DNA from: Bacteroidota bacterium
GTDB lineage: Bacteria > Bacteroidota > Bacteroidia > Bacteroidales > Prolixibacteraceae
Reading direction: 5' to 3'
DNA length: 62,787 nt
NCBI GenBank assembly: GCA_030684645.1
Contig: JAUXUF010000083.1
Coordinates: forward strand, 1-62,787
The position numbers and the translations under genes were made by a program. This document shows, one piece after another, positions 1 through 62,787 of this stretch (within the stretch, counting starts at the first letter, position 1; each line of letters opens with the position of its first letter). The notes under the pieces were generated by a model, which saw nothing but the letters and a program-made list of their open reading frames with translations, did not search any database and was not told where the DNA came from.

Positions 1-118
1 CGGCAATCCCCTTTTTTTTGGCCTGAAATACGATATATTCATACAGAGGTGTTTGATTAACCTGATCGGTTGATCCGATAAAAAATTTCAGGATACTTAC
101 TTCAGAATTATTTTCCAT
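1..118 (-). CDS. DUF190 family protein (partial, 5' end only)
   Basis: The reverse strand opens an ATG at 118 and reads 39 codons to the left window edge with no stop. The peptide has the N-terminal pattern of DUF190 proteins: a short strand, then 'FIGSTDQ', then 'PLYEYIVFQAKKKGIA' leading into the first helix of a ferredoxin-like fold. DUF190 proteins are often encoded next to CrcB fluoride channels, and here the gene begins two bases after the crcB stop, so the two are surely co-transcribed. The molecular role of DUF190 is not established. Family call rests on a short N-terminus plus context. Confidence 0.7.
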   Translation of the reverse strand, partial: MENNSEVSILKFFIGSTDQVNQTPLYEYIVFQAKKKGIA

Positions 119-120
119 GA

Positions 121-498
121 TTAAAAGATTTTGGTGGTCAAACGTCCGGCATAGATAGCCATTAATCCCAGAAAAAAGCTGAGCGAAGAATAGAGGGCAA
201 AACGAACCCATTCCTGGTTTCGCAACAACATAAAGGCATCGTTTGAAAAAGTGGAAAAAGTGGTAAAGCCGCCACAAATTCCAACTGCCAGAAAAAGTCT
301 GATTTCCGGACTTAGGAAATCTCCTTTTTCGGAAAGTCCGTATATAATTCCAAGGAGCAAACTGCCAACCAGATTAACCGTAAATGTACCCCAGGGAAAA
401 ACGGAAGTGAAATTTTCCTGAAAATACCTGGAAATTAAAAAGCGCGCCACTGTACCAATGAATCCACCAAATCCGACAAATAAAATAGATTTTACCAT
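121..498 (-). CDS. crcB: Fluoride channel CrcB/Fluc
   Basis: Small membrane protein of 125 residues, the usual size for CrcB/Fluc, which forms dual-topology dimers that export fluoride across the inner membrane. Conserved family blocks are visible: 'GGFIGTVARF' near the N-terminus, 'GTFTVNLVGSLLLG' in the second helix and 'GGFTTFSTF' in the third, with four predicted membrane helices in all. An upstream in-frame extension to 579 exists but adds a non-hydrophobic leader; the ATG at 498 gives the canonical 'MVKSILFVGFGG' start and is preferred. It is followed two bases later by a DUF190 gene, a common partner. No fluoride riboswitch was recognised in the leader. Confidence 0.93.
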   Translation of the reverse strand: MVKSILFVGFGGFIGTVARFLISRYFQENFTSVFPWGTFTVNLVGSLLLGIIYGLSEKGDFLSPEIRLFLAVGICGGFTTFSTFSNDAFMLLRNQEWVRFALYSSLSFFLGLMAIYAGRLTTKIF

Positions 499-576
499 AA
501 CCATTCGTATAAAGTTGCAGTTGCCATCTGCCTGAAAATTAATAAGGCGGGAAATGAAAGACCTTATTCCTGTTGA

Positions 577-584
577 CAAATATA
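577..584 (-). promoter_or_regulatory. -7 promoter box upstream of crcB
   Basis: The reverse strand reads TATATTTG, a perfect match to the Bacteroidota -7 consensus TAnnTTTG. No clear TTG/TTTG -33 box is seen at the normal spacing. The implied leader (about 70 bases) contains a 7-bp inverted repeat (541-547 with 562-568) that could form a hairpin. The box also lies upstream of the alternative long crcB start, but the leader hairpin favours the start at 498. Confidence 0.45.
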
Positions 585-649
585 AATATTCTGACAGGAT
601 TGTTCCTGATTAAAATCTGAAAAATCAGGGAATAAGAAATACCTGAAAC

Positions 650-690
650 AAAGAAGAGGCTGAACCTCGCGGAGACAGCCTCTTCTTTTA
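650..690. terminator. Bidirectional terminator between gltA and crcB
   Basis: A 13-bp perfect stem (650-662 pairing with 676-688) with a 13-base loop and A/T-rich flanks. It lies just downstream of the citrate synthase gene and upstream of crcB, both on the reverse strand, so it probably ends the TCA operon. Confidence 0.75.
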
Positions 691-705
691 TTGTATGTTG
701 TAATT

Positions 706-2022
706 TTATTCTTCGTGATTAATTCCGGCTTTGTTCATAAACCAGCTCATCGTTTGCGATGACGGGCGTTCCAATGGGAGTCCGTACACTCGGTCAAAAA
801 CCAATGATGAGAGTACTCCCAGCGAGCGGGAAACACCAAAGAGGACGGTATAGAAACCTGACTCAGTAATTCCGTAATGGTTGAGAAGCGCTCCACTGAT
901 CGCATCAACATTTGGCCATGGGTTTTTAATTTTACCGGTAGCTTCGAGGATTGGCGGAGCAACCCGATAAATGGCGTTTATTGTATTGATCAGTTTGTCG
1001 TTTACAATGTATTTTTCGGCAAACTGCTGTTGAACGGTAAACCGTGGGTCGGTAATACGGAGAACCGCATGACCGTAACCTGGCACAACACGTCCCTGCG
1101 TGAGGGTTTGTTCGATGTAAGCCGCGATTTGCTGATCCGTAGGTTCATCGTTTCCAATTTCTACAATCATTTCTTCTATCCAACTCATAACTTCCTGATT
1201 GGCAAAACCGTGAAGTGGGCCAGCTAAACCGCACATTCCGGCAGCAAAAGAGTAATAGGCATTACTCAAAGCCGAGCCTACCAGGTGAGTGGCATGAGCT
1301 GAAACATTTCCTCCTTCATGGTCAGCATGGATAACCATGTACAAACGTAGCAGACGTTTTACTTCTACCGAATCGTGCCCCATCATGTGAGCCAGGTTAC
1401 CTGCCCAATCGAGGGTTGGATTTGGATCAATGTGTTCACCGTTGTGATAGATACGGCGATAGATGTAAGCTGCAACACGGGGTAAACGGGCAATCAGGGT
1501 CATGACGTCTTCGTACATGAAGTCCCAGTAGAATTTTTTGTTTACACCAGCCCGGTATGCTTTCATAAATACTGAATCGTAGGCCATCGAAATAATTGCA
1601 GTACTAAATTGGGTCATTGGCCGGCTATTTTTCGGAAGGGCATCAATCACGTCGAAGACATGTTGCGGAACATGAGCACGGGTGGCCCAATCCTTCGAAA
1701 TATTTAGGACATCTTCCTTGTCAGGGATTTCTCCGATCATCATCAGGTAAAATAATCCTTCAGGAAGCGGTTCACCGGCTTCATCCATTTTTGGAAGTTT
1801 CTGCTGCAATTCAGGAAGTGAATAACCACGGAACCTGATCCCTTCATTTGCATCAAGTTTTGATGTTTCAGTAAGTAGGGCAGGTATGCCTTTCATGCCC
1901 GTAAGCACCTGATCAATAGTTACCTGTCCAAGTACAACGTCTCCGTGGTCTTTTCTTAGTTTTTGAAAATCAGCCATGTTTTTCATGGCTTTTTCGTAAA
2001 ACCTGTTTTTAATGTATTCCAT
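706..2022 (-). CDS. gltA: Citrate synthase, mitochondrial-like type
   Basis: Condenses oxaloacetate and acetyl-CoA to citrate, first step of the TCA cycle, in the cytoplasm. The 438-residue length and blocks such as 'DHEGGNVSAH', 'GLAGPLHGFANQEV', 'VVPGYGHAVLR' and 'NPWPNVDA' resemble the mitochondrial enzyme rather than the hexameric E. coli GltA. The catalytic triad is present as His271, His318 and Asp373, almost the numbering of the pig heart enzyme (274, 320, 375). It is the last gene of the acn-icd-icd-gltA operon, 39 bases after the preceding icd, and ends at a strong terminator. The mitochondrial-like character is a judgement from motif identity; a tree would settle it. Confidence 0.97.
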   Translation of the reverse strand: MEYIKNRFYEKAMKNMADFQKLRKDHGDVVLGQVTIDQVLTGMKGIPALLTETSKLDANEGIRFRGYSLPELQQKLPKMDEAGEPLPEGLFYLMMIGEIPDKEDVLNISKDWATRAHVPQHVFDVIDALPKNSRPMTQFSTAIISMAYDSVFMKAYRAGVNKKFYWDFMYEDVMTLIARLPRVAAYIYRRIYHNGEHIDPNPTLDWAGNLAHMMGHDSVEVKRLLRLYMVIHADHEGGNVSAHATHLVGSALSNAYYSFAAGMCGLAGPLHGFANQEVMSWIEEMIVEIGNDEPTDQQIAAYIEQTLTQGRVVPGYGHAVLRITDPRFTVQQQFAEKYIVNDKLINTINAIYRVAPPILEATGKIKNPWPNVDAISGALLNHYGITESGFYTVLFGVSRSLGVLSSLVFDRVYGLPLERPSSQTMSWFMNKAGINHEE

Positions 2023-2061
2023 GCTATGTTTGGTGTTTGGTTTTTTTAATTTTTTCTAAAA

Positions 2062-3327
2062 TTAATGAATATTTCGAATTATTTCATTCGCAAATTCAGA
2101 TGTTGATAATAAAATTGCGCCTTCCATCATGCTAAACAGATCAGAAGTAACTTTTCGTTTCGAAAAAGTATGTTCCATGGCATCATAAACATGTTCTGCT
2201 GCTTTGTCCCAGCCCAGGTATTCGAGCAACATAGCTCCGGAAAGTATGAGTGAACCTGGATTGGCTTTACCGGTTCCGGCTATGTTTGGCGCCGTACCAT
2301 GGGTCGCTTCAAAAATGGCATATCCGCTGTTATAGTTGATGTTAGCTCCGGGAGAAATTCCGATACCACCAACCATGGCTGCCAATTGATCTGAAATATA
2401 ATCGCCGTTCAGGTTTAAGGTGGCGATCACCGAATGATCGAACGGATGTAAAAGGCTTTCCTGAAGAAATGCATCGGTAATGACATCTTTCACAATGACT
2501 TTTCCCGATGATTTTGCTTTGGCGAGCTCAGCTTTTGCTTCAGTCTTTCCTAGTAGTTTTTCAGTCTTCTGATATTGCCTCCAGGTAAATGTTTGTTCTC
2601 CAAATTCTGTTTCGGCCAGGTCGTAGCCCCAGTTTTTGAATGCTCCTTCAGTAAACTTCATAATATTGCCTTTGTGAACAATAGTCACAGAAGGAAGTTC
2701 TCTTTGAACAGCATATTGAATGGCTGCCCGAATCAACCGTTCCGAACCTTCTTTTGAAACCGGTTTAACACCGAAAGAACTGCTTTCAGGGAAACGAATT
2801 ACATTAACTTCCATTTCATTGATCAGAAAATCGAGGAATTGACTGGCTTTTTCGGTTCCGGTCATAAACTCGATTCCGGCATAGATATCTTCGGTATTTT
2901 CCCTGAAAATATGCATGTCAACCAATTCCGGATAACGGACTGGAGAGGGTACACCTTTGAACCAACGGATCGGGCGCAGGCAAACATACAAATCAAGTGT
3001 TTGTCGAAGTGCAACATTCAATGAGCGGATTCCTTCCCCAACAGGAGTTTCAAGCGGACCTTTAATTCCAACAAGGTAATCCTGAAAAGCTTTGAGCGTT
3101 TCGTCCGGCATATAATTCCCGGTCAATTCAAAGGCTTTTTTACCCGCCAGAACTTCTTTCCAGATGAGTTTTTTGGTGTTACCATAAGCAGCAGTTACTG
3201 CGGCATTGATCACCCTCTGGCTTGGTTCGGTAATGTCTTTCCCGATTCCATCACCTTCAATGAAAGGAATAACAGGTTGGTCGGGAACAATGATTTTTCC
3301 GTGTTGAAATTGAATGGCGTGGTTCAT
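2062..3327 (-). CDS. icd: Isocitrate dehydrogenase, E. coli-like fold with NAD-type cofactor residues
   Basis: Oxidatively decarboxylates isocitrate to 2-oxoglutarate. The 421-residue protein aligns along its length with E. coli Icd: '[12 protein letters not shown]', the isocitrate-binding 'RSLNVALRQ' (Ser102, Asn104, Arg108), 'CLRPIRWF' and '[13 protein letters not shown]'. The residues that select NADP in E. coli (Lys344, Tyr345, Val351, Tyr391, Arg395) are here Asn348, Ile349, Ala355, Ser395 and Ser399, so all five are lost and three or four match NAD-preferring relatives. I infer an NAD-dependent enzyme. Its ATG overlaps the TGA of the next-upstream gene (a type II NADP-IDH) in an ATGA junction, implying translational coupling of two unrelated isocitrate dehydrogenases. 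Confidence 0.95.
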
Positions 3328-4559
3328 GTTTGTTTTAACTTCTTCTGAAGGTTTGAATCGATAGCATCAAGAAATCCTTCCGTAGTCAGGTAATTTTCAG
3401 TTTTCAGCTCATCGCCAAAAACAATCAGAGCCAAATCTTTTGTCATTTTGCCACTTTCAACAGTTTCAACACAAACCTTTTCCAGAGCCAAAGCAAAATC
3501 AATCAACTCCTGGTTTCCGTCCAGTTTTCCCCTAAATGCCAGACCGCGGGTCCAGGCATAAATCGAAGCAATCGGATTGGTTGAAGTCGGTTTGCCTTGT
3601 TCGTGCATCCGGAAGTGACGGGTCACAGTACCGTGTGCAGCTTCAGCTTCCATGGTTTTTCCGTCAGGAGTGATCAGAACGGAAGTCATCAGTCCAAGTG
3701 AACCAAAACCTTGAGCCACAGTATCAGACTGAACGTCGCCATCGTAGTTTTTACAGGCCCACACATAGCCACCTTCCCATTTCATACAGGCGGCAACCAT
3801 ATCGTCAATTAAACGGTGTTCGTAGGTGATACTTGCTGCAGCAAAAAGTTCTTTGAATTCAGCATCAAACACTTCCTGAAAAATATCTTTGAACCGTCCA
3901 TCGTACTTTTTCAGGATGGTATTTTTGGTAGAAAGGTAAAGAGGCCATTTTTTTGTCAGGGCCTGATTCATGCAGGCACGGGCAAAGCCGAAAATCGATT
4001 CGTCAGTATTATACATAGCCATAGCGACACCGTCTCCGGCAAAGTCGTACACATCAAACGAAGTTGTTTCACCGCCATCTTCAGGAGTGAAAGTGATGGT
4101 CAGTTTGCCTTTTCCTTTAGTCACAAAATCGGTGGCACGGTATTGATCGCCAAAGGCATGACGGCCAATGCAGATCGGTTGTTTCCAGCCCGGAACCAGA
4201 CGTGGTACATTACTCATGATAATTGGTTCGCGGAAAACAGTCCCATCCAGAATATTACGGATAGTACCGTTGGGAGATTTCCACATTTTTTTCAGGCCGA
4301 ATTCCTCTACGCGGGCTTCGTCCGGAGTAATCGTGGCGCATTTGATTCCAACGCCGTATTTTTGAATGGCATGGGCGGCATCAACAGTTACCTGGTCGTT
4401 GGTTAGATCGCGGTGTTCGATTCCCAAATCGAAATATTTTATATCCACATCCAGATATGGGAAAATCAGTTTTTCCTTGATGAATGACCAGATAACACGT
4501 GTCATTTCATCTCCATCCAACTCAACTACCGGGTTTAATACTTTAATTTTTTCAATCAT
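3324..4559 (-). CDS. icd: NADP-dependent isocitrate dehydrogenase, eukaryote-like type II
   Basis: A 411-residue homodimeric-type isocitrate dehydrogenase closely similar to human IDH1/IDH2. It shows '[13 protein letters not shown]', '[17 protein letters not shown]', '[15 protein letters not shown]' (Arg133 equals the human IDH1 Arg132 isocitrate ligand) and 'HGTVTRHFR', where Arg314 and His315 are the NADP 2'-phosphate contacts at identical numbering. It therefore should make NADPH and 2-oxoglutarate in the cytoplasm. It lies 11 bases after acn and overlaps the following icd by four bases. The pair may give the cell separate NADPH- and NADH-forming routes from isocitrate; that division of labour is inferred from residues only. 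Confidence 0.96.
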
Positions 4560-4570
4560 CTCAGGGCAAT

Positions 4571-6835
4571 TTATTTATGGTTTTGTTTACGAATTAAATC
4601 AAGGGCCGAACCGGCTTTAAACCAGTCGATTTGCTGTTGATTGTAAGTATGGTTCAGCATGATTATTTCTTTGGTCTGATCGGCATGAATGATCTCCAGG
4701 ATCAACTGCTTTCCCGGGGCAAATTCTTTCAGGTCAATGAAGTTAAAGGTGTCATCTTCCTGAATTTTATCGTAATCCGATTCAGCAGCAAAAGTAAGTC
4801 CGAGCATTCCTTGTTTTTTCAGGTTGGTCTCGTGAATACGTGCAAACGATTTTACGATCACCGCTTTTACGCCCAAATGACGGGGTTCCATCGCGGCATG
4901 TTCGCGCGACGAACCTTCGCCGTAGTTCTGATCGCCTACCACAACCGTTGCAATGCCAGCTGCTTTATAAGCACGCTGAACTGCCGGGACTTCACCATAT
5001 TCTCCGCTCAGCTGATTTTTTACTTTGTTGGGTTGGTCGTTAAACGCATTGACTGCCCCAATGAGCATGTTATTTGAAATATTGTCCAGATGACCACGGT
5101 AACGGAGCCATGGACCAGCCATCGAAATGTGGTCGGTGGTACATTTGCCTTTAGCTTTGATCAGTAATCTGGCACCCATCAGGTTATTGCCATTCCAGGC
5201 TGCGAAAGGCTGAAGCAATTGAAGTCTGGATGAATCCAAAGCAACTTTAACGACGACCGTTGAACCGTTTTCGGCCGGAGCCTGGTAACCGGCATCCTTC
5301 ACATCAAATCCTTTAGCCGGAAGTTCCATTCCTGAAGGAATATCCAGTTTTACTTTTTCGCCGTTTTCGTTGGTCAGATAATCAGTTAACGGATTGAAGG
5401 TCAAATCTCCGGCAATAGCCATCGCGGTTACGATTTCAGGAGAAGCAACGAAAGCATAAGTATTTGGGTTTCCGTCGGCCCGTTTCGAAAAGTTTCGGTT
5501 GAACGAGTGAATGATCGTATTTTTTTCACCTTTTTCGGCTCCGGGACGCGACCATTGGCCGATACAAGGACCGCAGGCATTGGCAAAAACGCTTGCACCG
5601 ATCTGGTTGAACGTATCGATAAAACCGTCCCGCTCGATGGTGTAGCGCACCAGTTCTGATCCGGGAGTGATGGTGAATTTAGCTTTTGACTTCAGTTTTT
5701 TATCAACAGCCTGTTGAGCCAGTGATGCAGCACGCGAAATGTCTTCGTACGATGAGTTGGTACACGAACCAATTAAACCAACTTCAATCCGGGTTGGCCA
5801 GCCGTTTTCTTTGGCCACTTCGGCCATTTTTGAAATTGGCGTGGCGCGGTCGGGAGTAAATGGCCCGTTGATGTATGGTTCCAGCTCATCCAGGTTAATT
5901 TCAATCACCTCGTCGAAGTACTTTTCAGGATGAATATATACTTCGGGATCCGCAGTTAAATGTTCTTTCACCTGATTGGCCAGATCGGCGACTGCCGCAC
6001 GGCCTGTTGCACGCAGGTAACGTTCCATCGATTCGTCGTAACCAAAAGTTGAAGTGGTAGCGCCAACTTCAGCACCCATGTTGCAGATTGTGCCTTTTCC
6101 GGTACATGAAATCGATTTTGCACCTTCGCCGAAATATTCAATAATAGCACCTGTTCCACCTTTCACAGTCAGGATTCCGGCCACTTTCAGGATAATATCT
6201 TTTGGGGCGGCCCAGCCACTGAGTTTACCGGTTAGTTTGATACCGATTAATTTCGGGAACTTGAGTTCCCAGGCCATACCGGCCATCACATCAACAGCAT
6301 CGGCGCCGCCAACTCCGATGGCTACCATGCCCAAACCTCCGGCATTCACCGTGTGAGAATCAGTTCCGATCATCATTCCGCCCGGAAATGCATAGTTTTC
6401 GAGAACTACCTGATGGATGATGCCAGCGCCTGGTTTCCAGAAACCGATTCCGTATTTGTTGGAAACCGATTCCAGAAAATCATAAACTTCCTTGTTAATT
6501 TTAATGGCGTCATTCAGATCGGTCAGCCCATTTTCGCTGGCCTGAATCAGGTGATCGCAATGCACGGTTGAAGGTACCGCTGTTTTGCTTTTCCCTGAAT
6601 TCATAAATTGCAACAAAGCCATTTGGGCGGTGGCATCCTGCATAGCTACCCGGTCGGGTGCAAAATCAACGTAATCGATGCCCCGTTTAAAATCCTGCAT
6701 CGGTTGATTCGGATTCAAGTGGGCATAGAGAATTTTTTCAGATAGGGTTAATGGTCTGTTTAAGTGCTTTTTAGCTTTTTCAATTTTAGCGCTTAATTCC
6801 TGATAATTCTTCTTAATTAATTCCAGATCAAACAT
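4571..6835 (-). CDS. acnA: Aconitate hydratase, mitochondrial-like
   Basis: Interconverts citrate and isocitrate using a [4Fe-4S] cluster. The 754-residue length and blocks '[13 protein letters not shown]', '[13 protein letters not shown]', '[13 protein letters not shown]' and '[19 protein letters not shown]' match mitochondrial aconitase (ACO2) rather than the longer AcnA/IRP or AcnB forms. Cluster cysteines are Cys358, Cys421 and Cys424 ('GSCTNSS', 'NACGPCIGQ'), the same numbers as in mature pig heart aconitase. It is the first gene of the TCA operon. Upstream (6836-7054) the reverse strand has only a poor -7-like 'TATCTTCG' near 6940. A mitochondrial-like aconitase has been described in Bacteroides fragilis, so this type is known in the phylum. 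Confidence 0.97.
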
Positions 6836-7054
6836 ATTTTTGGTTTTTTATTCGTTCAGTTTCAATGCGATTTTTTAATGCAAATTCGTTGTGATTACCT
6901 GCTCTGATTTGTTTTTCAAAACCGCCCGAAGATATTAAAAATTATCTGAAAAGGAATGTGAAAAAATATTAAATATAGATATATCTGCATATATCTATGA
7001 GCATTCTTTTACCCTTTTCTGACACCCGAAAGATCGGTGAATTTTTCCTGAAAA

Positions 7055-7088
7055 CAAAAAAGCTACCCGGAATCGGACAGCTTTTTTG
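7055..7088. terminator. Bidirectional terminator-like hairpin
   Basis: Stem of A6-GCTACCC with GGACAGC-T6 (two wobble pairs) around a short loop, with a run of T on either strand. It follows the fucosidase stop on the reverse strand and insulates it from the acn promoter region. Confidence 0.75.
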
Positions 7089-7106
7089 TAAACAAATTGA
7101 ATCTGA

Positions 7107-8432
7107 TTACATTTCCAATTGAATGATGGTGTCGATTGGCTTTTTCTTCGAATCAGGAATATTCAGGATAACTCCAAACTCGGTTTCTTTGAATTTTACT
7201 TGTGACTGATCATCAAAGAATTTGGCCGATTTCAATTTCTTCGGAAGTTTACCGATAAACAGGTTTTCTTCTTTGCAATTCAGTATATGTATCCAGACTT
7301 TACCGTCTTTCTGGGTTGAAGCGCCCCAGGTCGATGGATTGATCGGGCCTTTCCGCGTTCCATAAATGGTTTCACCGTATTTATTGAGCCATTTGCCCAT
7401 TACCATTAAGGTATCTATATTTTCAGGCTGAATTTTACCGTTTGGCATTGGGCCGGTGTTTAACAGGAAATTTGCTCCGTAACCTGAAGCTTTAATCAAG
7501 GTTTGAAGCAGTTGTGTGGTCGATTTGTAACGATTATCAACCAGGTTGAAACCCCACGATCCGTTCATGGTTTCGCACATTTCCAGAGGTAAATCAGAAA
7601 TGGTGCCGGTGTGGTTAAATCCCTGAGAATTTTCTCCGGGAAGATCGCGTTCGTACATCTGGAAATCTTCTCCCGGGAAAGGAAATTTGTGGTGGTTACT
7701 TCCAATTAATGCTCCGGGCTGAAGTTTGTGGATCAGAGCATAAGTTTCATCCAAACGCCATGGAGCATCCCATTTGTCCCACATTCCGTCGAACCAGATA
7801 CCGCCAATTTCTCCGTAGTTGGTCAGAAGTTCGCTCAGCTGGGCATTCATGTAATCGATGTATTTGTTCCAATCGCCTTTTTCAGGACGTCCGGTAAAAC
7901 CCTGACCTGTATTTCCACGAGGAAAATAATCGGGATGGTGCCAGTCGAGCTGCGAATAGTAGAAGAATAGCTTGATTCCCTGTTTGTCGCATTCGTCTTT
8001 TAACATCTTGATAATATCCTTGCCGTAAGGAGTCCGCTTCACCACATTGTAATCGCTCACTTTAGAGTTGTACATGGCAAAACCTTCGTGGTGTTTACTG
8101 GTGATGGTAATGTATTTCATACCGGCTTTTTTGACCATCGAAACCCATTCTGCCGGATTAAAGGCGACAGGATTAAAAAAGTTGGGCAGTTTTTCGTACT
8201 GAGCAATCGGAATTTTCTTCTGGTTCATAATCCATTCGGCAATGCCCTGATCACCGCCACCAGCCAATTGGCAATACATTCCCCAATGAATAAAAAGTCC
8301 GAATTTGGCATCCTGAAACCATTCGCGGTTTTGGAGGTTTTTTTCGGCAGGCTGATAATTTGGCTGAGCCATAAGATTGTTGGTCAGGAAAATAGATAGA
8401 ATAATTCCTGTAATCACTTTTCTTGATTTCAT
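7107..8432 (-). CDS. Secreted alpha-L-fucosidase, GH29
   Basis: Glycoside hydrolase family 29 enzyme removing terminal L-fucose from glycans. Residues 1-22 form a Sec signal peptide ending near 'NNLMAQ', so it acts in the periplasm or at the surface. Family motifs: 'FGLFIHWGMY' (His49-Trp50), 'TSKHHEGFAMY' (His114, His115) and 'GGIWFDGMW', whose Asp215 is the expected nucleophile. The N-terminal TIM barrel covers roughly residues 30-360 and a small beta-sandwich the rest (441 total). It is a single gene between the TCA operon and the OTC gene, not in a SusCD-type locus, so regulation and natural substrate cannot be read from context. Confidence 0.93.
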   Translation of the reverse strand: MKSRKVITGIILSIFLTNNLMAQPNYQPAEKNLQNREWFQDAKFGLFIHWGMYCQLAGGGDQGIAEWIMNQKKIPIAQYEKLPNFFNPVAFNPAEWVSMVKKAGMKYITITSKHHEGFAMYNSKVSDYNVVKRTPYGKDIIKMLKDECDKQGIKLFFYYSQLDWHHPDYFPRGNTGQGFTGRPEKGDWNKYIDYMNAQLSELLTNYGEIGGIWFDGMWDKWDAPWRLDETYALIHKLQPGALIGSNHHKFPFPGEDFQMYERDLPGENSQGFNHTGTISDLPLEMCETMNGSWGFNLVDNRYKSTTQLLQTLIKASGYGANFLLNTGPMPNGKIQPENIDTLMVMGKWLNKYGETIYGTRKGPINPSTWGASTQKDGKVWIHILNCKEENLFIGKLPKKLKSAKFFDDQSQVKFKETEFGVILNIPDSKKKPIDTIIQLEM

Positions 8433-8495
8433 GGTTTGTAGTTTAGGTTTTTACTGTGCTGTCTCGTGCTGACAAATATATATGAATCTTTCATT

Positions 8496-9494
8496 CTACC
8501 CAATAGTGGCAACCATCACTGCTTTAATGGTATGCAACCTGTTTTCGGCCTGATCAAAAACAATGGAAGCTTCGCTTTCAAAGACTTCTTCGGTAACTTC
8601 CAGTCCGTCGAGCCCGAATTTCAGGAACATTTCTTCACCGACTTTGGTTTCGCGGTTATGAAATGCAGGTAAACAATGCAGAAATTTTACATTAGGATTT
8701 CCGGTCAAGTCCAATACTTTCTGATTCACCTGGTAGGGGAGAAGCAGCTTGATTCGTTCGGCCCAAACCGATTCGGGTTCGCCCATCGAAACCCAGATAT
8801 CCGTATAAATAAAATCGCAATCATTTACTGCTTCAGCCAGATCATCGGTAATGAGCAGCCTTGCCCCACTTTCAGCTGCAATTTCGCGGCAGGTTTGCTG
8901 CAATTCTTCTGTTGGCTGACAACCAGCTGGTGCAGCAGCACGAAAATCCATTCCAAGTTTGGCGGCTCCGACCATCAATGAATTCCCCATATTGTTGCGG
9001 GCATCACCCAAATAGCAGAATTTAATTTCCGATAGCGGTTTTGATGAATATTCCTTCATGGTCAGAAAATCGGCCAGAATCTGGGTAGGGTGAAAATCAT
9101 CGGTCAAACCGTTCCATACCGGAACACCGGCATATTCCCCAAGTACTTCAACGATACTTTGACCGTATCCCCGGTATTGAATTCCATCGTACATGCGGCC
9201 CAAAACCCTTGCAGTATCTTTGATCGATTCCTTGTGCCCGATTTGAGACCCGGTTGGCCCTAAATATGTGGCATGTGCCCCCTGATCGAAAGCTGCCACT
9301 TCGAAAGCGCAACGTGTTCTGGTTGAGGTTTTTTCAAAGATCAGTGCAATGTTTTTCCCAAATAACATCTGTTCTTCCAGTTCCGATGCTTTGGCTTTTT
9401 TTAGTTTTGAAGCAAGTTCGATGAGGTAGTGAATTTCTTCTGCGGTAAAATCGAGCAGTTTCAGAAAATTTCGGTTTTTCAAATTGATTTCCAT
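8496..9494 (-). CDS. arcB: Ornithine carbamoyltransferase
   Basis: Converts ornithine and carbamoyl phosphate to citrulline, or the reverse in the arginine deiminase pathway. The 332-residue protein has the carbamoyl-phosphate site 'STRTR' (57-61), 'HPTQ' (135-138), the ornithine loop 'DIWVSMGE' (232-239) and 'HCLP' (273-276), and resembles the E. coli/ArcB long form. The next-upstream gene on the same strand is carbamate kinase, which favours the catabolic role (citrulline to carbamoyl phosphate to ATP), so arcB is preferred over argF; the choice is not certain because no arginine deiminase is in the window. Confidence 0.95.
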
Positions 9495-9566
9495 AATGAA
9501 AATAGTTTATGTCTTTAATAATCAATATTTTTCAAGTTTAGTCCACTCCGAGAAGTGATTTTTTTA

Positions 9567-9690
9567 CCACAGAGAGGTCAAATGTTTATAGAAAAAGATG
9601 TTATATCACCATATTCGACTCCTTTGGAGTCGTACAACGGGGTAATTCGTTGATTTCTATAAACATGTGAAACCTCTGGTTTCATGAAAA
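9567..9690. repeat. Head-to-head palindromic intergenic repeat
   Basis: The 311-base gap between arcB and arcC has no gene. It holds a 12-bp inverted repeat (TGTTTATAGAAA at 9583-9594, its exact complement at 9654-9665) flanking a 7-bp palindrome with a TTT loop (9616-9632). Outside each arm lies a further short hairpin with a 3-base loop: ACCAC-AGA-GAGGT (9567-9579) and TGAAACC-TCT-GGTTTCA (9668-9684). The structure is thus two units in opposite orientation, each 'TTTCTATAAACAT' followed by a variable-stem hairpin. Such units are common in Bacteroidota intergenic DNA; function is unknown. Confidence 0.7.
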
Positions 9691-9805
9691 GCTTCCAATA
9701 AAGTCATTTTTTTCTAGAATTTACTTTTCGGAGTCAAGTTTATAAAATCTATATGTGATTGCATACATGATTTTTTCTGTCCGCTATGACTGACTAATGA
9801 TCACT

Positions 9806-10759
9806 CTATTCATATTCCATCGTAATTTTTGATCCATACGATTTGTCTTCCAGTTTTTTTGCTTCTGTAATGACACTTTTTGTTCCGCCGTTTTTAATGA
9901 AATACAAACAAGCCTTGATTTTTGGAGCCATGGTCCCTTCTGCAAAAGTTCCGGCCTCCAAGTGTTTAACGGTATCGGCATAATTCAGGAATTCTAGTTT
10001 TTCCTGAGTAGGCAACCGAAAGTCTTTATATATAAAGGATACGTCAGTCAGGATATAAAATTCATCGGCTTTAATTTGTGAAGCCAGCAAAGCCGAAGCC
10101 AGATCCTTGTCAATGACCGCATCAAGAGTGCGCAGGTCGTTGTTTTCGTCGTAATACACCGGAATTCCACCCCCGCCTGCTGTAATTACAATGTTTCCGG
10201 CCCGAACCAGGGTTTCAATGATTTCACGATTGATAATATCAACAGGTTGCGGCGATGAAACCATTCTCTGCCAACCTCCGTTCGCCTTGGTGGAGGGTTT
10301 AAAAATCCATCCTTTTTCTTCCTGAAGTTTTCGGGCTTCCTCTTCCGGATATATTTTCCCGATTCCTTTGGTCGGATTTGAAAATGCAGGATCGCTTGGA
10401 TCAACAATGGTCATGGAAACCAGGGTGATCACATTTTTCCGGATACCCTTTTTTTGCAGAACATTCCGGATCATGCGTTCAATCATGTATCCAATGCCTC
10501 CCTGTGAATCGGCTACACAAACATCCAGGGGCATTGGCGCGATGTTGTACATTTTCTGGCCGGCATCGTTTCTCATCAGTATGTTTCCTACCTGTGGTCC
10601 GTTGCCATGTGTGATAACCAGTTCGAATCCTTCCTTCAGCAGAAAGATTAGATTTTCAAGTGTTTCAGTGGTGTTTGTTTCCTGCTGTTCAATGGTTCCT
10701 GCTTCATTTTCGCGTAATAAAGCATTTCCACCAAGGGCAACAACGGCAATTTTTTTCAT
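9806..10759 (-). CDS. arcC: Carbamate kinase
   Basis: Transfers phosphate from carbamoyl phosphate to ADP, the ATP-yielding last step of the arginine deiminase pathway. The 317-residue protein has the amino-acid-kinase glycine motifs 'ALGGNALL' (8-15) and 'ITHGNGPQVGN' (49-59), 'VADSQGGIGYMI', 'TAGGGGIPVY' and 'VIDKDLASALLA', all typical of ArcC. It is transcribed toward arcB, separated by 311 bases of palindromic repeat, so co-transcription is plausible but not assured. It is divergent from ftsK, with a TAAGTTTG -7 box at 10783. Confidence 0.95.
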   Translation of the reverse strand: MKKIAVVALGGNALLRENEAGTIEQQETNTTETLENLIFLLKEGFELVITHGNGPQVGNILMRNDAGQKMYNIAPMPLDVCVADSQGGIGYMIERMIRNVLQKKGIRKNVITLVSMTIVDPSDPAFSNPTKGIGKIYPEEEARKLQEEKGWIFKPSTKANGGWQRMVSSPQPVDIINREIIETLVRAGNIVITAGGGGIPVYYDENNDLRTLDAVIDKDLASALLASQIKADEFYILTDVSFIYKDFRLPTQEKLEFLNYADTVKHLEAGTFAEGTMAPKIKACLYFIKNGGTKSVITEAKKLEDKSYGSKITMEYE

Positions 10760-10782
10760 ATATTTTTCATATCTATTCCAGA

Positions 10783-10790
10783 CAAACTTA
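10783..10790 (-). promoter_or_regulatory. -7 promoter box for arcC
   Basis: Reverse strand reads TAAGTTTG, matching TAnnTTTG, 24 bases before the arcC start. No -33 TTG is seen at standard spacing. Confidence 0.45.
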
Positions 10791-10946
10791 AAAAAAGGAT
10801 CTAAACCTAAACCTGATTAAAGATCGTTCTGAAGTCTGGAAAGGATGCTTTTAAACAGATGGAAAATCATTCCTTATACTATATAAGATTTCTGAAAAAA
10901 GTGATGTTTGGCTTCAAAGATAAAATATATGATAGCCAAAAATCGT

Positions 10947-10954
10947 TAACTTTG
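10947..10954 (+). promoter_or_regulatory. -7 promoter box for ftsK
   Basis: TAACTTTG, a TAnnTTTG match 20 bases before the ftsK ATG. The arcC and ftsK promoters lie back to back in the 215-base intergenic region. Confidence 0.5.
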
Positions 10955-10974
10955 CGCACGAATTAACAAACTGA

Positions 10975-13425
10975 ATGGCAAAGACAATCAAGAAACCGGA
11001 AAAGGCACCCAAGCCTTCTAAATCATGGGGAATTGTACGTTTTTTTAAAAGTAACCAATTCAAATATATCCTTGGGCTCTTTTTAATGATCCTAAGCGGA
11101 TACATGGCTGTCGCCTTTGTTTCCTATATTTTTACGGGAGCAGCCGATCAAAGTAAACTGGATTTGTCCTTCATGGAATACCTTGATCCTTCGGTTCATG
11201 TTCAGAATATCGCAGGTAAAGGAGGAACTCTTCTTAGCGAACAGTTCATAAACCTTGGTTTTGGATTTTCATCTTTCTTTTTTATAATCGTTTTTTTTGT
11301 GGCTGCACTGAATTTATTCGGAAGGAAAGAAATCAGGTTCTTTAAAACTTTTCTGTTTTCAATGGTTTGGATGCTTTGGTCTTCAATTGCATTAGGATTA
11401 CTGTTGACTGACACTGCCGGCAATCAGTTCTTGTATGTTGGCGGAATGTATGGGTTTATTCTTTCGAGTTTGCTTTCTTCCTTTCTTGGAGCCATTGGCG
11501 CTACTTTGATCCTGATATTTATACTGTTTGTATTACTTATAGTGACTTTCAGCCAATTTCTTCCATGGCTGACCCGGATATTAGCCAAAAAGGAAAAGGA
11601 GCCGGTCCTTGCGGCAAAATTGGCAGAGGATTTATTGCCTGAATGGACTGAAGAGGCTGCTTTTCAGCCAATTGAAGGCCCATCGATTTCGAAAGTTATT
11701 ACTGAAGACGATCAGATTAAAGCCATTTTCGACCCGGACTCAAATGACGATGATTTTGAAATAGAAAATACCCTGTCACAGAAGGACGTTGAAATGAGCA
11801 TTGAGGATCAGATTTTCAGCAACGAACCAGAATCCGGGAACCCTAAGATTCAGGAACCTGAATTGCATGTGAATAAATGGATTCCGGAAGTAGGGGTTGA
11901 TCAGAATAATCCGGTATTGGTAGATTATGACCCGACACTCGACTTATCTAGCTACAAATATCCAACTCTCGATTTGCTCGACGATCATGCATCAGGTAAT
12001 GCAGAGGTGAGCAACGAGGAATTGATCTCTAATAAAAACAAGATTGTTGAAACCCTTCGTCATTATAAAATTGAGATCACCAAAATCAGGGCAACCATTG
12101 GGCCGACCATCACTTTATACGAGATTGTGCCGGCTCCCGGAATCCGAATTGCCAAGATCAAAAATCTGGAGGATGATATTGCGCTGAGTTTATCAGCCCT
12201 GGGCATCCGGATCATTGCACCAATCCCGGGACGGGGAACCATCGGTATTGAGGTTCCGAATCAGAAACCTGAAATTGTTTCGATGCGCTCAATTATTGGT
12301 TCCAAAAAATTTCAGGAATCAACAGCCGAACTCCCGATTGCCTTTGGAAAAACGATTTCGAATGAGACTTTCATGGTCGATTTGGCCAAAATGCCCCATA
12401 TTTTGGTGGCCGGTGCTACTGGTCAGGGAAAATCGGTTGGATTGAATGCGATTATTACGTCTTTGCTGTATAAAAAGCACCCTTCGCAACTGAAGTTTGT
12501 ACTGATCGATCCCAAAAAGGTGGAACTCAACTTGTATTCTTCGCTCGAAAAACATTTCCTGGCGAAGATGCCCGATGAAGAAGATGCCATTATTACCGAT
12601 ATTCAGAAGGTGAAAAATACGTTGAATTCGGTCAATATTGAGATGGATACACGGTACGATCTGCTGAAGAAAGCGCACGTACGAAATATCATTGAATACA
12701 ATACCAAATTTATCGGTCGGCGGTTGAATCCTGAAAAGGGACACCGGTATTTGCCATACATTGTGGTTGTTATCGATGAATTTGCCGATTTGATTATGAC
12801 AGCCGGTAAGGAAATTGAATTGCCGATTGCCCGAATTGCCCAGTTGGCCCGTGCTGTTGGTATTCATATGATTATTGCCACTCAACGGCCATCTATCAAT
12901 ATTATTACCGGTGTTATTAAAGCCAACTTTCCTACGCGAATTGCCTTTAAGGTGGCTTCCATGATCGATTCCCGGACTATTCTGGATACTCCCGGTGCGA
13001 ATCAGTTGATCGGTAAAGGTGACATGCTCGTTTCAAACGGAAGTACCATGACCCGTGTCCAGTGTGCTTTTGTCGATACTCCTGAAGTTGAACGAATTTG
13101 TGAATTCATAGCAGAACAAAGAAGCTATCCGACCGCATTTCTATTGCCCGATTATGAAGGTGAAATGGAGAGTGGGGCAGCCGCAGTTGATTTGAGAAAC
13201 CGCGATGAAATGTTTGATGATGCTGCAAGGTTGATTGTTAGTAATCAGGTGGGTTCAACGTCAATGATTCAGCGAAAATTCTCAATCGGGTACAACAGGG
13301 CAGGTCGAATAATGGACCAATTGGAGGCTGCCGGAATAGTCGGGCCAAGCGAAGGTAGCAAAGCCCGGCAGGTATTGCTACAGGATGAATATTCTTTGGA
13401 ACAATTATTGAATGGATTAAAGTAA
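10975..13425 (+). CDS. ftsK: DNA translocase FtsK/SpoIIIE
   Basis: Septum-located, ATP-driven DNA pump that clears chromosome termini during division and activates XerCD recombination. The 816-residue protein has four N-terminal membrane helices (about 25-50, 80-105, 110-135, 155-195), an acidic linker (about 215-330), and the motor domain with Walker A 'GATGQGKS' at 480-487 and Walker B 'VVVIDEFADL' near 600, then 'ATQRPS'. The C-terminal winged helix (about 745-816, 'STSMIQRKFSIGYNRAGRIM') is the gamma domain that reads KOPS-like polarity sequences. lolA follows 24 bases later, a linkage frequent in Bacteroidota. The N-terminal region is shorter than in E. coli FtsK, as is usual outside enterobacteria. 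Confidence 0.97.
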   Translation: MAKTIKKPEKAPKPSKSWGIVRFFKSNQFKYILGLFLMILSGYMAVAFVSYIFTGAADQSKLDLSFMEYLDPSVHVQNIAGKGGTLLSEQFINLGFGFSSFFFIIVFFVAALNLFGRKEIRFFKTFLFSMVWMLWSSIALGLLLTDTAGNQFLYVGGMYGFILSSLLSSFLGAIGATLILIFILFVLLIVTFSQFLPWLTRILAKKEKEPVLAAKLAEDLLPEWTEEAAFQPIEGPSISKVITEDDQIKAIFDPDSNDDDFEIENTLSQKDVEMSIEDQIFSNEPESGNPKIQEPELHVNKWIPEVGVDQNNPVLVDYDPTLDLSSYKYPTLDLLDDHASGNAEVSNEELISNKNKIVETLRHYKIEITKIRATIGPTITLYEIVPAPGIRIAKIKNLEDDIALSLSALGIRIIAPIPGRGTIGIEVPNQKPEIVSMRSIIGSKKFQESTAELPIAFGKTISNETFMVDLAKMPHILVAGATGQGKSVGLNAIITSLLYKKHPSQLKFVLIDPKKVELNLYSSLEKHFLAKMPDEEDAIITDIQKVKNTLNSVNIEMDTRYDLLKKAHVRNIIEYNTKFIGRRLNPEKGHRYLPYIVVVIDEFADLIMTAGKEIELPIARIAQLARAVGIHMIIATQRPSINIITGVIKANFPTRIAFKVASMIDSRTILDTPGANQLIGKGDMLVSNGSTMTRVQCAFVDTPEVERICEFIAEQRSYPTAFLLPDYEGEMESGAAAVDLRNRDEMFDDAARLIVSNQVGSTSMIQRKFSIGYNRAGRIMDQLEAAGIVGPSEGSKARQVLLQDEYSLEQLLNGLK

Positions 13426-13449
13426 TACATACAATAGAAAACTATAAAA

Positions 13450-14100
13450 ATGAAACAATTAATTTTAATTTCACTTCTTTCGGTTATTGGATTGACGGGG
13501 TATGCTCAGCAGGATGCAAAAGCGAAAGAGATTTTGGAGAAAGTAACTAAAACAACCCAGTCACATGCCTCCATTGAGGCGAAATTTTCGTTCGAAATGA
13601 ATAATGCAGCCGAAAAAATTCAGGAGAAAAACGTCGGAACAATTGTGCTGAAGAATAAAAAATACAAGTTGAATATCCCGAAGATGGGCTTGCAGGTTAC
13701 CTGTGATGGCAAAACAATCTGGACATACATGGTGAATTCGAACGAAGTCAGTATTTCTAATTTGGACGAGGAAACAGATGATTTAATGGATCCGTCAAAA
13801 ATTTTCACCATCTATGAACGTGGGTTTAATTACAAATTTGCCGGTGAATCACTGGACGGAGGTGTTCCGGTTTACAACATTGACCTGTCACCGCAAAAGC
13901 CAATCGGTGACATTAAAACAGCCCGGATCATGATTGATAAGCAGAAGATGATGATCCATAGCGCCAATATGATTGGCAAGGATGGTAACAGCTACATCGT
14001 GTCAGTCACTCAGTTTATAACTGATGGTGTTTATAAGGATTCAGATTTTGTATTTGATCCGAAAAAATATAAAGATATTGAAGTTGTGGATATGAGATAA
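13450..14100 (+). CDS. lolA: LolA-like outer-membrane lipoprotein carrier
   Basis: Periplasmic chaperone that shuttles lipoproteins from the inner to the outer membrane. The 216-residue protein has a signal peptide ('LISLLSVIGLTGYAQ', cleavage near residue 19), then the LolA half-barrel pattern 'EAKFSFEM', 'GTIVLKNKKYKLNIP', 'TCDGKTIWTYM' and 'ARIMIDKQKMMIHSA'. It follows ftsK by 24 bases and is closed by a strong bidirectional terminator, so ftsK-lolA is an operon. Sequence is diverged from proteobacterial LolA, as usual in this phylum. Confidence 0.88.
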   Translation: MKQLILISLLSVIGLTGYAQQDAKAKEILEKVTKTTQSHASIEAKFSFEMNNAAEKIQEKNVGTIVLKNKKYKLNIPKMGLQVTCDGKTIWTYMVNSNEVSISNLDEETDDLMDPSKIFTIYERGFNYKFAGESLDGGVPVYNIDLSPQKPIGDIKTARIMIDKQKMMIHSANMIGKDGNSYIVSVTQFITDGVYKDSDFVFDPKKYKDIEVVDMR

Positions 14101-14101
14101 C

Positions 14102-14132
14102 AAAAAAGGGTGCCCATCGGACACCCTTTTTT
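14102..14132. terminator. Bidirectional rho-independent terminator
   Basis: Perfect 11-bp stem A6-GGGTG (14102-14112) with CACCC-T6 (14122-14132) between convergent lolA and pyk; works on both strands. Confidence 0.92.
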
Positions 14133-14143
14133 GTTTGGCAGGT

Positions 14144-15562
14144 CTAGTTTTTCATTTTTGCGTGAGCCATTTGATCTACCGAAGCAATTTCAATAAACGA
14201 AGTTCCACCGCCAACGCCAAAGTTTCCGCCAACATAAACCACTGTGTCTTTTTCGGTGATCAGATTTCTTTCAACCAAATCCAACAGCGACGTTTCTATC
14301 AGTTTATGCTTATTTTTCTTGGATTTGATTTCGCTTGGGAAAACACCGTAAGAAAGAGCCAGTTCACGTTTTACTCTACCGTTATGACACTTGGCATATA
14401 CCGGAAGTGTTCCTCTGAAAGCTGCGATATACCTGGCAATTTTTCCGGTGAGGGTGTCGGTAACAATAGCTGTGACCTTTAATTCTTTTGAGGCCAGTAC
14501 TGCTGCTTCAGCAAGGAATGCAGAAGTTTCATTATCAAGACGGGGAATTGGTAAATCATTACGTCTATCTTTGCTTGCTTCCACTTCAATCGCAATTTTT
14601 GACATTACTTTTACTGATTCAATTGGATAACTTCCATAGGCAGTTTCACCTGAAAGCATTACCGCGTCAGTCCTATCGTAGATTGCAGTAGCGACATCAC
14701 TCACTTCGGCTCGTGTCGGTCTTGGATTTTCGATCATCGAATGCAGCATCTGGGTCGCGATTATTACAGGTTTCTTTTGCTGAACCGCCTTTTTAATCAG
14801 CCGTCGCTGAATACTCGGAATTTTTTCAGCAGGAACTTCAATTCCAAGGTCTCCACGTGCAACCATAATGCCATAAGCATGTTGGAGAATTTCATCGATA
14901 TTGTTGACCCCGTCTAAGTTTTCTATTTTAGCAATAATCTTGATTTGGCTGTTAAATTTATCAAGAATCTTCTGTACTGCAATTACATCTTCTTTATTCC
15001 TGACAAATGAATGAGCGATAAAGTCGATTCCGTTTTGCGTGGCAAACTCAATGAATTCAGTATCTTTCTCGCTGATTGAAGGCAAATTAGCACTGATGCC
15101 CGGAGTATTAATACTTTTTTTATTTTTAATGAACCCGCTGTTTCCGACTTTACAAATCAGGCAATCATCACCCTGTTCAATGACTTCAAGCGCCAAATCA
15201 CCATCATCGATCAGGATCATATTTCCGGCTGGAACTTCCCGTTGAATGTCAGTATAGCTCACATAGATTGTTTTCTGATCTGACTGACCATTTCCACCTT
15301 TTATTTTAATAAGATCACCTTCTTTTACTTCAATTGGTGCGCTAATGTTTTTGGTCCTGATTTCAGGTCCCTTTGTATCAACCAATATTCCAATGGAATC
15401 AGAAACTTCGCGTACATTTTTTATCATAGTGATTGCACTCTCGAGAGAAATATGAGCTGTATTCAATCTTACAACATTCATCCCTGCTTCATACAACTGA
15501 CGGATAAATTCAATATCGCAACGTTTATCCGAGATAGTTGCTACAATTTTAGTGTGTTTCAT
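14144..15562 (-). CDS. pyk: Pyruvate kinase
   Basis: Last step of glycolysis: phosphoenolpyruvate plus ADP to pyruvate plus ATP. The 472-residue protein shows 'KIVATISDKR', 'NVVRLNTAH', 'LVDTKGPEIRT', the active-site 'IIAKIENLDGVNNI', 'IMVARGDLGIE' and 'MLSGETAYGSYP', then the C-terminal allosteric domain. The N-terminal B domain insert is present at about 70-155. A TACTTTTG -7 box lies 29 bases before the ATG. aroQ lies 89 bases upstream on the same strand. Confidence 0.97.
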   Translation of the reverse strand: MKHTKIVATISDKRCDIEFIRQLYEAGMNVVRLNTAHISLESAITMIKNVREVSDSIGILVDTKGPEIRTKNISAPIEVKEGDLIKIKGGNGQSDQKTIYVSYTDIQREVPAGNMILIDDGDLALEVIEQGDDCLICKVGNSGFIKNKKSINTPGISANLPSISEKDTEFIEFATQNGIDFIAHSFVRNKEDVIAVQKILDKFNSQIKIIAKIENLDGVNNIDEILQHAYGIMVARGDLGIEVPAEKIPSIQRRLIKKAVQQKKPVIIATQMLHSMIENPRPTRAEVSDVATAIYDRTDAVMLSGETAYGSYPIESVKVMSKIAIEVEASKDRRNDLPIPRLDNETSAFLAEAAVLASKELKVTAIVTDTLTGKIARYIAAFRGTLPVYAKCHNGRVKRELALSYGVFPSEIKSKKNKHKLIETSLLDLVERNLITEKDTVVYVGGNFGVGGGTSFIEIASVDQMAHAKMKN

Positions 15563-15590
15563 GGCTTGTATTTTTATCTGTTGACAACAG

Positions 15591-15598
15591 CAAAAGTA
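15591..15598 (-). promoter_or_regulatory. -7 promoter box for pyk
   Basis: Reverse strand TACTTTTG, a TAnnTTTG match in the aroQ-pyk gap; gives a leader of roughly 20 bases. Confidence 0.45.
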
Positions 15599-15651
15599 TG
15601 CAAATATTTAATTTTCTGTTTTTCGTACTTTTCTGAAAGCCATAATGGTCA

Positions 15652-16080
15652 TTAAGATTTAACAAACTCAATAATCGCCTCGATACCAAGTCTGTAAGAA
15701 TCAAGTCCAAATCCCATGATACTGCCAATACAAACAGGACCAATGAGCGATTCGTGTCTGAAATTTTCCCTGGTTAAGATATTTGAAATATGAACTTCGA
15801 TCACAGGTGTTTTTACTCCTGAAATGGCATCCCTGATTGCTACCGAAGTATGCGTATATGCTCCGGCATTGATAATTATTCCGTCAAGACTAAAGCCCCT
15901 TTCATGGATTTTGTTGATCAATTCACCTTCAATATTGGATTGATAATACTCCATTTCAATATCAGGATATCGGTTCCTGAGCGTTTGAAAATAGTCTTCA
16001 AAAGAGGTATTTCCATAGATGCTTTTTTCGCGGATTCCCAATAAATTTAAATTTGGGCCATTTATTAACAAAATTTTCAT
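15652..16080 (-). CDS. aroQ: 3-dehydroquinate dehydratase, type II
   Basis: Third step of the shikimate pathway: 3-dehydroquinate to 3-dehydroshikimate. The 142-residue size is typical of the dodecameric type II enzyme. Visible active-site features are 'INGPNLNLLGIRE' with the flexible lid, Tyr22 in 'SIYG', 'INAGAYTHTSVAI' (71-83), His97 in 'IEVHISN' and Arg108 in 'NFRHES'. It is divergent from the XerD-type recombinase gene, a neighbour pair common in this phylum. Confidence 0.96.
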   Translation of the reverse strand: MKILLINGPNLNLLGIREKSIYGNTSFEDYFQTLRNRYPDIEMEYYQSNIEGELINKIHERGFSLDGIIINAGAYTHTSVAIRDAISGVKTPVIEVHISNILTRENFRHESLIGPVCIGSIMGFGLDSYRLGIEAIIEFVKS

Positions 16081-16258
16081 GATTTGTTAGATTATTATAA
16101 AAAAATAGTAACTTAACCGAATGTAAACACGTACTTAAAAATTATGTAATCTTGGTGGATGGTCATAGTTTAATTATTTATATTAAGTACACTTTTAGTT
16201 TACAAATCAAAACTATCAATAAATTGTTACAGAATTCAAACTTTTAAAGAATTTAATT

Positions 16259-17158
16259 ATGAAATGGGAAGATAGCAAAAAAGGATTTGAGTCTTTCTTA
16301 CGTTTAGAGAAAGGTTTATCGGCAAACTCTATCGCTGCTTATATCAATGATATAAACAAGCTGATGTTATTTGCAGACGAAGAACTTAAGAAATTAGCAC
16401 CTGAAAAAGTGAAGCTGGCTCACTTGAAAAAATTCGTTGAATGGATCAATGAAAAAGGTGTTTCTCCTCGAACGCAAGCCCGAACGATCTCAGGTATCAA
16501 ATCATTCTTTAAGTATCTGTTGATTGAAGGAAAAATTTCCAGTGATCCGACGTCTTTACTGGAATCTCCAAAAATTGGCCGAAAACTGCCTGACGTACTT
16601 ACCATCGAAGAAATTGATCTGATGATCGATACCGTTGATTTGAACAAAGCTGAAGGGCAACGCAATAAGGCAATGCTAGAAACTTTATACAGTTGCGGAC
16701 TTCGCGTTTCTGAATTGGTAAACCTAAAGATTTCTAATTTATACTTTGATCAGGGATATATTAAAGTACAAGGAAAGGCTGATAAAGAAAGATTAGTTCC
16801 GGTAAGTGAAAAAGCGGTTGAGGAAATCAATAAATATTCGGATAATTACCGGAAAACTCTTCGGATTTCAAAAGAAAGTGAAGATGTTTTATTCCTGAAC
16901 CGAAGAGGAAAGAAACTGAGTAGGGTGATGATCTTTACCATTATTAAAAACCTGGCAATTAAGGCCGGATTTGAGAAAAAGATCAGTCCACATACTTTCC
17001 GTCACTCTTTTGCAACCCATTTGATTAATGGCGGTGCCGATTTACGTGCAGTTCAGGAAATGCTGGGCCATGAATCAATCTTGACTACTGAAATTTATAC
17101 ACACCTTGACAGGGATTATTTGAAAACAACTTTAAATCAATTCCATCCCAGATCATAA
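16259..17158 (+). CDS. xerD: Tyrosine recombinase XerD-type
   Basis: Site-specific recombinase resolving chromosome dimers at dif together with a partner Xer protein and FtsK. The 299-residue protein has an N-terminal SAM-like core-binding domain (1-105) and a catalytic domain with Arg149 ('CGLRVSEL'), Lys173 ('VQGKADKERLVPV'), His245 and Arg248 ('HTFRHSFATHL'), His271 ('LGHES') and nucleophile Tyr280 ('TTEIYTHL'): a complete set. Its FtsK partner is 3 kb upstream. The gene is single, ends at a strong terminator, and no phage genes are near, which argues for the housekeeping enzyme rather than a mobile-element integrase. Confidence 0.94.
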   Translation: MKWEDSKKGFESFLRLEKGLSANSIAAYINDINKLMLFADEELKKLAPEKVKLAHLKKFVEWINEKGVSPRTQARTISGIKSFFKYLLIEGKISSDPTSLLESPKIGRKLPDVLTIEEIDLMIDTVDLNKAEGQRNKAMLETLYSCGLRVSELVNLKISNLYFDQGYIKVQGKADKERLVPVSEKAVEEINKYSDNYRKTLRISKESEDVLFLNRRGKKLSRVMIFTIIKNLAIKAGFEKKISPHTFRHSFATHLINGGADLRAVQEMLGHESILTTEIYTHLDRDYLKTTLNQFHPRS

Positions 17159-17186
17159 TTTCAATAACTCATGCGTAATGAAAAGG

Positions 17187-17226
17187 ATGTTAAGAAGTTG
17201 ATAATTTCTTAACATTCTTTTTTTTT
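17187..17226 (+). terminator. Rho-independent terminator after xerD
   Basis: Perfect 10-bp stem (ATGTTAAGAA 17187-17196 with TTCTTAACAT 17206-17215) followed by a long T tract to 17226. Confidence 0.9.
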
Positions 17227-17349
17227 GCATTAAATATATTAAGCGTTGATTATCAGTTTTCTAATTGAGAATAACTCCATCCTTTTTTATATGAAGCTGA
17301 AATGATCTTTATTTAATATTTAAGCACCTGATGAGTTTTGAAAAAAAAC

Positions 17350-17357
17350 TATTTTTG
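17350..17357 (+). promoter_or_regulatory. -7 promoter box for pckA
   Basis: TATTTTTG (TAnnTTTG match), 51 bases before the pckA start. The surrounding sequence is very A-rich and no -33 box is at standard spacing, so this is tentative. Confidence 0.35.
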
Positions 17358-17408
17358 ATACCAAGAAAAACTTGTTTTGTTGAAACTATTAAATTATAAA
17401 CACTTAGT

Positions 17409-19007
17409 ATGAAAAACACAGATCTATTAAAGTATGGTATTGATACCAAGGTAGAGGTTATTCACAATCCATCTTATGAGGTTCTTTTCCAGGCTGAAGT
17501 TGATTCGAGCAACGAAGGTTTTGAAAAAGGAATCTTAACCAATACAGGCGCAGTAGCTGTTGATACCGGCAAATTCACTGGTCGCTCACCTAAAGATAAA
17601 TATTTTGTTAAGGATGCAGTAACTGATGAGCATTTATGGTGGGATGGAAATATCAACCGTCCAACAAGTCCTGAAGTTTTTAATCATTGTAAAGACTTGG
17701 TAACATCTCAACTTTCACAAGCGAAAAAAATATATGTTGTCGATACATTCTGTGGTACAAACGAAGATACCCGAATGAAGGTGCGTTTTATCATGGAAGT
17801 TGCATGGCAGGCTCATTTTGTTACAAACATGTTTATCCGCCCTTCGCATTATGAACTGGCTAACTATGGCGTACCAGATTTCGTTTGCTTAAACGGTTCA
17901 AAGGCTATCAACCCTGATTGGAAAGTACAAGGTTTGAATTCTGAAAACTTCACCTTGTTTAATTTGACTACCAAAATGCAGGTTATTGGCGGTACATGGT
18001 ATGGTGGTGAAATGAAGAAAGGAATTTTTGCCTTGATGAACTATTATTTACCGCTAAAAGGTATGGCTTCAATGCATTGCTCTGCCAATGTGGGCAAAGA
18101 TGGCGATGTAGCAATATTCTTTGGTTTGTCAGGAACTGGTAAAACTACTCTTTCTGCTGATCCAAAACGTTATTTAATCGGTGATGATGAGCACGGTTGG
18201 GATGACAATGGAGTATTCAACTTCGAGGGTGGTTGCTATGCAAAAGTTATCGACTTAAGTGCAAAGAACGAACCCGACATCTGGAGAGCTATTCGTCGCG
18301 ATTCATTGTTAGAAAACGTAACCGTAAATGAGGACGGAACTCCTGATTATTCGGCCGCAGCTTCAAAAACTGAAAATACCCGTGTTTCATACCCAATCTA
18401 TTTTATCAACAAAATTGTTTCTCCTTCGAGAGCTGGTCACGCAAAAAAGATAATTTACTTGTCGGCTGATGCATTTGGAGTGTTGCCCCCAGTATCGATT
18501 CTGGACGAAAATCAGGCCCAATATCACTTCCTTTCCGGATTTACATCAAAATTGGCCGGTACCGAACGTGGTATCACCGAACCGGTTCCTTCATTCTCAC
18601 CAGCATTTGGAGAAGCATTCCTAACTCTTCACCCAACAATGTATGCCAAAACTTTGGTAGGCAAAATGAAAGAACACAGCGCTAAAGCTTATTTGGTAAA
18701 TACCGGATGGAACGGTACAGGAAAACGTATGTCGTTGAAAGATACACGTGCAATTATCGATGCAATTATCGATGGTTCAATTGAAAAAGCTGAAACGAAA
18801 CATATTCCAATTATGAATTTAACAGCTCCGGTAGCGTTGAATAATGTTTCGCAAGGTATTCTTGATCCTCGCGATACATACGCAAATGCAAGTGAATGGA
18901 AAGAAAAAGCAACTAAATTGGCTGGAATGTACATCAAAAATTTCGTACAATACTGTGACAATGATGCCGCTAAAGCATTAATTCCATCTGGTCCTCAATT
19001 AGACTAA
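17409..19007 (+). CDS. pckA: Phosphoenolpyruvate carboxykinase (ATP)
   Basis: Interconverts oxaloacetate plus ATP with PEP, CO2 and ADP; gluconeogenic, or carboxylating in anaerobic Bacteroidota that make succinate or propionate. The 532-residue protein is E. coli PckA-like with '[10 protein letters not shown]' (58-67), the kinase-1a P-loop '[11 protein letters not shown]' (239-249), '[22 protein letters not shown]' region metal site and '[11 protein letters not shown]' near the adenine pocket. It stands alone between a terminator and a pseudogene. With the propionyl-CoA carboxylase type genes at 26-30 kb, a C3/C4 carboxylation role is possible but not shown. Confidence 0.97.
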
Positions 19008-19071
19008 TCAATTTATTCCATGAATATTTGAAACCCTGTCGGTAACGACGGTTTTTTTTTATGCGGTTATT

Positions 19072-19357
19072 TCAGCCAGACAGGATTGAATGTCGGGATA
19101 GTTTCATCGTCTTGGCTTCCTTGCCCAAAACCAACCCGATCCTGAAAATTATTTTTCTGACTGAATCCGATATTTCTGCGGAAGAATTTTCCCATTGTTT
19201 CACTACTTCACCAACAAAATCACCCGAAAAGGAGGCGCTTTCTTCGGTGTGATGCAAATCAGGAGCATAAATTCCAATGGCAGAAGCTGAAATAAATATA
19301 TGTGGCCTTTTCCCATCAGGCAATTATATCCGTTTGCTCCTGAAAGGACAATTTTCA
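19072..19357 (-). pseudogene. Remnant of a TIGR01777-type NAD-dependent epimerase
   Basis: On the reverse strand an ATG at 19357 encodes 'MKIVLSGANGY', the Rossmann start expected of an epimerase, but the frame is then lost. A second frame from about 19323 reads 'HIFISASAIGIY', 'EESASFSGDFVGEV' and 'FRIGLVLGKEA', the middle of the TIGR01777/YfcH family (normally about 300 residues), then stops at 19072. So about 60-80 codons between the two blocks and the whole C-terminal half are missing, and the reading frame has shifted. It is a decayed gene, not expressed as an enzyme. The rest of the 19008-19634 gap shows nothing else I recognise. Confidence 0.75.
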
Positions 19358-19634
19358 TAAATTCGTTGTTATCATTCAAACATATTGAATAAAGAACTGC
19401 AATTAACTTGAAATTAAGTTTATCTTTTCAGGATATAAACACAATTCAACCCATTTTAATGTAATTTTGAGTCAATCTAACTCACAAAAAAAACCAAAAC
19501 AACGAAAAAATGGAATAGTTATTTATGATCAGGTCTTGAAATTCCGGTTATTTTATGTTTTGCAAATATTTTCCCAAATTTTCCGTTTAAGTTAGTTGTC
19601 AATCAACTGTTCATTTCAAATCGATCGAAACTGC

Positions 19635-22061
19635 ATGAAAAAGAAAACACCAATATCTTCAGCAAAAACAAAAACATCAATCCGAAAAAAGTCAAGCTCA
19701 CCGAAAAGTTTAAAACGTAAAATTTTTATGTTTTTCGTAAAAGCTGGTGTAGCGTTAATTTTGCTTGCATTTTTGCTTTTCCTGATTGTATATGTTGGTT
19801 TTACAGGACCTGTTCCTTCAACCGAAGAATTGCAGAAGATAAAAAATCCGGTATCAACCGAAGTTTATGCCAATGACGGCCGGTTGCTCGGGAGATATTA
19901 CATCGAAAACAGAAGTAATGTTAGTTTTGACCAAATATCGCCTAATGTTGTCAATGCCTTGGTTGCTACCGAGGATTCGCGGTTTTACCATCATCGCGGA
20001 ATCGATGAGATTGCTTTGTTGCGGGTATTTTTTAAATCAGTGCTGTTACAAGACCATAGTGCCGGTGGTGGCAGTACATTGAGTCAGCAGATTGCCAAAA
20101 ATCTATATCCACGTAAATCTTTTGGTCCTTTAAGCATGCCGGTAAACAAGCTTCGGGAGTCAATAATCGCCTACCGGCTTGAGAAACTTTATACCAAGGA
20201 CGAAATTCTGGCGCTTTACCTGAACACCGTTCCGTTTGCCGAAAACACCTTTGGAATTGGTATTGCTTCTGAACGATTTTTCAGTAAACAACCTTCAAAA
20301 CTTAATGTGCAGGAAGCAGCAACCATTATCGGTATGTTGAAAGCAAACAACAGTTACAATCCGAGAAAAAATCCTGAACGTTCATTGGAAAGGCGCAATG
20401 TGGTTATTGATCAGATGCTTAAATACGGCTACCTGTCGGAAGGAGAGGCAAAAATGTATAAGGCGGAACCCTTGAATCTGACATACAATCTGATTACTTA
20501 CAACGAAGGTCCGGCTCCGTATCTGATGGAGAAACTTCGGCCATTCCTGCAAAGTTGGTGTGACGATCATCTGAAAGAAGATCAAACTATTTATAATTTG
20601 TTTACTGACGGTTTAAAGGTTCAAACCACCATCGATTTTGACATGCAACTGGCTGCTGAAAATGCTGTTGCAGACCAAATGAAAAAGCTTCAGACCACAT
20701 TTGATGAGCATTGGAGGAAAAATAAACCATGGGGAAATGATCAGTCGGTTGTTACCCGGGGAATGAAACGCTCCAACCGATACCGGAATTTAAAGAAAAT
20801 TGGTGTTCCTGAAGATCAGATCAGGAAAATATTCAATACGCCAACCTCCGTTTCTTTATTTACATGGAATGGTAAAAAACAGGAAGAAATGACTCCAATG
20901 GATTCCATTCAGTATTATTTAAAAATACTGAATACCGGTTTTATGGCCATGGATCCCAATTCCGGAGAACTGAAAGCCTACATTGGCGGTATCGATTTCC
21001 GTTATTTTCAATATGATCATACCACTTCGAAACGGCAGGTAGGCTCAACCTTTAAGCCGATTGTTTACCTGGGAGCTCTTGAAGCTGGGATATCACCCAG
21101 TACCTATTTCGCAAACGAAAAAAAGATCTATGAAGATTACGATAACTGGTCGCCTGAAAATTCGCACGATGATTATACCGGTTATTATTCGATGGAGGGA
21201 GCATTGGCCAAATCGATCAATACCATCGCAGTTGATGTGCTGATGGCAGCCGGAATTTCGAATGTGGTTGATCTGGCCAAACGAATGGGAATTGAATCAG
21301 ATTTGCCTGAATATCCTTCGCTTGCTTTAGGTACTGCTTCTGTTTCGCTTGAAGAAATGGTTTGTGTATATTCGGAGATTGTAAATGGCGGTCGAAAGGT
21401 CAGCCCCTATTACTTAACATCCATCGAATCCAATGCGGGTGCAGTTCTTGAAGAGTTTCGGAATATTCAACCTGATGAACAGGTTGCCCAGACTGAAAAT
21501 TGCCGGATCATTACTCAGATGCTGAAATCGGTTGTGAACGAGGGGACCGGAAGTGCCATCCGCTCGGTTTGGGGTATTGATTCTGAATTTGCGGGTAAAA
21601 CGGGAACAACACAAGATCAGGCTGATGGGTGGTTTATTGGAATGACTCCAACGCTGGTTGCCGGGGCATGGGTTGGAGGTGAAGACCCTTCCATTCATTT
21701 TCGGACGCTTGGAGAAGGAGCCGGCGGCCATACTGCCTTGCCTATTGTTGGTCAGTTTTACAGTCAGATTTTGCATCAAAGCAAGTTCCAGAATATGAGG
21801 TTTAGTACCTTTGAATTACCTTCTGAAGAAAGTTTGGCCATGATGGACATTCCTCCTTACCGCGAGATCATTGAGGTTGGCCTGAGAGGATTTTTAAAGG
21901 ATATCTTTGGAAAGAAAGAAATCCAGAGGGAATCTGACTTGAAAATGCAGGGAAAATCAACCGTTGAACAAGCAAAAGATGAAACAAAACCTGCTGCTGA
22001 ATCAGAAAAAAAACCATTCTGGCAGAGCATGAAAGATATTTTTAAGAAGAAGGGTAAATAA
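19635..22061 (+). CDS. Class A penicillin-binding protein (PBP1A-like)
   Basis: Bifunctional peptidoglycan synthase: GT51 glycosyltransferase plus transpeptidase, anchored in the inner membrane. I use the ATG at 19635 (808 residues), giving a lysine-rich cytoplasmic leader then one membrane helix (about 33-55). The GT51 domain has catalytic Glu113 in 'EDSRFYHHRGID' and 'GGSTLSQQIAKNL'. The transpeptidase has Ser471 in 'GSTFKP', 'KSINT' and Lys655 in 'GKTGTTQDQADGW'. The C-terminal tail after about residue 740 is lysine/glutamate-rich. An in-frame upstream start at 19596 is less likely. The CLC gene follows 14 bases later, so they are probably co-transcribed. Confidence 0.95.
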   Translation: MKKKTPISSAKTKTSIRKKSSSPKSLKRKIFMFFVKAGVALILLAFLLFLIVYVGFTGPVPSTEELQKIKNPVSTEVYANDGRLLGRYYIENRSNVSFDQISPNVVNALVATEDSRFYHHRGIDEIALLRVFFKSVLLQDHSAGGGSTLSQQIAKNLYPRKSFGPLSMPVNKLRESIIAYRLEKLYTKDEILALYLNTVPFAENTFGIGIASERFFSKQPSKLNVQEAATIIGMLKANNSYNPRKNPERSLERRNVVIDQMLKYGYLSEGEAKMYKAEPLNLTYNLITYNEGPAPYLMEKLRPFLQSWCDDHLKEDQTIYNLFTDGLKVQTTIDFDMQLAAENAVADQMKKLQTTFDEHWRKNKPWGNDQSVVTRGMKRSNRYRNLKKIGVPEDQIRKIFNTPTSVSLFTWNGKKQEEMTPMDSIQYYLKILNTGFMAMDPNSGELKAYIGGIDFRYFQYDHTTSKRQVGSTFKPIVYLGALEAGISPSTYFANEKKIYEDYDNWSPENSHDDYTGYYSMEGALAKSINTIAVDVLMAAGISNVVDLAKRMGIESDLPEYPSLALGTASVSLEEMVCVYSEIVNGGRKVSPYYLTSIESNAGAVLEEFRNIQPDEQVAQTENCRIITQMLKSVVNEGTGSAIRSVWGIDSEFAGKTGTTQDQADGWFIGMTPTLVAGAWVGGEDPSIHFRTLGEGAGGHTALPIVGQFYSQILHQSKFQNMRFSTFELPSEESLAMMDIPPYREIIEVGLRGFLKDIFGKKEIQRESDLKMQGKSTVEQAKDETKPAAESEKKPFWQSMKDIFKKKGK

Positions 22062-22075
22062 AGACTTATTTGGAA

Positions 22076-23833
22076 ATGAATAAACGACTTGAGAGAATAT
22101 TATCAGGAATCTCGGAAAAGAACCTGATCTACATTCTAAGTTTATTGGTGGGAATCCTCAGCGGGACTGCTGCTTTCATGCTGAAAAACTTCATTCATTC
22201 TGTCAGCCATTTTTTAACCCGGCATTTCAAAGACTCTGACGAAAGTTTCTATTACCTGGCTTATCCGATGATTGGTATCCTGATCAGTATGTTGATCGTG
22301 AAATATCTGATTAAGGACGATATCAGTCATGGAATATCTAAAATCTTATCAGCCCTATCCCGAAAAGGCAGTCATATTAAAGCGCACAACATGTTCTCTT
22401 CTATGATTACCAGCGGTTTCACCATTGGTTTCGGAGGATCGGTTGGAGCCGAAGCACCAATTGTTTACACCGGTTCAGCCATCGGGGCGAATATAGCCAA
22501 AGTCTTCAAACTGAATCAAAATCAGGTTCGCCTGCTTATCGGATGCGGAGCTACCGGTGCAATTGCCGGAATTTTCAAAGCTCCAATGGCCGGAGTCATG
22601 TTTACGCTGGAAGTACTGATGCTCGATTTGACCATGTCTTCCTTAATTCCACTTTTAATTTCCGGAATTACCGCGGCAACACTGGCTCACTTTTTTATGG
22701 GTAATCAGGTACTGTTTCATTTTTCTCTACAGAATCAGTTCGATTATGACAATCTGGTATATTATATTTTACTGGGAATATTTGCCGGAATTATCTCCTT
22801 ATACTTTACCCGCACAGGGATGTTTGTTGAAAACCGAATCAACCGAATTGACAACAGATATAAAAAGCTTATCCTGGGTGGAATCTCTATGGGTGTAATG
22901 GTATTTATCTTTCCATCGTTATGGGGCGAAGGCTATGAATCAATCAATAAGATTTTTAATGGCGAAGGTGCAGATTTGCTGAACAACTCGATTTTTTTCG
23001 GTCTAAAAACTGAACCCCAGTATTTGCTCGTTATCCTTGGATTAATCCTGTTTTTTAAAGTGGTTGCAATGTCTATCACAACAGCAAGTGGGGGAGTAGG
23101 CGGAATCTTTGCTCCTACCTTGTTTATGGGAGCCACTGGAGGTTATATCTTAGCGCTTTTCCTGAATACTTTTTTTGGACTGCATCTGTCGTATGCCAAC
23201 TTCGCATTAACGGGAATGGGGGCATTAATGGCTGGCGTAATGCACGCACCTTTACTTGGCATTTTCTTAATTGCCGAAATAACAGGTGGATATCAATTGT
23301 TGGTTCCTCTGATTATCTCAGCTACTGTAGCTTATGTGACTATTACCCGATTCGAACCACATTCCATTTATTCCAAACGATTGGCTGAGGTAGGTGAATT
23401 GGTTACCCACCACAAGGACAGGGCTGCCATGCATTTTATGGAAGTTCAGGAATTGATTGAAACAGATTTTACCATTTTATCGCCTGACCTGACCCTGGGG
23501 CAAATGACTTATTTTATTGCCCGCTCCAAGCGCGATTTATTTCCGGTAGTAGATGAAAAAGGTGTGATGAAGGGTATGATTAAAATGAATGATATCCGGA
23601 ATATGATGTTTGAGCAGGATTTATATGAAAAAATAAAGGTTCGTGATCTGATGTATATGCCTGAATTTTTCATTTCTCCACATGATCCGATGGATGTCGT
23701 TGTTGAAAAATTCCGGACCTGTAAGCGGTTCAACCTGGCAGTCCTCGATCAAGGAAAATACGTTGGATTTATTTCCAGAGCCAGGGTATTTTCAGTTTAT
23801 CGCGATACTATGGCCGACCTTTCATACGATTAA
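22076..23833 (+). CDS. CLC-type chloride channel/antiporter with CBS domains
   Basis: 585-residue inner-membrane CLC protein followed by a cytosolic CBS pair. The gating motif reads 'GGSVGAEAPIV' instead of the GREGP of E. coli ClcA, keeping the external-gate glutamate; the second anion-binding motif 'GGIFAPTLFMGA' is conserved, and the first (GSGIP) region reads 'SHGISKIL'. About ten or more membrane helices lie between residues 15 and 430; two CBS repeats occupy about 455-580 ('TFFIARSKRDLFPVVDEKG'-like and 'RTCKRFNLAVLDQGKYVG'). ATG at 22076 is chosen over a TTG two codons earlier. Ion selectivity and whether it is channel or H+ exchanger cannot be read from sequence. Confidence 0.93.
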   Translation: MNKRLERILSGISEKNLIYILSLLVGILSGTAAFMLKNFIHSVSHFLTRHFKDSDESFYYLAYPMIGILISMLIVKYLIKDDISHGISKILSALSRKGSHIKAHNMFSSMITSGFTIGFGGSVGAEAPIVYTGSAIGANIAKVFKLNQNQVRLLIGCGATGAIAGIFKAPMAGVMFTLEVLMLDLTMSSLIPLLISGITAATLAHFFMGNQVLFHFSLQNQFDYDNLVYYILLGIFAGIISLYFTRTGMFVENRINRIDNRYKKLILGGISMGVMVFIFPSLWGEGYESINKIFNGEGADLLNNSIFFGLKTEPQYLLVILGLILFFKVVAMSITTASGGVGGIFAPTLFMGATGGYILALFLNTFFGLHLSYANFALTGMGALMAGVMHAPLLGIFLIAEITGGYQLLVPLIISATVAYVTITRFEPHSIYSKRLAEVGELVTHHKDRAAMHFMEVQELIETDFTILSPDLTLGQMTYFIARSKRDLFPVVDEKGVMKGMIKMNDIRNMMFEQDLYEKIKVRDLMYMPEFFISPHDPMDVVVEKFRTCKRFNLAVLDQGKYVGFISRARVFSVYRDTMADLSYD

Positions 23834-23953
23834 GAGCAAGTACAGTTTCCTGGCATTCCTTGTTGATAGTTGATTGTAGCGATGATGTTTTGCTTTGTAA
23901 CAACATGACCGCAAAGGAAATAAGTTACTTGATCAAACCTGCACTACAACCAA

Positions 23954-24340
23954 TCATTTAATTATTCGGTAATGTGCCAGATAAACTCCTGAAAAAATAA
24001 GAGTAAAGATGGCATTGGTAACCGAAAATGCGTTGGAACCCAACCAGACTACAGGGAGAAATAATACCATCGTTTGAGCTGCCAGGTAAAAGTAAAGACC
24101 GGATCTACGCATCCGGTAAAGTTTAATAGCGCCAGCCAGTGAGACGCTGAATGAGGCCATGAGTATAGCAAAATAGATCGGGCTAAGCTTTTCGGTTGAA
24201 GTAAGGTTGGTAACCGATCTTATTTTTTCAGTCACAATTTTGAAAAAAACGGTTGAAAAGAACATACTAATAAAACCTATGCTACTGCCAATAATACTGA
24301 AAACGCATGCTGCCTCATAAATAATTGATTTTTTTCTCAT
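23954..24340 (-). CDS. Hypothetical four-helix membrane protein
   Basis: 128 residues with four predicted membrane segments (about 10-32, 50-70, 80-97, 103-123) and short basic loops ('RMRRSG'). No family recognised. It is on the opposite strand between the CLC gene and glyA, as a single gene with no obvious partner. The composition and start 'MRKKSIIYEAAC' look like a real small integral membrane protein. Confidence 0.6.
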   Translation of the reverse strand: MRKKSIIYEAACVFSIIGSSIGFISMFFSTVFFKIVTEKIRSVTNLTSTEKLSPIYFAILMASFSVSLAGAIKLYRMRRSGLYFYLAAQTMVLFLPVVWLGSNAFSVTNAIFTLIFSGVYLAHYRIIK

Positions 24341-24454
24341 CTTACCGAATATTAATTGTTCAAAAATACCTCAATTTTTGAATAACTTCATTTCTAAGGC
24401 ATCCTGTTTTTATTATACCTTTACACCCTCAATTTTAACCAATATTTTACCGTA

Positions 24455-25735
24455 ATGGAAAGAGATACTAAAGTATTTGAGATCATTGAAAAAGAACGTC
24501 AGCGACAGGTTAGCGGAATCGAATTGATCGCTTCTGAAAATTTTGTCAGCGAACAGGTTCTGGAAGCAATGGGTTCAGTGATGACCAATAAGTATGCAGA
24601 AGGATATCCAGGACACCGATATTACGGTGGCTGCCAGTTTGTTGATATGACCGAACAACTGGCCATTGACCGTATTAAAGAATTGTTTGGAGCCGTTTAT
24701 GCCAATGTTCAGCCACATTCAGGCGCTCAGGCCAATGCTGCAGTCCTGGCCGTTATTTTGAATCCAGGCGATACATTTCTAGGTTTGGATTTGGCTCACG
24801 GGGGGCATCTTTCACATGGTTCTCCTGTTAATTCTTCCGGCGTATTATATCATCCGACAGCTTATCATGTCATTGAAGAATCAGGCCTCGTCGATTATGA
24901 TGAAATGGAAGCCTTGGCCCTTGAACACAAACCCAAACTGATTATCGGAGGCGCTTCTGCTTATTCGCGGGAGTGGGATTATGCCAGAATGCGCGCTATC
25001 GCCGACCAGATTGGCGCTTTGCTGATGATTGACATGGCGCATCCTGCCGGTCTGATTGCTGCCGGTTTGTTGGATAACCCGGTAAAATATGCACACATTG
25101 TAACTTCGACAACACATAAAACTTTGCGTGGTCCTCGTGGCGGAATTATCCTGATGGGTGAAGATTTTGAAAATCCGTTTGGATTCAAAACGCCTAAAGG
25201 GGTGACCAAAATGATGTCGCAGGTACTCGACTTCTCAGTATTCCCCGGACAGCAAGGCGGACCTTTGGAACATGTGATTGCCTCGAAAGCTGTTGCATTT
25301 GCCGAAGCGCTCGATCCGTCATACAAAGTCTATCAGGCACAGGTAAAAAAGAATGCTTCGGTGATGGCCGATGCTTTTATGGCTAAAGGTTATAAAGTGA
25401 TTTCAGGTGGAACCGACAATCACTCGATGTTAATTGATCTACGTACCAAATTCCCTGATATTACAGGCAAACAAGCCGAAAATGCGCTGGTTCGTGCCGA
25501 CATTACCATCAATAAAAACATGGTTCCGTTCGACAGCCGTTCACCGTTTACCACTTCCGGATTACGTGTTGGAACACCAGCCATTACTACCCGTGGTCTG
25601 AAAGAAGATTTGATGCCGGTAATCGTTGATCTGATCGATGAAGTAATCAGCAATTTAGACAATGAAGAGGTCATTCTGTCGGTTCGCAAACGGGTGAATA
25701 CGATGATGAAAGATCTTCCTCTTTTTGCCTGGTAG
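24455..25735 (+). CDS. glyA: Serine hydroxymethyltransferase
   Basis: PLP enzyme interconverting serine plus tetrahydrofolate with glycine plus 5,10-methylene-THF. The 426-residue protein has '[11 protein letters not shown]', '[16 protein letters not shown]', '[11 protein letters not shown]', 'DMAHPAGL' and the PLP lysine Lys222 in '[14 protein letters not shown]'. A TACCTTTA sequence (near match to the -7 box) lies about 45 bases before the ATG. A strong terminator follows. Single-gene unit. Confidence 0.98.
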
Positions 25736-25765
25736 TTTTTCAAGGCAATAATATAAAGGTTGAAT

Positions 25766-25807
25766 AAAAATCCGGAAGAAACCACTGAGTGGCTCTTCCG
25801 GATTTTT
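25766..25807. terminator. Strong rho-independent terminator after glyA
   Basis: A perfect 14-bp outer stem (25766-25779 with 25794-25807) containing ATCCGGAAGA and its complement, with a further inner ACCACT/AGTGG pairing and flanking A5/T6 tracts; functions in either direction. Confidence 0.93.
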
Positions 25808-25929
25808 TCATAAGGGTTTTATTTCAGTTCAACGTCTTTTTCTCAAACTGGGATTAGCGTGAAAGATATCCTTATCCGAAATCAGAGTTTCAGTGAGACG
25901 TATAACCTATCAAAAGTCAGAGTCTGTTT

Positions 25930-26175
25930 TCAGAGACCTGGACTGTTGTACTCATCTTTTAAAATCTGATCCCGTGCACGGCTTCTGAACCTCCTGCTGT
26001 TTGATCCACTCAGGCTTGAATAGGAAGTAATTGCAACATACAGCAAAACAATTGAAATTAAAATAATTCCTAAATTTCGTAGTGGACTGAACAACATTAT
26101 AAATAATATAATGCCAATAATCAAAAGCCATATTCCGGGAAAGTAACGATTGTTTTTTAGGTTTTGAATTTTCAT
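25930..26175 (-). CDS. Small two-helix membrane protein with perfect Shine-Dalgarno
   Basis: 81 residues: a short basic start, two membrane helices (about 13-30 and 34-51) and a charged, arginine-rich cytosolic tail ('RRFRSRARDQILKDEY'). No family recognised. An overlapping frame from a GTG at 26182 is a shadow. The start at 26175 is fixed by an exact AAAGGAGGTGA six bases upstream, which is exceptional here since most genes in the window have no Shine-Dalgarno. This suggests efficient, initiation-controlled translation or acquisition from elsewhere. It lies in the gap between convergent glyA and the acyl-CoA carboxylase operon. Confidence 0.65.
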   Translation of the reverse strand: MKIQNLKNNRYFPGIWLLIIGIILFIMLFSPLRNLGIILISIVLLYVAITSYSSLSGSNSRRFRSRARDQILKDEYNSPGL

Positions 26176-26178
26176 GGC

Positions 26179-26189
26179 TCACCTCCTTT
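26179..26189 (-). promoter_or_regulatory. Perfect Shine-Dalgarno sequence
   Basis: The reverse strand reads AAAGGAGGTGA, complementary to the full anti-Shine-Dalgarno of 16S rRNA, with the GGAGG core six bases from the ATG at 26175. Bacteroidota genes usually lack such sites. Confidence 0.8.
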
Positions 26190-26249
26190 AGTTATAAGTT
26201 CGATTACTTCTACGAAAGCAGGAGAAGCTATGTTCCATCCATAAACAAA

Positions 26250-26292
26250 CAAGGCAAAAGCTAAAGTATTGACACTTTAATCTCTTGCCTTG
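26250..26292. terminator. Possible terminator after the carboxylase operon
   Basis: Perfect 8-bp outer stem CAAGGCAA (26250-26257) with TTGCCTTG (26285-26292) plus an inner AAAGT/ACTTT pairing; 19 bases past the carboxyltransferase stop. There is no long T tract on the reverse strand, so efficiency is uncertain. Confidence 0.5.
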
Positions 26293-26311
26293 ATGTTCTT
26301 TAACCTTGAAA

Positions 26312-27847
26312 TTAAAGCGGAATATTGCCGTGTTTGCGCGGTAAATTTGATTTCCGTTTGTTGTGGGTCATATTCAAAGCCTGTATGATTTTATACCGGG
26401 TATCCTGAGGCAGAATAATTTCGTCAATGTATCCAAGTGCGGCTGCCCGGTATGGATTTGCAAATTTCTCGCGGTAATCCTCTACTGCAGCAGTTCTTTC
26501 TTCATCAGTCAGTTTGCCACGGTACAAAATGTTGATAGCGCCATCCGGGCCCATTACTGCAATTTCGGCGGTCGGATAGGCCAGGTTAACGTCTGCGCCA
26601 ATGTGTTTGCTGGCCATCACATCATATGCGCCACCGTATGCTTTACGTGTAATCAGTGTAATTTTAGGAACGGTTGCTTCGGCAAAAGCATACAACAATT
26701 TGGCGCCATGTTTAATGATCCCGCCAAATTCCTGACCAGTACCCGGTAAAAATCCAGGCACATCGACCAACGTAACCAATGGAATATTGAATGCGTCGCA
26801 GAAACGGACAAACCGGGCTGCTTTCACCGACGAATTAATGTCGAGAACACCTGCCAGGTAAGCAGGCTGATTCGCCACAATTCCTATTGGCCTACCACCC
26901 ATTCGGGCAAATCCAATTACAATGTTGGGTGCATAATGTGGTTGAACTTCCAGAAAATGTTCTTCGTCAATTATCTTGTTGATGATGTCTTTGATATCAT
27001 ACGGCTTGTTGGGATCAACCGGAACGACTTGATTCAACGAACTATCTGCCCGGTCTTCAGGATCGGTACAGATAGTTAAGGGCGGTTCTTCCATGTTGTT
27101 CGACGGAATGAAACTAATCAGTTCCCTGACCATCATTAGTGTTTGCTCTTCGTCGCTGCCGGTAAAATGGGCAACTCCGCTTTTTGATGCATGAGTGATT
27201 GCTCCGCCAAGTTCTTCTTTCGTGACATCTTCGTGGGTAACTGTACGGATTACTTCCGGACCTGTTACAAACATGTGACTGGTTTTTTCGACCATGAATA
27301 TAAAATCGGTCAGGGCAGGAGAATAAACAGCCCCTCCGGCACATGGGCCCAGAATGGCGCTGATCTGCGGAATTACTCCGGAAGAAAGTACGTTGTTGTA
27401 GAAAATATCAGCATAACCAGCCAAACTTTCAACGCCTTCCTGGATGCGGGCGCCACCTGAATCGTTCAGCCCAATGAGGGGGGCTCCCATTTTTACTGCC
27501 AAATCCTGAATTTTAAGGATTTTATCAGCATTGGAACGGCTCAGCGTGCCTCCAAAAACAGTAAAATCCTGGGCAAAAACATAAACCAGCCGACCATCAA
27601 TTTTTCCATATCCCGAAACCAATCCGTCTCCCGGGATTTTTTGTTTATCGATTCCGAAGTCGGTGGCCCTGTGAGTCACCAATTTGTCGATTTCATTAAA
27701 AGTTCCCGGATCGAGTAACATAGCAATCCGTTCGCGCGCTGTCTTTTTCCCTGAATGGTGTTGTTTTTCAACCCGTTGGGCTCCACCACCAGCTTCAGCT
27801 TCTTGGTTTATTTTTTCAAACTGATCAAATTTGGCTTGTAAATTCAT
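26312..27847 (-). CDS. pccB: Acyl-CoA carboxylase carboxyltransferase subunit (propionyl-CoA type)
   Basis: Transfers CO2 from carboxybiotin to an acyl-CoA. The 511-residue protein carries both crotonase-like halves: '[16 protein letters not shown]' (N half), '[12 protein letters not shown]', and in the C half '[17 protein letters not shown]', '[15 protein letters not shown]'. Asp409 in GGAYDVM corresponds to the residue that in actinobacterial PccB favours propionyl-CoA over acetyl-CoA. The C-terminus 'RKHGNIPL' is the family ending. It is the last gene of an operon with its own biotin carboxylase and biotin carrier, so ATP-dependent carboxylation of propionyl-CoA to methylmalonyl-CoA is most likely; a decarboxylase role (MmdA) is less likely because no sodium-pump subunits are present here. 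Confidence 0.92.
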
Positions 27848-27858
27848 TTATATCTAAT

Positions 27859-28368
27859 TTATTCGATTTCTATTAATACCTGATTTGCATCGACCGTACT
27901 TCCTTCACTAACATGAATTTTGACAATCTTTCCATCGATGGGCGATTTGTATTCACTTTCCATTTTCATGGCAGAGATGGTAATTAAGGTATCACCTTTT
28001 TTAACTTCATCATTCAGTTTAACCGGAATTTTCACCACCTTACCTGGCATGGGTGAAATGATGGAGTTTTCAGAAGCCATTTGTGTCGCTGTTGACCGGT
28101 TCCTGCGATACCTTGATTCGGCATCGATCACTTCAACATTGTATGAATCGTAAAGGGTATAGGCCGTATAATGTTTTAATTTCGATTGAGGGACCAATTC
28201 AATGTTATATGACCGGCCATTTTCAAGAATCGAAAATATACCTTCGTCGTTGTGCATTAAATCAACCTGATAAATCCGGTCATCTACCTTGATTTCCAGC
28301 AGGTTTTCGAATTGTTTGATAATCTCAACTGACGCGATCCGTTTATCCAGTTTAATTTCTATAGACAT
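27859..28368 (-). CDS. Biotin carboxyl carrier protein
   Basis: 169 residues. The C-terminal biotinyl domain (about 98-169) has 'ISPMPGKVVKIPVKLNDEV' and the biotinylated lysine in 'ISAMKMESEY', followed by 'SPIDGKIVKIHVSEG'. The N-terminal 95 residues form a separate small beta-rich domain ('NLLEIKVDDRIYQVDL', 'GRSYNIELV') that probably docks it to the carboxylase, as in PCC-type enzymes. It sits 11 bases from each neighbour, between biotin carboxylase and carboxyltransferase, completing a three-subunit acyl-CoA carboxylase. Confidence 0.93.
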   Translation of the reverse strand: MSIEIKLDKRIASVEIIKQFENLLEIKVDDRIYQVDLMHNDEGIFSILENGRSYNIELVPQSKLKHYTAYTLYDSYNVEVIDAESRYRRNRSTATQMASENSIISPMPGKVVKIPVKLNDEVKKGDTLITISAMKMESEYKSPIDGKIVKIHVSEGSTVDANQVLIEIE

Positions 28369-28379
28369 ATTTTGGGGGA

Positions 28380-29894
28380 TTATAAACGTTCAAAATTCTT
28401 TTGATAGGTGTATTTTTTCCAACGGTTTTGGGCAGGGTACATTGCTTTGGAGGTTTTTGCAATGTTCAGCTGGTCCATGTATTCAATGTAGGTTGCAATG
28501 ATGACCATGTCTTCACATTCAGTAGGGCATTTGGATTCAGCATGCAGAAATACCTTGTTTTTTTCAATGAAGTTGGTGTCATAATTTCCGCTCCGGAAGT
28601 CGTCAGAATCCATAATCCTTTCCAGAAACTTGATTGAAGTTTTCACACCTGTAATTTTATATTCGTAGAGCGCTCGTTTCATTCGTTCGATTGCTTCACT
28701 GCGGTTTTCAGCCCAAACAATCAGCTTCGAAATCATTGAATCATAGTAGATCGGAATTTCATATCCTTCATAGACATAACCATCAGTCCTGACACCCAGG
28801 CCGAGAGGTTGAGTGATGTTGTGAATTTTTCCGGGACTTGGCATGAAGTTATTGTCGGTATCCTCGGCATAGATGCGGCATTCGATCGCGTGGCCTGTTT
28901 GTTTCAGTTTTTCCTGACTAATCGTTAGCGGATGACCTTCGGCAATCAGAATCTGTTGTTTGACCAGGTCAATTCCTGTCACACGTTCGGTAATGGGATG
29001 TTCAACCTGAAGACGTGTATTCATTTCCAGAAAATAGAAATTCAAATCGTTGTCAACCAGAAATTCGATGGTTCCGGCTCCTTCATAATTTACTGCCCTG
29101 GCAGCTTCAACAGCATATTTCCCCATTTTTATCCGAAGCTCAGGTGTCATAAGCGGAGAAGGAGTTTCCTCAATCATCTTCTGATGACGACGTTGAACGG
29201 AACATTCGCGTTCGAACAAATGAATCGTATTGCCATGCTGATCGCCCAAAACCTGAAATTCGATGTGGTGAGGCGATGTAATATATTTTTCGATGTAAAC
29301 AGAGTCATTTCCAAATGACGATTTGGCCTCTGACCGGGCTGATCTGACCATTGAAATGATGTCTTTTTCGTCGGTAATCAGGCGCATTCCTTTGCCACCC
29401 CCACCTGCTGAAGCTTTTACCATCACCGGAAGTCCAATTTCCCTGATCGTATCAAGGGCATCTTTTTCGGTTTTCACACTTTCTGTAGTTCCGGGAACAA
29501 CAGGAACACCAGCAGCAATCATGGTTAACCGGGCCTGAATCTTATCGCCCATCTGGTTAATTACTTCTGGAGATGGTCCAATGAATTTGATACCATTCTC
29601 AGCACATTTCCGGGAGAAATTAGCATTCTCCGATAAAAATCCGTAGCCGGGATGAATGGCATCTACTTTCGATTTTTTGGCCACCTCAATTATTTTATCA
29701 GCATTCAGGTAACTTTCGGAGGAGGAGGAGGGCCCGATATGATAAGCCTCATCAGCATAACGGACATGCATGGAGGTACGGTCGGCATCAGAAAATACTG
29801 CCACGGTCGAAATACCCATCTCGCGGCAGCTCCGCATGATACGTATGGCTATTTCGCCACGATTGGCAATAAGGATTTTGTTGATTTTCTTCAT
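28380..29894 (-). CDS. accC: Biotin carboxylase subunit
   Basis: ATP-grasp enzyme that carboxylates biotin using bicarbonate. 504 residues against about 450 for E. coli AccC: the core ('ILIANRGEIAIRIMRSC', 'HPGYGFLSENANF', 'VKASAGGGGKGMRLI', 'FLEMNTRLQVEHPITE') is complete to about residue 450, and the C-terminal extension of about 50 residues ('ESKCPTECEDMVIIATYIEYM') probably contacts the partner carboxyltransferase. First gene of the operon; it could equally be named pccA from context. A TATTTTTG -7 box lies 35 bases upstream. Confidence 0.94.
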   Translation of the reverse strand: MKKINKILIANRGEIAIRIMRSCREMGISTVAVFSDADRTSMHVRYADEAYHIGPSSSSESYLNADKIIEVAKKSKVDAIHPGYGFLSENANFSRKCAENGIKFIGPSPEVINQMGDKIQARLTMIAAGVPVVPGTTESVKTEKDALDTIREIGLPVMVKASAGGGGKGMRLITDEKDIISMVRSARSEAKSSFGNDSVYIEKYITSPHHIEFQVLGDQHGNTIHLFERECSVQRRHQKMIEETPSPLMTPELRIKMGKYAVEAARAVNYEGAGTIEFLVDNDLNFYFLEMNTRLQVEHPITERVTGIDLVKQQILIAEGHPLTISQEKLKQTGHAIECRIYAEDTDNNFMPSPGKIHNITQPLGLGVRTDGYVYEGYEIPIYYDSMISKLIVWAENRSEAIERMKRALYEYKITGVKTSIKFLERIMDSDDFRSGNYDTNFIEKNKVFLHAESKCPTECEDMVIIATYIEYMDQLNIAKTSKAMYPAQNRWKKYTYQKNFERL

Positions 29895-29928
29895 ATCAAA
29901 TTGTTAATTCAAATAGTGAATGAGTAAG

Positions 29929-29936
29929 CAAAAATA
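29929..29936 (-). promoter_or_regulatory. -7 promoter box for the acyl-CoA carboxylase operon
   Basis: Reverse strand TATTTTTG (TAnnTTTG). Divergent from the promoter at 30021-30050. Confidence 0.45.
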
Positions 29937-30020
29937 CTTACCAAGCATTAAAAGGCGTGAAAAATAGGAATTGTTTACGAAATAGGCTTCAATTTTCAAA
30001 AAAAAAATACAGTTAACATA

Positions 30021-30050
30021 TTTGCAAATTGTAATTTTAGTATATATTTG
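30021..30050 (+). promoter_or_regulatory. Bacteroidota-type promoter for the DUF5916 gene
   Basis: TTTG at 30021-30024, an 18-base spacer, and TATATTTG at 30043-30050: a full -33/-7 promoter. It predicts a very short leader of roughly a dozen bases to the ATG at 30070. Confidence 0.75.
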
Positions 30051-30069
30051 CTTACTTTAATTTTAAAAT

Positions 30070-32682
30070 ATGCCTTTTCGCTCAGGTCTTATTCCATTCG
30101 TTTTTTTATTCGGAACTGTTTCTGCTTTTGCACAAATTTCGGAAAAATATAGCCTCTCCACTGATTCAACTGTCAACCGGCTAGCCGGAACCCAACGTGT
30201 GTATTATGCAACCAGAATAGATAAACGACCTAAAATTGATGGCAAACTTATTGATGCCTGCTGGGAAAATGGTGTTTGGTCGGGTGGATTTGTACAACAG
30301 GTTCCTTCCCAGGGGAAAAAACCTTCGCAAGAAACAAAAATTAAAATTCTTTACGACGACAATAATTTGTATGTTGGGTTCAAATGTTTTGATAGTGGTC
30401 CCGGAAAAATCAGGCCTATTCTGAGCCGAAGGGATAATAGCGTTGGAGATATCGCTGGTATCGCATTGGATTCATACCACGACAAGCAGACAGCTTATGA
30501 ATTTAATGTCGCAGCATCGGGGCAAAAGGTAGATATGGTGCATTTAGGTGCTTATAGCTGGGATTTTAACTGGGATGCTGTTTGGGATGGTAAAGCACAG
30601 GTTTACGATTCCATCTGGACTTCTGAATTGCAGATTCCGTTCAATCAAATTCGGTTTTCCCCGGGTAAAGAACAGGTATGGGGCATGCATGTCTGGCGCT
30701 GGATTGACCGACTGGAGGAAGAAAGTCAATGGAAACTGATTCCCATTGATGCTCCTTCAATGGTTTATTTGTTTGGTGAGTTAAGAGGCATCGAAGGAAT
30801 TAATCCGAAAACTAATTATGAGTTTTTACCCTATCTAAACACGCGCTTCAGCCCCAATACTGATCAGGAAAACAAAACTACTTATGGCATTGGCTTAAAC
30901 GGAAAGGTAGGGTTGAATTCAGGTTTTACACTCGATTATGCCTTCAATCCAGATTTCGGTCAAGTTGAAGCCGATCCTTCTGTTCTCAATTTAACTTCGT
31001 ACGAGGTATTTAATGAAGAAAAACGGCCGTTTTTTCTGGAAGGAAATACGATTCTTGATTTTAGCATTGGAGGTGACATGTTGTTTTACAGCCGCAGAAT
31101 TGGTCATGCACCGAGTTATTACCCAGATCTGACTGAAAGCCAGACGCTTTCCATCTCGGACAATACACCGATATTAAGTGCTTTGAAATTGACCGGAAAA
31201 ACGAAAAATGGCTTGTCGGTTGGTGTGGTGCAAAGCATTACAGCGAAGGAGAATGCAACCATTTACAGCGGTGATTCAAAATCCAAAATAGCGGTAGAAC
31301 CCTTTACCAGCTTTTTGGTTGGACGCATAAAACAGGATTTCAATAAGGGAAATACCGTTTTGGGAGGGATGGTAACCTCCACCTTCCGGAATATTAACGA
31401 TGATCACCTGGCTTTCCTTTCCAAGTCGGCGATGGCTGGGGGTATTGATTTTCAGCATAACTGGAAAAAGCGCAAATACTTTGTCGATTTTAAAGGCTTT
31501 TTCAGCGATATCAAAGGTGAAAAAGATGCCATTTCAAGGTTGCAGTTGTCTCCGGTACATTATTATCAGCGAACAGATGCCAGTCATCTGGAATACGATC
31601 CTGAGCGTACAAGTCTTACTGGCTGGGGAGGTTCACTAAAAGGTGGTAAACGTAGTGGTAAATTCAGAGCTACAGGCTCACTGAACTGGCGCTCGCCTGG
31701 AGTTGATATCAATGATGTGGGCTATTTATATCAGGCTGATTTAATCAACGAATTGGTGAACATGACCTACAAAGTCAGTCATCCCAAAGGAATTGTCCGG
31801 AGTTATTTTGTTGAATTTGAACAGGAACATGACTGGAGTTACGGTGGCGAAAATACGCTCGACCGGCTAAAATTACACGGATACCTTCAATTCAATAGCC
31901 TGTGGAATGCGCATTTGAATCTGAAAAAGTATTACAATATTTTTGATACGCGTGAATTGAGAGGTGGCCCAAATTTGTATAAGAATGGTTATAATGATGT
32001 CGAATTATTCATTCAGTCAAATTCGGTCAAAAAATTATTTGTAGGCTTTGGTCCGAGAATTAGATTTTATGCTGATCAAATTTCCAAAACATCATACTTC
32101 ACTGCACACTGGAGGTGGCAGATCAATGACAGGTTCAGCATTACTTCGCATACTATTTTTGATAATTCAGTTGATCACCATCAGTTTGTGACCCGAACCA
32201 AAGATCTTTCAGGTTCAACCCGCTATCTGGTAGGAACTATTGACCGAAATACAATTTCGTCAACACTGCGCTTCGAATATTTTGTATCACCTGAAATTTC
32301 CATTCAGTATTATGGAAATCCATATGCTTCAACCGGTAAATACGAAAATTTCAGGGAAGTAGCTGATGCTTCAAATAAATCGCTGGATAAAAGGTATATA
32401 AGCCTTTTACCTTCAGCAGGTAATAAGTATGATCTTCTCAGAGACGGCAAACCGGCCTACAGCATTAAAAATCCTGATTTTAATTTTCAGGAATTCAGAT
32501 CCAATCTGGTTGCCCGTTGGGAATTCAGGCCCGGATCAACCTTGTACCTCGTATGGACAAATACCCGTTCGGCCTATTCCGATCAGTTAGATCAATCGAT
32601 CTGGAAAAGTTTTGGAAACATCTGGAATGTGAAACCCCAAAACGTATTTATGATCAAATTCAGTTATTGGTTTTCCATCTAA
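30070..32682 (+). CDS. CBM9-like plus DUF5916 outer-membrane protein
   Basis: 870-residue exported protein with a signal peptide ending near 'SAFAQ' (residue 22). Residues about 45-240 resemble the carbohydrate-binding family 9/DOMON-like domain ('KIDGKLIDACWENGVWSGGFVQ', 'LYVGFKCFDS', 'WTSELQIPFNQIRF'). The remainder is the DUF5916 region with 'DYAFNPDFGQVEADPSVLNLT' and 'KRPFFLEGN', then many amphipathic strands to an aromatic-rich end, the appearance of a beta-barrel. Function is not known; the family is frequent in Bacteroidota. It is expressed from its own promoter; the MATE gene starts 35 bases after it. Confidence 0.85.
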   Translation: MPFRSGLIPFVFLFGTVSAFAQISEKYSLSTDSTVNRLAGTQRVYYATRIDKRPKIDGKLIDACWENGVWSGGFVQQVPSQGKKPSQETKIKILYDDNNLYVGFKCFDSGPGKIRPILSRRDNSVGDIAGIALDSYHDKQTAYEFNVAASGQKVDMVHLGAYSWDFNWDAVWDGKAQVYDSIWTSELQIPFNQIRFSPGKEQVWGMHVWRWIDRLEEESQWKLIPIDAPSMVYLFGELRGIEGINPKTNYEFLPYLNTRFSPNTDQENKTTYGIGLNGKVGLNSGFTLDYAFNPDFGQVEADPSVLNLTSYEVFNEEKRPFFLEGNTILDFSIGGDMLFYSRRIGHAPSYYPDLTESQTLSISDNTPILSALKLTGKTKNGLSVGVVQSITAKENATIYSGDSKSKIAVEPFTSFLVGRIKQDFNKGNTVLGGMVTSTFRNINDDHLAFLSKSAMAGGIDFQHNWKKRKYFVDFKGFFSDIKGEKDAISRLQLSPVHYYQRTDASHLEYDPERTSLTGWGGSLKGGKRSGKFRATGSLNWRSPGVDINDVGYLYQADLINELVNMTYKVSHPKGIVRSYFVEFEQEHDWSYGGENTLDRLKLHGYLQFNSLWNAHLNLKKYYNIFDTRELRGGPNLYKNGYNDVELFIQSNSVKKLFVGFGPRIRFYADQISKTSYFTAHWRWQINDRFSITSHTIFDNSVDHHQFVTRTKDLSGSTRYLVGTIDRNTISSTLRFEYFVSPEISIQYYGNPYASTGKYENFREVADASNKSLDKRYISLLPSAGNKYDLLRDGKPAYSIKNPDFNFQEFRSNLVARWEFRPGSTLYLVWTNTRSAYSDQLDQSIWKSFGNIWNVKPQNVFMIKFSYWFSI

Positions 32683-32717
32683 TTCTTTCCTTTGTTTGAC
32701 TTTCTGAATTCAAAACT

Positions 32718-34058
32718 GTGAACATCGCTGAATACATACCTGCTTACCGCAAAAATCTGACTCTGGCTATTCCTGTTATCTTTTCACAGATTGGGCAGGT
32801 TACCGTTAATCTGGCTGATAATATGATGGTCGGGCATGTGGGGACAACCGAGCTAGCTGCTGCATCATTCGCCATTAATTTATTTCACGTTGGAATGCTT
32901 TTCGGACTTGGAATAACTTTTGGACTGACTCCACTGGTCGGAAAATCGTTCAGTACAAAGAATCAGGAGAATATTGGCAGCTGGTTCAAAAATGGAGTAT
33001 TGGTATATTTTATTGCATCAATTGTTTTGTGTGCGGCAATGTCGTCGGTTATTTTGCTGATGGACCGCATGGGACAAAGCAAAGAAGTGGTTGAAATGGC
33101 CATTCCTTATTACCTGATTCAGGTTTCTTCGCTTATTCCACTGATGTTGTTTTTCTCGGTCAAGCAGTTTTTTGAAGGGATTGGCAATACCAAATTGGCC
33201 ATGACGATTACCATTGCAGCCAATTTGATTAATATCGGGCTAAATTATATCCTGATATACGGGAAGCTGGGTTTTCCGGCGTTTGGCCTGAATGGTGCCG
33301 GTTATGCCACCCTTATTTCCAGGTTAATTATGCCTGTCATATTCGTGTTCGTGATTTTAAGGAGACAGGCTTTCCGGATCTATTTAACTGAAGCAATCCA
33401 TTCTGGATTTGAACGACTGAAAATCAGGAGAATTATTTCGATTGGATTACCGATTGGATTACAGATGGTCATTGAAGTTTTGTCGTTCAGCCTAGGAGCG
33501 ATTATGCTTGGGTGGATATCTAAAGAATCACTGGCCGGACACCAGATAGCCATCAGCATGGCTTCCATGACCTACATGATTTCGTTTGGAATGGCCTCCG
33601 CAACTACCATTCGGGTAAGTCATGCCTGTGGCGAACACGACAGGAATGAACTTAAGCAGGCCATTTTTGCATCACTTCACATGGTAATTGCATTCATGTC
33701 GTTGATGGGAATCCTGTTTGTACTACTGCGGAACCAATTGCCTGTTTTATTTACGTCTGATCCGGAGGTGATAAAAGTTGCAGCAGGATTGCTGATTGTC
33801 GGCGCATTTTTCCAGATTTCAGACGGAATTCAGGTTATTTTGTTGGGTGCATTGCGTGGAATGGCCGACGTCAGAATTCCTATGTTTATTGCTTTTTTCT
33901 CTTATATCGTGGTAAGTTTACCCATCAGCTATTTGCTTGCATTTGTCTTTCATTTCGGATATTCAGGCGTTTGGATCGGATTTGTATTCGGACTTTCAAC
34001 AGCTGCAGTCCTGTTTGGCTTACGGCTGAAAAACCAGGTGCAAAAATTCGGACATTAA
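32718..34058 (+). CDS. MATE-family multidrug efflux transporter
   Basis: 446 residues, twelve predicted membrane helices in two six-helix halves, the MATE hallmark. Conserved pattern near the start 'IPVIFSQIGQVTVNLADNMMVGHVG' and at the equivalent point of the second half 'IGLPIGLQMVIEVLSFSLGAIMLGWI'. It would exchange cationic compounds for Na+ or H+ across the inner membrane; substrate unknown. The start codon is GTG at 32718. It follows the DUF5916 gene by 35 bases and ends at a hairpin terminator. Confidence 0.92.
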   Translation: MNIAEYIPAYRKNLTLAIPVIFSQIGQVTVNLADNMMVGHVGTTELAAASFAINLFHVGMLFGLGITFGLTPLVGKSFSTKNQENIGSWFKNGVLVYFIASIVLCAAMSSVILLMDRMGQSKEVVEMAIPYYLIQVSSLIPLMLFFSVKQFFEGIGNTKLAMTITIAANLINIGLNYILIYGKLGFPAFGLNGAGYATLISRLIMPVIFVFVILRRQAFRIYLTEAIHSGFERLKIRRIISIGLPIGLQMVIEVLSFSLGAIMLGWISKESLAGHQIAISMASMTYMISFGMASATTIRVSHACGEHDRNELKQAIFASLHMVIAFMSLMGILFVLLRNQLPVLFTSDPEVIKVAAGLLIVGAFFQISDGIQVILLGALRGMADVRIPMFIAFFSYIVVSLPISYLLAFVFHFGYSGVWIGFVFGLSTAAVLFGLRLKNQVQKFGH

Positions 34059-34103
34059 AAAGGCTGATTACTTGAACAGCGTTCAAATAACCAGCCTTTT
34101 TTT
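34057..34103. terminator. Bidirectional terminator between convergent genes
   Basis: A5-GGCTG pairs with CAGCC-T7, continuing inward with TTA/TAA and TTGAAC/GTTCAA separated by two mismatches. It overlaps the MATE stop and precedes the end of the TIM-barrel gene on the other strand. Confidence 0.85.
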
Positions 34104-34119
34104 GAGATAGTCTTTTGGA

Positions 34120-34989
34120 TTATTTTACGTAAGAAGCTGCATTCAAATACTCATAACTTTTGCGAACGCTTACAATTGGATCGAAGTTATAGCGTTCTAC
34201 CTCAACGAATGAATCTTTCAAGCCATTTTTATAAGCAGTTTCGTAGATTGATTTGAAGTCGATTAATCCGCTTTCACCGATTTCTTTCTCGTCTTTGATA
34301 TGCAAAACAGGGAAACGGTCAGAATATTTTTTCATGTAATCTACCGGGCTCGCTCCTCCTTTTGTAACCCAATAAACGTCCATTTCAAAGAATACCTTTT
34401 TTGGATCAGTGTTTTTGAGCATTAAATCGTAAATAGACTCACCTTCAATTTTTGCAAATTCTCGATCGTGGTTGTGATAGCCAAACTGAACTTTTGAACC
34501 GGAAGTCAATTCTCCGATTGCGTTGTAGAAATCGCACCAAATTTTTACTTCGTCCAGTGTTTTAGGCATCGGCATGCTTGGTTTGACCAGGAAGCGAACA
34601 CCTGCTTCAAGGTGATCTTCCAATGCCTTCTTCCACCAATCCATGGCTTCATTATGCGTTTCTTTGGTATAATTCGGACCACCCAAATGAGCGCTGGTCA
34701 TCTTCATGCCAAGATCTTTTACTGTTTTTTTTAATTCGGCAGGAGACATTCCATAAATTTTTCCATCTGCATAGTTCGCAGCTTCCAAAGTAATGTAACC
34801 CATGTCGGCAACTTGTTTTAAGGTTCCCAACGCATCCACCTTCATGGCATCGCGCAACGAATACAGTTGTAAACCTATGGCTTTCTTCCCTTTTTTCTGA
34901 AGGACGGAGCCCTGGAGCATTTGGTTGCCGATTAAACTTCCGGCAACCAGTAAAGAACTGGTTTTGAGAAAATCTCTTCTGTTTGTCAT
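34120..34989 (-). CDS. Tat-exported sugar phosphate isomerase/epimerase family protein
   Basis: 289 residues from the ATG at 34989, chosen because it places the twin-arginine signal 'NRRDFLKTSSLLVAG' at the very N-terminus (a longer frame to 35028 exists). The mature part is an AP-endonuclease-2-like TIM barrel: 'GLQLYSLRDAM', 'LGGPNY', 'FGYHNHDREF', 'FFEMDVYWV', 'PVLHIKDEK' and 'FVEVERYNF' supply the usual Glu/His/Asp metal ligands. Export with cofactor-folded metal is consistent with Tat. The substrate is unknown; relatives occur in keto-sugar and cyclitol pathways. It lies just after a tiny secreted-protein gene on the same strand. Confidence 0.85.
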   Translation of the reverse strand: MTNRRDFLKTSSLLVAGSLIGNQMLQGSVLQKKGKKAIGLQLYSLRDAMKVDALGTLKQVADMGYITLEAANYADGKIYGMSPAELKKTVKDLGMKMTSAHLGGPNYTKETHNEAMDWWKKALEDHLEAGVRFLVKPSMPMPKTLDEVKIWCDFYNAIGELTSGSKVQFGYHNHDREFAKIEGESIYDLMLKNTDPKKVFFEMDVYWVTKGGASPVDYMKKYSDRFPVLHIKDEKEIGESGLIDFKSIYETAYKNGLKDSFVEVERYNFDPIVSVRKSYEYLNAASYVK

Positions 34990-35041
34990 TTTTCTAATGA
35001 TTTCGGATTTATTTGAATACTTGGTCAAATATCAATTTTAC

Positions 35042-35242
35042 TTATTTTTTTATTGCCGACAGCATTTTTGGTCCCTCAGGGGTATCAACCTTGCCGGTCA
35101 GTTTATTCTTTTCGCGGGTTACACTTACCTGATAAACCCATTCCCCGATAAGGGATTTGTTTTTCACTTCAGCTTGAAGTGGAGAGCCATAAAGCATTGT
35201 AATTGTTACTAATAACATAAGTAAACCAAGCAGATTTTTCAT
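35042..35242 (-). CDS. Small secreted protein of unknown function
   Basis: 66 residues with a clear signal peptide ('LLGLLMLLVTITMLYGSPLQA', cleavage near residue 25) leaving about 40 mature residues starting 'EVKNKSLIGEWVYQVSVTREKNK'. The 'GEWxYQV...GKVDTPEGP' pattern resembles the first strands of small beta-barrel proteins, so it may be a truncated lipocalin-like protein or a genuine short one. It lies 52 bases upstream of the TIM-barrel gene and is probably co-transcribed. Confidence 0.55.
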   Translation of the reverse strand: MKNLLGLLMLLVTITMLYGSPLQAEVKNKSLIGEWVYQVSVTREKNKLTGKVDTPEGPKMLSAIKK

Positions 35243-35350
35243 AAGTATTTTGATTAGTGGTCAGGATTTAAAAGTATGAAAAAGAATGGAGAAATGGCGT
35301 CAATTTGTGAACGTAATCTATTGGCGAGAGAATATGAGGATTCCTTTTTC

Positions 35351-36565
35351 TTATCCGACCGATTCAAAAAATCTCTTTTTTACCAATACTTTTGGTTTCG
35401 AATTTTTAGGCTCCTGGAATGACATTGGATAGACAGGCTCTCCAATTATTGTAATTTTTTTTAAAGTGTTTTCTTTGACTTCATCAGTTTGCATACTTGA
35501 TAGCTGCAGCCCGGTTTGGTTCCGGGAATTATACAGACGACCCGGGATATATGCGACAATAATTCCCAATGTAATTATACAAAATATCAGGGTGTTAATA
35601 TTCAATATCCTGTTTAGCGCAAAAGTAAGGGCAATAAAAATGATATTCACGGATACAATCATTAAGGTAGCTTTCAGATGAGAATGCCCCAGTTTTAAGC
35701 AGGTGTGATGGATGTGATTCATGTCGGGAGAAAAAGGCGAACGCCCTTCTGAAATTCGTATGAAAAACACCCGCAAGGTATCAATTACCGGAATAATCAG
35801 AATACCGATTGAGATTACCGGAGCATTCCGGATTGCATAAGGCGCCAGCTGAATATTAAGTTCGTTAAATTTAATGACCAAAACAACCATGATCACACCA
35901 AGAATAAGCGAACCCGTATCTCCCATAAAAATCTTGTGCTTCTTCCCGAAAACATTAAAAATAAAAAATGCAATTAAAGTACCGGCTAAACTGAAGCACA
36001 TGATACCATATTCCTGATGGCCCGCCAAAAGAAACCATGACCCGAAAACTACCGAAATCAGGATGCATAAACCTGAAGCCAATCCATCAATTCCGTCAAT
36101 CAGGTTAAATGCATTGATTAATGCAATCATGGCAAATAAGGTGATGGCAAAACTAATTGGATAGTTGATTTCGTGAAATCCAAAAACTCCCTGCAGATTG
36201 GTAAATCTGAAGTTGCCGAGAACGATCAGCATACTGGCTGCGGCTAGTTGAATCAATAGTTTTTTATAAGCAGAAATTTCAACCAGGTCATCTTTAAGCC
36301 CTACAAAAAACATGAGAATTATGGCAGCTATCAAATATTTAAGTTCAGGGAAATTATAACCATCGGTTGCAATAATTGTACTGAGTATAAAGCCAATAAA
36401 AATGGCTACGCCCCCCAGTGTTGGAACAATAACCTTGGAAGCTTTTCTTGAGTTAGGGGTATCGTAAAGATGTTTGGTAATCGATACCCTTATGATTGGA
36501 GGAATGGTTACGTAAACGATGCCAAAACCTAAAATGAAGCCAATAAGTGAATACAATACACTCAT
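35351..36565 (-). CDS. WecA-like undecaprenyl-phosphate sugar-1-phosphate transferase
   Basis: 404-residue polytopic membrane enzyme of glycosyltransferase family 4 that starts O-antigen, capsule or teichoic-type glycan synthesis by linking HexNAc-1-phosphate to undecaprenyl phosphate. Motifs: 'TPNSRKASKVIVPTLGGVAIF', 'GLKDDLVEI' (Asp pair), 'NAFNLIDGIDGLASG', 'MGDTGSLILG' and the 'HIHHTCLKLG' histidine loop. The last 60 residues are a polar cytosolic tail not found in E. coli WecA. Single gene; the 292-base gap to tex (36566-36857) holds A/T-rich sequence with no feature I can name beyond a weak 'TACCTTCG' before tex. Confidence 0.9.
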   Translation of the reverse strand: MSVLYSLIGFILGFGIVYVTIPPIIRVSITKHLYDTPNSRKASKVIVPTLGGVAIFIGFILSTIIATDGYNFPELKYLIAAIILMFFVGLKDDLVEISAYKKLLIQLAAASMLIVLGNFRFTNLQGVFGFHEINYPISFAITLFAMIALINAFNLIDGIDGLASGLCILISVVFGSWFLLAGHQEYGIMCFSLAGTLIAFFIFNVFGKKHKIFMGDTGSLILGVIMVVLVIKFNELNIQLAPYAIRNAPVISIGILIIPVIDTLRVFFIRISEGRSPFSPDMNHIHHTCLKLGHSHLKATLMIVSVNIIFIALTFALNRILNINTLIFCIITLGIIVAYIPGRLYNSRNQTGLQLSSMQTDEVKENTLKKITIIGEPVYPMSFQEPKNSKPKVLVKKRFFESVG

Positions 36566-36857
36566 ATTAAAAATATTAAGCAGTTAAAGTTAAAGCTTTA
36601 ATTAAAAAAAAACTAATAAAATTGTATTAACGTTCAACGAATCAATCTCTACTTCGCTTTCTGTCCACCTTTGACGCATTCACAATCACCCAATCTAAAA
36701 AACTATTCATGCTTTCTATAAACGAAAAATGAGAGAATATGTTTTAAAAGGAATCCTTTTTTTACTGTTATTTAATTAAATTAAAGCATGGGTTGTCCTT
36801 TGGATTTTAAATCCCAACAAAAGACTTACCTTCGGAATTCAATTTTATCGACTGAAA

Positions 36858-38993
36858 ATGGACCAGCAAATAATCAACCACATTTCACAACAGGTTGGAA
36901 TCCAGTATGTACAGGTAGCTAATGCCATTCAGTTACTGGATGAAGGTGGAACGGTGCCTTTTATTTCAAGATACCGCAAGGAACGCACGGGCAGTTTGGA
37001 TGAAGTTCAGATTGAAGCCATCAAAGATGCCAAAGAAAAGATGGAAGAATTGCTTAAACGCAAGGAAACCATTTTGAAAACCATTCAGGAACAGGAAATG
37101 CTTACTCCTGAACTTCAAAAGCGAATTGAAGTGTGTTTTGATTCAACCGAATTGGAAGATATCTATCTTCCATACAAACCAAAACGCCGGACCCGAGCTT
37201 CCATTGCACGCGAAAAAGGATTGGAACCTCTGGCAGAGATGATAACGAAACAACTTGAATCCAATATTGAGCGTAAAGCTCAGTCATTTGTCAGTGATTT
37301 AGTCGAATCTGTAGGTGATGTCTTGGCCGGGGCCCGCGATATTATTGCAGAATGGATCAATGAAAATGAAAAAGCCAGGGCGATTGTCCGGCGGGCATTT
37401 GATTCAAATGCCATTATTACAAGCAAGGTGATCAAAGGCAAAGAGGAAGAAGCTGCCAAATATCATGACTATTTTGACTGGAATGAAGCCTTAAAAAAAT
37501 GTCCTTCTCACCGGCTAATGGCCATGCGCCGTGGTGAAAATGAAGGATTTCTCAGGGTTTCGGTATCTCCTGACAGTGAAGAACCTATTCTTCGGCTGAA
37601 ACGTTTTTTTATTCACAGCAATAATGCTTGTGCAGATCAATTGGAACTGGCTGTAAACGATGCTTATAAACGACTTCTGGAACCATCCATCGAAACCGAA
37701 TTTGCCAATTTATCGAAAGAAAAAGCTGATGAAGAAGCCATTCGGGTTTTTGCCGAAAATTTGCGTCAGCTTTTACTGGCAGCGCCTCTTGGTCAAAAAC
37801 GTGTTCTGGCGCTTGATCCGGGTTATCGTTCCGGCTGTAAAGTGGTCTGTTTGGATGCACAGGGGAATCTGTTGCACAACGAAACAATTTATCCACACAA
37901 ACCCCAGGAGAAAACAAAGGAGGCTGCCCGGAAAATATCCTCGCTGGTGAGTTCCTATCAGATTGAAGCTGTTGCCATCGGAAACGGCACAGCAAGCCGC
38001 GAAACCGAAGCATTCATAAAGAAACTGCATTTCGATAGGGAACTGCGGGTATTTGTAGTTTCTGAAGATGGCGCATCCATTTATTCAGCATCAAAAATTG
38101 CCCGCGATGAATTCCCTCAATACGATGTGACTGTTCGGGGCGCTGTTTCAATCGGGAGACGCTTGTTGGATCCATTGGCAGAACTGGTTAAAATCGATCC
38201 GAAATCAATCGGTGTGGGTCAGTATCAGCACGATGTTGATCAGAAAAAATTAAAAAGCAGTCTGGATAAAGTGGTTGAATCAAGTGTAAATCTGATTGGC
38301 GTGAATGTGAATACAGCCTCGCAACATTTACTGACTTATATTTCCGGACTTGGACCTCTCTTGGCTCAAAATATCGTTGATTTCAGGAAAGAGAACGGCC
38401 CTTTTAATGCCCGTGCCGAATTGCAAAAAGTTCCACGCATGGGCGCAAAAGCATTTGAGCAATCAGCCGGATTTTTAAGAATTCCGGAAGCTGAAAACCC
38501 TTTGGATAATTCGGCGGTTCATCCCGAATCCTATTTTGTAGTTCAACGGATTGCAAAGGATTTGAATTGCGGTATTCAGGAATTGATTTCGAACGAAGAG
38601 TTTCGGAAACAAATTGTCTGGTCAAATTATGTGACCAATCAAATCGGGCTTCCGACTCTCAAAGATATTGAGAAAGAACTGGCCAAACCTGGCCGTGATC
38701 CACGGAGTGCGATTAAAGTGTTTGAGTTTGCCCCTGACATTTTTAAAGTTGAGGATTTGCAGATAGGAATGGTGCTGCCGGGAATTGTAACCAATATTAC
38801 GAAATTCGGGGCATTTGTTGATGTGGGCGTGAAACAGGATGGATTGGTACATGTTTCACAACTGGCCGACCGTTTTATCAGCGATGCTTCCGAAATTGTA
38901 AAACTGCATCAGCATGTACATGTCAAGGTAATTGAACTCGATTTACTGCGAAAACGAATTCAATTAAGTTTGAAACAGGTACCTCAAAATTAG
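36858..38993 (+). CDS. tex: Tex family nucleic-acid-binding protein
   Basis: 711-residue Tex/Spt6-like transcription accessory protein. Order of domains: helical Tex N-terminus ('DEGGTVPFISRYRKERTGSLDE', 'YLPYKPKRRTRA'), YqgF/RNase-H-like domain from about 310 ('VLALDPGYRSGCKVV'), helix-hairpin-helix region about 480-560 ('LLAQNIVDFRKENGPF', 'VPRMGAKAFEQSAGFLRI') and a C-terminal S1 RNA-binding domain from about 632 ('GMVLPGIVTNITKFGAFVDVG'). Single gene, convergent with the small gene at 39039. Confidence 0.96.
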   Translation: MDQQIINHISQQVGIQYVQVANAIQLLDEGGTVPFISRYRKERTGSLDEVQIEAIKDAKEKMEELLKRKETILKTIQEQEMLTPELQKRIEVCFDSTELEDIYLPYKPKRRTRASIAREKGLEPLAEMITKQLESNIERKAQSFVSDLVESVGDVLAGARDIIAEWINENEKARAIVRRAFDSNAIITSKVIKGKEEEAAKYHDYFDWNEALKKCPSHRLMAMRRGENEGFLRVSVSPDSEEPILRLKRFFIHSNNACADQLELAVNDAYKRLLEPSIETEFANLSKEKADEEAIRVFAENLRQLLLAAPLGQKRVLALDPGYRSGCKVVCLDAQGNLLHNETIYPHKPQEKTKEAARKISSLVSSYQIEAVAIGNGTASRETEAFIKKLHFDRELRVFVVSEDGASIYSASKIARDEFPQYDVTVRGAVSIGRRLLDPLAELVKIDPKSIGVGQYQHDVDQKKLKSSLDKVVESSVNLIGVNVNTASQHLLTYISGLGPLLAQNIVDFRKENGPFNARAELQKVPRMGAKAFEQSAGFLRIPEAENPLDNSAVHPESYFVVQRIAKDLNCGIQELISNEEFRKQIVWSNYVTNQIGLPTLKDIEKELAKPGRDPRSAIKVFEFAPDIFKVEDLQIGMVLPGIVTNITKFGAFVDVGVKQDGLVHVSQLADRFISDASEIVKLHQHVHVKVIELDLLRKRIQLSLKQVPQN

Positions 38994-39038
38994 ATGGTTT
39001 TCTCTCTTGATCTGGTAAGTCGTTTCTGGGTTGTCATG

Positions 39039-39293
39039 TTATTCGTCCTCCCCGTCTTCAAAATAATTGTCCTGATTATCTAATTCAGCTTCAAGAAACG
39101 CTTCCGCAGCTTCTAAAAGTTGGGTGATAAGATTTTTGTCCTTTGGCTTTTCGTCGATCCAGTAAATGGTCTGATTAACTGCGAAATCTTCGATGTCGCT
39201 TCCGACAATAAAACGCGGGTTTTCATTGTGCACAACATAAAGCATATCAGGCATTTCCTGAGAATTGTCGGCGAGTAAGAATTTTGGTAGCAT
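39039..39293 (-). CDS. Conserved small acidic protein of unknown function
   Basis: 84 residues, soluble, ending in a strongly acidic tail ('NQDNYFEDGEDE'). 'LYVVHNENPRFIVGSDIEDF' and 'YWIDEKPKDKNLITQLLEAAEAFLEAEL' predict two strands followed by a long helix. I recognise it as a type seen next to housekeeping genes in Bacteroidota but know no function. It lies between tex and mutS2 on the opposite strand. Confidence 0.6.
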   Translation of the reverse strand: MLPKFLLADNSQEMPDMLYVVHNENPRFIVGSDIEDFAVNQTIYWIDEKPKDKNLITQLLEAAEAFLEAELDNQDNYFEDGEDE

Positions 39294-39377
39294 AATTTTT
39301 ATTTTCTGATTTGTTAAACAAATTTAGAAAAAAATGGGAATAAATAGCATGAATGCTGATCAATTTTAAGACAAACT

Positions 39378-39398
39378 GGAACTTGGAACTTGGAACTT
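39378..39398 (+). repeat. Three direct 7-base repeats
   Basis: GGAACTT repeated three times without spacer just before the mutS2 promoter; the -33 TTG (39390-39392) is inside it. Copy-number change would alter the sequence upstream of the promoter. Confidence 0.7.
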
Positions 39399-39418
39399 GA
39401 AATTCCTTTGTACTTTTG
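39390..39418 (+). promoter_or_regulatory. Promoter for mutS2
   Basis: TTG at 39390-39392, 18-base spacer, TACTTTTG at 39411-39418 (TAnnTTTG). It overlaps the longer in-frame extension of mutS2, supporting the internal ATG at 39438 as the start. Confidence 0.65.
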
Positions 39419-39437
39419 CGCTCATAATAAATTAGGT

Positions 39438-41924
39438 ATGACTCTGGTATATCCTGAAAATTTTGAATCGAAGATAGGTTTTGATAAAATCCGTGAATTG
39501 CTCAAGGGAAGGTGTTTGAGCAACCTGGGCAAGGAATATGTTGACGAAATTCGTTTTAACAGCGATTTTGGACAACTGACTGAAGATCTTTCATTAGTCA
39601 GTGAATTTGTTTCTATCATTCAGGAAATGGAGAATTTTCCGACCAGTTATTATTTTGATCTTCGTGAAGCTCTTTCAAAAATCAGGATTGAAGGCCGTTT
39701 CATGGAAATTCAGGAAGTATTTGACCTGAAACGTTCGTTGGAGACGATTTCAGGAATTGTACGTTTCCTGAAACAAACCAAAGAAGGCCAGTTGCCTTGT
39801 TTGAAGCGATTGTTGGCTGGTGTTCAGGTTTACCCGTATGTTATCGATCGAATTGAAAATATTCTGAACAAATACGGAAAAATCAAGGACAATGCTTCTC
39901 CTGAATTATCGCGAATCCGCAAGGATTTGCTGAGCAAACAATCCGGAGTCTCCAAGCGGTTGCATGCGATTCTGAAAAAAGCTCAGGATGACGGTTTGGT
40001 GGAGGAGGATGCCACTGTGGCTATCCGCGACGGACGGGCAGTTATTCCCATAGCTTCTGCACACAAAAGGCGACTTAATGGAATTATTCATGATGAGTCG
40101 GCTACCGGAAAGACTTCATACATTGAACCGGCCGAAGTGGTTGAGCTGAATAACCAGATCCGCGAGTTGGAATATGCCGAATTGCGAGAAATTGTTCGTG
40201 TTCTGACCACTTTCTCCAATGATATCCGCCCGTATTTGCCCGACTTGATGCTGGCTTATGAATTTTTGGGCAAGATTGATTTTATCCGGGCCAAAGCTAT
40301 TTATGCCATCGATATTGATGGGATCAAGCCATTTATGGAAGACAAATGTCAGCTGGAGTGGGAGAGCGCTGTTCATCCCTTGTTAATGCAGGCTTTACGG
40401 CGAGAAAACCGGAAAGTGGTTCCGCTGAATATTACTCTGACTCCCACCAAACATATTTTACTGATTTCGGGGCCCAATGCAGGAGGAAAATCTGTTTGCC
40501 TCAAAACGGTCGGTTTGCTTCAGTATATGCTGCAATGTGGTTTGTTGATCCCGGTGAGACAAAGCAGTTCGACCGGAATTTTCGAGAAGCTTTTCATCGA
40601 CATTGGCGACGAACAATCCATTGAAAATGACTTGAGTACCTATAGTTCGCATTTGCTGAACATGAAATTTTTTCTGAAGAATTCAAATGAAAGAACCCTT
40701 GTTTTAATTGACGAATTTGGTACTGGGACCGAACCGATGTTGGGTGGGGCTATCGCAGAATCAATCCTGGGGCAGCTCAATGAAATGAAAGTATTTGGAG
40801 TAATTACCACTCATTATACCAACCTGAAACATTTTGCATCTTCCAGCGAAGGAATTGAAAATGCAGCCATGATGTACGATTCAGCCAAAATGGAGCCTTT
40901 GTTTCAGCTCGATATTGGTAAGCCTGGAAGCTCATTTGCTTTCGAAATTGCCCGGAAAATTGGTCTTCCGGAGAAAATTCTGGAGGATGCCACAGAAAAG
41001 ATTGGCAAGGACCATATCAATTTTGACAAGCACCTGCGCGACATTGTTCGGGATAAACGGTATTGGGAAACCAAAAGGCAGAAAATCAGGAAAGTGGAGA
41101 AATCGCTGGACGAAATGGCCGAAAAATATGGAACAGATTTGGGGCAGTTGGATAAACAGCGCAAGGAAATTTTACTAAAAGCGCGTCAGGAAGCAGAACA
41201 GATACTTTCTGAAGCCAACAAACGGATCGAAAATACCATTTTCGAAATTCGGGAGAGCCAGGCTGATAAGGAAAAGACCAAATTGATCAGGGCCAAACTG
41301 ACTGATTTCAAAATAAAAGTCGAAGAAACGACAACTGCGCAGGATGATCTGATTAATCAAAAAATTCAAAGATTAAAAGAAAAGGAAACCAGCCGAAATC
41401 AGAAAAGAAGCGCGAAGAAACCGGAAGTTGAGAAAGAAAAAGAAATTGAGCCCGATGTCTGGAAAGCAGGCGATAAAGTGCTAATGACCGGAAATCAGAA
41501 TGTCGGTGAAATTCTGGAATTGAATGAAAAAAATGTGGTAGTGGCTTTCGGACAATTGCGAACATCAGTCAGCCGCGAAAAACTTCAGAAAATAACCGGA
41601 AACGAGGCGAAGAAAATACAGCGCACATACAACCAGACTTTGCCCAATATCAACAAAGGAATGAGCGAAAAACGACTCAATTTCAAGACAGAAATTGATG
41701 TTCGGGGACAGCGCACTGAAGAGGCTATTCAGATTATTCAGTCGTTTATTGACGATGCCATTATGCTCGATTTTAGTGAATTGCGCATTCTGCATGGCAA
41801 AGGAAATGGCATTTTGAAGGAAATGATACGGAATTACCTGAAATCGGAACCTGCAGTGAAATCATGCCGCGACGAACATGTTCAGTTTGGCGGTTCAGGA
41901 ATTACGGTGGTTGAGATTGGATAG
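39438..41924 (+). CDS. mutS2: Endonuclease MutS2
   Basis: MutS paralogue lacking mismatch-recognition domains, involved in suppressing recombination or rescuing stalled ribosomes in other bacteria. From ATG 39438 it has 828 residues: core/lever helices to about 320, ATPase with Walker A 'GPNAGGKS' (345-352), 'TYSSHLLNMKF', Walker B 'LVLIDEFGTGTEP' and 'ITTHYTNLK', a coiled-coil clamp (about 520-640, rich in Lys/Glu), then a C-terminal Smr nuclease domain ('EIDVRGQRTEEAIQII', 'LRILHGKGNGILK'). An upstream in-frame start at 39390 is rejected because the promoter lies there. Confidence 0.95.
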   Translation: MTLVYPENFESKIGFDKIRELLKGRCLSNLGKEYVDEIRFNSDFGQLTEDLSLVSEFVSIIQEMENFPTSYYFDLREALSKIRIEGRFMEIQEVFDLKRSLETISGIVRFLKQTKEGQLPCLKRLLAGVQVYPYVIDRIENILNKYGKIKDNASPELSRIRKDLLSKQSGVSKRLHAILKKAQDDGLVEEDATVAIRDGRAVIPIASAHKRRLNGIIHDESATGKTSYIEPAEVVELNNQIRELEYAELREIVRVLTTFSNDIRPYLPDLMLAYEFLGKIDFIRAKAIYAIDIDGIKPFMEDKCQLEWESAVHPLLMQALRRENRKVVPLNITLTPTKHILLISGPNAGGKSVCLKTVGLLQYMLQCGLLIPVRQSSSTGIFEKLFIDIGDEQSIENDLSTYSSHLLNMKFFLKNSNERTLVLIDEFGTGTEPMLGGAIAESILGQLNEMKVFGVITTHYTNLKHFASSSEGIENAAMMYDSAKMEPLFQLDIGKPGSSFAFEIARKIGLPEKILEDATEKIGKDHINFDKHLRDIVRDKRYWETKRQKIRKVEKSLDEMAEKYGTDLGQLDKQRKEILLKARQEAEQILSEANKRIENTIFEIRESQADKEKTKLIRAKLTDFKIKVEETTTAQDDLINQKIQRLKEKETSRNQKRSAKKPEVEKEKEIEPDVWKAGDKVLMTGNQNVGEILELNEKNVVVAFGQLRTSVSREKLQKITGNEAKKIQRTYNQTLPNINKGMSEKRLNFKTEIDVRGQRTEEAIQIIQSFIDDAIMLDFSELRILHGKGNGILKEMIRNYLKSEPAVKSCRDEHVQFGGSGITVVEIG

Positions 41925-41942
41925 GTGATCAGTGTTCCCCGC

Positions 41943-42076
41943 CTGCCAGCGAGGCAGGAGTCGCAGTTTTCAGTAAAAAAACAGGCAAAGGCAGTTAAAG
42001 GCCATTGGGTTTTAGCCCTGAAAGGGCGACATATCAATAGCCCGGGGCAAACGACGAAGGAGTGACGCCCCGGGTT
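41943..42076. repeat. Composite palindromic intergenic element
   Basis: The 294-base gap between mutS2 and the DEAD-box gene holds three nested or adjacent palindromes: CCTGCC-agcga-GGCAGG (41943-41959), GCCCT-gaa-AGGGC (42015-42027) and a long stem CCCGGGGC (42041-42048) with GCCCCGGG (42067-42074). It is much more GC-rich than the flanks. Elements of this 'GCCCTGAAAGGGC...CCCGGGG' design recur between genes in many Bacteroidota; it may act as an RNA hairpin or a small mobile repeat. Confidence 0.7.
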
Positions 42077-42218
42077 AGGAAGTGGAGCGATCATCCGTCC
42101 GCGTCACAACAATGATCAAGGCATTTACCTCTTTTCGGACGGAATTGTATAAATGATTAATACAATGCTTTACAGTATATTGACTGTTATAAAAATTAAT
42201 TTACAAAAGATACGACAG

Positions 42219-42860
42219 ATGATTAACGAAAAACTAGATATTCAACTTCTGGAAGTCCTGAAAGAAAATGGACTGACCGAATCAACCGAATTGGAGCAGA
42301 TTTGCATCCCTAAAATTAAGAGCGGTCGCGACTTGTTGTGCATTGCTCCTGATGGCAGCGGTAAAACCACCACAATTGTCGTGAGTGTACTTCAACGACT
42401 GAAAGCTTCGCTGGATGATAATCCCAGGGCAATCATCGTTGTTCAGAACAAAGAACGTGCTCTGGAAATGCAGGCTGAATTTGCAAGACTGGGCGAATAC
42501 ACCGATTTGCGTGTTCATACCGCTTGCGACAATGAAAAAATTGCCGATCAAAAAGACAAGATTTATATGGGATCTGATGTGGTGATCGGAACGGCCAAAC
42601 GCCTGAATCAGATTTATACTTTATATGCGCTGAACCTTGGCGTTGTGAAAATATTTGCCATTGATAATGCAGAGCAGGTTATTAAAAGTATAAATTATAC
42701 CCAGATCGACCGCCTTTCCGAAAGTATGCCCAAAGCTCAGCGCGTGGTTTTTGCCACCCAAATGAATGATTTGATTGAGCGTTTTGCCAGTGTGTTTATG
42801 AATGTTCAGGAAGTTATTGAAATTGAAGAAAAGGAAGACGAAACGGAATCTGCCGAATAG
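42219..42860 (+). CDS. Degenerate single-domain DEAD-box-like protein
   Basis: 213 residues from ATG 42219 (an upstream frame to 42153 lacks support). It is the N-terminal RecA-like domain of a DEAD-box helicase: Walker A 'APDGSGKT' (43-50), motif Ia-like 'VVQNKERALEMQ', Ib-like 'VIGTAKRL' (122-129), motif II degraded to 'IDNAEQ' (DNAE at 149-152 instead of DEAD) and motif III 'FATQ' (178-181). It then stops after an acidic tail ('EIEEKEDETESAE'), so the second RecA domain with motifs IV-VI is absent. Such a protein could bind ATP or RNA but should not unwind. Whether it is a stable paralogue or a truncated gene is open; the frame is intact and the start is good. Confidence 0.8.
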   Translation: MINEKLDIQLLEVLKENGLTESTELEQICIPKIKSGRDLLCIAPDGSGKTTTIVVSVLQRLKASLDDNPRAIIVVQNKERALEMQAEFARLGEYTDLRVHTACDNEKIADQKDKIYMGSDVVIGTAKRLNQIYTLYALNLGVVKIFAIDNAEQVIKSINYTQIDRLSESMPKAQRVVFATQMNDLIERFASVFMNVQEVIEIEEKEDETESAE

Positions 42861-42904
42861 TTTTTCTCGTTTTGCCTTTTTACTTTCACCTTTTGCCTTG
42901 ACCC

Positions 42905-43500
42905 ATGCGCAGCATCACCTTTTTAATTTTTTTTCAGCATTGTTTTGTTGATCTACTCTTCGGTTAATTACTACCTGTACGTTCGTGGACTTCAGGCTTT
43001 TTCGCTGAACCAACCCATGAAGAGGTGGTATATTGTTATTTTCTGGACCATTGTATCGATGTTCATTGCTGGTTCTGTGCTTGAGCGGACAGCAACATCG
43101 GCTTTCAGCGAATGGATTTACCGGATTGGTGCTTTTTGGCTCGCCTTTATATGGAATTCAGCTTGTCGGACGAAACGACCATTCCTCCGGAAGAGGCCAC
43201 CAGGCACCGAAGCCACTTGCTGAATTGCTTTCCGGAATTGATCTGGATAAACCGGTAATTGTGATGAACCATCAGCCCTTTAATCTTAATGAAGCGGCCG
43301 AAGCCAATGTCGATCTGCATCTTTCCGGACATACCCATAACGGACAACTTTGGCCGTTTAATTATCTCACAGAAGCCATTTTTGAATTGAGCTGGGGCCT
43401 GATTAAAAAAGGAAATACCAATTTTTATGTATCATCCGGCTACGGAACCTGGGGCCCACCAGTCAGAATTGGAAACAGGCCGGAGGTGGTGGTATTTTAA
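42905..43500 (+). pseudogene. Broken membrane metallophosphoesterase gene
   Basis: Pieces of a YkuE-like metallophosphoesterase in three frames. ATG 42905 reads 'MRSITFLIFF', then a T8 tract (42927-42934) shifts the frame; the next frame continues 'IVLLIYSSVNYYLYVRGLQAF' and further membrane helices to about 43145; there it meets a third frame reading 'GIQLVGRNDHSSGR', 'VIVMNHQPFNL' and 'DLHLSGHTHNGQLWP', the C-terminal half of the phosphoesterase. The central part with the first metal-binding motifs (about 150-200 residues) is missing. The frameshift and deletion together make an active product impossible. Confidence 0.8.
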
Positions 43501-43532
43501 GTTGAAGTTTGAATAGCTGAAAAAAAACAATG

Positions 43533-43567
43533 TATTCACCGGGTGACTTGGAATCACCCGGTGAATA
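43533..43567 (-). terminator. Terminator after the Gfo/Idh/MocA gene
   Basis: Perfect 14-bp stem (TATTCACCGGGTGA 43533-43546 with its complement 43554-43567), followed on the reverse strand by a T8 tract. Confidence 0.9.
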
Positions 43568-43588
43568 AAATCCACAGATTTATTTTTC

Positions 43589-44704
43589 CTAGATCCTTCC
43601 ATCCATATCTTCCCTGTCATATTCCGGTTGCAGCGGAAATTTTATCGGTTTTCCATCACGTTGTGAACGATAAATGGCAGTAAACAATTCCACTGTTTTG
43701 CGTCCATCTTCTGCGGTAACCATTGGCTGACGATCATTCAGGATGGCATCAGTAAAATCTTCCAGCTGCTGTTTGAAATACCAGGTCATCGAATCGACTG
43801 AATGAAACTCCTCGCTGTCGGTTTTATTCCATTCTTCCAGCAGGTGTTCTTCTCCGGGAACAGTCCATAAATCAAGTTGGGGCGGTCCGGCAATAGTCGA
43901 TTTTCCCGGAAGAAACATGGAGCCGCCTTCTGGCTGGGTTCCTACTGTTGCGCCATTGCTGCCGTGAATGTGAACTTTTCCGTAAATGCCCGGTTTTTGC
44001 GAATTGCTCACCAGAATGTTTCCCAAACCTCCATTTTTAAACCGGATTAGAGCAACTGCTGTATCTTCCACTTCAATATACGGATGATTGATATTACTCC
44101 AATAACCGAAAACTTCATCGATATCACCCATGAGCCATTGCAGCAGGTCAAGTTGATGAGGCGCCTGGTTGACCAGGACACCGCCGCCTTCCTGTTTCCA
44201 GGATCCCCGCCAGGCATCGCTTTCAAAATATGACCGATCGCGCCATCCCATCATTTGGATGGTTCCGAGCATCGGCCTGCCGATTTTCCCTTCATCGATG
44301 GCTTTTTTCATACGTTGAATGGGCTGAAACCATCGCTTCTGACTGACTACACCAGCTATTCTCCCGGTTCGGCGGGCAGCTTCAATTATCCGGTCGCAAT
44401 CCAGCAAAGTTGAAGCAAGTGGTTTTTCAATCAGTACGTGGGCTCCGGCTTCCATGGCCTGAACGGCAGGATCAGCATGGTAAGGATGCGCTGTGCAGAT
44501 TACAGCCATCTGGATATTTTCTGCTTTGATCATTTCCGGAATGGAGGAATATGCTTTCACTCTGTATTCGTCAACAAATTTTTGGGCAGATTCAGGAGAC
44601 CGGCTCCAAACAGCCTTGAAGTTCAGTTCTGGAATCTGTAGAACGGCTTTGGCATGAAGATGTGCGATTTTGGCACAGCCGATAATGGCGACATTGAGGA
44701 TCAT
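43589..44704 (-). CDS. Cytoplasmic Gfo/Idh/MocA oxidoreductase
   Basis: 371-residue NAD(P)-dependent sugar oxidoreductase: Rossmann domain with 'IIGCAKIAHLHAKAV' (8-22), 'VICTAHPYHADPAVQAM' and 'VLIEKPLAS' with the catalytic lysine, then the C-terminal alpha/beta domain ('VLVNQAPHQLDLLQWLMGDIDEVFG', the His-containing active-site helix). There is no signal peptide, so it acts in the cytoplasm. It follows an SSS symporter gene by 130 bases on the same strand and is divergent from the DUF1080 operon. I infer it reduces (or oxidises) the sugar derivative imported by the symporter. Confidence 0.92.
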   Translation of the reverse strand: MILNVAIIGCAKIAHLHAKAVLQIPELNFKAVWSRSPESAQKFVDEYRVKAYSSIPEMIKAENIQMAVICTAHPYHADPAVQAMEAGAHVLIEKPLASTLLDCDRIIEAARRTGRIAGVVSQKRWFQPIQRMKKAIDEGKIGRPMLGTIQMMGWRDRSYFESDAWRGSWKQEGGGVLVNQAPHQLDLLQWLMGDIDEVFGYWSNINHPYIEVEDTAVALIRFKNGGLGNILVSNSQKPGIYGKVHIHGSNGATVGTQPEGGSMFLPGKSTIAGPPQLDLWTVPGEEHLLEEWNKTDSEEFHSVDSMTWYFKQQLEDFTDAILNDRQPMVTAEDGRKTVELFTAIYRSQRDGKPIKFPLQPEYDREDMDGRI

Positions 44705-44834
44705 CGTTGGTTATTTTATTTAGTTTCAAATTTTCAGGTTAAGTCATGTTTGTCATTAACGGTCATGCCAGGTGATTTCCTAATTTATGACTTTAAACAA
44801 ATAACAGCCATTGACCATAGAATCACTCAAATGC

Positions 44835-46169
44835 TTATTTTTTCCTACCGAAAGGTACAAATATCAACACTGCATTCAAGATAAATCCTGAAATCAGGAC
44901 ATATTGACCAGCTTCCAAATGATTGAAAGTCATCATTAGTTTTCCGCTTAAAGCCAGAATTCCTCCAGTAAGCATCGCTGCAATGCTAAATCGTTTATTA
45001 AAAGGCAGGTTGAAAAGTGCAGCAACCATCGGTATAATAAATGCTCCGGAATAAAATGAAAGAGCAAGCAAAAGCGACGAAACGATAGAAGTAACTTTCA
45101 ATGAAATGAGCATACTTAAAACTCCAATTGCAATAATAAAGAGTTTCGTTTGTTTAAACGACTTTTGATTGTTAATGTCTTTGTGAACCAGTTCGCTCAA
45201 AATCATGGATGAAGTCAGCAGGGTAGTAGCCGCTGTTGACAATACAGCCGAAATCAATGCGGCAACCAAAATTCCGGCTGCCCATTCCGGCAAAATCTGA
45301 TTGGCCAGGTTAACCAGTGCCGAGCTGTTCTGAGCTCCCTGGTGAAAAGTGGCGGCATAAATCCCAACGTATGAAAGTACAAAGGCAAATGGTATCAGAA
45401 TCGCAGCAACAATCAAAACACTTCGGAAAGCCGTTTTCGAATCTTTCGCACAAAATACCCGCGAGTAAATATCTGGACCAACCACAAACGTGCTTGAAAA
45501 AGTCAGAATTAAAATGAATAAATCGAAGGGAGAAAAATGAGCGTTAAACGGGAACTGACTGGTGAAATCGGGTAATGCCGGGAGTTGGCCTGCAGGAATC
45601 AGAACAGCGGTGAGTACCACACCTGCCAGTATAAAGAATGCCTGAAACAGGTCTGTCTTCATGATAGAAACTTGTCCGCCAATGTAGGTGTAGATCATGA
45701 AAATAATTCCGGTCATGAAAACTCCGGAGAAATACGTCATGTCGAAAAAGCTGACCAGAATCTGTGCTCCGGCAATGATTTGAGCAGCCACAATCCCAAG
45801 CCATGCAACAGGAATAATTAGCGATGTGACTTTTCGGGCCGATTCGCCGTAATACTGGCCAATCAGTTCGGGTAAGGTGAATTTTCCTTGCGAATAGACT
45901 TTTTTTACGATCGGAAGCAACGCGAACAAGCCAAAACTGGCGGCCAGAATGTACCATGCTGAAGCCCATGACTGTGTTTCGCTCAATCCGATAGTTCCGA
46001 GAATGGCCGATCCTCCCAGAATGGTTGCCAGTAAACTTCCGGAAACCTGCCATACACCGGTTTTTTTCCCCGCCAGAAAATAATCAAAAGGAGTTTTGAT
46101 TTTCAGGAACGAATAGATTCCAATCAGCAACAAAATAAGACCGTAAATAATCAGGATGGTGATCTTCAT
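44835..46169 (-). CDS. Sodium:solute symporter (SSS family)
   Basis: 444-residue inner-membrane protein with about 12-13 helices and the SSS pattern 'YFLAGKKTGVWQVSGSLLATILGGSAILG' in the first part, 'FFILAGVVLTAV', and 'ILVAALISAVLSTAATTLLTSSMIL', which includes the serine/threonine Na+ site helix. Likely imports a sugar or sugar acid with Na+. It shares an operon with a cytoplasmic oxidoreductase and a divergent promoter region with DUF1080 and Tat-exported sugar enzymes, so it is the probable entry route for their product. Confidence 0.9.
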   Translation of the reverse strand: MKITILIIYGLILLLIGIYSFLKIKTPFDYFLAGKKTGVWQVSGSLLATILGGSAILGTIGLSETQSWASAWYILAASFGLFALLPIVKKVYSQGKFTLPELIGQYYGESARKVTSLIIPVAWLGIVAAQIIAGAQILVSFFDMTYFSGVFMTGIIFMIYTYIGGQVSIMKTDLFQAFFILAGVVLTAVLIPAGQLPALPDFTSQFPFNAHFSPFDLFILILTFSSTFVVGPDIYSRVFCAKDSKTAFRSVLIVAAILIPFAFVLSYVGIYAATFHQGAQNSSALVNLANQILPEWAAGILVAALISAVLSTAATTLLTSSMILSELVHKDINNQKSFKQTKLFIIAIGVLSMLISLKVTSIVSSLLLALSFYSGAFIIPMVAALFNLPFNKRFSIAAMLTGGILALSGKLMMTFNHLEAGQYVLISGFILNAVLIFVPFGRKK

Positions 46170-46217
46170 GGTTTCGGAAAAAAGTAATAACCCGCATAAT
46201 TAGCAAAGTCGAAGTGT

Positions 46218-46225
46218 CAAAAGTA
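46218..46225 (-). promoter_or_regulatory. -7 promoter box for the symporter operon
   Basis: Reverse strand TACTTTTG (TAnnTTTG), 48 bases before the symporter start and back to back with the promoter of the DUF1080 operon, so one regulator could control both. Confidence 0.45.
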
Positions 46226-46330
46226 AAAAAAACCTTTCCTGAAAGAATGGTTGTCAAAATAATTTCACCTGGCAATTGATGAACTTATTAAAATCACCTT
46301 CCCACAACTTCTGTTTTGTGTTCAAGAACA

Positions 46331-46363
46331 TTGAAATAGAATTCATTAAAATTTCTATTTTTG
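46331..46363 (+). promoter_or_regulatory. Promoter for the DUF1080 operon
   Basis: TTG at 46331-46333, a 22-base spacer and TATTTTTG at 46356-46363. It lies within the longer possible N-terminus of the DUF1080 gene, so it supports the start at 46417. Confidence 0.55.
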
Positions 46364-46416
46364 TTTCCGTTACCGCACACGGGAATTGTAACCCAAATCA
46401 TAAACCGAAAAACCAC

Positions 46417-47757
46417 ATGAGAAAAATTCAGATTCTACTTGCGCTCTTTTTGCTGGGTTCAGCATGTTCAGCAAAAAATAAAGAGGAATGGCAATCGCTT
46501 TTCAATGGGAATGACTTAACCGGTTGGCACCAGCTTAACGGTCAGGCGAAATACCAGGTTTCGAATGGCGAATTGGTTGGAACAACGGTTTCGAATACCC
46601 CCAATTCATTTTTAGCGACCGACAAAGATTATGGAGACTTTATTCTTGAACTCGATCTGTTGGTTGACAATGAAATGAATTCAGGAATTCAATTCAGGAG
46701 TATCAGTAAACCTGAAATCATGGATGGTCGGGTGCATGGTTATCAATGCGAGGTCGATCCGTCAGCACGTGCCTGGAGCGGAGGAATCTACGACGAGGCT
46801 CGTCGAGGATGGCTATATACCGGTGAATTAAATCCAGTCGGAAAATCAGCTTTTAAGCTTGGTGAATGGAATCATTACCGGATCGAATGCGTTGGAAACA
46901 GTATTCGTACCTGGCTCAACGGTATTCCGGTGGCCTATTTGATCGACGACATGACTTCAAATGGATTGATTGCACTTCAGGTTCATGCTATTGGCAAAGA
47001 TGATCAGCCGGGAAAACAAATCAAATGGAAAAATATACGGATCAAAACATCCGATCTGAAAGCTACTGAAACACCTGAAATCTTTGTGGTCAATTTGTTA
47101 CCAAACAGCTTGTCTGAAGCCGAAAAGCAACAAGGTTGGCAATTGCTTTTCGACGGTAAAACTTCTGACGGCTGGACCGGTGTGGGTACAAATAGTTTTC
47201 CTGCAGAAGGCTGGAAAGTTGTTGATGGAACTTTGATGTCAGTGGCTAATCGTTCGGAAACTCAGGTAAAAGGTACTGACATTGTTTCGGATAAGAAGTA
47301 TTCAGCTTTCGAGTTTCAGTTCGAATTTAATTTTGCTGAAGGTGCAAACAGCGGGGTGAAATATTTTACCGGAAACGGAGGCCAAAATGTGGGAATGGAA
47401 TATCAGGTGCTCGACGACAAAAGACATCCGGATGCCAAATTGGGTGAGAATGGCGACCGGACAATGGGATCGCTTTACGACCTGATTCCGGCCAACAAAC
47501 AGGAACGCTTTGTCAAGCCTGCAGGAGAATGGAATATCGGACGGATTGTAGTTTATCCTGACAACCGGGTCGAACATTGGCTGAATGGAGTGAAGGTCGT
47601 AGAGTATATTCGTGGCTCTGATAGCTTTAAAGCAGCTGTTGCCCGCAGTAAATTCGCTAAATTCGAGGGATTCGGAATGGTAAAGGAAGCGCCGATTTTA
47701 CTTCAGTACCACAATGACCAGATTAAATTCAGAAGCTTAAAAATCAAAAAAATATAA
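46417..47757 (+). CDS. Tandem DUF1080 (3-keto-disaccharide hydrolase) protein
   Basis: 446 residues from ATG 46417, which gives a signal or lipoprotein leader ('LLALFLLGSACSAK', Cys near residue 17). Two DUF1080 copies follow: about 23-210 ('EWQSLFNGNDLTGWHQ', 'NSGIQFRS', 'NHYRIECVGNSIRTWLNG') and about 235-446 ('GWQLLFDGKTSDGWTG', 'NSGVKYFTG', 'GRIVVYPDNRVEHWLNG'). DUF1080 proteins adopt a concanavalin-like sandwich and cleave glycosidic bonds of 3-keto sugars by an elimination-type mechanism. Tandem domains in one chain are less usual than single ones. First gene of an operon with two Tat-exported sugar enzymes 4 and about 20 bases apart. Confidence 0.9.
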   Translation: MRKIQILLALFLLGSACSAKNKEEWQSLFNGNDLTGWHQLNGQAKYQVSNGELVGTTVSNTPNSFLATDKDYGDFILELDLLVDNEMNSGIQFRSISKPEIMDGRVHGYQCEVDPSARAWSGGIYDEARRGWLYTGELNPVGKSAFKLGEWNHYRIECVGNSIRTWLNGIPVAYLIDDMTSNGLIALQVHAIGKDDQPGKQIKWKNIRIKTSDLKATETPEIFVVNLLPNSLSEAEKQQGWQLLFDGKTSDGWTGVGTNSFPAEGWKVVDGTLMSVANRSETQVKGTDIVSDKKYSAFEFQFEFNFAEGANSGVKYFTGNGGQNVGMEYQVLDDKRHPDAKLGENGDRTMGSLYDLIPANKQERFVKPAGEWNIGRIVVYPDNRVEHWLNGVKVVEYIRGSDSFKAAVARSKFAKFEGFGMVKEAPILLQYHNDQIKFRSLKIKKI

Positions 47758-47761
47758 CACT

Positions 47762-48604
47762 ATGAATGCAAACCGACGTAACTTTTTAAAATTATCCGGC
47801 ATTGGAATGGCTGCGGTTGTACTTCCGGGAGTTGTCCGGTCAGAGCCTGTTCAGGCTAAGAAAAACGGATCCATTCCTGTACGTTTAGGCTTAGCTTCCT
47901 ATACGCTCCGGAAAATGAACCTGGACGATACATTAGCCATCTGCCAGAAATTAGACTTCAAACATATTTCACTGAAAGATTTTCATCTGAAATTGAACGC
48001 AACTGATGCTGAAATCGCCGAAGCGGTTAAAAAATGCAAAGATGCCGGTGTGGAAATTGGTTCAGGTGGTGTCATTTACATGAAATCTGAAGCTGAAGTG
48101 GACGCTGCTTTCGAATATGCCCGAAAAGCCGGCATGAATATGATTATCGGCGTTCCGCAGCATGAAATGCTGCCTTATGCCGAAAAGAAAGTAAAAGAAT
48201 ATGACATCCGTTTGGCAATCCATAATCATGGACCAACCGATAAAGTTTACCCCAGTTGCGAAAGCGCCTATGTACTGATTAAAAACATGGACAAACGAAT
48301 GGGGCTTTGTTTGGATATTGGACATACTCAGCGTATCCAGCGTGATCCATCGGCTGATTTGAAAGATTATTTCGACCGGATTCTTGAGATTCACATGAAA
48401 GATGTAACCACTTCTGACAGTGAAGGTAAAGCCATTGAAATAGGGCGGGGGGTCATTGATATTCCCGGGTTCCTTAAAACAGTTGTGAAAATGAAATTCT
48501 CCGGAATCCTTTCATTCGAATACGAGAAAGATGACAAAGATCCGGTTATCGGACTGGCCGAATCATTGGGCTATGTCAAAGGAGTTCTTGCTGTAATCAA
48601 CTAA
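47762..48604 (+). CDS. Tat-exported sugar phosphate isomerase/epimerase family protein
   Basis: 280 residues with a twin-arginine signal 'NRRNFLKLSGIGMAAVV' at the N-terminus, so the folded metalloenzyme is exported to the periplasm. TIM-barrel motifs: 'LASYTLRKM', 'LAIHNHGPTDK', 'GLCLDIGHTQ', 'ILEIHMKDV' and 'FSFEYEK' provide His, Glu and Asp metal ligands. It starts 4 bases after the DUF1080 stop. Relatives in Bacteroides occur beside DUF1080 and Gfo/Idh/MocA enzymes in 3-keto-glycoside metabolism; an epimerase, isomerase or lyase role on keto sugars is likely, exact reaction unknown. It resembles the protein at 34120. Confidence 0.88.
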   Translation: MNANRRNFLKLSGIGMAAVVLPGVVRSEPVQAKKNGSIPVRLGLASYTLRKMNLDDTLAICQKLDFKHISLKDFHLKLNATDAEIAEAVKKCKDAGVEIGSGGVIYMKSEAEVDAAFEYARKAGMNMIIGVPQHEMLPYAEKKVKEYDIRLAIHNHGPTDKVYPSCESAYVLIKNMDKRMGLCLDIGHTQRIQRDPSADLKDYFDRILEIHMKDVTTSDSEGKAIEIGRGVIDIPGFLKTVVKMKFSGILSFEYEKDDKDPVIGLAESLGYVKGVLAVIN

Positions 48605-48623
48605 AAAACTAAATCAATATATT

Positions 48624-49970
48624 ATGGGTTCAAATCGTCGTGAATTTTTACGGAATGTGGCAGTAGGAACTGCCGGAATTGCTTTTGGAGGAATGGCTTC
48701 CGGCTTCAGTGCAAAAAGCTATTCGCGAATTATCGGTGCCAACGACCGTTTAAATGTTGCGTTGATGGGTTGTGGCCGCAGGGTCAGCGCCTATTACACA
48801 GCGCTCAAGGATAAAAGCAACAATGTGGATGTCGCCTATATCTGCGATGTGATGAAAAAACAACGCGAAAAAGTAGGTAAAGATCTGGACGGAAAAGTTT
48901 CAGGAAAAGCTACTCTTGTAAATGACATTCATGACGTTTGGAACGATCAGAGTGTTGACGCGATTTTTAATGCTGCACCTGATCACTGGCATGCACCGGG
49001 AACCTGGATGGCCATGCAGGCAGGTAAACACGTTTACATTGAGAAACCTTGCAGTCACAATCCGCGTGAGGGTGAATTGCTGGTAGCTTTTCAGCAGAAA
49101 TACGGCAAGGTTGTTCAAATGGGTAACCAGCAACGTTCGGCCAAAGAATCACAGGAAATTATTGGTGAAATTCATAAAGGTGTTATTGGCGATGTTTACA
49201 AAGCAATTGCATTTTATTCGAATAATCGGGGCGAAGTACCTGTTGCTAAAAAAGCACCGGTTCCTGATGGCCTGGATTGGGAAATTTGGCAGGGCCCGGC
49301 TCCGCATATGGAATACTTGGACAATACCTGGGATTACAACTGGCATTGGTATGGTTGGAACTGGGGAACAGCCGAGGCAGGAAATAATGCTACGCATGAG
49401 TTGGATGTGGCCCGCTGGGCTCTTCAGGTTAAATATCCGGAACAGGTTGATGTGGAAGCCGCTAAACGTCATTTCATGAAAGATGGTTGGGTGATGTACG
49501 ATACGATGGATGCCAGGTTCCGTTTCCCTGGAAATAAAATCATCGAATGGGATGGCAAAAGCCGCGACGGATACAATACATACGGAGCTGATCGTGGCAC
49601 TATTATTTATGGCAGCGAAGGAACTGTATTTGTTAACCGTGGCGGGTATAAATTGTACGACCGGATGGGAAAATTGATTAAAGACAGTAAATCTTCAGGA
49701 GGCGAAGCAGGTAATGCTTTAGGTGGTGGTGGCGATATGACCGACGGACATATTTCTAACTTTTTCAATGTGATCCGCGGAAAGGAAAGCAAACTGAATT
49801 CACCCATCGAAGAAGGTGCAATCAGCCAGATGTTGGTTCACTATTCCAATATTTCATACCGCATCAATAAATCCTTTCAGGTGAATCCTGAAAATGGTCA
49901 TATTATCGACAAAGACGGCATGAATCTTTGGAGCCGTGAATACCAAAAAGGCTGGGAACCAAAACTTTAA
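48624..49970 (+). CDS. Tat-exported Gfo/Idh/MocA oxidoreductase
   Basis: 448 residues with twin-arginine signal 'NRREFLRNVAVGTAGIAFGG', then a Rossmann domain ('NVALMGCGRRVSAYYTAL', 'IFNAAPDHWHAPGTWMAMQ', 'HVYIEKPCSHN' with catalytic Lys) and a sugar-binding domain ('GTAEAGNNATHELDVARWAL'). Tat export allows the tightly bound NAD(P) to be carried into the periplasm. In comparable Bacteroides loci such enzymes oxidise the C3 hydroxyl of glycosides, producing the substrate of DUF1080 hydrolases. Last gene of the operon, about 20 bases after the isomerase gene. Confidence 0.92.
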   Translation: MGSNRREFLRNVAVGTAGIAFGGMASGFSAKSYSRIIGANDRLNVALMGCGRRVSAYYTALKDKSNNVDVAYICDVMKKQREKVGKDLDGKVSGKATLVNDIHDVWNDQSVDAIFNAAPDHWHAPGTWMAMQAGKHVYIEKPCSHNPREGELLVAFQQKYGKVVQMGNQQRSAKESQEIIGEIHKGVIGDVYKAIAFYSNNRGEVPVAKKAPVPDGLDWEIWQGPAPHMEYLDNTWDYNWHWYGWNWGTAEAGNNATHELDVARWALQVKYPEQVDVEAAKRHFMKDGWVMYDTMDARFRFPGNKIIEWDGKSRDGYNTYGADRGTIIYGSEGTVFVNRGGYKLYDRMGKLIKDSKSSGGEAGNALGGGGDMTDGHISNFFNVIRGKESKLNSPIEEGAISQMLVHYSNISYRINKSFQVNPENGHIIDKDGMNLWSREYQKGWEPKL

Positions 49971-50012
49971 ATAGGTGATCAGTGGTCGGTGATCCGTTTG
50001 CATAATTTCTTG

Positions 50013-50090
50013 CCACAGATTTCACGGATTTTCACAGATTAATAACAAATAAAGTTATTTTCAATCTGTGTTCATCTGTGTGATCTGTGG
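50013..50090. repeat. CCACAGAT/ATCTGTGG inverted repeat
   Basis: Outer arms CCACAGAT (50013-50020) and ATCTGTGG (50083-50090), with inner CACAGATT (50033-50040) and AATCTGTG (50063-50070), giving an imperfect long hairpin around an A/T-rich loop. This type of sequence is scattered between genes in many Bacteroidota genomes. Confidence 0.65.
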
Positions 50091-50136
50091 TTTTTCTTTT
50101 TTATATTTAATCGACAATAAACAGGTTTCTGACTGA

Positions 50137-50685
50137 TTGGAATTGAAAAACTTTCAGCAAAAGGTTGCCAATCTGGAGTTTAAGCTTCAAAAAGGAATTG
50201 GTTTATTAAACACAACGGTAGAATGGAAATCGCCCTTGTGGAAAAACGATTCGGAAGCCTATCTGAAGGAAGATACCAAAATCACCATTTATCCGAAATC
50301 TGGAAATTGCCGGTGCATCGATTTTGAGATTCACCTGAAAGCGTTGACCGATCGGTTGAGTATTGGAGGTTCAGACGATGAAAAGGGCTACAGTGGATTT
50401 TCTGTCCGTTTGAAATTACCGGCTGATGTGACTTTCTCAGGTGCAAATGGGTTGATAGAACCAGTAAATACAGCTATCGAAGCAGGAAATTCGATGAATA
50501 TAAATGGGGCTTTCCTGAATGGCGGGGAAAGGGGTGGAGTAGTTATTTGGAGCGATCCATCAAATCCGGCTCCGTCAAACAGTTGGATATTACGGAAAGC
50601 CGCAAGTATGCAATATGTTTGCTGCAAGCTCAGGAAAAAAGCATACTATTCGTCTAGTAACGCCGACTGCAAGGCTGATCGATAG
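50137..50685 (+). pseudogene. Fragment resembling DUF6807/PmoA-like sugar-locus protein
   Basis: An open stretch of 182 codons with no ATG start (first codon TTG). The middle ('CIDFEIHLKAL', 'GSDDEKGYSGFSVRLKLP', 'GAFLNGGERGGVVIWSDPSNP', 'SWILRKAASMQYV') resembles the central part of the DUF6807 (formerly PmoA) family, which is often encoded in the same kind of oxidoreductase locus as the three genes just upstream. N-terminal and C-terminal parts of the family are missing and the last 25 residues look like frameshifted sequence. I take it as a decayed relic; family assignment is tentative. The next 235 bases to 50920 show no gene. Confidence 0.5.
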
Positions 50686-50920
50686 TTTTAACCCCATTCG
50701 TCAGGAGTTTATTCAATAAAAATTTCCCGTTTCCCTGAAATGTCTTTCTGCCTGGTTTATCAGGACCAAAATTAATCCATCAAAACAAATTTTATCAAAG
50801 TTTTCTTAGCTACTGCTTTGACTTTTTTCCCTGGTTTCAAGAATTTCTGGAATCAATTTTTATTTTTTATTCCTGATGGGCGAACTAATTGGTAAACGTT
50901 TTGTTTTAAAAACCTAAACT

Positions 50921-51142
50921 ATGTCAATGAATAAAAATAAACTTCTTTGGTTTAAAATCATTTTCTCCGTAGCAGGTGCTTTAGGGGGTTTCCTTTATTG
51001 GAAATTTGTTGGGTGTGCCAGCGGTACTTGCCCGATAAAGTCTGTTTGGTATATGTCAACCCTATGGGGATTGGCAATGGGTTACCTTTTGGCAGATTTG
51101 ACCGGAAGTTTCATTTTGAAACGTGTAAGTAAGAATGAGTAA
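50921..51142 (+). CDS. DUF6132 family small membrane protein
   Basis: 73 residues with two membrane helices (about 11-29 and 42-62) and the signature 'FVGCASGTCPIKS' between them, whose two cysteines are characteristic of DUF6132. The family is encoded near thioredoxin or rhodanese-like genes, and here the start of a thioredoxin gene overlaps its end by 8 bases. Role unknown; the CxxxxC pair suggests membrane thiol or metal chemistry. Confidence 0.75.
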   Translation: MSMNKNKLLWFKIIFSVAGALGGFLYWKFVGCASGTCPIKSVWYMSTLWGLAMGYLLADLTGSFILKRVSKNE

Positions 51143-51434
51143 ACGATTTTACCATATAGTCAATTCTGCGAAACCAGTTCTGGTTGATTTTTATGCCGAT
51201 TGGTGTATTCCCTGCCGTTTGATGCCACCCATTCTGAAAGAAGTAAAAGACCAGTTCAAAGAACATGTGCGCATTTTAAAAGTCAACGTCGATCATTACC
51301 CTGAAATAGCAGCATCATGTAAAGTTCGGAATATTCCGTCTATTGTTGTCTTTAAGTCGGGAAAAATTCATTGGAGTGGGATTGGAGTTCAGCAGGTTGA
51401 TGATATTTCAATTGCCCTGAAAGAATTTCTTTAG
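51135..51434 (+). CDS. Thioredoxin-like protein
   Basis: 99 residues, a minimal thioredoxin fold with active site 'DWCIPCRLM' (WCIPC instead of the classical WCGPC) and cis-proline in 'RNIPSIVVFKSG'. No signal peptide, so it is cytoplasmic. Overlaps the upstream DUF6132 gene by 8 bases, indicating coupled translation. The Gly-to-Ile change in the CxxC is expected to shift redox potential or partner choice. Confidence 0.9.
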   Translation: MSKRFYHIVNSAKPVLVDFYADWCIPCRLMPPILKEVKDQFKEHVRILKVNVDHYPEIAASCKVRNIPSIVVFKSGKIHWSGIGVQQVDDISIALKEFL

Positions 51435-51511
51435 TGAAAATTTGTTCTGTAATTCTGAATGTCATGCGAATCAGTTATGAAAACTCTTCATCTAAAAAAT
51501 AGAAAAACCTT

Positions 51512-51976
51512 ATGTCCGATAAGCACTTAAAACCGGGAGATCAGCTTCCCCACTTTATTCTGAATGACGAAAACCATCAGCCTGTTGATATCTCGTCAAT
51601 TATCGGAAAGTTTTTGGTTCTGTACTTTTATCCGAAAGATGATAATCCCGGATGCATCAAAGAGGCGTGTAGTTTCCGCGATTCTTTTCAGGATTTGGTG
51701 GATGCTGGTGCCGTGGTATATGGAGTGAGCAGTGATAAACCCGATTCGCATGCCCAATTTAAAGCCAAATACCAGCTTCCATTTTCATTGCTGTCAGACA
51801 CCGCAGGCGAACTTCGGAAGTTACTTGGCGTCCCTGCTGACTTGTTTGGCTTGTTGCCGGGTCGGGTGACCTATATTTTTAGCCCTGAAGGCCGGCTCCT
51901 GCAGGTTTTTAAATCACAGATGTCGCCTCAAAAGCATGTAAAGGAAGCACTGAGAATTATTGGAAAGAATGCCTGA
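51512..51976 (+). CDS. bcp: Bcp/PrxQ-type peroxiredoxin
   Basis: 154-residue thiol peroxidase of the AhpC/TSA superfamily that reduces peroxides with thioredoxin. The peroxidatic site reads 'YFYPKDDNPGCIKEACSFRD': the catalytic cysteine Cys in PGC is kept, with Asn replacing the usual Thr three residues earlier and a second Cys five residues later as in PrxQ. The upstream thioredoxin (77 bases) is a plausible electron donor; the two with DUF6132 form a redox cluster. Confidence 0.92.
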   Translation: MSDKHLKPGDQLPHFILNDENHQPVDISSIIGKFLVLYFYPKDDNPGCIKEACSFRDSFQDLVDAGAVVYGVSSDKPDSHAQFKAKYQLPFSLLSDTAGELRKLLGVPADLFGLLPGRVTYIFSPEGRLLQVFKSQMSPQKHVKEALRIIGKNA

Positions 51977-52006
51977 GTATTTTATAATCAATTTTTTTAT
52001 CCTGAA

Positions 52007-52102
52007 TCACGACCAGAAGTCGAATAAATTCTCCTTTGTTTCTCTTTCTTTTAATATTCCGAAGCCAGAATTCGCATCCTGATATCCAATAACTTTTGGC
52101 AT
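52007..52102 (-). CDS. Possible 31-residue small protein
   Basis: In the gap between bcp and cysNC the reverse strand has an ATG (52102) with 31 codons to a TGA. It is preceded by a purine-rich GGAGAGG and, about 20 bases further, by a TATCTTTG -7 box (52121-52128) with TTTG 16 bases above it. The peptide begins 'MPKVIGYQDANSGFG' and is mixed and soluble. No family recognised. The co-occurrence of promoter, ribosome site and ORF is suggestive, but a 31-codon ORF arises easily by chance. Confidence 0.3.
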   Translation of the reverse strand: MPKVIGYQDANSGFGILKERETKENLFDFWS

Positions 52103-52198
52103 TTAAAACCTCTCCTTTTTCAAAGATATACTTTTAATGAATGACAAAAGACCCATTTCTGAGTCTTTCAACTTTATTCGGATATCTCTTAACTGTAT

Positions 52199-54133
52199 TT
52201 ATAGAATTGGAAAAATCTTGCTGTCCGCCAAATATTCCATGATAATCCGGGTATTTTGTGCCCTGTTCTCAGGTTTTAACACCAGTGTCGGATTTTCAGG
52301 AGTGGTGTATTGAAGATCAGCTCCCGGAAGGTTCTCAATCAATCCCTGCTCAAATTTTTCGTATAATTCCGGTTTGTTCTTTTTGCAGAATTCCAAATCG
52401 GCATCCATATGAATTAATTTAAACCGATCTTCTCCAATAATCTGAATGACCTGATTGCGGATCTTCTCGTCAGGAGAAATGAATGAGCAAATGGTTATAA
52501 TACCCTGATCATTCAACAACTTGCTGATGTGCGCAACCCGGCGAAGGTGTTCGGCCCGATCGGCAGGAGAGAAATCCAGCTCATTGGAAAGCCCTGATCG
52601 GATGGAGCTGCCATCAAGCAAAACGACAGTTGCCCCATGTTCAAAAAGTTCTTTCTCGAGTGTAAATGCCAGTTCATTTTTTCCTGAACCGTGCAATCCG
52701 GTAATCCATAAAGTGGTTCCTTTTTGGTTGTAGCGTTTCTGTAACTGCGCTTCCGAAATCAGGCTTTCTCCTTTGTGAATGCGTAGTTTGTTGGCTTCCA
52801 GTGTGTTCTCATCAACTATTCTCGAAGGAAGATCTTCTGCATTGAGTTTGTCAATGATCATACCAACGGCGACCGTGTTGTTGGTCATGGGATCGATCAG
52901 GATAAACGAGCCAGTGCTTCTGTTCTTTTTGTATGGATCGAAGAAAATAGCTTTGTTGGTTGTCAGAACCACCCGTCCGATTTCGTTTAGTTCAAAATGA
53001 TCGACGCTCGATTTCTGAAGGGAATTTACATCCGTTTTATATTGGATTTTATCGATCCTGACCCGGGTGGTATTGTTGGCATGTTTAATAAAAAACTGCG
53101 CGCTGGGATCCATCGGCTTTTCGTCCATCCAAACCAGCATGGCTTCGAAATGACGCTCGATGCGTGGCAGGTTATCCGGATACACAATCATGTCGCCGCG
53201 GGAAATATCTATCTCGTCTTCTAGCGTAATGGTGACCGATTGTGGCGGAAATGCCTCATCCAGATTGCCATCGTAGGTAATTATTTCTTTTATTCTGGAA
53301 GTTTTACGAGATGGCAGAACCATAATTTCTTCGCCTTTCCGGATAATTCCGGAAGCCACACGGGCTGAAAAACCACGAAAATCGAGATCGGGACGAAGAA
53401 CGTATTGAACAGGAAACCGCATGTCGTCGAAGTTCCGGTCGCTGCTGATGTGCACGGATTCCAGGAATTCGAGCATACTTTTACCATGGTACCAAGGCAT
53501 CAAAGTGGTTGGTTCTACTACGTTTTCACCTTTCAATGCCGAAAGTGGGATAAAATTCACATCCGGAACATCCAGCTGTGTGATAAATGCTTTGTATTCG
53601 GCGCAAATTTCATCAAATACTTTCTGGTCGTAATTCACCAAATCCATTTTGTTGACTGCCAGGACCACATGCCTGATTCCCAGCAACGAAACTAAAAACG
53701 TGTGCCGGCGGGTTTGAGTAATGACACCTTTTGTGGCATCAATCAGGACGATGGCCAAATTGGCAGTTGATGCGCCGGTTACCATGTTCCGGGTATATTG
53801 TTCGTGTCCGGGCGTATCGGCAATGATGAATTTTCGTTTGTTGGTCGAGAAATACCGGTAAGCCACATCAATCGTGATTCCCTGTTCGCGTTCGGCTTTT
53901 AAACCATCGAGTAACAAAGCATAGTCGATTTCCTCTCCGGCATGTCCAACCCGTTTACTATCCCGTGTAAGGGCCGAAAGCTGGTCTTCGTATATTTTCT
54001 TGCTGTCGAATAACAAACGTCCGATCAGTGTCGATTTGCCATCGTCAACCGAACCTGCTGTCAATAAACGGAGCAGGTCTTTTTTTTCGTCCTGGTTGAG
54101 GTAGGAGTTGATGTCTATTGTTGGTGTTGTCAT
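52199..54133 (-). CDS. cysNC: CysN-CysC fusion: ATP sulfurylase GTPase subunit with degenerate APS kinase domain
   Basis: 644 residues. Residues 1-450 are CysN, the GTPase that drives ATP sulfurylase: P-loop '[10 protein letters not shown]' (26-35), 'DTPGHEQY' (106-113) and 'NKMD' (161-164). Residues about 470-644 are an APS-kinase fold, but its P-loop reads 'GLHGSGKNE' (479-487), with Asn where a Mg-binding Ser/Thr is required, and the catalytic DGDN motif reads 'DGSS' (507-510); 'FSPAD' replaces FSDAD. I infer it does not phosphorylate APS but may bind nucleotide as a regulatory domain. Partner CysD is encoded upstream, separated by a four-helix-bundle gene. Confidence 0.93.
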
Positions 54134-54167
54134 TTAGTAATTGTTGTAATTGTTGTCTTTTTGGTTG

Positions 54168-54530
54168 TCAGGTTTTCCATTCTGACTCGACATATTTTAT
54201 GAAATTTGCTATCTTAATCCCTAATGCGTTCAATTCTTCAGTTATCGTATTCCATCCGGTTTCAGGATGTATTTTATCTAAAAATTCAGATTGAGAGGTT
54301 GATTCCAATAAAGAAGAATGACTATAAACTAAAAACTTAATGAAATCAGCTTTGTATCTTCTTCTTCCATAACCTTCAATAATTGTATCTTTTATGGTTT
54401 GACTGGAACGTCTGATTTGACTGCCAGTTTCAAATTTGTCAGGATTCGGAAGTTTAAGAGTCATAAAATATATTTTCACGGCCAAATCGAATGCCCGGAC
54501 ATATATTTCAAGGTCTTTATAACTTTTCAT
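54168..54530 (-). CDS. Four-helix-bundle protein (S23/IVP family)
   Basis: 120 residues of the TIGR02436 family, first seen in 23S rRNA intervening sequences: 'SYKDLEIYVRAFDLAVKIYFMT', 'GSQIRRSSQTIKDTIIEGYGR' and 'KFLVYSHSSLLESTSQSEFL' are its helices. The family forms a pentameric four-helix bundle of uncertain role, often found as single inserted genes. Here it lies between cysD (78 bases before) and cysNC (34 bases after), splitting a normally adjacent pair on the same strand, so it is most likely an insertion carried along in the operon. Confidence 0.88.
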   Translation of the reverse strand: MKSYKDLEIYVRAFDLAVKIYFMTLKLPNPDKFETGSQIRRSSQTIKDTIIEGYGRRRYKADFIKFLVYSHSSLLESTSQSEFLDKIHPETGWNTITEELNALGIKIANFIKYVESEWKT

Positions 54531-54608
54531 TCCTATTCGTTTTAATGGTTAAGTACTTAAAGTTGAATAACTCTTTTAACAATGAAAACTGACAACCCGA
54601 CAACCTTT

Positions 54609-55517
54609 TTAAAAGTACCCTTCTCTCTTTTTCTGCTCCATCGATCCATCCTGGTCGAAGTCGATTACGCGGGTAGTTCGTTCGGAAACGGTCACTGTCA
54701 TCATTTCCTCTACGATTTTTTCGATGGTGTCGGCTTCCGACTCAACAGCTCCGGTGAGCGGGTAACAGCCTAAAGTGCGGAAACGCACCATTTTCATTTC
54801 TGCTTTATCAGCCATTTCTTTGGGCATGCGCTGGTCGTCAACCATGATCAGGTTTCCGTCAACATTGACACACGGACGCTCTTTGGCAAAATAAAGCGGA
54901 ACAATTGGTATTTTTTCCAGGCGGATGTATTGCCAAACATCAAGTTCTGTCCAGTTCGAAATCGGGAAAACACGGATTGACTCGCCTTTATGGACGCGGG
55001 CATTGTAGATGTCCCACAACTCCGGACGTTGATTTTTAGGATCCCACTGGTGAAATTTATCGCGGAAGGAGAAGATGCGTTCTTTAGCCCGGGATTTCTC
55101 TTCATCGCGGCGGGCACCCCCGAAAGCAGCATCAAATTTATATTTGCTCAGCCCTTCGAGCAAAGCCTGGGTTTTCATCACATCAGTATGCACTTTACTC
55201 CCATGAGTAAATGGCCCGACACCTGCTTCGAAGGCTGACTTATTGTAATGAACAATCAGGTTCCAGCCGTTTTCCCGGGCATAATTATCACGAAATTCAA
55301 CCATTTCTTTGAATTTCCATTTCGAGTCGATGTGCATCAACGGAAACGGAACCTTTCCGGGGTAAAAAGCCTTTTCGGCTAGGCGAACCATCACCGATGA
55401 ATCTTTTCCGATGGAATAAAGCATCACCGGATTTTCAAATTCGGCTGCTACTTCGCGGATGATGTGGATGGCTTCGGCTTCCAGTTCTTTTAAATGCGAA
55501 AGACTGTATTCTGTCAT
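54609..55517 (-). CDS. cysD: Sulfate adenylyltransferase subunit 2
   Basis: Catalytic subunit of ATP sulfurylase, forming adenosine 5'-phosphosulfate from ATP and sulfate with CysN. 302 residues with the PP-loop '[13 protein letters not shown]' (SxGxDS pattern), '[15 protein letters not shown]', '[21 protein letters not shown]' and '[12 protein letters not shown]'. A TATTTTTG -7 box sits about 31 bases upstream, so cysD may also be transcribed separately from the permease gene before it. Confidence 0.97.
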
Positions 55518-55547
55518 TGGTGTTATTTCAATTTATTTCTGAAACGT

Positions 55548-55555
55548 CAAAAATA
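55548..55555 (-). promoter_or_regulatory. -7 promoter box for cysD
   Basis: Reverse strand TATTTTTG (TAnnTTTG) in the 148-base gap between the permease and cysD. Confidence 0.45.
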
Positions 55556-55665
55556 ATACTTTATACTCTTTTACTGAGTGGTATTAATACTAAGTTCCGG
55601 GTTTCAGGTTTAAGCTTAACCTTCAAGCTGATCAAGTTTTAGGTTTTGGGTCAGGACAAGTCAAA

Positions 55666-57471
55666 TTAAAAGCTCCAGAATAATGGGATCAACAACATGG
55701 ATACCAGGAAAATAACTATATTTAACGGAAGTCCTACTTTCACGAAATCCCTGAATTTATAGTTTCCAATCCCTTGAACAATTAAATTGGTCTGATACCC
55801 AATGGGTGTGGTAAAACTTGCTGAGGCAGCAATTGCAATCGCTACAAAAAATGGTTTAGGATCGACTCCCATCTGAATTGCTGCAGACATGGCGATGGGA
55901 AATGAAATTGCTGCTGCTGCATTATTGGTAATCACTTCGGTGAAGATATTCGTAAGAAGGTAAATTGTAGCCAAAACCCCAATCGGGCCCCAGTTTTTGG
56001 CAAACCCAATGGCCGAATGGGCGATCCCGTCGGCAACCCCTGCGTTTTGCATGGCTTTGCTGATTCCAAACGAACAGGCAACGGTGATCAAAAGGTCCCA
56101 GCTAATGGCTTTCGTATATTTTTGATGTGGTACAATTTTTAACCAAATCATCAGCATCGCCGCGATGGATGAAAAAAAGAACATATCGGTATTTACATTG
56201 GCGAATTTGGGAAGATAATCAGCAGCAGTAGCTCCCGCAACCATCAGGGCCAGAATGCTGAGGGCCAGCCATTTTTTGCCTTTGGCCGTATTTTCATTGT
56301 GGTCGCCAATGTAGGTAGTGAGATAGAAAATCTTCGAATCTCCCCAGTTTTTTATGAACCTGTCGGTTGTGAGCAGAACCAGGTTGTCACCTTCTTTTAA
56401 TTTCAAACTTCGAAGATCAGAAGTGATGCGCTCACCATTTCGGTGCACAGCTACAATAACAGCCTGGTAATGGTCATAAAAATTGAATTCAACAATTGTT
56501 CTCCCAATGCCTGGGAAACGGGGAGCCAAAACGGCTTCATATTGTTTCAGATCGATGCTGTTGACTTGGTTCTTGAGCAGATCAAGTCCTTTTAACCGGA
56601 CACTTTTTAAATCTTTGATGATATCAAGTCCATTTGATTTCCCTGCAACTAACAGGTGATCATTGGCCTCGATGGTTAATCCGGGAGTTTTGCCCTCCAG
56701 TTTTATTCCTTCCCGTTCGATCTGGATGATGTCAAATCCTTTTAAATCCTTGGAACGGCCATTCTTCAGAATTTGACCAACCAATGGACTATCTGCCGGA
56801 ACCATGAGTTCATAGTAATAGTCTTTTTGATCGGATAATGGTCTCCGAATAAAATTTTTCTCACCGGGCAGTAAATGAACGCCAATGTAACTCATGTAAA
56901 AATAACCGACAAATGCCAGAGGAATTCCCACTAAACCTAATTCAAACATCGAAAATCCGGAGTAACCATTATCGAGCATTAACCCATGAACCACCAGGTT
57001 GGTCGATGTGCCGATCAACGTGCAAACACCACCCAAAATGGTGGCATACGAGAGAGGGATGAGAAATTTCTGTGAGGAAAGATTCAGGTCTTCAGCCCAC
57101 TTTTTGACAATCGGAGCAAAAATAATAACGATCGGGGTATTGTTCAGAAATGCTGACATAAAGGAAATCGGAAACATTAACCTGAAAAATAAAAGCCGGA
57201 TGTTTCCCCTTCGTTTGGGAAGAAAAGTGATTGCCAGCTTGTTCAATGCGCCCGATTGTTTAATTCCTTCGCTGACCACAAAAAGGATGGCAACGGTCAT
57301 CATGCCTTTATTCGAGAAACCGGCCAATAGCTCATTACTATGAATAATCCCAAAAATCATCAGGATGATCAGGGCCGAAAATAAAATTAATCCTGGCCGC
57401 ATAACCTCTTTAACCAGGGCAATAACCATGATTACGATGATTCCTAAGACGAAAAATCCTTGTGCTGTCAT
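55666..57471 (-). CDS. DASS/SLC13-type sulfate permease with two TrkA-C domains
   Basis: 601 residues: membrane helices about 5-195, two RCK-C (TrkA-C) domains about 210-380 ('MVPADSPLVGQILKN', 'HLLVAGKSNGLDI', 'PRFPGIGRTIVEFNF', 'GDNLVLLTTDRF'), then further helices to the end ('FITNNAAAAISFPIA', 'TTPIGYQTNLIVQGIGNY'). This layout matches SAC1-like SLC13 transporters that take up sulfate with Na+ or H+. Its position upstream of cysD and cysNC supports sulfate. The ATG overlaps the TGA of the cysQ remnant by four bases (ATGA), a relic of coupled translation. Confidence 0.9.
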   Translation of the reverse strand: MTAQGFFVLGIIVIMVIALVKEVMRPGLILFSALIILMIFGIIHSNELLAGFSNKGMMTVAILFVVSEGIKQSGALNKLAITFLPKRRGNIRLLFFRLMFPISFMSAFLNNTPIVIIFAPIVKKWAEDLNLSSQKFLIPLSYATILGGVCTLIGTSTNLVVHGLMLDNGYSGFSMFELGLVGIPLAFVGYFYMSYIGVHLLPGEKNFIRRPLSDQKDYYYELMVPADSPLVGQILKNGRSKDLKGFDIIQIEREGIKLEGKTPGLTIEANDHLLVAGKSNGLDIIKDLKSVRLKGLDLLKNQVNSIDLKQYEAVLAPRFPGIGRTIVEFNFYDHYQAVIVAVHRNGERITSDLRSLKLKEGDNLVLLTTDRFIKNWGDSKIFYLTTYIGDHNENTAKGKKWLALSILALMVAGATAADYLPKFANVNTDMFFFSSIAAMLMIWLKIVPHQKYTKAISWDLLITVACSFGISKAMQNAGVADGIAHSAIGFAKNWGPIGVLATIYLLTNIFTEVITNNAAAAISFPIAMSAAIQMGVDPKPFFVAIAIAASASFTTPIGYQTNLIVQGIGNYKFRDFVKVGLPLNIVIFLVSMLLIPLFWSF

Positions 57472-57704
57472 ACTGCTATAAAATGAGGGTTCAGTAGATC
57501 TTCTTTATTGTAACTCAATTCGGTTTTCAAATCCGGGTGATAGATATTTTTCCCGACAGCTTTTAAAATGACATGTCCGGCTGCAGTATCCCTCTGGTCT
57601 TCTTTATACTGAATATGAAAGTCAACCGACGAATAAACCTCTGTTATTTTTTCTCCGGCCCGGATGGCGGCGTTTATAGCAATGTCAATTAGTCGGATTA
57701 CGTT
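57468..57704 (-). pseudogene. cysQ: Internally deleted cysQ remnant
   Basis: Open frame of 78 residues that joins the N-terminus of CysQ ('DIAINAAIRAGEKITEVYSS', 'DFHIQYKEDQ') directly to its C-terminus ('RDTAAGHVILKAVGKNIYH', 'LSYNKEDLLNPHF'). CysQ is normally about 260 residues; the central metal-binding motifs are gone, so it cannot hydrolyse PAP. The deletion is in frame and the stop still overlaps the permease start. It is the first gene of the sulfate operon. An upstream in-frame ATG at 57734 is possible but gives no better match. Confidence 0.85.
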
Positions 57705-57734
57705 CATCTGGTAAAAGTAAGGAAGAATAGGCAT

Positions 57735-57989
57735 AAGCCATTAGGCTTTTATACTTACTAAAATTGGTTGATTTTAATCTGAAATCAAATGTTATAGCCT
57801 AAGATTCAGAACTTATGCGAATCAAGGATTGAATAAGCAGGAATATTAATGCCTAAGGCATGATATTATTATAGCAAATCAATGTACAGAAAGGTTAAAA
57901 TACCGAAGGTATGACAGGATTATGTCACCACTTCGTGGTTTAGGGAGGCTTTCTTCAACTTTTCTATAATAATGTCAACCATTCTGGTT
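57735..57989. repeat. Cluster of variable-stem hairpins
   Basis: The 345-base gap between upxY and the cysQ remnant (57705-58049) has no gene. It holds five short palindromes with 3- to 5-base loops: AAGCC/GGCTT (57735-57748), ATGCC-TAA-GGCAT (57849-57861), ATACC-GAA-GGTAT (57900-57912), ACCAC-TTC-GTGGT (57927-57939) and AACC/GGTT (57977-57989). Nearly matching arms gatattattatag (57862) and ctataataatgtc (57964) flank part of it. Same design as the repeat at 9567. Confidence 0.7.
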
Positions 57990-58049
57990 TAGAATTATCC
58001 AACCCTTAATTCACATATTATAATCCCGGAAATTTTACTTCTGATTTGT

Positions 58050-58568
58050 TCAAGCGATCCGGATGTCATTAGCCAGAATCTCAACCAATGCAGAATAACC
58101 AAGCTGTTCAAGTTCAATAGCCACTTTGCTTTTCCCTTTAATTCGGACCAACTTTCCACGCAGGCCAATCAAAGGACCTGCAATGACTTCAATCATTTGG
58201 CCGGGAGCAAAACTTTCCCGGGTGATCTCAATCTCAAGGTTCTCCTGTTTGAGCATCAATTTCAGGTATTCAATCTGGTTATCCGGAATTACTGCAGCTG
58301 TACCTTCAAACCTGACGTAACTGACCACATAGTTGGTCTGAAGTACTGTGTCGTATTCTTTTCGGCAGATTCGTACAAACAAATAGCCCGAAATAAGCGG
58401 CATTTCCACCCATTTTTTCCGGTCGCTCCATTGCCTTAACTTGCGTTGAAGCGGCAGGAAAGTCTCAATTTCCTGGAATTGCAATTCGGTTTGAGCTTTC
58501 TTTTCAGTCCTCGATTTGACGTAAACAGCGTACCAGTTGTAAAGATGTGCCGGATTTATTTTTTCCAT
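58050..58568 (-). CDS. UpxY/NusG-like transcription antiterminator
   Basis: 172 residues: NGN domain (about 8-110, 'NWYAVYVKSRTEKKAQTEL', 'PLISGYLFVRI') and C-terminal KOW ('GPLIGLRGKLVRIKGKSKVAIELEQLG'). UpxY proteins bind RNA polymerase in the leader of polysaccharide operons and prevent early termination. They are usually the first gene of the locus; here the gene overlaps the end of a wlbA-type gene by 13 bases and is followed by hairpin repeats and the sulfate operon, not polysaccharide genes. It may be a stranded end of a former capsule locus or act on a distant operon. Confidence 0.9.
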   Translation of the reverse strand: MEKINPAHLYNWYAVYVKSRTEKKAQTELQFQEIETFLPLQRKLRQWSDRKKWVEMPLISGYLFVRICRKEYDTVLQTNYVVSYVRFEGTAAVIPDNQIEYLKLMLKQENLEIEITRESFAPGQMIEVIAGPLIGLRGKLVRIKGKSKVAIELEQLGYSALVEILANDIRIA

Positions 58569-59590
58569 ACCTGATCCCTGACAGCGTAAATTCGTTCAAT
58601 AATATCCACCACTTTCAATCCTTCCAGCGCATTTGTACTGATTGGCGTATGACCACTTAACGTGTCGGCCACATTTTGAATGACCAGATGGTGATTTTGG
58701 GCAGATCCTTTGTATAACCCGTAATCGTTGGGCGGAGCGCTGGCTTCGAGTTCCGGCATTTGATAATCTTTGATATTGCAGTAAACCAATTCGTTCATGT
58801 ATTGACCCGCCACTTTAATGGTTCCTTTTTCGCCGATAATGGTTAAACTACTTTCCAGATTTTCGTGAAAGATAGAAGTTGAATAATTGATTGTTCCAAT
58901 TCCCTCATTAACAAATTCAAAATTGACGATACCGGTATCTTCAAAATCAGTTAAAGTTTGGTGGTTGAAATCCTTAAACTGTCCGCTGATGTTTTTAATA
59001 TCCCCAAACAACCAATACATGATGTCGATAAAATGAGAAAACTGGGTGAATAAAGTTCCACCGTCCAGTTGTGCATCGCCATGCCAGTTTTTGTGGGTAT
59101 AATAACGTTCGTCGCGGTTCCAGTAACAATTAATCTGCACATGAAATAACCGGCCAAGCAGGTTTTGTTCCATTACGTTTTTCAGCCAGACCGATGGGGG
59201 AGAGTAGCGGTTCTGCATCACACAGAAAACATTTTTGTGTTTCTCCAGCGACTTGTAAACAATTTTCTCGGCATCTGCTTTAGTTAGTGCCATGGGCTTT
59301 TCGATGACAACATGCAATCCTTTTTCAAGCGCTTTAATGGCCATTTCAGCATGTAAACCGTTTGGGGAGCAAATGTTTATCACATCCAGATTGTCCTCCT
59401 TTTCGAGCAATTCGTCAATCGAATGATAAAACGGAACACCCTCATAAGAAGTATTACATTCTTCCGGTGTGAGAATATCGCAAACAGCAGTCAGTTCCGA
59501 ATCAGGGTTTCGAATAATCATCTCTGCATGGCGCTTGCCAATATGTCCCTGACCGACAACGGCAAACCGTATTTTTTTTTCAGATAACAT
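58556..59590 (-). CDS. wlbA: UDP-GlcNAc-uronate 3-dehydrogenase, WlbA/WbpB-like
   Basis: 344-residue Gfo/Idh/MocA enzyme: 'VVGQGHIGKRHAEMI', 'NICSPNGLHAEMAI', 'HVVIEKPMALTKADAE' and 'GGTLFTQFSHFIDIMYWLFGDI' with the catalytic Lys and His. WlbA/WbpB oxidises C3 of UDP-GlcNAc-uronate so that an aminotransferase can act. The flanking acetyltransferase and DegT aminotransferase are the expected partners, which supports this specific assignment over other Gfo/Idh enzymes. Overlaps upxY downstream. Confidence 0.85.
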   Translation of the reverse strand: MLSEKKIRFAVVGQGHIGKRHAEMIIRNPDSELTAVCDILTPEECNTSYEGVPFYHSIDELLEKEDNLDVINICSPNGLHAEMAIKALEKGLHVVIEKPMALTKADAEKIVYKSLEKHKNVFCVMQNRYSPPSVWLKNVMEQNLLGRLFHVQINCYWNRDERYYTHKNWHGDAQLDGGTLFTQFSHFIDIMYWLFGDIKNISGQFKDFNHQTLTDFEDTGIVNFEFVNEGIGTINYSTSIFHENLESSLTIIGEKGTIKVAGQYMNELVYCNIKDYQMPELEASAPPNDYGLYKGSAQNHHLVIQNVADTLSGHTPISTNALEGLKVVDIIERIYAVRDQVWKK

Positions 59591-59598
59591 AGTTGAAT

Positions 59599-60180
59599 TT
59601 AAACTTTGATTTTTGATACTTTACCGTTTCCCAGCCGATACTGTTCCTGACTTTCAGGACAAATGGCCAATCCTTCTGAATTGAATTTTAATTTGTGCCC
59701 GAATTCGCTCATCCAGCCTGTTTGCCGGGCAGGATTTCCAACAACCAACGCGTAATCAGGTATGTTTTTCGTAACAACAGCGCCCGCACCGATAAAAGCA
59801 TACCTTCCAATGCTTATTCCGCAGACGATAGTTGCGTTGGCTCCAATGGTCGCACCTTTTTGTACCAATGTTTGCTGATATTCATTTTTGCGACTGACAG
59901 CGCTTCGCGGATTTATGACATTGGTAAATACCGCAGATGGCCCCAGGAATACTTCATCTTCGCAGATTACCCCGGTATAAACCGAAACATTATTCTGAAT
60001 TTTAACCCGGTTACCTATCCTGACTTCAGGAGAAATGACTACATTTTGTCCGATTGAACAGTACTCACCAATATGACAATTTGACATGATGTGCGAAAAG
60101 TGCCAGATTTTAGTTCCGGTGCCAATCTGACAATCCGGATCAATAACTGCGGTTTCGTGAGCGAAAAAAGATGTTCCCAT
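59599..60180 (-). CDS. wlbB: UDP-3-amino-sugar uronate N-acetyltransferase, WlbB/WbpD-like
   Basis: 193-residue left-handed beta-helix acyltransferase built of hexapeptide repeats ('[16 protein letters not shown]', '[15 protein letters not shown]', '[16 protein letters not shown]', '[16 protein letters not shown]'). WlbB/WbpD acetylates the 3-amino group of UDP-2-acetamido-3-amino-glucuronate. It lies between the aminotransferase (its stop overlaps by one base) and the dehydrogenase, completing the set for UDP-2,3-diacetamido-2,3-dideoxy-glucuronate. Confidence 0.87.
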
Positions 60181-61301
60181 TAGCTGAAAAATTCCCGAAT
60201 CGCCGTAACGATGTAGTTTAACTGCTCGTTGTTTAATTCGGTGTGCATAGGCAAAGATAATACTTGTTCTGAAAGTTCCTCTGCAACCGGAAAATCACCT
60301 TTTTGATAGCCCAGATACCGGTATGCTTCCTGAAGATGAAGCGGCATGGGATAATAAACCATGCCAGGAATGCCTTTTGACTTCAGGAAATTCTGCAGTT
60401 CATCGCGCTGGACCGGAACTTTCAGTGTATATTGATGAAAACTGTGTGAACTGTATGAAACTCTTGCAGGTACTGATATTCCCTTAATTCCGGATAATTC
60501 ACGGTCGTAATAAGCGGCAGCATCCTGCCTCGCCAATACGTATTGATCAAGGTATTTCAATTTGACATCCAGAATAGCTGCCTGAATGACATCCAATCTC
60601 GAATTCATCCCAATTTGCTGATAATAATAGCGTTTGCTCATGCCGTGATTGGCTATTGAACGCATGGATTGAGCCAGTTTATCGTTGTTGGTAAACAAAG
60701 CGCCACCGTCGCCAAAAGCGCCAAGATTTTTTGTCGGAAAGAATGAATTGCATGCAATGTCTCCCATCGTTCCGGCTTTGGCTGTTTTCTCATTCCTGAA
60801 ACAATAGTCGGTTCCCAAAGCCTGACAGGCATCTTCAATGACAGATAGATTATGCATTTTCGCCAGGTCCATCAACGATTCCATATCAGAACATTGGCCG
60901 TACAGATGAACCGGAACAATAGCTTTTGTATTTGGAGTAATGCAAGCCATCACTGACTCAGGTCTGATGTTGAAAGTATTCGGATCTACATCGGCCAAAA
61001 CAGGCTTTAATTTCATCAGAGCCAGCACTTCAAGCGTTGAAACAAAAGTGAATGGTGTAGTAATCACTTCGTCGCCTTCCTTCAAATTCAAAGCCATCAG
61101 AGCTATTTGTAAAGCGTCGGTCCCGTTTCCACAGGTAATCACATGATTGATATTCAGATATTTTTTCAAATTTTCTTCAAATTCCACTATTTTTCCACCT
61201 TTTATAAACACAGAAGTCCGAATCACTTCCTGAATTTGTGAATCGATTTCTGTCTTAATTTTTTCATACTGAGAAAAAAGATCAACCATCTGAATATTCA
61301 T
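60180..61301 (-). CDS. wlbC: DegT/DnrJ/EryC1/StrS aminotransferase, WlbC/WbpE-like
   Basis: 373-residue PLP-dependent sugar aminotransferase: '[19 protein letters not shown]', '[18 protein letters not shown]', '[12 protein letters not shown]', and the Schiff-base lysine in '[16 protein letters not shown]'. With WlbA and WlbB it installs the 3-amino group on the UDP-sugar. First gene of the four-gene unit ending with upxY. UDP-GlcNAc 6-dehydrogenase and C2-epimerase genes of the pathway are not in this window. Confidence 0.88.
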
Positions 61302-61560
61302 AGACTGTATTTTAGCGTAAAACGGATATTATTCCAGATTCGTATTTAATTAAACTTAAAGTTACTTTTTTCTGAAAATAATTTTGCTTCGGATCAGCGA
61401 AAATAGGGATTTGTTTAAAACCGGAAAGACTTTTCAGGAATCAAACAGATTGTTAAAGTCGACAATTTTAGAAATAAGCATAAAAATACTGAAAATCTTG
61501 TTGTTTAAATTCTGGGATACAATAGGTTATGGATTTTATTCTAAATTATTCAGTATAGTG
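61302..61560. other. Intergenic region between wlbC and tRNA-Lys
   Basis: A/T-rich stretch with no convincing gene. The reverse strand has TAACTTTA (61357-61364), one base off TAnnTTTG, a possible wlbC -7 box. A 64-codon open frame at 61384-61578 on the forward strand has low-complexity Ile/Leu/Lys content and runs into the tRNA promoter, so I treat it as non-coding. Confidence 0.5.
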
Positions 61561-61591
61561 TTGATAATTAAATTTTAAAAACATATTTTTG
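61561..61591 (+). promoter_or_regulatory. Promoter for tRNA-Lys
   Basis: TTG at 61561-61563, a 20-base spacer and TATTTTTG at 61584-61591 (TAnnTTTG); transcription would begin about 28 bases before the mature tRNA. Confidence 0.65.
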
Positions 61592-61625
61592 CAACCGCTT
61601 TTGAAAAACAAAAGCACAGAAGGAT

Positions 61626-61698
61626 GACTCAGTAGCTCAGCTGGTAGAGCACATCCCTTTTAAGGATGGGGTCCTGGGTCCGAGCCCCAGCTGGGTCA
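61626..61698 (+). tRNA. tRNA-Lys(TTT)
   Basis: 73-base tRNA. The acceptor stem GACTCAG pairs with CTGGGTC (one T-G wobble), D-arm 'AGCTCAGCTGGTAGAGC', anticodon arm 'CATCCCTTTTAAGGATG' with anticodon TTT, variable loop and T-arm 'CTGGGTCCGAGCCCCAG', discriminator A at 61698. The CCA end is not encoded. A tyrosine integrase gene begins 273 bases downstream in the same direction, so the 3' half of this tRNA is the likely attachment site of an integrated element. Confidence 0.97.
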
Positions 61699-61732
61699 CA
61701 AAAGGTAAAAGACACTTTACCGACAAATCAGG

Positions 61733-61769
61733 AAAAGCCTTCTAAATCCAACGTTTAGGGGGCTTTTTT
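61733..61769 (+). terminator. Terminator after tRNA-Lys
   Basis: AAAAGCC (61733-61739) pairs with GGCTTTT (61761-61767), and inside it CTAAA with TTTAG, ending in a T6 tract. A smaller hairpin GGTAAA/TTTACC (61704-61721) sits between it and the tRNA. Confidence 0.75.
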
Positions 61770-61831
61770 CTTTCTTATTAATGCCAACCAAAAGACAAAG
61801 AAAAGCCAACTTTAACGATAAACTCGGTACT

Positions 61832-61969
61832 AAATCGGTACGATGAATCGAAAAGTAAAAATCGTACCGATTTCTGTCATAAGTCCCTGAAAAGTCGCGC
61901 ATTGTCCCAGAAAGACTCGCCCTGTTACATGTTCAATAACTTAGTTTTGAAACATTAAAAATGTAACAG
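61832..61969. promoter_or_regulatory. Paired inverted repeats at the element edge
   Basis: Two perfect inverted repeats lie between the tRNA and the integrase: 13 bp AAATCGGTACGAT (61832-61844) with its complement at 61861-61873, and 9 bp CTGTTACAT (61922-61930) with ATGTAACAG (61961-61969), the latter ending one base before the integrase ATG. A third partial copy 'ACTCGGTACTA' lies at 61822. They look like arm-type integrase binding sites or operators. Confidence 0.55.
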
Positions 61970-61970
61970 T

Positions 61971-62787
61971 ATGAGGAGCACATTCAATGTCCTTTTTTAC
62001 ATCAAAAGGAATGAGCCGAAAAAAGACGGCAGAGTAGTGATTATGGTTCGTATAACGATCAATGGTATCCGTTCCCAGTTTAGTAGTAAGTTGCTTGTAC
62101 AACCCGAGCAGTGGGACAGTAAAAATGAACGGGTAAAAGGCTTGGTTGCCGAAGCGAGAAACCTGAACCGGTTACTTGAAAACATCCGTTCATCGCTAAA
62201 CGTACACTATAACAAATTCATGAGCATTGACGGGCATGTGACCCCTGAAAGGCTAAAGAACATTTTCCTGGGGCTTGAGGAGCAGGAACAAACAATTATA
62301 TCGTTTTTCGACAAGTATAACGACCAATACAAATTGAAAGTTGGAACGACATCTACCCACAAAACTTATACGCGCTACCTTCTCACACGCGAACGGCTGG
62401 TCGAGTTTATGAAGCAGCGGTATAACCTTTCCGATATGCCGATAAATGAAATAACAGTTTCTTTTGTCGATGAGTTTTATTTGTATATCCGGAACAATAC
62501 CGAATGCAACCATAATTCCTCCTTAAAATTTCTTCAACGGTTTCGGACAATTTTATATTTTGCCAAAAATAACGGGCTTAGTTTTAACGACCCGTTTGGT
62601 AACTTTCGATTTCGGTACGACAAAGTAAATCGTGGGTACCTTGATCAGGACGAACTGGATATTATTTATACAAAGAAGTTCCCTTCAGCCCGGTTATCCC
62701 AGGTGCGGGACATATTTATGTTTAGCTGTTACACAGGACTGGCTTACGTGGATGTTTTTGAACTCACCGAAGATAAGATCAGAAAAG
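61971..62787 (+). CDS. Tyrosine integrase of an integrative element (partial, 3' end missing)
   Basis: 272 codons from ATG 61971 to the right window edge, no stop. Residues 1-100 are the arm-type DNA-binding domain of Bacteroidota integrases ('TFNVLFYIKRNEPKKDGRV', 'LLVQPEQWDSKNERVKG'), 110-210 the SAM-like core-binding domain ('ISFFDKYNDQYKLKVG', 'TRYLLTRERLVEFM'), and the catalytic domain begins at about 222 ('GYLDQDELDIIYTKKFP'). The box that normally holds the first catalytic Arg reads 'SCYTGLAYVDVFEL', with Ala258 in its place, as in the CTnDOT-like subgroup, which also lacks it. It should integrate an island or conjugative element into the tRNA-Lys gene. Confidence 0.92.
   Translation, partial: MRSTFNVLFYIKRNEPKKDGRVVIMVRITINGIRSQFSSKLLVQPEQWDSKNERVKGLVAEARNLNRLLENIRSSLNVHYNKFMSIDGHVTPERLKNIFLGLEEQEQTIISFFDKYNDQYKLKVGTTSTHKTYTRYLLTRERLVEFMKQRYNLSDMPINEITVSFVDEFYLYIRNNTECNHNSSLKFLQRFRTILYFAKNNGLSFNDPFGNFRFRYDKVNRGYLDQDELDIIYTKKFPSARLSQVRDIFMFSCYTGLAYVDVFELTEDKIRK

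Follow-up and report, generated by a model that had tools for sequence, protein, structure and literature searches.

A CysNC fusion of a Bacteroidota bacterium with a probably kinase-dead APS-kinase-like domain apparently kept by selection

The CysNC fusion protein encoded in the window (the whole stretch of 62,787 nucleotides that was analysed) ends in an APS-kinase-like domain that, judged by its residues, is in all likelihood catalytically dead, while it is predicted to keep the APS-kinase fold and appears to be held by purifying selection. We consider it fairly probable that this domain acts as a dimer scaffold that holds APS or a nucleotide, possibly with feedback on the sulfurylase. The loss reaches beyond this one gene: it is common to a clade of Bacteroidota, and a similar loss characterizes the core CysNC of the Pseudomonadaceae examined.

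The initial annotation had described a CysNC fusion with the P-loop GLHGSGKN at residues 479-486 (Asn486) and DGSS at residues 507-510, and translation of the minus strand reproduces both exactly. The open reading frame contains 0 internal stops on this strand, whereas the plus strand of 52199-54133 is rich in stops. The gene and its two parts are as follows.

52199..54133, minus strand: cysNC, an open reading frame of 644 amino acids whose profile matches are to the CysN GTPase subunit of ATP sulfurylase and an APS-kinase-like domain
52784..54133, minus strand: CysN part, residues 1 to about 450 (TIGR02034, 621.9 bits against a cut-off of 336.1)
52274..52723, minus strand: APS-kinase-like domain PF01583, residues 471-619 (Pfam, predicted model and Foldseek)

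Pfam placed GTP_EFTU at residues 20-206 and APS_kinase (PF01583) at residues 471-619 with an E value of 2.9e-44; the whole-protein PF01583 score (151.2 bits; cut-off 21.1) is that of an APS-kinase family protein. The NCBIfam CysNC model NF004035 was matched with 882.6 bits (cut-off 715), and the CysN-CysC architecture is accompanied by an adjacent cysD. The sulfurylase half was judged by its family score; the kinase half, judged by residues, lacks the catalytic set of bifunctional CysNC/NodQ proteins. A plasmid DNA search with cysNC gave 281 records; among the matches listed, none reached 80% of the gene.

As reference for the kinase residues we took the active CysC domain of M. tuberculosis (PMC4373884, in excerpt), its positions being transferred by spacing and by an alignment with human PAPSS1. 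Four stretches of the domain bear on catalysis.

52676..52699, minus strand: P-loop GLHGSGKN, residues 479-486, with Asn486 aligned to the Mg-binding Ser/Thr
52604..52615, minus strand: DGSS aligned to DGDN, residues 507-510, with Ser509 at the proposed catalytic base
52556..52600, minus strand: aligned stretch with the kept APS-gripping Arg512 and Arg526 and with Phe521
52322..52378, minus strand: aligned lid, residues 586-604, with Pro588 for the lid Lys and Leu602 for the stacking Phe

Five positions are kept (M. tuberculosis K456 as Lys485, D478 as Asp507, R483 as Arg512, F492 as Phe521 and R497 as Arg526) and five are replaced (S457 by Asn486, D480 by Ser509, N481 by Ser510, K562 by Pro588 and F576 by Leu602). 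The replaced positions include the Walker A Ser/Thr that binds Mg, the proposed catalytic Asp of DGDN (D480) and the lid Lys K562. Two of the losses, that of the KGLY lid Lys and that of the FTG stacking Phe, had escaped the initial annotation, which had nevertheless proposed from the P-loop and DGSS that the kinase machinery is lost; by its residues this proposal holds. R483 and R497, to which an APS-gripping role is ascribed in the excerpted text of PMC4373884, are both present. As far as the alignment goes, the residues for phosphate transfer are thus gone and those that hold the phosphosulfate and phosphates are largely kept.

It might be supposed that the domain is still an APS kinase in which other residues carry catalysis. 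Lys485, Asp507, Arg512 and Arg526 are kept, and the NCBI apsK equivalog TIGR00455 scores 147.5 bits on the domain, barely above its cut-off of 138.7, a result that we also count against our preferred reading. However, the Mg ligand, the proposed base and the lid Lys are lost jointly, mutagenesis of mouse APS kinase is described as showing the base to be essential (PMC4373884, in excerpt), and genomes with sulfotransferase matches mostly carry a further CysC (see below). Continued kinase activity therefore seems most improbable to us.

From a contig scan of the best 80 of 92 relatives, 79 distinct loci were obtained, and 67 related fusions (the window protein included, nearly all from Bacteroidota records and some from an order sample) were aligned with a comparison set of 71 separate CysC proteins and NodQ-like fusions. 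This set includes L184-L210, which are best-scoring matches, and is hence biased towards intact enzymes; short rows were dropped from the residue count by length, the distant paralogues L066 and the first copy of L081, in which the base is replaced and the lid Lys kept, were grouped as 'other', and L160 was kept apart. The Mg-ligand position is Asn in 66 of the 67 fusions and Arg in the remaining one, so Ser/Thr occurs in 0/67 against 71/71 comparison rows. At the base position none of the 66 readable fusions has Asp (47 Ser, 17 Lys, 1 Asn, 1 Thr), and the lid Lys is likewise missing from all 66, whereas both residues occur in 71/71 comparison rows. A sequencing or assembly artefact was ruled out by the similar change in 66 other fusions. 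The equivalent of K456 is kept in 67/67 fusions, that of R483 in 66/66 and that of R497 in 62/66. The four rows that miss R497, the six (out of 66) in which the F492 position is neither Phe nor Tyr, and the absence throughout the related fusions of one of the two stacking Phe residues count against our preferred reading.

The GLHGxGKN pattern was found at the DNA level in 1 of the 296 genomes of a phylum sample (the own one) and in 10 of the 119 genomes of the order sample, where it occurs in 10 of the 12 fused genes (PF01583 matches, recognized as fused by frame length) and nowhere else. The other two are those of G415, a fusion with other losses (GLAGSGKR and LEGS), and of G373. The latter (L160, G373:C11) is the sole fusion of the order sample with an intact P-loop and DGD, its lid being cut off by the contig end. 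Reduction has gone further in some CysN proteins: those of L058, L063 and L059 have tails of about 155, 159 and 103 amino acids that lack a P-loop. Over their first 60-75 residues these tails align with the profile of the dead domain (38.8, 49.1 and 22.4 bits, respectively, as full scores), and a separate CysC is also present at each of these loci. For the CysN proteins of L065 (Odoribacter) and L068 (Prevotella), whose tails are short, no significant match to this profile was obtained.

Such reduced or absent domains, together with a rate of evolution somewhat higher than that of CysN, could suggest that the domain is a neutral passenger heading for loss. Selection was examined with 20 close sequences, of which 154 out of 190 pairs were usable. 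The median dN/dS is 0.047 for the kinase-like domain (maximum 0.116) against 0.029 for CysN, values that are rough since dS is near saturation (median > 1); the 21 pairs with dS < 1 give 0.047 and 0.022, respectively. Furthermore, conservation across 67 sequences reaches at least 97% in 37 columns of the domain. The ratios (about 0.05, at most 0.12) and these columns point to purifying selection and make a neutral passenger hardly credible; chance decay of the domain was ruled out by dN/dS, even with a median dS > 1. The earlier proposal that the domain is retained as a module is in line with these ratios, and strong selection on the tail in relatives suggests that it probably has a structural or regulatory job now.

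The fold, described in the initial annotation as kept, is indeed predicted to be that of an APS kinase. A model of the domain built with 40 sequences has a mean pLDDT of 93.7, and its best Foldseek match is A. thaliana APS kinase with APS (4fxp; TM 0.86), with the dead fungal domain 1i2d at rank 48. The full-length model (pLDDT 70.7) was too poor to use.

The own genome assembly consists of 408 contigs and is 99.42% complete with 3.27% contamination. A PF01583 search of it, covering the separate intact cysC that the initial annotation had suggested looking for, found no second APS kinase, cysNC being the sole match. Of the two PF01507 matches one is CysD and the other a CysH, which lies on contig C367 outside the window; the sulfite/nitrite reductase family PF01077 is matched with 136.2 bits. 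The CysH has CCHIRKVEPL and SIGCAPCT and thus carries both APS-reductase signatures, CCXXRKXXPL and SXGCXXCT (PMC3125206, in excerpt); the same paper leaves the substrate open for one species with both motifs and cysC. With no other APS kinase found and a CysH of the APS-reductase type, APS is very probably the end product in the own genome, as had been proposed.

Genome searches covered 50 genomes chosen from the 79 loci. One CysH gene was fetched from each of 47 of them (G005, G045 and G049 had no CysH to fetch), and 44 of these 47 genes have both APS-reductase motifs. The exceptions are a fragment with one motif (L129), a gene with CC but no CXXC (L106, from G046, which has a further CysC) and L128 of Pseudomonas kuykendallii, which has neither motif and is one of four PF01507 matches there. 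The 50 genomes used for CysC and sulfotransferases are the own one plus 49 relatives and do not include the Pseudomonas. A further CysC beside the fusion was found in 20 of these, and none was seen in the other 30 (the own genome and 29 relatives). The motifs were seen in 19 of the 20 further CysC proteins (that of G012 is atypical, with GRPCAGKT; that of G018 is a fragment at a contig end). Frames of some 450 amino acids in relatives that matched weakly, with about 20-25 bits, were not counted as CysC. By these searches the genomes of Sunxiuqinia dokdonensis, S. indica and Gaoshiqia sediminis have the dead domain and no further CysC, whereas that of Mangrovibacterium lignilyticum carries a separate, intact CysC and that of S. 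elliptica an atypical one. As an observation of its own, L143 (G043:C109) combines CysC and CysQ matches in one 454-aa frame near a sulfotransferase match and is possibly a CysC-CysQ fusion.

Sulfotransferase matches (PF00685 or PF13469, E up to 0.001; that of G017 lies under the Pfam cut-off) occur in 18/20 genomes with a further CysC against 5/30 without (Fisher P 2.7e-7, a value that ignores relatedness and unequal completeness); the own genome has none by the same search. In three genomes (G008, G013 and G043) no more than a few kb separate the further cysC from a sulfotransferase match. Users of PAPS thus mostly have another kinase, a pattern to be expected of a fused domain that produces no PAPS. 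The five exceptions with a sulfotransferase match and no further CysC (G022, G024, G026, G039 and G041) count against our preferred reading; either they speak against a fused domain that makes no PAPS or these genomes are incomplete. CysQ clears PAP, which is also produced by the loading of acyl carrier protein. CysQ scored over its cut-off in 16/20 genomes with a further CysC and in 10/30 without, and was dropped as a marker of PAPS use as being ambiguous, although we count the 10/30 against the preferred reading as well.

Fungal ATP sulfurylase offers a known precedent for a dead domain of this kind. In P. chrysogenum the C-terminal domain is APS-kinase-like, lacks that activity and mediates allosteric control by PAPS (PMC3734648, in excerpt). 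The fungal protein (structures 1i2d and 1m8p) resembles the window protein: in both, ATP sulfurylase ends in an APS-kinase-like domain, and changes have struck the same three motifs. By its residues the window domain would likewise qualify as a kinase-dead APS-kinase-like domain, with a different loss pattern. The fungal domain has GKD in the P-loop, LLGDT for LDGDN and KRGIY for KGLY. A change of the same residues was considered and rejected, as the alignment shows the same motifs with other residues: P. chrysogenum has lost the first Asp of DGDN and kept the second Asp and the FTG Phe, whereas the reverse holds for the window protein. Moreover, the fungal sulfurylase is single-chain, whereas that encoded in the window is not of this Sat type but consists of CysD and CysN.

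A PAPS sensor of the fungal type that would throttle ATP sulfurylase, the parallel drawn in the initial annotation, could find its ligand where a further CysC may supply PAPS (20 of 50 genomes) and would fit the shared alteration of three motifs. In the own genome and 29 others of the 50, however, the search showed no second APS kinase, PAPS is accordingly expected to be absent, and the window protein has lost the two residues that the fungal domain keeps. PAPS is thus an unlikely ligand in the own genome; APS, ATP/ADP or no ligand is likelier, and we regard a PAPS sensor as very unlikely. The window protein is a cousin of the fungal case and no member of it, since the sulfurylase type and the lost residues differ and PAPS should be missing. 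Of the initial interpretation, the residue loss, APS as the probable product and a retained domain are supported, and the parallel with the fungal PAPS sensor, in the form given, is not.

The preferred reading, a kinase-dead scaffold that holds a ligand, can be put as follows. CysD-CysN would make APS, which would pass straight to the APS reductase CysH; the C-terminal domain would dimerize the CysD-CysNC complex as a scaffold, would still hold APS or a nucleotide without turnover, and may feed the level of this ligand back to the sulfurylase. The motif losses with the kept equivalents of K456, R483 and R497, the selection, the APS-type CysH and the fold support this reading, as do the missing second kinase, the pairing of CysC with sulfotransferases and the dead domain of P. 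chrysogenum. A purely structural module, which would dimerize CysD-CysNC and bind no ligand, would explain part of the same data: the M. tuberculosis kinase-domain dimer is described as built mainly by helices alpha2 and alpha3 (PMC4373884, in excerpt), and the window helix 523-542, taken as alpha2, holds several of the best-conserved columns. The lineages with a P-loop-less tail favour a purely structural role, or none, in L058, L059 and L063. A near-invariant GLHGSGKN and two arginines would, however, be needless without a ligand, and we consider a purely structural role rather unlikely for the window protein, if still worth keeping in mind.

M. tuberculosis CysNC and S. meliloti NodQ share with the window protein the domain order, the adjacent cysD and the kinase fold. 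The kinase domain of the former is described as active in vitro (PMC4373884, in excerpt), and NodQ (L179) is intact with GLSGSGKS, LDGDN, DPKGLY and FTG, which the window protein is without. Sulfurylase-kinase fusions also occur in yeast and Aquifex, with the other sulfurylase type; the fused kinase domain is described as active in Aquifex and as without a defined function in yeast (PMC3779200, in excerpt). Thiobacillus denitrificans provides the mirror image, an APS kinase with a dead sulfurylase-like domain predicted to stabilize assembly (PMC13213808, in excerpt): in that protein it is the sulfurylase that has died and the kinase that remains active, the opposite of the window protein. Among the matches listed in a search of titles and abstract openings of open-access literature (subscription papers lay outside its scope), no description of a kinase-dead CysNC was found.

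A similar loss was encountered in the Pseudomonadaceae. PF01583 was matched in 59/59 genomes of a sample of this family, and 28 rows of core CysNC (L211-L233 plus L067, L070, L072, L073 and L075) represent 25 genes, from 21 of the 59 sample genomes and four further loci, three genes having been fetched twice (L212/L216, L213/L233 and L073/L224). In 25/25 genes the base is replaced by Gln or Lys and the lid Lys by Gln or Ser (DGQN or DGK.; PQGLY or PSG.Y), and the FTG Phe has become Ile or Val, losses that the window protein shares. Unlike the window protein, these proteins keep the P-loop Ser/Thr and mostly the Asn of DGDN, and they have lost F492. Another 27 CysC copies taken from this sample (L184-L210) have DGD and KGLY intact. 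The structure 1zun_B, presumably from P. syringae, is a Pseudomonadaceae-type CysN part whose chain stops before the kinase domain. P. aeruginosa is described as using an APS reductase (PMC3125206, in excerpt).

Whether both dead groups have one origin is a matter on which the trees differ. In a kinase-domain tree of 58 rows the Pseudomonadaceae and Bacteroidota groups stand together against 31 others (support 99/94.9, with the bootstrap unsettled), and in one of 73 rows this grouping is supported by 94/91. The CysN tree, on the other hand, places each dead group with the unfused CysN of its own surroundings, with dead and unfused forms mixed, and the Pseudomonadaceae core CysN part is not the nearest kin of the window CysN. 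The kinase-domain grouping may reflect long-branch attraction. Two accounts are open to choice: repeated loss of an old dead fusion, or fast evolution that pulled the domains together.

It is conceivable, and we put it forward tentatively, that an old kinase-dead, ligand-holding domain is common to the GTPase-type ATP sulfurylases that supply APS reductases directly with APS in Bacteroidota and Pseudomonadaceae, and that it acts as an assembly switch or sensor of APS, not PAPS. If so, many 'bifunctional CysNC' proteins would make no PAPS, and a domain that senses APS would mean that bacteria have, in GTPase-driven form, a counterpart to the way fungi control sulfate activation. For the window protein itself, the kinase half of the NF004035 name (bifunctional sulfate adenylyltransferase/adenylylsulfate kinase) would be wrong, and such an annotation would add a false sulfation branch to metabolic models. 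The question can be tested in related strains, some of which have a further cysC and some of which do not.

Upstream of cysNC four neighbours follow, all on the minus strand.

54168..54530, minus strand: open reading frame for a four-helix-bundle protein (TIGR02436 / 23S rRNA IVP family, by profile matches), between cysD and cysNC
54609..55517, minus strand: cysD, ATP sulfurylase subunit (NCBIfam profile)
55666..57471, minus strand: CitMHS/DASS-type transporter (profile matches)
57468..57707, minus strand: putative cysQ remnant, a short open reading frame whose C-terminal end resembles TIGR01331 209-248 (24.8 bits, under the cut-off)

The transporter is possibly a sulfate permease, as its place suggests. 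Promoter-like sites number 15 against 14.1 in shuffled sequences, and terminator-like sites, at 9 against 6.1 (sd 2.3), are in slight excess. The four-helix-bundle frame lies at the same place in L006, L009 and L028 among 18 loci searched. The cysQ remnant lies directly upstream of the transporter, its N-terminal part being CysQ-like by eye, and in the relatives G004, G006, G007 and G010 a whole cysQ shares the contig with cysD and cysNC.
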